A stretch of DNA of 38,001 nt from Gammaproteobacteria bacterium (GTDB lineage Bacteria > Pseudomonadota > Gammaproteobacteria > DRLM01): positions 60,401 to 98,401 of the forward strand of contig JAHFRV010000005.1 in assembly GCA_023266095.1 (NCBI GenBank), given 5' to 3'. Position numbers and translations under genes: made by a program. Positions 1 through 38,001 of the stretch are shown here, piece after piece (position 1 is the stretch's first letter; each line of letters opens with the position of its first letter). Below the pieces are notes generated by a model. The model made no database searches, was not told the DNA's origin, and saw only the letters and a program-made list of their open reading frames with translations.

Positions 1-1686
1 GTGCAACAATGCGGCGGCACTCAAACCCCCAGTAATGAGACCATCCCATGTGCAGCCGGTTATACATGCGTGATTGGAGTTTCGGCCTTAGGGTTCTCAC
101 AGCGCACCGTTACTGCTGCTGAGGGTGTCCAATATTTCCAGACCATCGTGACCGAAGAGAGCGACGGCAGTGGCGCGCTAGTCCTTTCCGACGAATCGTT
201 TGTGAGGAGTGGCGCCAGCGGCGGCGTGGCGGGCAAGGAGCGCGAAGAACCAACCGCTGCCACGCCGGCATCCGCCAATTCCACGCCTGCCTCGCACGGT
301 CCTTACGCGTATCTCGCCACCAGCAACGGGTCGATCATTGTCATCAATCTCAGCTTACCGGATACCTTGACCTATACCGCCAGCTTGCGAGTCAGCAGGT
401 CGCCTTTCGCGGTCGCGGTCAGCCCTAATGGCGCATTTCTCTATGCCAGCAATAATGATGATTCCACTATTTCGGTGATTCGCGCCTTCGATCGCCAAGT
501 CATCGACACTATCGCCGTCCCCGCCAATGCCGCGGCGCTGATGGTGGACAGCGCGGGCGAGCGTTTGTACGTTACACATGCCCCCGGCGACATCATTACC
601 GTCGTCAACCTCCGGCAACGCCAGGTGCTGGCGGTGTTGAACTTGGCGGCCACCCTGACCGATGTGGTGGTTCATCCCGACGACGCGCATTTAATCGGAT
701 TGGACTTGGCGCTCGACGAAGTGCACATCATTGATGCCCTCACCGGCGAGATCGTCACCCGCCATCACGTGCCTAACGGCACCGCGAACGCGGGACAAAT
801 GGTCGTCAGCCGCGACGGCGCGACCGTGTATCTCGCGCTCAGCGATGGGTCGAGCACCACTCTCCATGCCTTGGATCTCGCCAGCCGCCAATGGCGCATC
901 GCCCCGCAAACACTGACTGGAATAGTCACGCGGCTGTTTTTTAATTTCAACGCGGACCGTTTGCTGGTTAACACCTACAATCCCGACGCGGCCGTGTGCA
1001 GCAACGCCAGAAACGGTTTTTACGCCATCGATCCCGTCAGCTTATTGCCCACCCTGGTTCGCGATCTCGCGCGCGGCGAGGAGGTGATCGCCAGCGAGGC
1101 GTCCGACAGCAAGCTGGTGCTGAATCGCCAGACCAGTCGCCTTCACCGCTTGAGCGCCGATGCGCTGACGGCTTACGGTGCGGTGGGGACGGGCAGTAAC
1201 GCCAACGCCGGCGAACATTTTATCGGCCCGGTCCTGGCCGCCGCGCTCCACACCGACACCGCCCTGCTGGATTTCGGCACGACGGCCGCCGGCACTACCA
1301 GCACCAAGCGCTTCACCCTGCGTAACAGCGGCGCCTTGCCGGTCACCGTCACCGGCCTGCGGTTATCCGCCGAGGCCGCTGTCGCGGCCGCGCTGACCAG
1401 CGGCGAGTTCACCGTGAGCAAGGATGATTGCAGCGGCCGCACTCTTTTGCCCGATGACACGTGCGACGTCGAGGTCATGCATCAGCCCACCGGCGACACC
1501 GCCAAACAAGCCCGCCTGCAAATCACCACCGACAGCGAGGCGGTCTCCGCCGCCGTCGATTTAACGGGACAGGGCGCCGATCAACCCGCCGCTTCCGCCA
1601 CGGGAAGCGGCGTTGGCGGCGGCGTGTTCGCGCCTTATTGGCTGATCGCGCTGCTGCTAATTGGGGCGACCCGGCACCGCGCATAA
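1..1686 (+). CDS. Secreted YVTN beta-propeller protein with GlyGly-CTERM tail (5' partial)
   Basis: The reading frame is open from base 1 and shows no signal peptide, so the gene probably begins upstream of the window. Residues about 100-400 form repeated blades of the YVTN/lactonase-like beta-propeller type (e.g. AYLATSNGSIIVIN, FLYASNNDDSTISVI, RLYVTHAPGDIITVVN). Residues about 415-530 resemble an Ig-like 'choice-of-anchor' domain: LDFGTTAAGTTSTKRF, then TLLPDDTCDVEV. The last ~25 residues have a glycine-rich GVGGGV, a hydrophobic stretch and a basic end (RHRA). This is the architecture of GlyGly-CTERM sorting signals, which rhombosortase-type proteases process for release or anchoring in gammaproteobacteria. 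The protein is therefore likely exported and surface-processed. The ligand or substrate is unknown. Family assignment is good; role is inference. Confidence 0.8.
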   Translation: MQQCGGTQTPSNETIPCAAGYTCVIGVSALGFSQRTVTAAEGVQYFQTIVTEESDGSGALVLSDESFVRSGASGGVAGKEREEPTAATPASANSTPASHGPYAYLATSNGSIIVINLSLPDTLTYTASLRVSRSPFAVAVSPNGAFLYASNNDDSTISVIRAFDRQVIDTIAVPANAAALMVDSAGERLYVTHAPGDIITVVNLRQRQVLAVLNLAATLTDVVVHPDDAHLIGLDLALDEVHIIDALTGEIVTRHHVPNGTANAGQMVVSRDGATVYLALSDGSSTTLHALDLASRQWRIAPQTLTGIVTRLFFNFNADRLLVNTYNPDAAVCSNARNGFYAIDPVSLLPTLVRDLARGEEVIASEASDSKLVLNRQTSRLHRLSADALTAYGAVGTGSNANAGEHFIGPVLAAALHTDTALLDFGTTAAGTTSTKRFTLRNSGALPVTVTGLRLSAEAAVAAALTSGEFTVSKDDCSGRTLLPDDTCDVEVMHQPTGDTAKQARLQITTDSEAVSAAVDLTGQGADQPAASATGSGVGGGVFAPYWLIALLLIGATRHRA

Positions 1687-1791
1687 GCGGCGCGAGCGCG
1701 CCCGCGCGCCACCTCGCCCGCAATTTCCGCTGGGCATGACCGTGCCGCTCGGTCTACGATGAAGGCGATACACTTCATCGAGGACATCGAC

Positions 1792-2766
1792 ATGGAAAGT
1801 TTCTGGTCCGCCTATGGTTTGTTCATCGCGAAAACCTTCACCTTCCTGGCGCTGATCGTCTTCGCCGTCGCGATGACGGCGCGCCTGCTGCGGCGCAAGG
1901 ACACGCCACGCGAACACCTGCATGTGAAAAAACTCAACGAAAAGTATCAGGCCATGGCCGACGTCCTGCACCGCGCCATGCTGCCCAAACACGATCTCAA
2001 ACATTATCTGCAGCGCCGCCGTGTAGCCGATAAAAATACCCGACACAACGCCAAGCCGCGCCTGCGGGTATTCGTGCTCGAATTCAAAGGCGACCTGCGC
2101 GCTTCGGCGGTACGCACCTTGCGCGAGGAAGTGACGGCGCTGCTCACCGTCGCCACGCCCAAGGACGAAGTCTTCCTACGCTTGGAAAGCGCGGGCGGTC
2201 TGGTGATGTCGTACGGCCTGGCCGCCTCACAGCTGGCACGCATCACCCAGGCCGGCATACCGCTGGTGGTGTCGGTTGATCAAATCGCCGCCAGCGGCGG
2301 TTACCTCATGGCCTGCGTCGCCGACCGCATCCTCGCCGCGCCCTTCGCCATCGTCGGCTCCATCGGCGTGGTGGCGCAAATGCCCAACTTCCATGGCCTG
2401 CTCAAAAAACACGATATCGATTACGAACTGCACACCGCGGGAGAATTCAAACGCACGCTCACCCTCTTCGGCGAAAACACCGAACAAGGCCGCGCCAAGC
2501 TAAAAGAAGAGATCGAAGAAACCCACGATCTTTTCAAACGATTCCTCGCCCAACATCGCCCGCAACTTGATCTCGCCGCCGTCGCCACCGGCGAACACTG
2601 GCTAGGCACCCGCGCCATGGACTTAAAATTGGTCGATGAGTTGATCACCAGCGACGACTACCTGCTCAAACGTTCGCACGAAGCGGACTTGTATGCGGTA
2701 AGTTATCCGCAGCGGCGGTCGCTCGGCGAACGCTTGGGCTTGAGCCGGGATAAGACAGTTTTTTAA
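1792..2766 (+). CDS. sohB: SohB-type inner-membrane serine protease (S49 family)
   Basis: This 324-residue protein matches SohB/SppA-like signal peptide peptidases of family S49, which use a Ser/Lys dyad. A hydrophobic N-terminal segment (residues about 10-30) is followed by a cytoplasmic-type basic linker and the protease domain from about residue 90. The nucleophile is Ser168 in AASGGYLMA and the likely general base is Lys220 in GEFKRTLT. The stretch FAIVGSIGVV is typical of the family. An in-frame ATG exists at 1759, but the ATG at 1792 is preceded by GAGGAC at good spacing and gives the N-terminus usual for SohB (MESFWSAYGLF). SohB probably degrades membrane-associated peptides. It lies 72 nt or more after the propeller gene; a possible small ORF begins 1 nt after its stop. 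Confidence 0.93.
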   Translation: MESFWSAYGLFIAKTFTFLALIVFAVAMTARLLRRKDTPREHLHVKKLNEKYQAMADVLHRAMLPKHDLKHYLQRRRVADKNTRHNAKPRLRVFVLEFKGDLRASAVRTLREEVTALLTVATPKDEVFLRLESAGGLVMSYGLAASQLARITQAGIPLVVSVDQIAASGGYLMACVADRILAAPFAIVGSIGVVAQMPNFHGLLKKHDIDYELHTAGEFKRTLTLFGENTEQGRAKLKEEIEETHDLFKRFLAQHRPQLDLAAVATGEHWLGTRAMDLKLVDELITSDDYLLKRSHEADLYAVSYPQRRSLGERLGLSRDKTVF

Positions 2767-2767
2767 A

Positions 2768-2947
2768 ATGTGGATTTATGTGGAATGCGGCGTGCCGACC
2801 CGTCAGCGTAAGAACGCCCACCGATTGTTCACTCAACAACACCCGGATACCTTGCAACATGCCGAGGGTTCGACTCCCGCGAAGGTGGTGATTTTTTATG
2901 CCGCGGCGGTTGGTCAACGATTAACGGTCGAAGAGCCTGCTGAATAA
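2768..2947 (+). CDS. Possible 59-aa small protein coupled to sohB
   Basis: An ATG lies one base after the sohB stop codon (TAAAATG) and opens a 59-codon frame ending at TAA 2945-2947. The product begins MWIYVECGVPTRQRKN and ends RLTVEEPAE. Codon choice looks like the neighbours, and the placement suggests translational coupling. There is no convincing Shine-Dalgarno sequence and I do not recognise the family. It could be chance. Confidence 0.35.
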   Translation: MWIYVECGVPTRQRKNAHRLFTQQHPDTLQHAEGSTPAKVVIFYAAAVGQRLTVEEPAE

Positions 2948-3143
2948 CCTGGCTCTTACCGCATTTTGGCGTTGATGAGCCACCTTGTCTTCAATGATTG
3001 AGCAGACTGTGATGCGGAAACAAGTATGCAAGATTGGCATGAGGTCGCATTGCCGGTGTAAGCAGGCGGGCGCCCAGCACGTGAAGTGATTGCCGGCTTG
3101 CTGGCCGTCACGCATGACTCCTCGCCTGGAGAGATAGCCCGGC
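2948..3143. other. Short region without a recognised gene
   Basis: This stretch lies between the small ORF and the 3' end of the chemoreceptor gene. A minus-strand frame across 2921-3115 (product containing IIEDKVAHQRQNAV) is open but matches nothing I recognise. No clear terminator was seen. Confidence 0.4.
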
Positions 3144-4733
3144 TTATACCTTGAACTGATTCACCATGCGTTCCAGATTTTGGGACAGGCCCGATAAATC
3201 TTCGCCCCAGGTGACCAAGCGACTCGACGTGGTGACGATCTTGTCGGCCTCATCGTGGATGTTGACGATGTTGCGGTTGATATCTGAGTTAACGTGGTTC
3301 TGTTGCTCAACCGCCGCGGCAATCTGAATGTTCATGTCATTGATGCGCTGTATCGCCTCTAGGATGGCACGCAAACTGCCCCTTGCATCCTGAGAAAGCG
3401 CCACGCTGCTGTCGATATGTTCACGATTATTGCGCATGACCAGCACAGCCTCTTGCGCTGAGGCCTGCAAGGCTTGCACGATTTGATTGATCTCCAGCGT
3501 CGAGTGCTGCGTGCGGGTCGCGAGCGCACGTACTTCGTCGGCCACTACGGCAAAACCTCTGCCCTGTTCGCCCGCCCGGGCCGCTTCGATGGCGGCATTC
3601 AGCGCCAATAAATTAGTCTGCTCAGCGATATTGCGAATGACTTCCACCACGGAGCCGATATCATGACTCTTGGCCGCGACGCCGTCGATCACCCGGGTGA
3701 CGTCATCGATGCCGGCGGCGAGCTGGTTGATGCTGCCCATGCCCCGCTCGACGATCGCCGCGCCGCTGCCAACTTCAGCCTGGGCCTTGGCGGCGAATTC
3801 AGCGGCGTGGCTCGCATTGCCCGCCACCTCCGACACCGCCGCCGCCACCTCGGTCATGGCCGTCGCCACTTGATCGATGTTGGTGTTTTGTTGTACGAGC
3901 GCCTGGCTAATATCGCCGGTGGTATACGCCGAGTCAGCCACCGACTTGGAAAGTGAAGCCGCCGTAGTCACCACTTTTCTAACCATCTCTTGCGTGGTGC
4001 CGACAAAGGTATTGAAGCAGTGCGACAACTCCCCCAGCTCATCGCCACTGGTCACGCTCAAGCGCTTGCGCAGATCACACTCCCCTTCGGCGAGGTCGCG
4101 CGCGAGATGTATCATGTTTTTCAGGGGCATCACCACGATCTTGCGCAGCAACAGTAACAGCAGCACGGAAACGATGGTCACGATGACGCTGGTAGCCGTT
4201 ACTTGGGTCATCAGCATCGAGGCCAGACTCTCCTCGATCGGGATCAGGCTCCAGGTCACCGCCAGCGCACCGATCAACTCCTTGTCCTTGCCGGAGTAAG
4301 CCGGAGCGATCACCACATTGTGGTTGTCGACCCGCTCAACCACCGTCTCCCCCTTTGCTAGTTGTCCACGGTATTGTTTCAAAATGGCGGTGAATTCGAA
4401 GGCCTGGAAATTCTTCGAACGAACTTCCGCGATACGCTTGCCTTCGCTGTTCACCGCCACCAGATTGACGAGGGTGGAACCTTCGACGGATTCGATATTG
4501 CGAAATAACTCTTCGATGACATCCGCTTTCTCCCAACGGATCGCGCCACCCAATTGCTCGGCCATCATTTTGCTGACCAGCACATTGTCGCGTACCGCCA
4601 GATCCAACATCGCCTCGCGGCTATGCCCCATCAGCAACCAGGACTGAATGAAGAATCCTAAGGCGAGCGCCACAATGACACTGACGCCAATCTTGCGATT
4701 GATCGTCCATTTATTCAAGGAGACAATATCCAT
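3144..4733 (-). CDS. Methyl-accepting chemotaxis protein (receptor 1)
   Basis: A typical transmembrane chemoreceptor of about 529 residues. The first membrane helix (about residues 15-32) is followed by a periplasmic sensor of about 150 residues, a second helix (about 185-205), a HAMP domain (MPLKNMIHLARDLAEGE...) and a long coiled-coil signalling domain. The hairpin tip that contacts CheA/CheW is intact (NIAEQTNLLALNAAIEAARA, then GEQGRGFAVVADEVR). The ATG at 4733 was preferred over the GTG at 4742 because GGGCGG lies just upstream, but both are possible. The gene starts 66 nt after the stop of a secreted Cache protein, almost certainly in one operon. The periplasmic sensor may bind that protein or a ligand directly. 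No C-terminal CheR-tether pentapeptide is visible (it ends MVNQFKV). Confidence 0.95.
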   Translation of the reverse strand: MDIVSLNKWTINRKIGVSVIVALALGFFIQSWLLMGHSREAMLDLAVRDNVLVSKMMAEQLGGAIRWEKADVIEELFRNIESVEGSTLVNLVAVNSEGKRIAEVRSKNFQAFEFTAILKQYRGQLAKGETVVERVDNHNVVIAPAYSGKDKELIGALAVTWSLIPIEESLASMLMTQVTATSVIVTIVSVLLLLLLRKIVVMPLKNMIHLARDLAEGECDLRKRLSVTSGDELGELSHCFNTFVGTTQEMVRKVVTTAASLSKSVADSAYTTGDISQALVQQNTNIDQVATAMTEVAAAVSEVAGNASHAAEFAAKAQAEVGSGAAIVERGMGSINQLAAGIDDVTRVIDGVAAKSHDIGSVVEVIRNIAEQTNLLALNAAIEAARAGEQGRGFAVVADEVRALATRTQHSTLEINQIVQALQASAQEAVLVMRNNREHIDSSVALSQDARGSLRAILEAIQRINDMNIQIAAAVEQQNHVNSDINRNIVNIHDEADKIVTTSSRLVTWGEDLSGLSQNLERMVNQFKV

Positions 4734-4799
4734 TCCGCCCACTCACTCATGATAGTCATCGCATCCGGGGATACGCCATCGTCCTAGACCACTTCACTT

Positions 4800-5372
4800 T
4801 TACAATTGATCGACATTCACACCCACGGTGACGGCGCCGATCGGCGCGTGGCTGGCAGGATCGACGATCGTGATACTGACCTGGGCCTGCAATCTTTGCG
4901 TGGACTCGTCCGTCTTGATTTCACCGATATGAACCGCGTCGGGCCCGATCTTGAAAGTCTGCGACCACTTATCCTCATCGCCTTGCCAATAATCCGAGGT
5001 GACGTCGCTCTGCCCCACATTCAGACCCTTGGCGTCCATCACGAAAATTTCGGTGTAAAGATCACCGCTCTTTCCCTGCACGCCTTTCAAATAGCCGGAT
5101 AGCTCGTTGGAGAGAATGCCGCTGATCAACGGCTTGTTGGCGGATTTGGTTTCCGCCCGCCATTGTTTGTCGAGGACGAGAATGTCGGCCTCGGACAGGC
5201 TGGCATTTTTCTCATTCTGTTTCTTAACGGCGGCGATGACCGCCGCATTGTTAGCCCAGGCTTTTATTTTGGTTGCCGCCAACGCCCGCAAGGCGTCCTC
5301 TTCCTTGCCGGCAAAGCTGTTGCCGGACACCAAGCATAGTAAAGTGACTACAGCTGTCAAAGTACGTTTCAT
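4800..5372 (-). CDS. Secreted single-Cache-like periplasmic sensor protein
   Basis: 190 residues with a clear Sec signal peptide (MKRTLTAVVTLLCLVSGNSFA) and no other membrane segment. The mature part resembles a stand-alone PDC/Cache-type ligand-binding fold: LYTEIFVMDAKGLNVG and SDYWQGDEDKWSQTF precede a strand-rich end with VSITIVDPASHAPIGAVTVGV. Such domains are usually fused to chemoreceptors or kinases; here it is secreted alone immediately upstream of a chemoreceptor. The likely role is a soluble periplasmic sensor or ligand-capture partner for that receptor, which is inference. The start has a strong AAGGAG site 6 nt upstream and a small hairpin just before it. A larger analogue lies at 8715-9557. 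Confidence 0.8.
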   Translation of the reverse strand: MKRTLTAVVTLLCLVSGNSFAGKEEDALRALAATKIKAWANNAAVIAAVKKQNEKNASLSEADILVLDKQWRAETKSANKPLISGILSNELSGYLKGVQGKSGDLYTEIFVMDAKGLNVGQSDVTSDYWQGDEDKWSQTFKIGPDAVHIGEIKTDESTQRLQAQVSITIVDPASHAPIGAVTVGVNVDQL

Positions 5373-5395
5373 TCAATTCTCCTTACCGGGTTAAA

Positions 5396-5410
5396 GGTCG
5401 TTTCACGACC
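5396..5410 (-). promoter_or_regulatory. Small hairpin upstream of Cache-protein start
   Basis: Perfect 6-bp inverted repeat GGTCGT/ACGACC with a 3-nt loop, about 12 nt upstream of the AAGGAG ribosome-binding site of the secreted Cache gene. It could modulate translation or stabilise the mRNA. There is no T-run for termination. Confidence 0.35.
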
Positions 5411-5551
5411 GCACGCAACATATTCTCGTCATTCAATCACTACTTCAATAATGACGGCTGCTCGATGGTATAGCGTCCTCACCAGCCCGCGACTTGAGCG
5501 GTATCCAGACAGTGAAGGGTAGTCATCGCCGTCGCAGCGCATGATCATCGT

Positions 5552-5935
5552 TTAAAGCTTTTTGAATATTTCAGTGAGCAGCGCCGGACCGTTCACGGCG
5601 TTGACGGGTTTCAGTAGATAAGTGACGACGCCTTCCTTGACACACTCGTCGATCGCTTCTTGATCCGTCACCGAGCTGAGCATGACCACGGGCAGCGTTT
5701 TGCTCTTCTCGCGGATTTTCTTCAAAGCGGCCTTGCCGTCCATGAAGGGCATGACGATATCGAGAAAGACTATCCCGACCTGATATTGGTTTTTTTCCAG
5801 CACATTGAGTGCGCCCTTGCCGTGTTCCGCCTGCAGCACATTATTGTAGCCAAGCGAGGCGAGTACCCGCCGCAATGCCTCGCGCATAATGAGCGCATCG
5901 TCGACCACCAGTATCTTTGCGTCCTGACTCAGCAT
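5552..5935 (-). CDS. CheY-like single-domain response regulator
   Basis: 127 residues, one receiver domain and no output domain. The acidic pair is Asp12/Asp13 (VVDDALIMRE), the phosphoacceptor is Asp59 (VFLDIVMPFMDG), the switch Ser/Thr region is at 87-88 (MLSSVTD) and the conserved Lys is 109 (LLKPVNA). The gene begins 9 nt after the stop of the CheX-like gene, and its GGATAAG ribosome-binding site overlaps that stop. The pairing of a receiver with a CheX-like phosphatase suggests that the neighbour dephosphorylates it. Its target could be the flagellar motor or another output; this is not decidable from sequence. Confidence 0.93.
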   Translation of the reverse strand: MLSQDAKILVVDDALIMREALRRVLASLGYNNVLQAEHGKGALNVLEKNQYQVGIVFLDIVMPFMDGKAALKKIREKSKTLPVVMLSSVTDQEAIDECVKEGVVTYLLKPVNAVNGPALLTEIFKKL

Positions 5936-5944
5936 AATTGCATC

Positions 5945-6481
5945 TTATCCGTGGAGGAGATAACTGAAATAGAAACGTCCGCCGATCGCGAGATCGACAG
6001 GCACCGTGAAGATTTGCTTTACTCCCTCCAGGAACATTTGGCTGTCGGCCTGAGTGGTGATGTAGGCGGGCGTGCCGAAACTGAATTTGCGCGTGACACT
6101 GAGGTGGCGGACGGCGAGACCGATGGCGGTATTGGCGAATTCGGCGAGGGCGTCGCTGACCTCGGTATTCAGAATCTTGGCGTTTTCCTGGGTGCCCAGC
6201 ATCTTGGCCCGCACCCGGTTGCCTATCGTCAGGGCGGTGCTGAGGTCGTGATTCATGACGATTTTACCTTCGACCGTGCCTAGTTTGCGTGTCACCAGAC
6301 AGACCGCGAAACCTTTAAAAACGAAGGTATCGAGTGCATCGTGATAGGTCAGCAAGTCACTGGAGGCCTTTAAATCGGCCATGCTATCCAGGGTAAGAAT
6401 GGTTTCGTTGATAAACGGCACCAGAATCTCGTTGCGCACATGGGAGCGGCTATCATCGAAATTATCGCCTAGCAGTTGCAT
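5945..6481 (-). CDS. CheX-like chemotaxis phosphatase
   Basis: 178 residues from the ATG at 6481, which has GGATAAG about 9 nt upstream. An upstream TTG at 6496 is possible but has no ribosome-binding site. The C-terminal half carries the CheC/CheX/FliY-type phosphatase motif in helix form: NTEVSDALAEFANTAIGLAV, with the E-x-x-N pair used to position water for CheY-P hydrolysis. The rest has the expected mix of strands (FAVCLVTRKLG, EGKIVMNHD, RFYFSYLL). The family is recognised from this motif and from the adjacent CheY-like gene, rather than from strong overall identity. Confidence 0.75.
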   Translation of the reverse strand: MQLLGDNFDDSRSHVRNEILVPFINETILTLDSMADLKASSDLLTYHDALDTFVFKGFAVCLVTRKLGTVEGKIVMNHDLSTALTIGNRVRAKMLGTQENAKILNTEVSDALAEFANTAIGLAVRHLSVTRKFSFGTPAYITTQADSQMFLEGVKQIFTVPVDLAIGGRFYFSYLLHG

Positions 6482-6877
6482 AAGATTCTTATCCAATTAT
6501 CGGAACGGTATCCATGCCATCGGTTGCTAACGGTTTTTCCTGAAGTACCCCGGCGTCGCGCCAGTCTTTGGCGGTCCGGCGCCGGCAGAGGGTGGCGGCT
6601 GGCGCGTAGCCATGTCACCCAACATAAGGGTCGGAGAATCCGCGCGTTTAGGCCTTATTTCAGCGGGACAGACCCGGCCTGGTGGTCGGGGCAGCCGGTC
6701 GGGTAAGGCGTACGAGAATGCATGTCCCAACGCCTGTACCCCTATACAAGGCCGTCCGACGGGATGTATCACCCGATCGACGACCGAGACCCTACTGAAA
6801 TAGGCTCTTAGTGCTAAGATAGGCGCTCTTTTTTGACGACGGGTTTGTCGCCCGCCACGAGTCGAGGTGCTGCACGA
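6482..6877. other. Intergenic region between cheX-like gene and gatB, with an inverted repeat
   Basis: I see no convincing gene here; longer frames on the minus strand are shadows of gatB. An imperfect inverted repeat has arms at 6648-6663 (containing TATTTCAG) and 6795-6810 (containing CTGAAATA), about 130 nt apart. The gatA and gatC genes that often precede gatB are absent, and no remnant was identified. Confidence 0.5.
6497..6504 (-). promoter_or_regulatory. Possible sigma-28 -10 element (weak)
   Basis: On the minus strand TCCGATAA matches the flagellar/chemotaxis sigma factor -10 consensus GCCGATAA in 7 of 8 positions and lies 16 nt upstream of the CheX-like ATG. The expected TAAA-type -35 is not present at the right distance, so this is only a half-site. 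Confidence 0.2.
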
Positions 6878-8314
6878 ATGGAATGGGAAACTGTCATCGG
6901 GTTGGAGATCCACGCCCAGCTCGCCACCAAGAGCAAAATTTTCTCCGGCGCCGCCACCGCCTACGGCGCGGAGCCTAACACCCAAGCCTGCGCCGTCGAC
7001 CTCGGCCTGCCCGGTGTGCTGCCGGTACTGAATAAAGAAGCGGTGCGGATGGCCACCAAGTTCGGTCTGGCCATCCAGGCCACGGTGGCACCGCGTTCGG
7101 TGTTCGCCCGTAAGAATTATTTCTATCCCGATCTGCCCAAGGGTTATCAGATCAGCCAGTACGAACTGCCGATCGTCACCCAAGGTCGCCTCGACATCGA
7201 GCTGGAAGACGGCAGCAGCAAAACCATCGGCGTCACCCGCGCCCACCTCGAAGAAGACGCCGGCAAATCGCTGCACGAGGATTTTCACGACCTGACCGGC
7301 ATCGATTTGAACCGGGCCGGCACACCGCTGCTGGAGATCGTCTCCGAGCCGGATCTGCGCTCCGCCAAGGAAGCGGTGGCCTATATGAAAAAAATCCATT
7401 CGCTGGTGCGTTATCTGGAAATCTGTGACGGCAATATGCAGGAGGGCTCGTTCCGTTGCGACGCCAATGTCTCGGTGCGCCGCAAGGGCGAACCAAGATT
7501 CGGCACCCGCGCCGAGATCAAGAACATCAACTCTTTCCGCTTCGTCGAACGCGCCATCAACTACGAGGTCGAGCGCCAGATCGAGCTGATCGAAGCCGGC
7601 GGCAAGGTCGTGCAGGAAACCCGCCTCTACAACGCCCAGAAAGACGAGACCCGCTCCATGCGCAGCAAGGAAGAGGCGATGGATTATCGCTACTTCCCCG
7701 ACCCGGACCTGCTGCCGGTGGAACTCGACGCGGCGTGGATCGAAGAGGTGCGCGCCACCCTGCCCGAGCTGCCCGACGCCAAACGCGAGCGCTTCATATA
7801 TGAATACGGCCTCAGCCCCTATGAGGCCAGCGTGCTCACCACCAGCCGCGAACTGGCGGATTATTACGAAGCCACCGTCAAGGCCGCGGGTGGCGAGGCC
7901 AAGCTGGCCGCCAACTGGGTGATCGGTGATCTATTGGGCGCCGTCAACAAAGCCGGTTTGGAAATCACCCAAAGCCCGCTGCCGGCGGCCGCGTTGGCGG
8001 GCATGCTGCGCCGTATCGCCGACGACACCATCTCCGGCAAGATCGCCAAGACCGTGTTCGAGGCCATGTGGAACGGCGAGGGCGACGCCGACACGGTGAT
8101 CGAAAAACACGGCCTCAAACAGGTCACCGACACAGGCGCCATCGAAAAGGTGATCGATGACGTAATGGCCGCCAACCCCGACCAGCTCGCCGATTACCGC
8201 AGCGGCAAGGACAAATTGTTCGGCTTCTTCGTCGGCCAGGTGATGAAGCTGAGCCAAGGCAAGGCCAATCCCGCGCAGGTCAACGACTTGTTGAAGAAAA
8301 AACTCAGCGGCTAA
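6878..8314 (+). CDS. gatB: Aspartyl/glutamyl-tRNA(Asn/Gln) amidotransferase subunit B
   Basis: 478 residues from the ATG at 6878, the usual GatB length; GAGG lies about 10 nt upstream. The frame is open from a TTG at 6833, but that extension is not family-like. Recognised features are the opening [13 protein letters not shown], the cradle-domain sequence [20 protein letters not shown], the zinc/tRNA region [14 protein letters not shown], and the C-terminal YqeY-like helical domain ending [10 protein letters not shown]. GatB is the kinase subunit of GatCAB, which converts misacylated Asp-tRNA(Asn) and/or Glu-tRNA(Gln) to the correct amide in the cytoplasm. gatC and gatA do not adjoin it in this window. 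A 7-bp inverted repeat spans its stop codon. Confidence 0.98.
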
Positions 8315-8330
8315 CCGCGGGAAGCCGCTG
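8305..8330. repeat. Hairpin spanning the gatB stop
   Basis: Perfect 7-bp arms CAGCGGC/GCCGCTG with a 12-nt loop containing the stop codon. The nearest T-run begins about 20 nt later, so it is a poor intrinsic terminator. Confidence 0.35.
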
Positions 8331-8714
8331 CACCGGCCGATGTAATGTCCTTTTTGACCGTCACGCCGAGCGGACAGCCCTTGTTCGCGCTTTAAAAACC
8401 AAGGCCCGCCGCGCAGACCTGGCTTTACCTGGCTCGCCGCGCGGGCTTGCGGTCCGACGGCCCGCTCCCGCGATTTCCTGCAATGAATGCCGTACCCGCA
8501 TCGGCTTATCGTCCGCCCTCGCAACGGCTTTTCTTCCAAGCGATTCACCGCTCACCGCGTCCTAGCCGGTCAGGGCGGAATGGTCCTCACTATTACTGAC
8601 TAAAGATATGTAAATTACAGTCGATAAAAAAGCTGATCTTGCCGCGGCAGTCAACAGAAGAACAGGTCGTTCCGGCACCTGCCATTCAACGCAAACAACA
8701 AGGCGATTAGGCAA
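8315..8714. other. 400-nt gene-free region with repeat phrase and promoter
   Basis: No gene is supported. GC-rich inverted arms (GCCCGCCGCGC near 8403 and GCGCGGGC near 8439) flank a tandem CCTGGCT phrase. Near the right end the composition turns AT-rich and carries the sigma-28-like promoter annotated separately. Confidence 0.5.
8601..8627 (+). promoter_or_regulatory. Sigma-28 (FliA)-like promoter
   Basis: TAAAGATA, exactly 11 nt, then GTCGATAA. The enterobacterial FliA consensus is TAAAGTTT-N11-GCCGATAA, so the -35 matches 6 of 8 and the -10 7 of 8 at the right spacing. It lies 87 nt upstream of the secreted Cache gene and in the correct orientation. This predicts co-expression of the Cache/chemoreceptor pair with late flagellar genes. 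Confidence 0.7.
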
Positions 8715-9557
8715 ATGAAGACACACACACTACTTGGATGGGCGTTGGGCGCCTTAACTTTTGCCGGTGCCGGTGCGGCGTTCGCCGATGAACAAGCCAC
8801 GATCAATCTGGTCAATCAGAAGACCAATATCATTGAAAACATGCACAGCAAGGCGCAGCGTGCCTTAGTCACCGCCGCCCAGGATCGGGTGTTCCCGGAG
8901 TATTTCACTCCCGGCACCGACAAGCATACGCTTAAGTCTCGCATCGACAACGTCTCCCTCGCCGTGCAAAGCCGCTTCGAAGTTGACGAAATGTGCGTGA
9001 TCGATGAAAAAGGTAATGAACATTCGCGCATCATCGGCAAGGCCATCGCGCCGGATGCGGATCTGTCCACGGAGGAGGCCAGCGCGCCGTTCTTCAAGCT
9101 CGCGTTCGCCTTGCAACCGAAGCAAGTAGCGGTGGCGCCCCTCTATGTGTCGGCGGACACCCAGCGCTGGGTGGTCGCCTATGTCACCCCCCTCGCCGTC
9201 GGCACCGGCAAACCCGCGATCCTGCATTTCGAGCACAACCTGGATAAATATCGGGATATGGTCAATCGTGGACTATCCGGCGACGATCGTTACCTGCTGA
9301 TGGTGACCCGCGATGGTTATGTCTTTTCCGACAGCCGCAAGGATATTTCCTTGAATGCCAAGGGCGACGCGGACGACCAGGCCAGCTATTTTTCCAACAT
9401 CAAAAGTTGGCGGTTGGCCGATATCGACAAAGTATCGGATGCCGTCACCAAGGCCAAGGAAGGGGTGATTCGCAGCAAGGCCGCCGACGGCAAAGAGTAT
9501 GTCATCGCCTACAAGCCCGTCGAATCATGGACCATCATCGCCGTGGAAAAACAGTAG
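8715..9557 (+). CDS. Secreted double-Cache periplasmic sensor protein
   Basis: 280 residues with a Sec signal peptide (MKTHTLLGWALGALTFAGAG, cleavage likely after AFA near residue 24) and no second membrane segment. The mature protein resembles a PDC/double-Cache ligand-binding domain without any signalling output: VQSRFEVDEMCVIDEKGNE and later FFKLAFALQPKQ, YVTPLAV, then a membrane-proximal-like half with RYLLMVTRDGYVFSDSRKD and YVIAYKPVESWTIIAVEK. It is followed 82 nt later by a chemoreceptor, the same arrangement as at 5372-3144. It probably feeds a small-molecule signal to the receptor from the periplasm (inference). Ligand unknown. A sigma-28-like promoter lies upstream. Confidence 0.85.
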   Translation: MKTHTLLGWALGALTFAGAGAAFADEQATINLVNQKTNIIENMHSKAQRALVTAAQDRVFPEYFTPGTDKHTLKSRIDNVSLAVQSRFEVDEMCVIDEKGNEHSRIIGKAIAPDADLSTEEASAPFFKLAFALQPKQVAVAPLYVSADTQRWVVAYVTPLAVGTGKPAILHFEHNLDKYRDMVNRGLSGDDRYLLMVTRDGYVFSDSRKDISLNAKGDADDQASYFSNIKSWRLADIDKVSDAVTKAKEGVIRSKAADGKEYVIAYKPVESWTIIAVEKQ

Positions 9558-9585
9558 CAGGCATTGTTAATGGAGTAAGGAAGAA

Positions 9586-9606
9586 CGCCCCATAAAGTTT
9601 GGGGCG
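9586..9606 (+). promoter_or_regulatory. Intercistronic hairpin between Cache and receptor genes
   Basis: Perfect 7-bp stem CGCCCCA/TGGGGCG with a 7-nt loop TAAAGTT. It is not followed by a T-run, so full termination is unlikely. It may set the ratio of the abundant soluble sensor to receptor mRNA or protect the upstream message. A second small repeat, ACTCA-ccct-TGAGT, lies near the receptor start. Confidence 0.45.
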
Positions 9607-9639
9607 ACGGTCAGAGTACTCACCCTTGAGTGAATCACC

Positions 9640-11568
9640 ATGCCGGCGCGGATCAGCATAAAAACAAAACTCATCGCCCTGCTTCTGGCCTGCGCCTTGA
9701 TCCCGCTGGTGGGGATTTCCGTCATCTCGTACTTCAGCGCGAAAAATACATTGGAGGCGGACATCAGGGGCCAGATCACCAGCGCTTCCCGCCAGTCACT
9801 CAGCGACGTTCAGGCCATCCTCAATGACGCGGTGATACATGTCAGGGCCTGGGCCAGGCTGAACGTCATGCAAGAGACGTTAATCGACGACAGTGATGGA
9901 ACCATCCACGGCTACCTCGAAAATTTTTCATCGCAGTATGTTCAGTTCGCGGAACTGGCGGTATTGAATGATCGCGGCATCGTCATCGCCGCCACCAAAG
10001 CGGATAATCTGCACCGAGACTACTCTCAAGAGGAAGGGGTCAAGGACGCCCTGACCGGTCATCTTCACCAGGGGCCTGTGCGGCTCTCCAAGCTGACCGG
10101 CACGGCCGGGCTCACTATCTATGCGCCTATCGCGGCGGACTATGACGCGAAGACGACCATCGGAGTATTAGTCGGCGTAGTGTCGTGGGCCTTCGTTCAG
10201 GATTATCTGTCCACGCTCACGGTCTTCACCGGCAAACAAGATGGACAGGCTCAATTCCTACTGTACGATACCGCATCGCGGTCTCTGCTTTATAAAACTG
10301 GCCAGGCCCGTAAACTGGAGAAATTGGAAAACGGTTTATCGTTGGAAAACGCGGGAGACATGGGGCTACACAGCGTGGACGGGCGAAGCTTTTTGACGGC
10401 TTGGTTTCCTTCGGCAGCTACGAACGTGATGCAGGATCCCGGTTGGCAATTGGCCGCCCTGGTGGATGAAGACTACGCTTACCGCAGCGTCATGCAATTA
10501 CGTAACCGGACCGTCGTACTAGGGATAATACTGGCCGCCATCCTGGGCTTGATCGGTTACCTCGGCGCACAACGGCTCACCAAGCCGATTATTTCCATTA
10601 CCGCCACCCTCAAGAAAATCGCCGAGGGCGAGGGAGATCTCCGTCACCGCTTGGACGAAAGCGGCAGCGATGAGCTCAGTGAGCTGGCGCATTGGTTCAA
10701 TGTCTTCGTCACCAAGCTGCAAACCATCGTCCAAGGCATCGCCGAGAATACCGCGCGACTGCGCAGCGAAACCGATTCGGTGGCTATCACCACCCGGGCC
10801 GCATATGAGGCGGTAATATCCCAGAAAGACAAAACTCAGGAAGTCGGCATTTCAATGCAGGAAATCGCGACCACGGTCTTGTCAGTGGTCCAACACACCA
10901 ATGGCACTGCCCGGGCCGCGGAACAGGCGGCCGCCAGCTCTAAAGAGGGCGAAGCCCTGGTGCAATCCACCGTTTCCTCCGTTGATACTCTTGCCACTAA
11001 GGTCAACGCCACTTCTGAAGTCATCATCAGCCTGGTCAAGGAGATCGACAATATCAGCATGATATTAGAAGCGATCAGCTCGATCACCGATCAAATCAAC
11101 TTGCTGGCATTGAATGCCAGCATTGAGGCGGCCCGCGCCGGCGAGCACGGCCGCGGCTTCTCCGTGGTCGCCAGTGAAGTTCGCACTCTTGCCTACCGCA
11201 CCAAAGAACAAACTCACGAAATCTCCGCCACGATCAGCCGAGTGCAAACCCGGGCGCATGAGGCCATAGACACCGCGGAGGCGACCCAGCAAAGGGCCGA
11301 CGCTACGGTAATTGACGCGGGATCGGCGCAGCGCAACTTTGTTGCTATCGCGGGTGCCATCTCCAACATCAGCGCAATGAGCATGAATACCGCCGCCGCC
11401 GCCGAGGAACAGAGCGTCGTCATCGAGCACACCAAGAATCACTTGCTGCATATCGGCGAACTTGCGAAACATGCCGAACAGCTGTGCGAAAAAACAGAAA
11501 ACAATATCGCCTCGCTGCAAGAGGTAGCCGGTCACCTGCACGACATCGTCGGCGAATTTAAATATTGA
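9640..11568 (+). CDS. Methyl-accepting chemotaxis protein with dCache sensor (receptor 2)
   Basis: 642 residues. A first membrane helix (about 10-30, [16 protein letters not shown]) precedes a large double-Cache-like periplasmic domain (about 35-285; [28 protein letters not shown]). A second helix lies at about 292-312, then HAMP (about 313-366, [19 protein letters not shown]) and the cytoplasmic signalling domain. The tip is intact: [20 protein letters not shown], then [18 protein letters not shown]. The gene follows a secreted Cache protein in the same orientation and probably shares its promoter. No CheR-binding pentapeptide is seen at the C-terminus (EFKY). Ligand cannot be named. Confidence 0.96.
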
Positions 11569-11789
11569 ATACGTTCGAAGGCATTTCATCTGGATCGCTG
11601 TCATATCGAATACTGATCGCGCATACGCCGCAGGCTTTGCTGCCACTTTTCTACCCGCTTCACGTCGTAAAGTAATTACCCTCACCTATTTAAGGGCCGG
11701 CGAAAAACCCGCGCTTCGAAACTCTACGCTTCGATCATGAACCAGGCTTTAGTGCCGATCTATTCGTTGAATAGTTTGGTATCGAGACA

Positions 11790-12734
11790 ATGGCCATGTG
11801 TAAGCGCCGTATTCATTTCTTATTAATATTGCTGACTATCTTCATGTCGACAACCCCGTCGCATGGCAAGCAACTCTACAAATTTCAAGATGAGAACGGC
11901 CGCTGGCAATTTACCGATCTAGCGCCGGTCACCGATCAGCCCGTGCAATCATATCCGCTGCGGGTTGCGCAGAAAGACAAGATCGTCGTCAGCAGCCGCG
12001 GTCCTGATAGCGAACACGAGCTGTATATTTATAACAGTTACTACGGGCCGGTCGAAGTCATTCTCGATTTTACTAAGGTCCGCAACGTCATCGCCCAACC
12101 CCCTTTGCCTCACCGCTTCGTCATCCCCGCCCGCCGCGAAATCCGCGCCGTGGGCCTCAAGGTCGCCGACAAAGGGCGCGGCTTCGATTATAAAATCAGG
12201 GTATCTCCTTTGTTGGGTGACTCCAAGGCCCAGCACGATCCGCAAACGTCTTATCGTGTACCGTTTGATTCCGGAAATACTTTTGCCATCACTCAGGGAT
12301 TTTTCGGCGACTATAGCCACAACACACCTTATAGCGAATATGCCGTCGATATCGCCATGCCCGAGGGCACGCCTATCGTCGCCGCCCGCGGCGGCGTGGT
12401 GATGGACATCGAGCAGGATTTTTTTGGCAACGGCCTGGACATGGAGAAGTACGGCGCGCGCGCCAACAGCGTGCGCATCCTGCATGACGACGGCACCATG
12501 GCCGAATACGCCCATTTGAAATTGGAAAGCGTGCGCGTGATTCCCGGCGCGCGAGTGACGTCTGGCCAACTGCTCGGCGAATCGGGCAATACCGGTTTCT
12601 CCAGCGGTCCCCATCTGCATTTCGCGATACATAAAAATCAGGGCACGGAGATGCGCTCGCTACCGTTTCAAGTCCGGCTGCGTGACGGCGAGTTAGTAAC
12701 CCCGCGCACGGGTCTGAGCCTCACCGGTTATTGA
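11790..12734 (+). CDS. Secreted M23-family metallopeptidase with DUF4124-like N-terminus
   Basis: 314 residues with a signal peptide (about 1-26). Residues 27-45 (KQLYKFQDENGRWQFTDLAP) match the short DUF4124 module. The C-terminal half is an M23/LytM peptidase. The zinc ligands are His177, Asp187 (YAVDIAMPEGTPI) and His277, with His275 in the PHLHF motif and His242 (AEYAHLK) as catalytic histidine. All are present, so the enzyme should be active rather than an EnvC/NlpD-type activator. It probably cleaves peptidoglycan cross-links in the periplasm. The first ATG is at 11790 and a second at 11796; neither has a strong ribosome-binding site. It appears monocistronic. Confidence 0.9.
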   Translation: MAMCKRRIHFLLILLTIFMSTTPSHGKQLYKFQDENGRWQFTDLAPVTDQPVQSYPLRVAQKDKIVVSSRGPDSEHELYIYNSYYGPVEVILDFTKVRNVIAQPPLPHRFVIPARREIRAVGLKVADKGRGFDYKIRVSPLLGDSKAQHDPQTSYRVPFDSGNTFAITQGFFGDYSHNTPYSEYAVDIAMPEGTPIVAARGGVVMDIEQDFFGNGLDMEKYGARANSVRILHDDGTMAEYAHLKLESVRVIPGARVTSGQLLGESGNTGFSSGPHLHFAIHKNQGTEMRSLPFQVRLRDGELVTPRTGLSLTGY

Positions 12735-12821
12735 TTTACGGTCTTTCGCCGCCAAGCTCCTTCAAAACTTTTGGTATAAATAACCTAGCGTGCTGCTCGG
12801 TTAAATCCCACTTAAAATATA

Positions 12822-12850
12822 TTGACATTTTTTCTCGCCGCCCATAATAA
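12822..12850 (+). promoter_or_regulatory. Candidate promoter of the haemoglobin gene
   Basis: An exact TTGACA at 12822-12827 is followed after 17 nt by TAATAA (12845-12850) in an unusually AT-rich leader. No clear FNR or NsrR palindrome was recognised between it and the start codon. Confidence 0.4.
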
Positions 12851-12901
12851 TATATTCACAATACATCTTTAATTGTTAGTCATTTCAAATAGGAGGTTGT
12901 C

Positions 12902-13270
12902 ATGAGTCAAAGCCTTTATGAGCGTATCGGTGGCGAGGCGGCGGTGAACGCGGCGGTGGATATTTTTTATCGCAAGGTCTTGGCCGATGAACGTATCAAC
13001 CGCTTCTTCGAAGGCGTGGATATGGAAAAACAAGCGGCCAAACAAAAGGGCTTTCTAACCTTCGCCTTCGGCGGCCCCCACCACTATACCGGCAAGGACA
13101 TGCGCCAAGGCCACGCTCGCTTGGTCAAACAAGGACTGAATGACAGCCACTTCGACGCCGTGATGGAAAACCTGGCGGCTACCCTGCAAGAGTTGAACGT
13201 GCCGCAAAACCTCATCGCCGAAATGGCCGCCATCGCGGAAAGCACCCGCAATGACGTGCTGGGCCGCTAA
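12902..13270 (+). CDS. Group 1 truncated haemoglobin
   Basis: 122 residues, typical of TrHbN-type globins. Key positions are Tyr23 (B10, IFYRKVL), the CD1 Phe35/Phe36 (FFEGVD), the glycine-rich FAFGGPHHYTGKDM segment and the proximal haem ligand His71 (RQGHARLV). The start has an excellent Shine-Dalgarno sequence, AGGAGG, 7 nt upstream. It is followed 22 nt later by a ferredoxin-type flavin reductase. This suggests that the pair acts as a two-component NO dioxygenase or O2/redox-handling haemoprotein with its own electron donor. The globin family assignment is firm; NO detoxification is inference from related TrHb1 proteins and context. Confidence 0.95.
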   Translation: MSQSLYERIGGEAAVNAAVDIFYRKVLADERINRFFEGVDMEKQAAKQKGFLTFAFGGPHHYTGKDMRQGHARLVKQGLNDSHFDAVMENLAATLQELNVPQNLIAEMAAIAESTRNDVLGR

Positions 13271-13292
13271 GCCTTAGCCTAGGGAACACGCC

Positions 13293-14369
13293 ATGCCGCA
13301 CATCCGTTTCGAACACCGCACTTACGCTTTAGGTGATAACGAGTCGGTGCTCGACGGTTTAACGCGGCATGGCGTTTCCGTTCCTTCCTCCTGCCGCAGC
13401 GGGATTTGTCAAACCTGCATCATGCGTGCTGTGCAGGGCACACCGCCCCCCGCATCACAAGCAAGCATTAAGGAAAGCCTGCGCGCGCGCAATTTCTTTC
13501 TCGCCTGCGCCTGTAAACCCACAGAAGACCTCGAAGTCGCCCTGCCCGGCAACGACGATATCCCGCTCACCGCGGCAGAGGTCATCGGCAAGGACGCGCT
13601 GAACCACGACATCACCCGCTTGCGCTTGCGCACTCAGCCAGGCTTGGTTTACCGCGCCGGGCAATTCGTCAATCTGCATCACGATGAGGTGGTGCGCAGC
13701 TATTCTCTCGCCAGCGTGCCGCAGACCGAAGATTTTATCGAGCTGCATGTCCAGCGTATCGCCCATGGCCGGCTGAGCGGCTGGCTGCATGATGAATGCA
13801 CCGTGGGTACCACGCTGAGCTTGCAAGGTCCTTTGGGCGATTGTTACTACAGCAAATCCGATGTGAACCAAGCCTTATTGCTGATCGGTACCGGCTCGGG
13901 GCTTGCCCCGCTGTGGGGTATCGCCCGCGACGCACTGGCCCAAGGCCATAGCGGCCCCATTCATTTATTTCACGGCAGCCGCACTGCCGCGGGACTTTAT
14001 TTAATGGACGCGCTGCAGGCACTCGCACAACGCCACCCCAACTTCCAATACACCGCCTGCGTTTCAGGCGGCGGGACACAGGGCGATTACCGGTTGGGAC
14101 GCGCCAACGAAATCGCGCTCGCAGACTATCCGCAGCTGAAAGGCTGGCAGGTCTTTCTGTGCGGCAATGCCGATATGGTGAAGACCACCAAGAAAAAAGC
14201 CTTTCTGGCCGGTGCCGCGCTCAAGGATATCCACGCCGACCCGTTTGAATTCAGTGCAACCCCAAGCACCGAACAGCATCACACAGAGCAAGACCACGGC
14301 TTAAGCTGCACGCCTCTCGCCGCACAGCGCGCCTTGTCGCTTACCCAACGATCGCGGGCTGCCGATTAA
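13293..14369 (+). CDS. NAD(P)H oxidoreductase with N-terminal 2Fe-2S ferredoxin and FAD domains
   Basis: 358 residues. The plant-type 2Fe-2S domain has Cys34, Cys39, Cys42 (CRSGICQTC) and Cys72. An FAD-binding ferredoxin-NADP reductase-like domain follows, with RSYSLAS at 135-141. The NAD(P) domain has IGTGSGLAPLWGI and ends with FLCGNADMVK. A non-conserved tail of about 35 residues follows. The order ferredoxin-FAD-NAD resembles oxygenase reductase components. Since the adjacent gene encodes a truncated haemoglobin, this enzyme is the probable electron donor to that globin, analogous to the reductase half of flavohaemoglobin. Both genes are likely co-transcribed (22-nt gap). Confidence 0.93.
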   Translation: MPHIRFEHRTYALGDNESVLDGLTRHGVSVPSSCRSGICQTCIMRAVQGTPPPASQASIKESLRARNFFLACACKPTEDLEVALPGNDDIPLTAAEVIGKDALNHDITRLRLRTQPGLVYRAGQFVNLHHDEVVRSYSLASVPQTEDFIELHVQRIAHGRLSGWLHDECTVGTTLSLQGPLGDCYYSKSDVNQALLLIGTGSGLAPLWGIARDALAQGHSGPIHLFHGSRTAAGLYLMDALQALAQRHPNFQYTACVSGGGTQGDYRLGRANEIALADYPQLKGWQVFLCGNADMVKTTKKKAFLAGAALKDIHADPFEFSATPSTEQHHTEQDHGLSCTPLAAQRALSLTQRSRAAD

Positions 14370-14389
14370 TCCGCCGGGGTGAGGCTCGC

Positions 14390-15490
14390 CTAGGGCAAGA
14401 CCCGCAGCAGCGAATTGCTGCCGCCGAAACTATTGGGCACCCGCATGGGATTGGCCGGGTCTTCCTGCCATTTGCCGTTGATGATGACACGGTATTGATA
14501 GGCGCCGGGCGAGATCTTCAACACCTTTTGCATGGTGTCGTTGACCGTGCGGGTTTCCACCTCGTGATCGGGAATCCAGCCGTTGAAATCGCCGGCGATC
14601 TGCATGTCCTTGTTGGCCGAATGATGGTAACTCAACACTACCCGCCGCTCCCCGCCGTTTTCCATGCTTTCGCTGAAGGTCATGCCGGGCATCCGCAGCG
14701 ATCCGATCTCGTGGGTCACGCGGCCGCGGCGGGGCGGCAGATCATGCCCGATCAGCCATCCCACCAGCTCGGCGAAATCCTCCGCTGCGGCGGCGCGCGG
14801 CGCATGATCGATAAGTGGGCGGCCGAGATAGGCGGCTTCTTTCACTTTGACGGTAGAACGCACACTCAGCGGCGTGACTTCATCGGGCCAGCGTTGCTCG
14901 AGTTCCGCGAACAAACGCTGGGTGAGACGGCAACGCAGATCGACCAGGCTGGGCAATAGATTGATGCGGATCTCCAGGCCGTAATGGTCATTCATCAAAT
15001 CGATGACTTCATGCAGCCGCGCCACCCCGTCCAAGGCGAAGGGACTCGGTTCGACCGGGATCAACACCCGCGCGGCGGCGCGCAATGCGTTTAATGAGAG
15101 CAAACCCAAACCAGGCGGACAATCGATGACGATGTGATCATAATAATCCGCCACCGGCCCCAACTGCTGGAGCAGCGTCTTTTCCCGTTCCGGTTTGGCC
15201 GCCAGCAAGTGTTCCACCCGCACTAGGGTGTTCGCCCCCGGCACCAGATCCACGCCCGGAACGACGTTGTACAAAATGACGTCCATCAGGGACGCCGATC
15301 CCACGAACACCTCGTACAAACCCGGCAGCGCCGCGGCCGGCACCCCCAGCCCCAACGATGCATGGCCTTGCTCATCCATGTCGATGAGCAACACCCGTAA
15401 ACCTTTACGTCCCAAGCCCGCGGCCAGATTGATGGCGGTGGTGGTTTTGCCGCAGCCGCCTTTTTGATTGGCGATCGCTATCACATTCAT
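14390..15490 (-). CDS. ParA-family ATPase fused to C-terminal glycogen-binding (AMPK/CBM48-like) domain
   Basis: 366 residues. Residues 1-250 are a ParA/MinD-type ATPase: deviant Walker A with signature lysine (KGGCGKTT, 10-17), switch motif LLIDMDEQGHAS (35-45) and Walker B VIDCPP (121-126). After a linker, residues about 281-366 match the AMPK-beta/isoamylase-type E-set domain that binds alpha-glucans: MQIAGDFNGW with Trp305, PGAYQYRVIINGKWQEDP, NPMRVPN. The fusion is one uninterrupted frame with a good GGAGGG ribosome-binding site. No parB, replication origin or centromere-like repeats lie nearby, so chromosome or plasmid partition seems unlikely. It may position a cargo, such as a glycogen-related complex or granule, by ParA dynamics; this is speculation. 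It lies downstream of rep and near the sucrose genes. Confidence 0.93.
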   Translation of the reverse strand: MNVIAIANQKGGCGKTTTAINLAAGLGRKGLRVLLIDMDEQGHASLGLGVPAAALPGLYEVFVGSASLMDVILYNVVPGVDLVPGANTLVRVEHLLAAKPEREKTLLQQLGPVADYYDHIVIDCPPGLGLLSLNALRAAARVLIPVEPSPFALDGVARLHEVIDLMNDHYGLEIRINLLPSLVDLRCRLTQRLFAELEQRWPDEVTPLSVRSTVKVKEAAYLGRPLIDHAPRAAAAEDFAELVGWLIGHDLPPRRGRVTHEIGSLRMPGMTFSESMENGGERRVVLSYHHSANKDMQIAGDFNGWIPDHEVETRTVNDTMQKVLKISPGAYQYRVIINGKWQEDPANPMRVPNSFGGSNSLLRVLP

Positions 15491-15925
15491 ACACTGCCCT
15501 CCGTTAATAGAACCCGCACGGGGTCACGCCGTGTCCCCGCGCTACGAGGCATCTCCGCCACCGCTGCCACGACGCATCCCGCCGCGTGGTGGCCGCCTCA
15601 TGCAATGAGATCCAGGACGATAGGTTTGTGATGTGACCTGTTTGGGTCCGGCGTGAATTGCAAGCGACCAGGCGTTGGCGCCGCGTCCGGAATCAAGTGG
15701 GGAATCGAAAATGGGGCGGCGGCAGGAGGTGAAGCATTCCGTCTGGGCGGCCGGGGAGCAGCGGCGGACATGTGCAACGGAACTTCATAGGGCGGCGAAT
15801 TCCCCGCAGCAATCATTACTACCCCCTTGACCGGAGTCAGACCCGTTTAAGTAAAGTTGCCGGTCCCAAGCTTGTCAAGCCAGATACGGCTGCACCGCTC
15901 TCGCCGCGCCGTTCCGCTTTCCGTG
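15491..15925. other. Region between ParA-fusion gene and rep
   Basis: Apart from the possible Pro/Ala-rich small ORF, nothing is recognised. No parS-like palindromes or iterons were seen by eye, which matters for interpreting the ParA-type protein. Confidence 0.4.
15598..15816 (-). CDS. Possible Pro/Ala-rich 72-aa protein
   Basis: An ATG at 15816 has a strong purine-rich site (AGGGGG) 5 nt upstream on the minus strand and opens a 72-codon frame. The product (MIAAGNSPPYEVPLHMS...) is rich in Pro, Ala and His with no recognisable domain. It lies between rep and the ParA-fusion gene, all on the same strand. It could be a real small protein or chance in GC-rich DNA. Confidence 0.3.
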   Translation of the reverse strand: MIAAGNSPPYEVPLHMSAAAPRPPRRNASPPAAAPFSIPHLIPDAAPTPGRLQFTPDPNRSHHKPIVLDLIA

Positions 15926-17938
15926 TCAGCTCGAACCCAGAAAACTCCGCAGATTGGCGAGATGGGCCTGGCCACGCTCCTGACGTTTTTCGGGATCGGC
16001 CTGACGGGCGCCGCCTTCCCACTGCAAATCATCGGCGGGCAGTTCCGCCAAAAACCGGCTGGGCTCGCGCGGCACCATGTCGGCGCCGCGTTTGCGTTTG
16101 GCGGCGATGGTGAAGGTCAGGGTCTTGCGTGCGCGGGTGATGCCGACATAGGCGAGTCGGCGCTCTTCCTCGAGTTTGCCTTCCTCGACGCTGCTGCGGT
16201 GCGGCAGACACTCTTCCTCCATCCCCACCAGAAACACATGAGGAAATTCCAGCCCCTTGGCGGCATGCAGGGTGAGTAAATGCACGTTGTCGGCCTGGCT
16301 GTCCTCTTCGTTGCGTTCGAGGATGTCCATCAAGCTCATATGCGCCACCAGCTCGGCGAGCGTTTTGTCCTCGGTGTTTTGTTCGGCGATGCGCTGCATC
16401 CAGGCCACCAGCTCCCAGACGTTGGCGATGCGCTTCTCGGCGGCCCGGTCGTCCTTGGAATTGTCGCGCAACCATTGTTCATAACCGCTGCCGGCGATCA
16501 TCTCCCGCACCACGGCAATGGGATCGCCGCGCCGGCCACGGTCGCCGAGGTCGGTCAGCCAGTTCGCGAAATAGTCGAGACGATCGGCGGCGCGCTCCGA
16601 TAAGTGCTGGCGGAGTCCCAGCTCGAAGCAGGCGGCGAACAAACTGACGCCGCGCCCGCTGGCATAGTCCGCCAGCTTTTCCAAAGTGGTAGGGCCGATC
16701 TCGCGGCGCGGCACGTTGACCACCCGCAAAAACGCGCTGTCGTCCTCGGGGTTGATGAGCAAACGCAGATAGGCCATCAAGTCGCGCACTTCGCTGTGGG
16801 CAAAGAACGAGGTGCCGCCGCTCAAATAATAGGGTATGCGCTGTTCGCGCAAGGCCTTCTCGAACACACGCGACTGATGATTGCCGCGATAAAGAATCGC
16901 GTAGTCGCGGTAATCGGTGCGGTGTTTGAATTTGTGACTCAATATTTCCGAGATCACCGTCTCGGCCTCGTGTTCGTCGCTGCCGGTCTCGATGACGCGC
17001 AACGGATCGCCGTAGCCCAACTCACTCCACAGCTTTTTCTCGAAGAGATGGGGATTATTGGCGATCAGCGCGTTGGCGGCCTTGAGGATGCGGCCGCTGG
17101 AGCGGTAATTCTGTTCCAGCTTGATGACTTTCAAACCGGGAAAATCTTCCTGTAACTGCGCGAGGTTCTCCGGCGCGGCGCCGCGCCAGGCGTAGATCGA
17201 TTGATCATCGTCGCCCACCACGGTGAGCGCGCCGCGCACCCCCACCAGGGAACGCACCAGGTGATATTGGCTGGCGTTGGTATCCTGATATTCATCCACC
17301 AGCAGATAACGAATGCGATTCTGCCAGGCGCCGAGTATGTCGGGCTGTTCGCGAAACAGCAGCGCCGGCAGCAAAATCAAGTCATCGAAATCGACGGCGT
17401 TATACGCCCGCAAATGCCGCTGATACTGCGCGTAGACGCTGGCCGCCAAGACCTGCGCCGCGTCGCCGTCGGCCGCGGCGAGGGCCTGCTCGGGGTCGAG
17501 CAGCAATCCCTTCCAGCGCGAGATCTGCCACTGGATATTGTTGACCTGGCTGTCGTCGTTGAACTCCCTGCGCAGCAGCTCGCGCACCAGGCCCGCGCTG
17601 TCGCCGGCGTCGAAGATCGAAAAGCCGGAACGGTAGCCCAGCGCCGCCAGCTCGCGGCGGATGATGTTCAAACCCAAGGTGTGAAAGGTCGAGACCTGCA
17701 AACCCTTGGTCTCCTTGCCGCCCAGCAGTTCGCCGACCCGGCCCTTCATCTCGCGCGCCGCCTTGTTGGTGAAGGTGACCGCGGCGATATGACGGGCTTC
17801 GATGCCGCATTCCTTGATGAGATAGGCGATCTTCTGGGTGATGACACGGGTCTTGCCGCTGCCGGCGCCCGCCAGCACCAGCAAAGGACCGTCGAGATAA
17901 CGCACCGCGGCGCGTTGAGCGGGATTCAAGCCGGACAT
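15926..17938 (-). CDS. rep: ATP-dependent DNA helicase Rep
   Basis: 670 residues, the standard length of the superfamily 1A helicase Rep. The motifs appear in order: Q-like LNPAQRAAV, motif I GAGSGKTR, motif II VDEYQDTN, motif III GDDDQSIYAWRGA, motif IV EQNYRSSGRIL, motif V LLTLHAAKGLEF and motif VI YVGITRARKTL. Rep unwinds DNA 3' to 5' and clears protein roadblocks ahead of replication forks. The length and the opening MSGLNPAQRAAVRYLDGPLL favour Rep over UvrD. The 77-nt gap from mscS contains a direct repeat CCGGAAAGAGGG (17959-17970 and 17980-17991) and a GC-rich inverted repeat. Confidence 0.96.
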   Translation of the reverse strand: MSGLNPAQRAAVRYLDGPLLVLAGAGSGKTRVITQKIAYLIKECGIEARHIAAVTFTNKAAREMKGRVGELLGGKETKGLQVSTFHTLGLNIIRRELAALGYRSGFSIFDAGDSAGLVRELLRREFNDDSQVNNIQWQISRWKGLLLDPEQALAAADGDAAQVLAASVYAQYQRHLRAYNAVDFDDLILLPALLFREQPDILGAWQNRIRYLLVDEYQDTNASQYHLVRSLVGVRGALTVVGDDDQSIYAWRGAAPENLAQLQEDFPGLKVIKLEQNYRSSGRILKAANALIANNPHLFEKKLWSELGYGDPLRVIETGSDEHEAETVISEILSHKFKHRTDYRDYAILYRGNHQSRVFEKALREQRIPYYLSGGTSFFAHSEVRDLMAYLRLLINPEDDSAFLRVVNVPRREIGPTTLEKLADYASGRGVSLFAACFELGLRQHLSERAADRLDYFANWLTDLGDRGRRGDPIAVVREMIAGSGYEQWLRDNSKDDRAAEKRIANVWELVAWMQRIAEQNTEDKTLAELVAHMSLMDILERNEEDSQADNVHLLTLHAAKGLEFPHVFLVGMEEECLPHRSSVEEGKLEEERRLAYVGITRARKTLTFTIAAKRKRGADMVPREPSRFLAELPADDLQWEGGARQADPEKRQERGQAHLANLRSFLGSS

Positions 17939-17958
17939 GATTCGAGCCTACACTGCCA

Positions 17959-17991
17959 CCGGAAAGAGGGGCGCCGCCGCCGGAAAGAGGG
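17959..17991. repeat. Short direct repeat between mscS-type gene and rep
   Basis: CCGGAAAGAGGG occurs at 17959-17970 and 17980-17991, with a GCCGCC/GGCGGC inverted repeat around the second copy. It probably forms a hairpin at the 3' end of the channel transcript. No T-run follows. Confidence 0.4.
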
Positions 17992-18015
17992 CGGCACCGG
18001 GGCGTGCATTGTACC

Positions 18016-18945
18016 TCACTTGTCCGGCGCGGGAACGGCGTCTTGATTGGTCGCTTTCACCATTTTAGCCAGCGACGCTGGGCCGGTCTCACCCACATAG
18101 AGGGTACGCTGCGGCCAGGGCGCCTCGATACCCTCGCCATCGAAGGCGATCTTCACGCGGCGGAGGAATTCCCGGCCCACGTCCCATTGTTTGCTGGGAT
18201 GGGTCTTGAGCCGGCCTTTGATGATCACGGCGGAATCGTCGAGCTTATCCAAACCGAAGACCTCCACATCGTCCTGCATCAGCTGGCCGAAGTGGGGATC
18301 GGCGCGCAACTCTTTACCCACCTCTTTCAACAGCGCGACCACCCGGTCGACGTCTTCTTTGTAAGCGACCCGAATATCGAAGACGAAAGCCGACCATTCG
18401 CGGGTCATATTGGCCAGGGTAGTGATGCTGCCGTTGGGAAAGACGTGCACCACCCCCGCCACGTCACGCAGGACGATGGTGCGGAAGTTGACCCGCTCCA
18501 CCAAGCCGCCGGTGCCGTTGATGACCGCCACGTCGCCGACCCGCACCTGATTCTCCAGGATCATAAAGAAACCGGCGATCACATCCCGCACCAGATTCTG
18601 AGCGCCGAAACCGACTGCCAGGCCGACGATGCCCGCGCTGGCAAGGATGGGTCCGATGTCGATGCCCAGCTCACGCAACACCAGTAAAACACCCATCAGC
18701 CAGACCACGATGACCACACCTTGGCGCAACAGCCGCACCAGGGTCTCGGCGCGTTTGGCTGCCTCACTGTGCACCTCGCCGGCCTCCTGCCCCTGATGAA
18801 CCAGGCTGCGCTCCAAACGGCGCAGCAAGCCGCGCACGGCGATCAGCAGCATCCATATCACAACCAAGATCAGCATGATCCGCATGCCGCTGAAGATGAT
18901 GTCCCGCCACTCGACCGCGCTCAAATATTCCTTCAATAAATCCAT
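18016..18945 (-). CDS. MscS-family small-conductance mechanosensitive channel
   Basis: 309 residues with three membrane helices, as in MscS. Two N-terminal helices span about residues 15-35 and 75-95. The pore-lining third helix has the Gly/Ala pattern (ILASAGIVGLAVGFGAQNLV) followed by RDVIAGFFMILENQ. The beta domain (VRVGDVAVINGTGG, VFPNGSI) and the alpha/beta C-terminal domain follow. The channel opens under membrane tension during hypo-osmotic shock and releases solutes. It starts 31 nt after the sucrose synthase stop on the same strand, so it is probably the last gene of a sucrose operon: accumulate the osmolyte, then vent it when osmolarity falls. Confidence 0.95.
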   Translation of the reverse strand: MDLLKEYLSAVEWRDIIFSGMRIMLILVVIWMLLIAVRGLLRRLERSLVHQGQEAGEVHSEAAKRAETLVRLLRQGVVIVVWLMGVLLVLRELGIDIGPILASAGIVGLAVGFGAQNLVRDVIAGFFMILENQVRVGDVAVINGTGGLVERVNFRTIVLRDVAGVVHVFPNGSITTLANMTREWSAFVFDIRVAYKEDVDRVVALLKEVGKELRADPHFGQLMQDDVEVFGLDKLDDSAVIIKGRLKTHPSKQWDVGREFLRRVKIAFDGEGIEAPWPQRTLYVGETGPASLAKMVKATNQDAVPAPDK

Positions 18946-18976
18946 TGAACCAACCTCTCGCTGAAATAATCGCCGT

Positions 18977-21364
18977 TCAACGAGCCAGCCACGCGGCCAG
19001 CGGCCGGTATTGCAAACCGTAAAACATCTCTAGATAACGGCGGGTCTCGTCCCGGTCCAGATTGGTCACGTATTTCCAGAAACCGTAGATACGCGACAGG
19101 GTCATCATCCGTTCCGCGTACAGCTCCCACGTATAACGGCTGCGTACCCGCTGCACCGCGCCGCCGGCGATCTTTTCCCAATATGCCTCGTCCGCGGCGC
19201 AGCGTTCGAAGAAATCGGCCATGCGGTCCGCGGCGCGGTCGCCGTGATTGGGGTCGATGTGAAATCCGGACACGCCGTCGACGATGATTTCCAACGGGCC
19301 GCCATACATAGTGGCGAATGTCGGCAAGCCGGACGCCATCGCCTCGATCACGGTGAGTCCGAACGCCTCGAACAGCGCCGGCTGCACGAAAGCGCCGCGA
19401 TGATCGGCGATGTAGCGGTACAACTCTCCGCTGAGATTCTTATCGAGTCGCAGGCCCAGCCAGCGCAGTTCGCCGTCCAGCCCGTCGCTGTCCATCAATT
19501 CATGCATGCGCGCGATCTGATGCTGCTCCTCGATATCGCCGGAACGCTCCGCATCGATATAGCCGCCGACTACCACTAGATTGACGGCCGCCCGCAAGCG
19601 CGGGCTATTGCCGTACCATTCGACCAAGCCGGTGATGTTTTTGATACGGTCGAGCCGCGCCATGGTGAACAGCAACGGTTTGCTGACATCGCGGAGCGCG
19701 CCGCGACTGCCCGGATAATCGCGCAGATAAATCATCGCTTCTATTTCGGGATAAAGGCCGCTTAGACGCCGTGCCGTTTCATGATAGGGAAAATAAACAT
19801 CGGCGTCGGCGCCGGGCGAGACGATGTTGAATTTGGGATCGAAGGGGTCCATACCCTGCACCACGCGGTAGAGGCCGGGCATGGTGTAGGCACTGTAACT
19901 TTCATATTGGCCGACGCTGTCCTCGCCGCCGGCGATTTCCTGATAAGTGCTGGTGATGATGAAGTCCGCCGCGTTCATCGCGATCAGGTCGGCGGTGAAT
20001 TGGCAGCTGAAGTGGTATTGCGGCTCGTTGTCCCACCAATAGAGATCGGACATCAAATATTTAGTTTTTTCTAATGCGTGGGCGATATTGCATTGAGTGA
20101 CGCGCAGCCGCTGCGCCATCAAGGTCGCCACCAGATTCCCGTCGGAATAATTACCGACGATCAGATCCGGCCGGCCGCCCAGTTCAGCCAACGCTTCCTT
20201 TTCCGCCTCCACCGCGAACTCTTCCAGATAAGGCCACAGTTCGAAGCGCGAAACCCAGTGCGGCACGACCTCACCCTGCACGCCGCGGAACGGCACGCGC
20301 AAGATGCGCGTGTTGCGGGTACCGACCACCGGTTCCACGCGTTGATTGCAGGTGGTGCCCGGCGGCGCCTCGGGAATGAGCCGGGTGATAATGAGGATTT
20401 GCGGCTCGATGTCCAAACCTTGGTTGTCGAGGCGGGTACGCATTTCCTTCTCCAAGGCGCGTACCTGATCGAGAATGTACACCACCTGGCCGCCGGTGTC
20501 GGGCAAACCCAGCACGTTGGCCTGGCCGAAATAACCGTGGGGCGACAGAATCACCATATTGAAGATCATCGGCACCCGGCTCAGAAATTGTTCCAGCGCC
20601 GCGGGCGACGGCGCCTCGAGTATGTCCGACAACAGGGCGATGGTCTCGCGCATACGTTCGGCATCGCGTCCCCAGCCGATCTCCAGTCCGAGAATTTGCA
20701 GCGTTGCGCCGACTTGATCCCAAGCGGCGTTTCGCGGCTGATGGCTCAAATAATCGTCGGCGAGGCGCAGGCCACGCCGCAAATCCGCCACATCGGTGAT
20801 GCGCTCATTGAGCATGAGCTGACGGCCCTGATATTGATGCACGCGTAAGAAATCGAGCAGGTGCCGGTCGCCCTTACCCAGCTCCTGGAACAATGCGCCG
20901 GATAAACGGCGATTGAGAAATTCGACGCCGCGGCCTATCGAACGGGCTTCGCTCAGCTTGGGAAAGTCACGGTTAAAAGGACCGATATCGAATTCCAGCG
21001 TCCATTCATCGGGGTTGCCGCTAGCGATCAGCCGTTCCTTGAATTGGAGATACGCGGCGGTGGAAACCGGCGTGGCCTGCAACGATTCGCTATGTATGCT
21101 CAAATATTCCCAGCGCGCCACGTAGCGGCGGGTGGCGAAATAAATCCACGGCGTCGCCACCGCCGCCTCTTGAGAGATGCGGATGGTGTCCGCCAGCGGT
21201 GACCTCAGCAAATCCATTTGATCGTGCTCGCGGCAATACGCATTGAACTCGTCCCATAATTCAGAGCGAAGCAGCAAAGGTTTTCCGAGCGACGCATAAC
21301 GGCGCAACAGTAGATAAACCGCGTCACGGTTCTGCTGCAGGAAACTGGCGACGTTTTCACTCAT
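18977..21364 (-). CDS. Sucrose synthase
   Basis: 795 residues, the usual bacterial sucrose synthase length. The N-terminal regulatory part (residues 1-270) precedes a GT-B glycosyltransferase core. The core begins [20 protein letters not shown] and includes the E-x7-E donor-site motif ([17 protein letters not shown]). It catalyses the reversible reaction of sucrose plus NDP to fructose plus NDP-glucose in the cytoplasm. The ATG at 21364 overlaps the 3' end of sucrose-phosphate synthase by 8 nt (ATGAGTGA), pointing to translational coupling. A frame opens further upstream but lies inside the other gene. Together with sucrose-phosphate synthase it lets the cell make sucrose and recycle it into NDP-glucose, a glycogen precursor. 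Confidence 0.96.
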
Positions 21365-23525
21365 GCGCTGCTTCCTCCGGTTTATCACTATCGGTCGCGG
21401 CCATGGCACCGAAGAAGTCATAATGCTCGATGCCTTCCAGAATGCCCCATGCGTAGCGGCCTTCCGCGAAATAGATGTGTTCGCGCCCGCGCAATTTTTC
21501 CAGCTCTTCACTGTGATTGCCGACCACCACGCCCAGAGTGTTGCCGCTCAGCATTTCCTCGTCGTTGCCGGAATCGCCGACGACCAGAATGTGTTCGACG
21601 GGAATGCTCCATTTCATGGCCAGGTAACGGATCGCGCAGCCTTTGGAGGCACGCACCGGTAAAAGATCGAGATACAGGCCATGGGAATACACCACGTTAG
21701 CATGCAGTTTACGGCGGCGCAGGTGGCGGGCTATTTCCGCAATGGGCGGCGCGTCGGGCGCGACGAAATAACTGAGCTTGAAAGGCAATTGCTCGCTGGC
21801 GGGCTGCGGTAGAATACCCGGGATATCACCCATGGCCTCCTGCAACAGCGAGGGTTGCCAGCGATAAGCGAGATGGCGCTGATAACCTACGTCCGGCGTG
21901 TGCCGCGAGCCGTAATAAATTTCGGTACCGACCGCGGTAACGATCAGGTCGGGCGTGGGCACCTGCCATTCTTTCAGTATTTGCAGCGCGCTGTCCAAGC
22001 GCCGCCCGGTTGCGACGCCGAAGCCCACCCGGTCGTTGGTACGCCGCAAGTGTTCGATCAATTTCCTGAGCGCGTACCGGTCGCCGATCAACGTATTGTC
22101 GATATCGCTGACCAGCAGCCGGTCTGCGCTCGGTAAAGGATTTCTCTCCGCCACCGCCAGTTGGCGGCGCTGGGGTTGGTCGCGCAGGGCGTCGAGGGCT
22201 TTCATATAACTCTCCACGTGGGAAGACCATGAAAAATTTTGAGCGCCGGCCAGGCCCGCTTCCGACCATCGGGTCCAGCGTGCGCCGTCGCTCAGCGCGG
22301 AATGAATGGTCTCGCCCATAGCTTTGATGTCGAGAGGATCAATCAGCAGGCCGTTCTTGCAGGCATCGACAATGTCGCGCGGTCCGCCGTCCTCGGTCGC
22401 CACCACCGGCAGACCGCTGGCCGCCGCCTCGATCAAGGTCAAACCGAAAGGCTCGGTGAGCGCGGGATTGACGAATACGCCGCGGCTCTGCGCCGCCAGT
22501 CGATAAAAATCCGGCACGTCGTCGGGTTGATGCTGCTTGGGATAGGCGGCTTTTCCGTAAAGATCGTAGCGGTCGATCAGCAACAGCATTTCGGTCAACA
22601 CGCCGCGCGTACTTTTATCCATCCCGGCGATGTCGTCGCGGTTGCCGGCCACCAGCACCAGGTTGGCTTGTTCCCGTAGAACGGGGTGTTCGCCGTAGGC
22701 TTTGAGTAAGGTACCGATGTTTTTGCGTTGGTCGGCGCGCGAGAGCGCAAGTATCATCGGCCGGCCGGGATCGCTGAGAAAACGTGAAACACTCGGGTAA
22801 ATGGCTGGTTTTTCCGCCTGCGGATCCGGCGCGTGGTAATGGCTGAGGTCGACACCGGGCGGTATCACCTGCATGCGCTCCGGTTGGTAATTATCGTAAA
22901 TGCGGTACTGACGCTCCACTTCCTGGCGCGTGCTCGCCACCACCAGCGCGGCATTGTCGAGCGCGAATTCTTCCGCTTCGATGCGCTGCGTCATGTTGTA
23001 TTGTTTTTCGATCGCGTCGCTCTTTAGCCCTTGATCGAGCAGCCGCCGTTTTTTCTCGCGTCCCAGCGAATGTCCGGTGTATATCAACGGAACGCCGAGC
23101 AAGGCGGCCAACCGCGCGCCGAGATAGCCGGCGTCGGCGTAATGGCTGTGTATGACGTCCGGTACCCGGCCGACCCTGCGGATATGCTGCAAGGCGTTAT
23201 CGGCAAAATTATCGAGATAAGGCCATAGCACTTCCTTGCGCAGATAGCGGCACGGTCCGCAGGGAATACGCACGATGCGGGCTTTAGCGGCGAGTGGTTC
23301 TTCCGGCGCGGCGTAACTCTCGTCCACTTTTGGATCGTTGACTTGGCGAGTGAGTAGATCAACCCGTGCCACGCGGGGATGCGCCGCCAGGGCCTTAGCC
23401 AGCTCCACCACGTATTTGACCTGGCCGCCGGTGTCGGCATCACGGCCCAGCTCCATGGCATACCCGCGTACCAGACCGTGCACACTGATGAGCATGATAT
23501 ATAAACCGTCGGCCGGTTGTTTCAT
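21357..23525 (-). CDS. Sucrose-phosphate synthase with fused sucrose-phosphatase domain
   Basis: 722 residues from the ATG at 23525, preceded by AGGGA. The N-terminal ~460 residues are a GT-B glycosyltransferase: [34 protein letters not shown], and the E-x7-E region [18 protein letters not shown]. The C-terminal ~240 residues are a HAD phosphatase of the sucrose-phosphatase type: nucleophile motif DIDNTLIGD, and [10 protein letters not shown] as motif III/IV. The bifunctional enzyme should make sucrose-6-phosphate from NDP-glucose and fructose-6-phosphate and could hydrolyse it to sucrose. The phosphatase motifs are intact. It is the first gene of the sucrose operon. Sucrose is a compatible solute in many halotolerant and chemolithotrophic proteobacteria. 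Confidence 0.95.
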
Positions 23526-23639
23526 GTCGTCCCTTCGTGGGAATACCACTGGTATAAAGCCCGATCCAGGGCAATCGCGCCGCGTTGGCGGCACACCGCG
23601 GCAGCGAAATCGACGGCGCGTACGGCGCATGACCTATGG

Positions 23640-23867
23640 TCAGATAAAGTCATGCACCTCTTCAGGCAGGATGTCGAAACCCAATTCGCCCGCGCCGAAG
23701 TTGACCTGCACTTTGTCCGATGACACTTCCAATTCACAGCAAACTCGTTCCCATTTGCTCTCAAGCGGGCATGAGAATTTTATGCCAGTAACTTGAAACG
23801 CAGTCTCGACGCGGATTTGTGCCTTGCAAGCAAAACACCCATCGGCAGTGATCATGACCTGCGTCAT
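23640..23867 (-). CDS. Possible small hypothetical protein (75 aa)
   Basis: A 75-codon ATG frame (MTQVMITADGCFACKAQIRV... ending ILPEEVHDFI) with three to four cysteines and protein-like composition, 114 nt upstream of the sucrose-phosphate synthase start on the same strand. No strong ribosome-binding site precedes the first ATG. The internal ATG at codon 5 has GCAGG upstream. No family recognised. Confidence 0.35.
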   Translation of the reverse strand: MTQVMITADGCFACKAQIRVETAFQVTGIKFSCPLESKWERVCCELEVSSDKVQVNFGAGELGFDILPEEVHDFI

Positions 23868-23905
23868 GAAATTATGATGGATAGGCGGGGCTTATTCGTT
23901 CTCGG

Positions 23906-23934
23906 CTATCCGCCGCCAATCCGGCGGCGGATAG
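23906..23934. repeat. Perfect 12-bp GC-rich hairpin
   Basis: CTATCCGCCGCC and GGCGGCGGATAG are fully complementary with a 5-nt AATCC loop. It lies about 160 nt downstream of glmS and upstream of the sucrose operon. There is no T-tract on either side. It could be a REP-like unit or mRNA 3'-end stabiliser. Confidence 0.7.
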
Positions 23935-24025
23935 AGGGCGAGCTTAACGGCGCGTGGTGCAATGGTAATTTTTACATGGATTGTAGATTGTGGTGCGTGC
24001 TTCTTATTATGTGATAACAATAAGA

Positions 24026-24051
24026 CGCGACATGAATAAGTCCATGCCGCG
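24026..24051 (-). terminator. Probable glmS terminator
   Basis: On the minus strand a 9-bp stem (CGCGGCATG/CATGTCGCG, one mismatch) with an 8-nt loop is followed by TCTTATTGTTATC. It sits about 42 nt downstream of the glmS stop, in the right orientation for intrinsic termination. Confidence 0.55.
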
Positions 24052-24092
24052 CGTATAGACTTCCTCAGCGTAGCGCTAATGGATGCCGGCAC

Positions 24093-25925
24093 TCACTCCA
24101 CGGTAACGGATTTGGCGAGGTTGCGCGGCTGATCGACGTCAGTGCCTTTTAACACCGCGACGTGATAGGCCAGCAATTGCAGCGGGATGGTGAAAACGAT
24201 GGGCGCGATGGGATCGGGCACCGAGCCGATCCTGAACAACTCGATTTGCGGATCCGCTTCCACGTCCACTGAATCATCGGCGAACACGATCAACTCACCG
24301 CCGCGCGCCTTGACTTCATGGAGATTGGATTTGAGTTTTTCCAGCAAATCATTATGCGGCGCCACGGCGATCACCGGCATGTCGGCATCCACCAGGGCCA
24401 AGGGACCGTGTTTGAGTTCGCCGGCCGGATACGCTTCAGCGTGGATATAGGAAATCTCTTTCAGCTTGAGTGCGCCCTCCATCGCCACCGGATATTGCGT
24501 GCCGCGGCCGAGGAACAAGGCGTGATGTTTGTCGGCGAAACGCTCGGCAAGTTTTTCGATTTGCGCGTCCAAGGCCAGGGCCTGTTCGATGCGACCCGGC
24601 AAACTTTTCAGTTGTGCCACCAAATCGATTTCGACCTGCGCCGACAGGCCATGGCGGCGACCCAGCACGATCACCAGCATCAGCAAGGCCACCAATTGGG
24701 TGGTGAAGGCCTTGGTCGAGGCGACGCCGATCTCGGGACCGGCACGGGTCATCAAGGCCAGATCGGTCTCACGCACGATCGAGCTTTCCGGCACGTTGCA
24801 AATCGCCAGCGAGGCGCCGAAACCGCGGTGTTTGGCCTCTTGCAGCGCGGCCAGGGTATCGGCGGTTTCGCCCGATTGGGAAATCGCCACCACCAATGAA
24901 TTGCGGCGCACCACCGGCTGACGGTAACGGAATTCGCTGGCCACCTCGACGCTGCACGGTATGCCCGCCAGCGATTCGAACCAATAACGCGCCACCATGC
25001 CGGCGTGAAAACTGGTGCCGCAGGCGATGATGTGTATGCCTTGCACCTTGCTGAAAATCTCCGCCGCACCGAGGCCAAAGGCCGCCTCCAGCACCGTCTG
25101 GCCGCTGATACGGCCTTCGAGGGTTTCAGCGATGGCGCGAGGTTGCTCGAAGATTTCCTTCTGCATGTAATGGCGATATTGGCCGCGTTCCGCCGCGTCG
25201 GCGGTAAGCTCACTCACCTTCAACGGCCGCTCGACCACGTCACCGGCGGCATTGAATATTGTCAGCCGATCTTTGGTGAGTTCGGCGACATCGCCGTCTT
25301 CCAGAAAGATGAAGCGCTGGGTCACCGGAATCAGCGCCGCGACATCGGAGGCGATGAAGTGTTCGCCGATGCCGACGCCGATCACCAGCGGGCTGCCGCG
25401 CCGCGCCGCCACCAGCACGCCGGGCTCGGTCTTGCTCACCACGCCCAGGGCGTAGGCGCCGTGCAATTCGCCCACCGTGGCCTGCATGGCTTTGAGCAAA
25501 CTCTTGCCGCTCTCCAAGTGATAATGGATTTGATGCACCACCACTTCGGTATCGGTCTCGGAGGTGAACTCGTAACCGGCCTTGCGTTGCGCGGCGCGCA
25601 GGCTTTCGTGATTTTCGATAATGCCGTTATGCACCACCGCCACGATCTTGCGGCAGATGTGGGGATGGGCGTTGGCTTGGGTGGGTTTGCCATGGGTGGC
25701 CCAGCGGGTATGGGCGATACCGCTCCTGCCGCGCAACTCCTCGGCCTTGGCCATCGCTTCCATTTCCCGCACCTTGCCCGGGGCGCGGACACGATGCAGG
25801 CTGTTGTGGCTATCCAGCACCACCACCCCGGAGGAATCGTAGCCCCGGTATTCCAGCCGTTTCAGCCCTTCGATCAAAATAGGAACCACGTCCCGTTCCG
25901 CCACCGCGCCCACGATACCGCACAT
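24093..25925 (-). CDS. glmS: Glutamine-fructose-6-phosphate aminotransferase (isomerizing)
   Basis: 610 residues, the family norm. The glutaminase domain begins with [10 protein letters not shown], where Cys2 (Cys1 after Met removal) is the catalytic nucleophile. It contains [27 protein letters not shown] and the oxyanion/substrate region. Two SIS sugar-isomerase domains follow (about 290-430 and 460-600; [24 protein letters not shown]). The C-terminus is the typical [11 protein letters not shown]. The enzyme makes glucosamine-6-phosphate, the first step to UDP-GlcNAc for peptidoglycan and LPS. GlmU, the last enzyme, is encoded at 28489-29862, separated by other genes. A structured leader precedes the gene; no glmS ribozyme was recognised. 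Confidence 0.98.
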
Positions 25926-25965
25926 AAGAGTCCTTACTGCAAAATTGCAAAGTAGTTATACATTT

Positions 25966-26058
25966 GATCGTCCACGAGATGGACATCTTCCCAGACGAAG
26001 GGAAAAACGGCGTACTCCCCTTTGGAAACCCCGACCCAACATCTTTGCGGTAAACCGC
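25966..26058 (-). promoter_or_regulatory. Structured 5' leader of glmS
   Basis: The minus-strand leader contains three hairpins within 95 nt: GCGG-tta-CCGC type at 26047-26058, TTCCC/GGGAA at 25988-26004, and GATGTCCA/TGGACGATC (one bulge) at 25966-25987, directly adjoining the previous one. Between them is AAAGGGGAGTA (26013-26023). This much structure 40-130 nt before glmS suggests an RNA regulatory element or sRNA target. No known riboswitch was confidently recognised. Confidence 0.4.
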
Positions 26059-26174
26059 CGGGCATGTGAAACAAACTTGAGATTTATCCGGCAAAATTAT
26101 CTCACACCGATTTCCTTTTTTATATCGGCCGCCAGCCTGGCTTACTTTGGCTCGCTCCGTGCAAGTGTCTCGGC

Positions 26175-26202
26175 TTGAGCTGGACCGAGAATGAGGTATG
26201 AT
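26175..26202 (+). promoter_or_regulatory. Sigma-70-like promoter of outer-membrane gene
   Basis: TTGAGC (26175-26180), 16-nt spacer, TATGAT (26197-26202). Transcription would start near 26209 and give a leader of about 100 nt before the ATG. Confidence 0.5.
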
Positions 26203-26307
26203 CTTCAACTCATGCTGGCCTTTTTGCCCCTGCTCAGCCGGCATATTCCTCCGGTGCCGTCGTGTTCCTGTCGCCGCCTCGTTCCATCAACATTCAAGGA
26301 GAGAAGC

Positions 26308-27024
26308 ATGAAGCATTCGATTTCCGCGCTTATTTTTACCCTCGGGCTGAGTTCGGCCTCCGCCTGGGCTGACGATCTCGACCAGATACCGTTCCTCACC
26401 CAAGACCAGTTCCGGGACGTGTCAGAAGACCTGGGCGCCGCCCTCAGTTATAAACCGCTCGGCCCGGCCGAACCGCTCGGCTTGACCGGTTTCGACATCG
26501 GCCTGGAAGTGACCGCCACCCAATTGAAAAACCAGGACAGCTGGGACGCCGCGAGCTCCGGTGACGCCCCCGACACCTTGTTCGTGCCCAAGCTCCATAT
26601 CACCAAAGGCTTACCCTTCAACATCGATGTCGGCGCCATGTACAGCGCCGTGCCCGACAGTAACATCAGCCTGCTGGGTGCGGAGCTTCGCTACGCCATA
26701 CTCCCCGGCGGCACGGCCTCACCCGCCCTGGCGATACGCGGTACCTACACCAAATTGAGCGGCGTCGATCAACTCGATCTCGATACCAAAGGCGTCGAAT
26801 TGTCGATCTCCAAGGGTTTCGCCATGATCACGCCCTATGCCGGCATCGGCCGGATCTGGGTGGACAGCCAACCCGATACCATCACCCTCAGTGACGAAAG
26901 CTTTCAGCAAAACAAGGTGTATGTCGGCGCCAATTTCAATCTGGCGGTGATCAATATCGGCGCCGAATACGATAGAACCGACGGCATTAATTCATACGGC
27001 CTGAAAGTCGGCCTGCGTTTTTAA
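26308..27024 (+). CDS. Outer-membrane beta-barrel protein (uncharacterised)
   Basis: 238 residues from the ATG at 26308, which has AAGGAG 6 nt upstream; upstream in-frame starts are not credible. A Sec signal peptide (MKHSISALIFTLGLSSASAWA) precedes a mature chain with alternating amphipathic strands, and the C-terminal residue is Phe (GLKVGLRF), the usual signal for the outer-membrane assembly machinery. Segments such as FNIDVGAMYSAVP, LLGAELRYAI, ITPYAGIGRIWV and FNLAVINIGAEYDR look like barrel strands. The protein is about the size of an 8- to 10-strand barrel. The substrate or partner is unknown. It is probably transcribed alone, with a strong hairpin after the stop. Confidence 0.85.
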   Translation: MKHSISALIFTLGLSSASAWADDLDQIPFLTQDQFRDVSEDLGAALSYKPLGPAEPLGLTGFDIGLEVTATQLKNQDSWDAASSGDAPDTLFVPKLHITKGLPFNIDVGAMYSAVPDSNISLLGAELRYAILPGGTASPALAIRGTYTKLSGVDQLDLDTKGVELSISKGFAMITPYAGIGRIWVDSQPDTITLSDESFQQNKVYVGANFNLAVINIGAEYDRTDGINSYGLKVGLRF

Positions 27025-27083
27025 TTGGGCGTAACATCGCTCAACTCAGCTGTGCCGTCACACCGTTGAATCGTCAACGCCAT

Positions 27084-27106
27084 CCCTCTCCCTGACTGGG
27101 AGAGGG
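27084..27106. terminator. Perfect 9-bp hairpin between converging genes
   Basis: CCCTCTCCC and GGGAGAGGG with a 5-nt loop TGACT, 60 nt after the outer-membrane gene and 42 nt beyond the stop of the converging pseudouridine synthase gene. There is no T-tract. It may stop or protect transcripts from both sides, or be a dispersed REP-like repeat unit. Confidence 0.5.
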
Positions 27107-27147
27107 TGTGTTGGCAAGCTGCGCCGCCATCAGAATTCTTTAAAAAT

Positions 27148-27948
27148 TTACATATTCGGAATTTTGATTCTAGCGTCGGCCTCGGCGGACAAGGCATCCA
27201 GCTCATGCGGGGTGAGCGCGCGGCTCTCGCCCTTGGCGAGTTCACCCAAAACGAGCGGCCCGATAGCCACGCGGATCAGACGCAGCACCTCGACGCCGCA
27301 GGCCTCCATCAAACGGCGTATCTGCCGGTTTTTTCCTTCATGCAGGATGATTTCCAGCCAGCTGGTTTTGTCGCCGGCGCGCAGCAACTTCACTTCGCTC
27401 ACTTTCAACAAGGTACCGTCCTCCACGGGCAGACCCTCGCGGAACTGGGCGCACTGTGACTCCGTAAACAGGCTGTTCAATTGCACATGGTAGGTCTTGC
27501 GCAAATGCGAAACGGGATCGAGCAAGCGACTCGCCCATTCCGTATCATTGGTGAACAGCAGCAAGCCTTCGCTGGCCTTGTCTAAACGCCCGACCGGTGC
27601 CAAAGCATGATCTTGCGGATTCGCAAAACAACTGTAAACGGTAGCGCGGCCTCGTTCGTCACGCGCGCTGGTCACCAGGCCGCGCGGCTTGTTGAGCATG
27701 ACGTAACGCTTGACCGCGGCGCGCACGGGGACACCATCGAGACGCAATTCATCGCGTTCCAGCATCGCCGGAGATTCCGGATCCGTGATTATTTTGCCGT
27801 TGACGCTCACCCGGCCGGCACATACCCATTGCGCGGCCACCGTGCGCGAGGCCAGCCCCAGCTTCGACAAGGCACGCGCGACACCGACCCGCCGGCCGTC
27901 CGGTTTGCCTGGAATTTTATTTGACTTGATAGGATGCCGGGCGGACAT
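27148..27948 (-). CDS. RsuA-family pseudouridine synthase
   Basis: 266 residues. An N-terminal S4 RNA-binding domain (about 21-70; RVGVARALSKLGLASRTVAA, GRVSVNGK) is followed by the catalytic domain. The catalytic aspartate is Asp123 in PVGRLDKASEGLLLFTND; the conserved KTYHVQL and EGKNRQIRRLMEACG are also present. This is the RsuA/RluB/RluE/RluF family, modifying one uridine of 16S or 23S rRNA. The short length and lack of an extended basic tail argue against RluB. The exact target cannot be assigned from sequence. Confidence 0.94.
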   Translation of the reverse strand: MSARHPIKSNKIPGKPDGRRVGVARALSKLGLASRTVAAQWVCAGRVSVNGKIITDPESPAMLERDELRLDGVPVRAAVKRYVMLNKPRGLVTSARDERGRATVYSCFANPQDHALAPVGRLDKASEGLLLFTNDTEWASRLLDPVSHLRKTYHVQLNSLFTESQCAQFREGLPVEDGTLLKVSEVKLLRAGDKTSWLEIILHEGKNRQIRRLMEACGVEVLRLIRVAIGPLVLGELAKGESRALTPHELDALSAEADARIKIPNM

Positions 27949-28488
27949 GGACGTTGAAGAAACGTTTACTCGAAGAATGGGTAAGGCTTACTTTAACGCG
28001 TTTCACCATGGAGAGTCATGCGATTGCGCAACCATTCGATAGAGATAAACAACGCCCTCTCTCCATTAGGAGCGAGGGGACTAAACCGAAAAGAACATGC
28101 TTTTTTGTATTAATTCTGCGATGTCCGGTGAACGCTTGCATAGGAGTAGTGAAAAAGCGCCCTCGCCTTCCGCTGCGCCCGCCCAAGTCGCAGCTGAGCA
28201 GTGGATGGGATATCCATAAAAGAAGGCGAGGCTGAATCAAGATAAAATGCCGGAGCCATGGGAATGAACAGAGGATTACCGGGCAGGCTGTGATTTATGC
28301 ACGTGCCGCACCGCACAAGCGCGCCTTAGTATGGCCGCGATGTGCGACTGGAATATAAAAACGACCAATGGATTTCGCCTATATCCTCTACTTCGGGCAC
28401 GGCACAACCGAGTCGGGAAGTTCGCGTCCGATGGGCGTGACGTCGGTCATCACGCAAGCGGCCTTGCCTGGCCGTAGCCACACCGCAG
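27949..28488. other. 540-nt gene-free region with structured elements
   Basis: No frame on either strand looks like a gene. An imperfect hairpin near 28050-28080 (CCCTCtCTCC/GGAGcGAGGG) and a three-way-junction-like structure at 28161-28231 are present. The region separates glmU from the pseudouridine synthase gene on the same strand. Confidence 0.5.
28161..28231. repeat. Possible three-way-junction RNA or mobile repeat
   Basis: Perfect 10-bp outer arms CCTCGCCTTC (28161-28170) and GAAGGCGAGG (28222-28231) enclose an inner 6-bp hairpin GCTGCG/CGCAGC (28172-28177/28189-28194) and a small ATGG/CCAT hairpin. This is a compact branched fold. It could be an sRNA, a leader structure or a REP/MITE-type unit. 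Confidence 0.45.
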
Positions 28489-29862
28489 TTATTCCGCCGA
28501 CTTTTTTTTCACCGGCCGCTTCCAGCCTTTGCGGGTCTGTTGCGGCACGCGGCTCAAGGTCAGTTCGCCGGGCGGCGCGTCTTTGCTGATGGTGGAGCCG
28601 GCGCCGATGGTGGCGCCCGCACCCACCGTCACCGGCGCCACCAATTGGCTGTCGGAGCCGATGAAGGCGTCGTCTTCGATGATGGTCTGATGTTTGTTGG
28701 CGCCGTCATAATTACAGGTGATGGTGCCGGCGCCGACGTTGACGCGTTTGCCGATGGTCGCGTCACCGACGTAACTGAGATGATTAACCTTCGAACCCTG
28801 GCCGATCTCCGCCTTTTTGATCTCGACGAAGTTGCCGATGTGCACGTCGTCGGCGAGCACGGTGCCCGGACGGATGCGGGCGAAGGGCCCAATGCGGGAC
28901 CCGGCGCCGATGCTCGTTTCTTCTATAACTGAATTAGCCTGTACCACTACGCCGTCGGCGATGCTGACGTCGCGCAGATAACAATTGGGACCGATGCTGA
29001 CGTCGTTGCCGATGATCACCCTGCCTTCACACACCAGGTTGACGTCGATCACCACGTCGCGGCCCACGTTGATCTCGCCGCGCACGTCGAGGCGCGCGGG
29101 ATCGCGCAGGGTTACGCCTTGCACCATCAAGGCCTCGGCCTGCTGGCGTTGATGGATGCGCTCCAGCTCGGCGAGTTGCGGTTTGTTGTTGATGCCCATG
29201 ATCTCGGCGATCGCGGCGGGATGAACGGCCTTCACCGCCACACCGTCGCGCACCGCCATGGCGATGACGTCGGTCAGGTAAAATTCACCCTGGGAATTTT
29301 TATTGTCCAAACCCGCCAGCCACTCTCGCAGCCGCGCGGCGCTCACCGCCAGCATGCCGGTGTTGATCTCGTTGATGCTGCGCTGCTCGTCGCTGGCGTC
29401 CTTGTGCTCGACAATGGCGATGACATCACCCTGCGCGTCGCGGATGATGCGGCCGTAGCCGGCAGGATCATCGAGGTGCGCGGTCAGCAAGCCCAGCGCG
29501 CCACCTTCGGCGGCAGCCAATAAACGTCGCAAGGTGTCTGTGCGGGTCAGCGGCACATCGCCGTAGAGGACCAGCACCGTTTGTCCGGCTGCGATATTGG
29601 GCAACGCCTGCGCCACCGCATGGCCGGTACCCAGTTGCTGCTCCTGCAACACCCACTGCACCGGCAGATCGCTCAACGCGGCACGCACCTGCTCACCGCC
29701 GTGGCCGTATACCACCTGCATCGCCTCCGGCCTCAGACTTTGCGCGGTACGGATGACATGGGCCAACATGGGTTGTCCACCAATAGTGTGCAGCACCTTC
29801 GGCAATTTGGAGCGCATGCGAGTGCCTTGGCCGGCGGCAAGGATGACAACGCTGAGATTCAT
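28489..29862 (-). CDS. glmU: Bifunctional N-acetylglucosamine-1-phosphate uridyltransferase / glucosamine-1-phosphate acetyltransferase
   Basis: 457 residues, standard length. The N-terminal nucleotidyltransferase has the signature LAAGQGTRMRSKLPKVLH (8-25), VLYGDVPLT and the UDP-GlcNAc region. The C-terminal left-handed beta-helix shows hexapeptide repeats (VIGNDVSIGPN, SIGAGSRIGPF, TIGKRVNVGAGTITCNYDG, AFIGSDSQLVAPVTVGAGAT) and ends with a lysine-rich tail. It acetylates glucosamine-1-phosphate and then uridylylates it to UDP-GlcNAc. It is separated from glmS by 2.5 kb instead of adjoining it as in many gammaproteobacteria. Confidence 0.98.
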   Translation of the reverse strand: MNLSVVILAAGQGTRMRSKLPKVLHTIGGQPMLAHVIRTAQSLRPEAMQVVYGHGGEQVRAALSDLPVQWVLQEQQLGTGHAVAQALPNIAAGQTVLVLYGDVPLTRTDTLRRLLAAAEGGALGLLTAHLDDPAGYGRIIRDAQGDVIAIVEHKDASDEQRSINEINTGMLAVSAARLREWLAGLDNKNSQGEFYLTDVIAMAVRDGVAVKAVHPAAIAEIMGINNKPQLAELERIHQRQQAEALMVQGVTLRDPARLDVRGEINVGRDVVIDVNLVCEGRVIIGNDVSIGPNCYLRDVSIADGVVVQANSVIEETSIGAGSRIGPFARIRPGTVLADDVHIGNFVEIKKAEIGQGSKVNHLSYVGDATIGKRVNVGAGTITCNYDGANKHQTIIEDDAFIGSDSQLVAPVTVGAGATIGAGSTISKDAPPGELTLSRVPQQTRKGWKRPVKKKSAE

Positions 29863-29995
29863 GATGACTACCTGTTATTTGGTCCACGAGAAAATTATCG
29901 GCGACGCGTACAGCCTGATCCCGCACCGCGCGGCGCACCTATTATTACATAGGTAGCCCCACCGCCATTTATATCGATACCCTACAGAAAAGTCG

Positions 29996-31675
29996 CTACA
30001 AGCGACCGTGGCGGATATCGAACAGCAACTCATTGGCCGCCGCGATGCCCGAGGCGCAGGCGCCTTCCATGAAACCCTGCGCCTCGTAGAACGACGAGGT
30101 GTGCTCGCCCGCGAATTTGAGCAGGCCGGACGCCTGCGCCTCGAGCCCGGCGATCGTCGTAAAATAGCCGGGATGGTTCGCGGTGTAAGAACCCAAGGCC
30201 GTGCGCTGCGGCAACCAGTGACCGCGCACCACCAGATAATTACCGTCTTTCTTCACCGCCCTGGCCTTGATGCCGGGCATGACTTTATCGAGATCGGTCA
30301 AAAATTCATCCGTCTGACTCTGCACCGGCACCGGATTTACCGTCGGCACCCCTTCGCCGACATGACAATCCGAGCAGTTCATCGGCTGCGTCTGCCCGCC
30401 CAGCTGCAATCTCCTGCCGCGGTCACCGCCCGAAAAATCGGTGAGCACGCCGATAGGCGCCTGTACGCTCCAGTTGGTCTCCCACACATTCTGTACGTTG
30501 GGCAGGTCCGCATACACTTCGCCGTTGTTGCCGAATCGGCTCGACCACGGCCTTCCCTCGAAACCGATCATGGTCTTGGCGTTGTTGCCGTAACGCAGCT
30601 CGGCGATCGCGCGCCGCTTCTGCTCCGATAAACTTACGTTGTCTTCCAGCACGATGTTGCGCAACACAGAAAACGGTATGGCCATCACCACCGCGTCAGT
30701 CACTTCCGGTGACGCCGCGTTCCTGAAAAACAACTCGAATTTTCCGGAGGCATTACGCCGCAGCCGTTCCAGCTCGGCGCCGGCTTGCAGCGACGCGTCG
30801 GCGCGCGCTACGAGTTGCTTGGCGATCTGATCATTGCCTTGCACGACATGAAAGCGTTCATCACTGGCGCCGAACGGTTGGAACTGTTTAGCGGGTTCGA
30901 ATTCGACCATCGCCAGCAGGGCGAGCGAACTCAGCTGCGGCGTTTCGAGACCAAATTCGATGGTGTAGGCGACGTTCAACATCGCGCGCAACAGCGGTAG
31001 GTCGTGGGCATGGCGATCCAGATAGGTCGCGAGGTCGGTCAAGTCCAACGCGCGTTCCGCGTCGGTATGTTTCAAGGCGGTGGGTTCATCGAGCCCATCG
31101 GCGTCCGGCTTGATCCGCCGGAGGAATTCGCGGAACTCGTCGACTACCTCGGACTCGGTGCGCCGCGCGCCGTCGAAATAAAAGAACGACTCGCCCCTCA
31201 GCATCACGCGGTCTTCCAAGGCCAAGCCGAATTCCTTGGCCAAACTGCGCACGGTAGTGTGGCCGCTGTCGATCAGCTCGCCGCCGCGCTCGACGATTCT
31301 GCCGGGAATCGCATTGCTCGAGGCTACCCGCCCACCGACGCGTTTCGCGTTGGCCTCGTAAATGACCGCGCGATAACCGTGCTTGCGCAACTGATAGGCG
31401 CAGCTCAAACCCGCCAAGCCGCCGCCGATGATGGCGATCCGCGGCTGTCGCTTCGCCAATGCAAATTGCGGGAAGGCCAAGGCGCCGCCGGCTATCACCG
31501 CGGCGCCCGCCATGAGCTTGAGGAAATCGCGGCGATCGCGACGAAATAAAGCATTGCGGTACTCAAGCTCCGCTAAACGTTCTTGCGCTTCCGCTGTGCT
31601 GATGTCGTGCTTTTCGGCATATTGCGCAACGCGCATCGCATTCAGTAAATATGAAAGAAGATTTGTTCGTGGCAT
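29996..31675 (-). CDS. Tat-exported flavin amine oxidase with CxxCH motif
   Basis: 559 residues from the ATG at 31675, which has AGGAAG upstream. After a 47-residue leader there is a twin-arginine signal, RRDFLK (48-53) with a hydrophobic stretch to about 74 (FALA). The FAD-binding GGGLAG (85-90), YEANAKRVGGR and the C-terminal GEHTSSFYEAQGFMEGACAS match the flavin amine oxidase family (monoamine oxidase, L-amino acid oxidase). Unusually, Cys434-Ser-Asp-Cys437-His438 is a haem-c attachment motif in an insertion before the C-terminal FAD segment. If used, the periplasmic enzyme could pass electrons to cytochromes instead of O2. The substrate is unknown. The long pre-Tat leader is also odd. Confidence 0.9.
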   Translation of the reverse strand: MPRTNLLSYLLNAMRVAQYAEKHDISTAEAQERLAELEYRNALFRRDRRDFLKLMAGAAVIAGGALAFPQFALAKRQPRIAIIGGGLAGLSCAYQLRKHGYRAVIYEANAKRVGGRVASSNAIPGRIVERGGELIDSGHTTVRSLAKEFGLALEDRVMLRGESFFYFDGARRTESEVVDEFREFLRRIKPDADGLDEPTALKHTDAERALDLTDLATYLDRHAHDLPLLRAMLNVAYTIEFGLETPQLSSLALLAMVEFEPAKQFQPFGASDERFHVVQGNDQIAKQLVARADASLQAGAELERLRRNASGKFELFFRNAASPEVTDAVVMAIPFSVLRNIVLEDNVSLSEQKRRAIAELRYGNNAKTMIGFEGRPWSSRFGNNGEVYADLPNVQNVWETNWSVQAPIGVLTDFSGGDRGRRLQLGGQTQPMNCSDCHVGEGVPTVNPVPVQSQTDEFLTDLDKVMPGIKARAVKKDGNYLVVRGHWLPQRTALGSYTANHPGYFTTIAGLEAQASGLLKFAGEHTSSFYEAQGFMEGACASGIAAANELLFDIRHGRL

Positions 31676-31801
31676 GAATGCTTCCTGCTCCGTGTCGGTA
31701 TTTTCATGCAAGCCAAGCTAATGCACTCGACTCCACCCTCCTTTAACGGCATCGTACTGTGCCAAGCGGGTGAAGAGGGCGCCGGCCAAACCAAAGAGGG
31801 G

Positions 31802-32035
31802 GAGGCCGTCACGAATCGTAGCGCAACTTATGCAGCCTTGGACACCGCCAAGTCGGTTTTTTTATGTGGTTGGCAAGGATAGGGTTGGGCGCGTAGTGCC
31901 CAATCGCAAGCTAAGGCGTGATCAGGCGCTGGAAATCTTTAACACTCTGCCTGCGGCGAGGGTGGGCATAGAAATCTGCGCGCCCACGGCTGGGTACGCG
32001 AGATCAACAAACTGGGCGTATTATCCCACCCAATA
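31802..32035 (+). pseudogene. IS110-family transposase N-terminal remnant with two frameshifts
   Basis: Read across three frames, the DNA encodes ATYAALDTAKSVF, then YVVGKDRVGRVVPNRKLRR followed by RVGIEIC, then AHGWVREINKLG. This is the conserved start of IS110-type DEDD transposases (aspartate in LDTAK, E-C-x-AH-W region). The first shift is at a run of seven T at about 31856-31862, where one T too many breaks the frame; the second, near 31980, lacks one base. The match ends near 32035 and no catalytic C-terminal part is visible. It is a decayed insertion fragment, marking past mobile-element activity next to the FeeM cluster. Confidence 0.75.
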
Positions 32036-32049
32036 ATTAACGCCACCGT

Positions 32050-32286
32050 TCAGTTAACCCGGTCTGTATTATTTATGACCTCTACCGGACCGGTGGTCCG
32101 TCTGTCGCCACTGCGTAGTGAATCATCCAGCCCGGCCTCGGCCAGCAACTTCTTAAGCCATGCCTTTACTGATTTCAGCATCCGCCGCCGCTGGGCCGCA
32201 GTCGCCTCACTGCCGCCGGGCTGTCACTCGCCGGCCACCCCGGCCACGCGCAGCACGGCCCTTGGGCCTTGCTCATGCTGATGCAT
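32050..32286 (-). pseudogene. Possible small gene with in-frame TGA
   Basis: Downstream of the FeeM-like gene, an ATG at 32286 starts MHQHEQGPRAVLRVAGVAGE. It meets TGA at 32224-32226 and continues in frame as QPGGSEATAAQRRRMLKSVK then AWLKKLLAEAGLDDSL to a stop at 32050-32052. The distal 43 codons from the ATG at 32181 alone could be a small protein. The opal codon may reflect decay, an error or chance. No family is recognised. Confidence 0.25.
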
Positions 32287-32320
32287 CGCTCGCCCGGTTG
32301 ATAAGTCGCAAACCAGGATC

Positions 32321-33025
32321 TCAAGCCGCCTGTACGAGGTGGCGAGCGCCGTCAACATCTAGTTGGCCCGTCCACTGCCCTTGCACCGTAGAGCCGGGGT
32401 TGTGGTTAATGAGTCGATCCTGGGGTAGCCAACGCGGGTGGCAGGAATCCAAGTCCCCCCGCATGAACACCGCAGGCAGATTCGCCAATGCCTTGATACC
32501 ATCACAGTGCGCCACCGCTTGCATGTTGAATAAGCGGCGATAAACCCGCTCATGGCGTTTATTCAGCGTGCAGACAATGACGTCGATACCGCAACGTACT
32601 TGATGATGGATGATTCCCTGGAATAGAGCGATAACCAGACGCGGGTCATCCCGATAATCGTCATGGGTGGCTAAGCGCCAGACTACCCCGACCGCGCGGG
32701 CTTGCCGGCAGATGACATCGTATTCGGCGGCGAACACCTCGTCCACCGGCATGGCATAGTCACCGTCCCGGGTCAAAGAAACGGTGCCGATGAGGGTGTC
32801 ATCTTGGAAGGCGCCAAGTATTAATGTATCTGGCAGATGGTCCAAATGACGGCCATGGTGCAATCGTCCGTCTGGCTGTGGCGTGCAATAGCCGCGCTGT
32901 ACATAGCCATCGTGGGCAAGACGGTGCACTTGATCAAGTTCTTGGTTCCCACTCATGGCCCGGACAATCAGGCCATTCTGAGCATGGGCAGTAGGGTTCG
33001 CCGTCTGACCTGTTTTCCCAAACAT
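32321..33025 (-). CDS. FeeM-like N-acyl amino acid synthase (GNAT fold)
   Basis: 234 residues with a strong GGGAG ribosome-binding site. The sequence pattern matches the FeeM catalytic-core family, GNAT-fold enzymes that make N-acyl amino acids from acyl-ACP, related in fold to acyl-homoserine lactone synthases. Visible features are the N-terminal QVHRLAHDGYVQRGYCTP, a strand pair LILGAFQDDTLIGTVSLTRD, MPVDEVFAAEYDVICRQARA with WRLATHDD, the central GIDVIVCTLNKRHERVYRRL and NLPAVFMRGDL at the end. The product could be a signal or a surfactant-like lipid. It follows the GGDEF-EAL gene by 66 nt on the same strand and is probably co-transcribed. The acyl donor and amino acid are unknown. Confidence 0.8.
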   Translation of the reverse strand: MFGKTGQTANPTAHAQNGLIVRAMSGNQELDQVHRLAHDGYVQRGYCTPQPDGRLHHGRHLDHLPDTLILGAFQDDTLIGTVSLTRDGDYAMPVDEVFAAEYDVICRQARAVGVVWRLATHDDYRDDPRLVIALFQGIIHHQVRCGIDVIVCTLNKRHERVYRRLFNMQAVAHCDGIKALANLPAVFMRGDLDSCHPRWLPQDRLINHNPGSTVQGQWTGQLDVDGARHLVQAA

Positions 33026-33091
33026 GCATTTTCTCCCGCGTTAGTGTGTTGACCGGCGTCTGCGCGGCATTTGTGTCGGAAAACCGCCGCG

Positions 33092-35944
33092 TCATACCGG
33101 TACTGCCACTTGAGCAGAAGGCATGCCAACATGATATCCCTGTGCGAGATCGAACTTATAGTCGCTGAGCATGGCGAGGGTTTCGGCGTCTTCCACATAT
33201 TCCGCCACGGTCTTTTTGCCGAACCCCCGGGCCACATCACAAAAGGCCTTCACCAATACTTGGTCATCGCGATTGCTGACCAGGTTACGGATAAAGGAAC
33301 CATCGATCTTGATGTAATCAAACGGCAACTCCTTTAAATATTTGAACGATGAGAAACCGACACCAAAATCATCCAAGGCGAAATAGCAGCCCTTGTCCTT
33401 GATGGCCTCCATCAGTTTGCGCGTCGCCGTCGCATCCGTCAGCACCAAGGTCTCGGTGATTTCGAAGATCAAACGTTCGGGATCGACACCGGTGCGGATC
33501 AATAACCTATCCAGTAAGGGAAGTAGCTCGGGATCGTCGAAGGCGCGGGCGGAGAGATTGAGAGAATAGCTCAGCTGCCCATCCCGCTCCCATTGCGAGA
33601 GATGAGTGATCACTTCCGTCATGACCCAGTGGTCTATAGAGCGAATCAGGCCGGTGCGTTCAGCCTCGCGGATAAAGGCGCCCGGCCTCAAAAAGCTACC
33701 GCCCGCTTCGCACATGCGCAGCAAAGCCTCATAGTGTGAGATCCGCTGTGTTTTCAAATTGAGAATGGGTTGGTAGTGCAGTACGAATCGATTCTGAGTC
33801 AATGCATCTTCAATCTTACGCCGCCAATGAATCTGTGCGCGAACCTGGTGACGGGCCCCTTCCTTGCCGGAAAAGAGATGCCACTGCCCGCGACCCGCAT
33901 CCTTCGCTTGGTACATGGCCAGGTCCGCATTGGCCAATATTTGTTCCGGTCCCTCGTCTTGCGCGGGAAACAAAGCGATGCCGATACTGGCGCTGGCGGT
34001 GAACACGGTGCTATCGGCGGTGATGCTCACCGCCCGCAAGGCGTCACTCAATTTGACGGCGAGGGCCAAGGCACCCAGCTCGTCGATCTCCGGTATCACC
34101 ACCGCGAACTCATCGCCCCCCAAGCGCGCCACCACATCCACTTTGCGCAGTTCACGCTGGAGGGCCTGCGCAACTGCCCGTAACAATTGATCACCCGCTT
34201 TATGACCGCTGGTGTCGTTGACGTCCTTGAAATAGTCCAGGTCGATGTAGAACAGCGCACCACTGTGTCCGTGTCGCTGCGCCCTGAGCAGCGCCGTATG
34301 CAATTCTTCCTGTAACCGTCCGCGATTGAACAGACCCGTGAGCGAGTCATGTTCCGCCAACCAGGTGAAACGTCGCTCAACCTGCTTACGCTCCGTGATA
34401 TCGAGACCTACCGCGAGCACCCCGGGGTCGAGAGGTCCCTCCGCTTTCAAGTGAGAATACAGCCAGACGATATCGCGCTCACCCCCATCCTTGCAGAGAA
34501 TGCTGGATTCATGCTGGAGCTGCTTATCATGGCCGACGGACACATCCCTCAACAACCGCGTGTAGGTGTCTTGCTCTTCGGGGGGAACCAGCAGCTCGAT
34601 GAATGATTTGCCTATCAGTTCATCACTGTCATAGCCGATCAGCGAGGCGGCATGTTGATTCAGCAGCCGGACCCGCAGATCATTATCCAGAGTGATGATG
34701 ATCACTTGGGCGGTGGCCAGCAGCCCCTCGGCAAAGTCACGTTCCCGGGCCAGTTCTTTGATCTTCTGCTGTAAATCCCGACTGCGGGAGTCTACCTGCT
34801 GCTCCAAGGTTTGTAAGTGATCCGCCAGCGCCAGTGCGGACACACATAGCTGTTCGATTTCGTCCCGGGGTTTGGCGGCGAGATGCTGCGCGCCGATCAG
34901 CTTGCGGGATTGGTCGAATTGGCTCTGTGCCAGCAACGGCAAGCTCGACGCTGTATTGCGTAGACGCTCCATAGGGCGTCGCAAATAGAGAAGGACCACC
35001 GTGCCCGAAATCAGCAGCCCCAGAATCCCAGTGACTATGCTCTGCATCGCCGCGGAGCGGATCTTCACCATCGCGTCGGTTACATCCGTGATGGTAATCA
35101 GATGGCTGGGTAAGGATCCGGGTTCTTTACTCAAAGGCACAAAGCGCAAGGCATATGCGCGCTCGTCGATATCAATGTTGGCTCCGGCCAATACCTCATC
35201 TAGCGACCGCCGTTCATTGGCCAGCTTGCGCAGTATCGGCCAGGTCTCGGCGGCGTTGGTCAAGGCGACTACCCGCATCTGCCAGCCGTCGAGTCGGCGT
35301 GTCGTCTCCTCTTCATCCGCGCCGGGCGAATTCATGTCCGCCACCAAAATACCGATCTCCGCGGCGGAGGCGCGCCGAAAGTCCAAGGCCAGCTCGGCCA
35401 GGGAAGCGCTCAAGACCACCGCCCCGATGTCGCCCTGCTGACTGAGCAGCGGTACCGCCGATAGGATTATGCAATCCTGCGCACAGTACATTTGATTGTG
35501 AGGGAGTTCGTCGCGGATGGCGTCATTCACGGCGCGTGTTATCAGATTCGATCCTTGGAGATCTTGAATAGCGCCACGTGCCGTGACGAGCTGACCTCGC
35601 TTGGAATAAAAACCTACCGCCCGCAAATCGAAATTCAGCTGTAAGGCCGTCCAGTGATCATCTAAAGCGGCCTCCAGTGCGTTGTTATTTTTTCCAAGGG
35701 CGGCACTGACACTACTCAAACCTGGCAGCAATCCTCCGATCTGCTGTAGGTGCAATTTGGCCTGCTCCATTTCCGCATCGAAGGCTGTCATGAGGTGGAC
35801 ATGATCCTCATCGAGTTGTTCATGAAGCTGATCTGAGAGACTGATATAACTGAGCAGGGGGAACACGGCGTTAACGGCCACCAGAACCAGCCCGATCACC
35901 CAGAGTAAGCGCCATTTCAGGCTGAGAAAACCTTTATTCCACAC
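33092..35944 (-). CDS. Membrane-bound sensor GGDEF-EAL protein with PAS domain
   Basis: 950 residues starting at GTG with AGGGAG upstream. A membrane helix (about 13-32) is followed by a periplasmic Cache-like sensor (about 33-300), a second helix (about 305-325), a HAMP-like segment and coiled coil, and a PAS domain (about 405-525). The diguanylate cyclase domain is intact: GGDEF at 609-613 with inhibitory I-site RKVD at 600-603. The phosphodiesterase domain is also intact: EALLR at 739-743, NLSARAF, ITETL, DDFGVGFSS, KIDGSFI and EYVEDAE. The protein could both make and degrade c-di-GMP. It lies downstream of a phosphate-binding-like protein and a porin and upstream of the FeeM-like gene, suggesting an envelope-triggered signalling cluster. 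Confidence 0.95.
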   Translation of the reverse strand: MWNKGFLSLKWRLLWVIGLVLVAVNAVFPLLSYISLSDQLHEQLDEDHVHLMTAFDAEMEQAKLHLQQIGGLLPGLSSVSAALGKNNNALEAALDDHWTALQLNFDLRAVGFYSKRGQLVTARGAIQDLQGSNLITRAVNDAIRDELPHNQMYCAQDCIILSAVPLLSQQGDIGAVVLSASLAELALDFRRASAAEIGILVADMNSPGADEEETTRRLDGWQMRVVALTNAAETWPILRKLANERRSLDEVLAGANIDIDERAYALRFVPLSKEPGSLPSHLITITDVTDAMVKIRSAAMQSIVTGILGLLISGTVVLLYLRRPMERLRNTASSLPLLAQSQFDQSRKLIGAQHLAAKPRDEIEQLCVSALALADHLQTLEQQVDSRSRDLQQKIKELARERDFAEGLLATAQVIIITLDNDLRVRLLNQHAASLIGYDSDELIGKSFIELLVPPEEQDTYTRLLRDVSVGHDKQLQHESSILCKDGGERDIVWLYSHLKAEGPLDPGVLAVGLDITERKQVERRFTWLAEHDSLTGLFNRGRLQEELHTALLRAQRHGHSGALFYIDLDYFKDVNDTSGHKAGDQLLRAVAQALQRELRKVDVVARLGGDEFAVVIPEIDELGALALAVKLSDALRAVSITADSTVFTASASIGIALFPAQDEGPEQILANADLAMYQAKDAGRGQWHLFSGKEGARHQVRAQIHWRRKIEDALTQNRFVLHYQPILNLKTQRISHYEALLRMCEAGGSFLRPGAFIREAERTGLIRSIDHWVMTEVITHLSQWERDGQLSYSLNLSARAFDDPELLPLLDRLLIRTGVDPERLIFEITETLVLTDATATRKLMEAIKDKGCYFALDDFGVGFSSFKYLKELPFDYIKIDGSFIRNLVSNRDDQVLVKAFCDVARGFGKKTVAEYVEDAETLAMLSDYKFDLAQGYHVGMPSAQVAVPV

Positions 35945-36001
35945 GCCAGCTCCCTGGGCGTAATCGCCACTAGCACACGCCGCTGTTACCCGCCAGACCC
36001 T

Positions 36002-37237
36002 TCAAAAATGGAAAGAAACCAGCATGGTGAAAAGCTGCCAGTCTTTAGTGCGTGCAAAAAGATCGGGATTTTCAATAATCGGCAACCAAGCCGTGCCGTT
36101 GACCTTGTGCCACTCAGCACGCAAGAATAAATAGGGGTAAGGATCCCACCTCACGCCTAACGTGAAATCCTTGGCATAACGCGTATGGGCGGGCAGGCCG
36201 CTGCCCGCGGCATAGCTCTCACCGTCTTCGTCGTCTTCATCCGTGTTCAACACATCATAACGGGTAAAGAATTGCCAACGTGGAGCGGGACGGTAATCGA
36301 ACTGCGCATAACGGCTCTTGCCCACGACTTCCATATTGGGCAACGCGGGCCCGAAGTCGCTGTAGCTAAACCGGCGCCGTGCATATTCCCCAGTGAACCC
36401 CCAGCGCGCAGCGTCATATTGCAAGGAAAATATCCAGGGTGTAAACCGTATCTTGCCAGCAGCGAGTGGGTCAGCGGTTCCCGGCTGGTAATCCATGTTG
36501 GCTTGCACGCTGCTGACGGCGAGCCGAATACGCTCGTCGTAGCTCTTCAACATCAGCCGTCCCTGAAAAGAAATACGGTCCTGCAAGTTACCCGGGCGGT
36601 CGGCACCCAGCAAGGCCGGTTCTGTGTTGATTGCATCGATAATAGGTTCAGCGATGCCAAACTCAAGCAAGGCCGTCGTCCAGGGCCACGCCTGTTCACC
36701 GTATAACACCACACCATCGGCGGAGGCGGCGAGATTGCGGGTACGCTCAAAGTAGATGGACTGGGGCAACAATATTCCCGGCCTCGCCAGCGGCACGCCC
36801 CTGACGTCATTGAACAGGCCCAAGGGCACTTTTATCCTGCCGAAACGCCCGCCCCAATAGCCCTTGTCCGAGGCGGCGAAGCGCGAATCGATGAAACCAT
36901 AGTCCAGCGCCGCCTCGCCATCATCGGTGGCCCCGGCATGACGACTGATCACCTGCCCCACCACCAGCAAATTCGGCACGGGTGCATAAGAGGCATTCAA
37001 TCCAAGCTCGGAAAAGTCCAGACTGCCCGAGTCATCCGTCTCACCGAAGAAATTGTTGTCAGTGGTATAGACCACGGCTTGACTGGCAAAGCCATGCAAC
37101 TGCAAGCCTTCACTGAGGGTCACCCCTGTCGCGGGATAACTCAGCGCCATGGCGAATGACATGGCCAAGCCCAGCCTAACGTCCCTACCCGCTCGCAACC
37201 GTCTAATCGATTTGCAGTACTTTGATACGTGCATCAT
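36002..37237 (-). CDS. Porin-like outer-membrane protein
   Basis: About 411 residues; the ATG at 37237 (or 37234) has AGGGACGG upstream and overlaps the preceding gene by about 35 nt. A long N-region signal peptide ends near ALSYPATG. The mature part has barrel features: LNASYAPVPNLLVVGQV, WGGRFGRIKVPLGLF, RWGFTGEYARRRFSY, RWQFFTRYDVLNT, FLRAEWHKV. The C-terminus ends with Phe (LVSFHF). This resembles large porins encoded beside phosphate-binding-like proteins and sensor GGDEF/EAL or kinase genes. The cargo is unknown. Confidence 0.85.
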   Translation of the reverse strand: MMHVSKYCKSIRRLRAGRDVRLGLAMSFAMALSYPATGVTLSEGLQLHGFASQAVVYTTDNNFFGETDDSGSLDFSELGLNASYAPVPNLLVVGQVISRHAGATDDGEAALDYGFIDSRFAASDKGYWGGRFGRIKVPLGLFNDVRGVPLARPGILLPQSIYFERTRNLAASADGVVLYGEQAWPWTTALLEFGIAEPIIDAINTEPALLGADRPGNLQDRISFQGRLMLKSYDERIRLAVSSVQANMDYQPGTADPLAAGKIRFTPWIFSLQYDAARWGFTGEYARRRFSYSDFGPALPNMEVVGKSRYAQFDYRPAPRWQFFTRYDVLNTDEDDEDGESYAAGSGLPAHTRYAKDFTLGVRWDPYPYLFLRAEWHKVNGTAWLPIIENPDLFARTKDWQLFTMLVSFHF

Positions 37238-37637
37238 CAACCGTCCCTGAAATGTAACCTATCGCCCCGGGTGTACGCGCAATTGTCTCGAGCATTGCGG
37301 CCTGATCAGACACGGTGAGCGGTGCTTGTCCGGTACCCGAAAAAACCAACCGGTCCCAGGCGCGCCTCAGCTGATACGGAAAGACATTTAAGATTTGTTT
37401 GCAGAAGGTAACGTGAGCGGATGAACTATCTGGCAGGACGGCTACGACCAAGACATGTCCGTCCGGCCAAGTCCGCGTGCGCATACCAAAGATGGCTTGT
37501 AACTGATTCACGGAAAGCTGAGTATAAGTTACGCTGGGATTGGCAATAACAAAGCCTTGCGCATACCCGGTGAAGCTTGCACAAAGAAGCACACTACAGA
37601 CAATACTTAGCCGCCAAAGACCTATTGAACGGGACAT
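37203..37637 (-). CDS. Small periplasmic phosphate-binding-like protein
   Basis: 144 residues from the ATG at 37637, with GGAG 7 nt upstream; an upstream TTG is less likely. A Sec signal peptide (ending SFTGYAQG) precedes a short PstS-like/PBP-superfamily domain. Recognised features are ANPSVTYTQLSVNQLQAIFG, a tungsten/phosphate-like WPDGHVLVVAVLPDSSSAHV, then FCKQILNVF and the C-terminal ARTPGAIGYISG. It is about half the size of full PstS, so it may be a sensor subunit and not a transporter component; no ABC transporter genes adjoin it. It is the first gene of the cluster with the porin, GGDEF-EAL and FeeM-like genes. Confidence 0.82.
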   Translation of the reverse strand: MSRSIGLWRLSIVCSVLLCASFTGYAQGFVIANPSVTYTQLSVNQLQAIFGMRTRTWPDGHVLVVAVLPDSSSAHVTFCKQILNVFPYQLRRAWDRLVFSGTGQAPLTVSDQAAMLETIARTPGAIGYISGTVDDARIKVLQID

Positions 37638-37896
37638 GCCCAAGCTCCAGCCCCATAACCCGAGTTAATCCATTACAAACACCATAGCGGCTTTTACCGG
37701 GTAGCGCAATCAAGCATGGGTGTACTAAGAAAGAATATTGGCTCTGTCGCGACAGGACGGTTGTACGCCGCAATGCGGGTAAGTCGCCTAGGTGAACCTC
37801 ACCCAAGAACCTAGCAGAACAGGACGTAAACATCTCGACTCATCCGGCTCCATCATTCAGCCGGGGGCGCGGCACATAATTGGGCTCTGTTGAATT

Positions 37897-38001
37897 TCAA
37901 GTGGGTTGACCGGGCAAATGCGGGTTCAACGTCCCGAAATTGAGCTTGCCGGCGATCAGAAATACCACGGTGCGTATTGTCCGGAAGTTCCCGTACCCCC
38001 T
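37897..38001 (-). mobile_element. ISL3-like transposase C-terminus (partial) at window edge
   Basis: On the minus strand the frame enters from the window edge and encodes GYGNFRTIRTVVFLIAGKLN, then FGTLNPHLP, to a TGA at 37897-37899. This resembles the C-terminus of ISL3-type transposases. Just beyond the stop, GGGCTCTGTTGAATTTCAAG (37883-37902) could be the terminal inverted repeat. The element lies mainly outside the window. Confidence 0.5.

Follow-up and report, generated by a model that had tools for sequence, protein, structure and literature searches.

Comparison of gene order and phylogeny shows that a putative envelope-sensing c-di-GMP module of Gammaproteobacteria has recruited proteins of the acyl-ACP acyltransferase fold at least twice independently. 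One of these fourth-gene partners lies in the window (the whole 38,001-nucleotide stretch of DNA analyzed here). All of the parts are known, and the main interest lies in the recurrent pairing with an acyltransferase fold and in the conserved loss of a catalytic residue in the clade to which the window protein belongs.

A predicted four-gene operon

The earlier note had proposed four same-strand genes encoding a small binding protein, a porin, a c-di-GMP enzyme and a FeeM-like protein, and the open reading frame list bears this out, with all four on the minus strand in the final 6 kb of the window:

37203..37637, minus strand: PBP-like protein, single-lobe PstS-type, periplasmic; ATG start at 37637, TTG 37643 as an alternative
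36002..37237, minus strand: porin-like outer-membrane protein; possible starts TTG 37240, ATG 37237 and ATG 37234
33092..35944, minus strand: membrane c-di-GMP enzyme, dCache_3-PAS-GGDEF-EAL (Pfam, motif check); GTG start
32321..33025, minus strand: FeeM-fold acyltransferase-like protein (PF21926, E=1.7e-30); ATG start preceded by GGGAG
32011..32034, minus strand: possible weak terminator hairpin after the operon, from a consensus scan in which the number of sites was not above that in shuffles

The ATG at 37637 agrees with the start of the PBP-like protein in its homologues. Counted from the porin ATG at 37237, the first two genes overlap by 35 nucleotides, and the gaps that follow are as modest as had been described (57 nucleotides from the porin to the GGDEF-EAL gene, 66 from there to the FeeM-like gene). 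We infer that the four genes form one operon. The contig stops at the end of the window, leaving only about 360 nucleotides visible upstream, and a consensus scan of the locus returned three sigma-70-like sites against 3.3 in shuffled sequence, which is the chance level. Base composition does not point clearly to recent acquisition from a foreign source: G+C content is 53-58% in the operon and 57-62% across the remainder of the stretch. Between the window and genome G003, purifying selection acts on each of the four genes (dN/dS 0.13-0.23, NG86), with the FeeM-like gene, at about 0.22, lying within the range of its neighbors.

Elsewhere in the window, the gene at 29996-31711 (minus strand) encodes a Tat-type protein resembling flavin amine oxidases (PF01593), within which lies a CxxCH (MNCSDCHVG). 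This is the motif for covalent heme c attachment and is not, to our knowledge, a usual feature of that family.

The first three genes as a wider module

In the c-di-GMP enzyme, the dCache_3, PAS_4, GGDEF and EAL domains each score above their Pfam cut-offs, and the motifs expected of a bifunctional enzyme are intact, including GGDEF with its RxxD I-site and the EAL catalytic motifs. The membrane c-di-GMP enzyme with a sensor that had been read from the sequence is thus confirmed.

The 'phosphate-like' binding protein of the earlier note held up in part. A remote relation to PstS proteins emerges at the level of the family: a profile of the 23 module PBPs reaches PstS structures with a best E-value of 1.3e-6, over about one lobe, and 15 of the 23 family members match PBP_like_2. 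The window protein itself scores 19 bits (E=0.0013) against PBP_like_2, under the Pfam cut-off of 27. It also falls short of the two-lobed length of PstS, measuring 144-146 amino acids including the signal as against about 260-290, and the alignment covers a 116-amino-acid stretch of 1twy. An AlphaFold model (pLDDT 47.6) was too poor for a fold comparison. The case for phosphate binding is correspondingly weak, and because the protein is half the length of PstS, phosphate as its ligand is a guess.

The porin-like protein has no Pfam or NCBIfam match, and owes its name to its length, a signal-like N-terminus, a C-terminal ...SFHF and its membership of a conserved family. The family is present in 38 of 369 sampled gammaproteobacterial genomes, and in most of the approximately 50 loci that we examined the porin gene adjoins a PBP gene. 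Most of the porin loci examined read PBP, then porin, then dCache-(PAS)-GGDEF(-EAL), without FeeM, so that the recurrent neighborhood suspected for the first three genes exists in about 20 or more gammaproteobacterial loci that lack a FeeM gene. The first three genes are a wider gammaproteobacterial module from which the fourth gene is usually absent. As most modules have no acyltransferase, the acyltransferase is not essential to the sensor. One locus (G224, L108:4850-6019, minus strand) carries a PBP-porin pair with no adjoining c-di-GMP gene; next come an unassigned gene and one resembling ketoacyl-ACP synthase III, which places a further acyl-ACP enzyme close to such a pair. A literature search that had most subscription papers outside its reach, and is therefore weak evidence, found neither a description of a PBP-porin-c-di-GMP neighborhood nor a paper naming both FeeM and GGDEF.

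Conservation of the four-gene order

The order seen in the window recurs in related genomes, complete in G003, G309 and G380 and with three of the four genes in G195, where the end of the porin gene, GGDEF-EAL and FeeM lie at a contig end. The closest of these is G003, an uncultured Chromatiaceae MAG (CALZJG010000041) of closely similar gene order, whose FeeM-like protein is 70% identical to that of the window. Together with the window, the five genomes represent three GTDB families; identity among the FeeM-like proteins falls to about 35%, and the gap between the c-di-GMP and FeeM-like genes ranges from about 21 to 66 nucleotides. At E<1e-30, the FeeM clade was found in four of the 369 genomes of the class sample, in every one directly behind the module, and a profile search of genome contigs with the clade alignment returned three loci, on the same contigs as in G003, G309 and G195. 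An order-level search around G195 added one further clade member, G380; the equivalent search around G309 added none.

The GGDEF-EAL proteins of the FeeM-bearing modules cluster together in the tree (79/94 support, 81% of bootstraps), which fits a single gain of the FeeM-like gene, a question on which the porin tree gave no resolution. G002 and G004, close relatives of the window's genome, have no match to either the porin or the FeeM-like protein, and the locus is therefore sporadic.

A second type of acyltransferase in the fourth position

Acyltransferases of the TIGR03694 type were first found behind the module in two genomes of one family, f171. A wider order-level search with extraction of flanking genes showed that all eight f171 modules end in such a gene, which overlaps the c-di-GMP gene or stands within about 50 nucleotides of it. 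These proteins pass the TIGR03694 cut-off (111.95 bits), keep the catalytic Glu in the alignment in 8/8 cases, and are in each of the eight genomes the only match above the cut-off. The search for exosortases came up empty in all eight genomes, and the 'exosortase-associated' acyltransferases should therefore serve a different purpose in them. The window's genome and G003 have exosortases and ordinary TIGR03694 genes elsewhere, the latter (on contig C34 in the window's genome, G000, and C127 in G003) sharing a contig with an exosortase gene. Both genomes also encode a second, divergent TIGR03694 acyltransferase (G000:C26:24047-24706 and G003:C34:10949-11614).

The complete PBP-porin-GGDEF-EAL-acyltransferase order is also present in a cultured strain, Halomonas sp. 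PA16-9 (NZ_CP040452.1). At 73% identity, its acyltransferase is close enough to that of an f171 genome to suggest that the family corresponds to Halomonadaceae.

In a tree of the superfamily, the FeeM-type and TIGR03694-type proteins that fill the fourth position form separate clades, split at 100/100, and recruitment must therefore have occurred at least twice. This second, independent recruitment from the same superfamily bears on whether the fourth gene is simply a passenger in the operon, with no functional link to c-di-GMP. Such an explanation would accommodate the absence of the gene from most modules and the missing porin and FeeM-like matches in G002 and G004. It would also suit the module in G033 whose last gene encodes a family 2 terpene synthase (PF19086; L104:5505-6431, plus strand). 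That gene starts before the GGDEF reading frame has ended, and its presence indicates that the position is not strictly for acyltransferases. Repeated recruitment argues against a passenger, as does the maintenance of position and close spacing across five genomes whose FeeM-like proteins are as little as about 35% identical, and we regard it as quite unlikely.

A FeeM fold without the catalytic glutamate

The FeeM-family match anticipated for the fourth protein is present. PF21926 is matched at 106 bits against a cut-off of 27, and FeeM (2g0b) is the only solved relative found by sequence (E=1.3e-6). An AlphaFold2 model built from four sequences has a mean pLDDT of 77.8, and about 90 over the domain; with this model Foldseek placed 2g0b first (TM 0.81 on target), and VIA-align ranked FeeM first with a Z-score of 21.1, followed by the AHL synthases TofI and LasI. 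Against TIGR03694 the window protein gave nothing at E<=0.001 (the cut-off of that family being the 111.95 bits given above), and by Pfam it has no PilZ domain.

The reading of this protein as a GNAT-fold N-acyl amino acid synthase therefore stands as to fold and family, but the catalytic column of the alignment speaks against the synthase itself. FeeM, the NAS enzymes, other stand-alone relatives and the exosortase-linked acyltransferases have Glu at this position (Asp in two cases), whereas all five members of the window clade have Val (AVG-V-VWRLATH in the window, VGVVWRLAT and similar across the clade). At the same position in Nas354, the change Glu103Ala abolished N-acyltyrosine production and the biosurfactant phenotype (PMC4897644). 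Given the replacement of Glu by Val, the FeeM-like protein is not a canonical N-acyl amino acid synthase, and the usual N-acyl amino acids are probably not among its products; it would either carry out altered chemistry or act by binding an acyl substrate.

It follows that an ordinary synthase, with c-di-GMP governing its output of an N-acyl signal or surfactant as the earlier note envisaged, is unlikely. What speaks for it is the PF21926 score, well above the cut-off, the rank of FeeM as best solved fold by a margin, and the FeeM-PilZ fusions Nas343 and Nas354, which make N-acyltyrosines and so provide a precedent for a link between FeeM and c-di-GMP (PMC4897644). Set against these are the invariant Val, the Nas354 mutant and the missing PilZ domain.

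The same substitution invites the opposite reading, in which the protein has lost catalysis and serves as a regulator: it would detect acyl-ACP, some acyl ligand or c-di-GMP, and would act either on the GGDEF-EAL enzyme or on a downstream target. Loss of the catalytic residue is conserved while the fold is kept under purifying selection, other conserved residues are unlike those of FeeM (HD..Y, WRLAT), and Caulobacter provides an example of a c-di-GMP effector from the GNAT family, HfsK (PMC5362036). Many polar residues are nevertheless invariant within the clade, and elsewhere the same position is filled by acyltransferases with intact Glu. Moreover, catalysis by GNAT-fold enzymes does not always require a conserved general base. 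On balance we consider a dead regulator possible but doubtful.

A further class of FeeM domains has also dispensed with the Glu. Fusions of about 400-520 amino acids in several gammaproteobacterial families (L129, L132-L136, L139 and L141) carry, by sequence, a C-terminal cyclic-nucleotide-binding-like domain, and have Ser, or singly Gly or Cys, in the catalytic column; loss of Glu may therefore not abolish catalysis. NasP, a cAMP-activated synthase according to PMC4897644 and the title of Clardy and Brady 2007, may be a member of this class, and if it is, absence of the Glu alone does not mean inactivity.

Proposed mechanism

As a whole, the locus is best explained as an envelope-sensing c-di-GMP operon with an optional fourth position for an acyltransferase fold, filled in the window by a FeeM-fold protein that is not a canonical synthase, a reading in which we place moderate confidence. 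Through the secreted one-lobe PBP and the porin, a ligand would reach the dCache domain, and the GGDEF-EAL enzyme would respond by raising or lowering c-di-GMP; a part for the PBP and porin in ligand delivery or sensing is suggested by NspS-MbaA, a working analogue (PMC5646818). The fourth protein would most likely have an acylated small molecule, coupled to the module, as its product or binding partner. This molecule could be the cognate input ligand, with the synthase beside its receptor as in LuxI/LuxR, or an output controlled by c-di-GMP, for which HfsK would be a parallel (PMC5362036). The gene order is as compatible with a synthase beside its receptor as with the pathway proposed earlier, from ligand to c-di-GMP to N-acyl signal.

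A more specific form would be a self-contained acyl-signal circuit, in which a LuxI/FeeM-superfamily synthase shares an operon with an envelope receptor, made up of the PBP, the porin and the dCache GGDEF-EAL enzyme, that reads the synthase's own product outside the cytoplasm and converts it directly into c-di-GMP, the Halomonas form being active and the window form having altered chemistry. We rate this circuit as distinctly improbable; if true, it would be a quorum-sensing-like loop with a c-di-GMP enzyme as receptor in place of a LuxR-type regulator.

Comparison with known systems

The closest relatives of the window protein are the FeeM/Nas enzymes, which it resembles in fold (TM 0.81 on target, Z 21) and in its PF21926 score. 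In Nas343 and Nas354 a fused PilZ domain further connects FeeM with c-di-GMP, and c-di-GMP control of acylation has been proposed for these fusions (PMC4897644). Unlike them, the window protein has Val in place of the catalytic Glu and no PilZ, and whereas Nas343 and Nas354 carry their c-di-GMP receptor as a fusion, its gene follows that of a GGDEF-EAL enzyme. The clade offers a natural test of whether a FeeM fold can function without the Glu. NasP differs in being controlled by cAMP, apparently acting on the protein itself.

The TIGR03694 PEP-CTERM/exosortase system-associated acyltransferase belongs to the same superfamily and fills the fourth position in the Halomonadaceae-like modules. It is unlike the window clade in its separate position in the tree and its intact Glu, and the Halomonadaceae-like genomes, in which an exosortase was not detected, depart from the context for which the family is named.

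Similar to the window module, NspS-MbaA of Vibrio cholerae combines a periplasmic binding protein with a membrane GGDEF-EAL enzyme (PMC5646818). NspS binds norspermidine, while the window module has a one-lobe PBP, an added porin and an acyltransferase-like gene. HfsK of Caulobacter is likewise a GNAT-family acyltransferase in c-di-GMP signaling, but its GNAT domains are a FemX-like tandem and do not have the FeeM fold, and c-di-GMP binds to the protein directly (PMC5362036). FeeM-type and exosortase-associated acyltransferases are widespread, and what their products do physiologically is unclear (PMC4897644); two clades of this superfamily in one position behind a c-di-GMP enzyme connect acyl-amide chemistry with c-di-GMP in a way that is concrete and can be tested.
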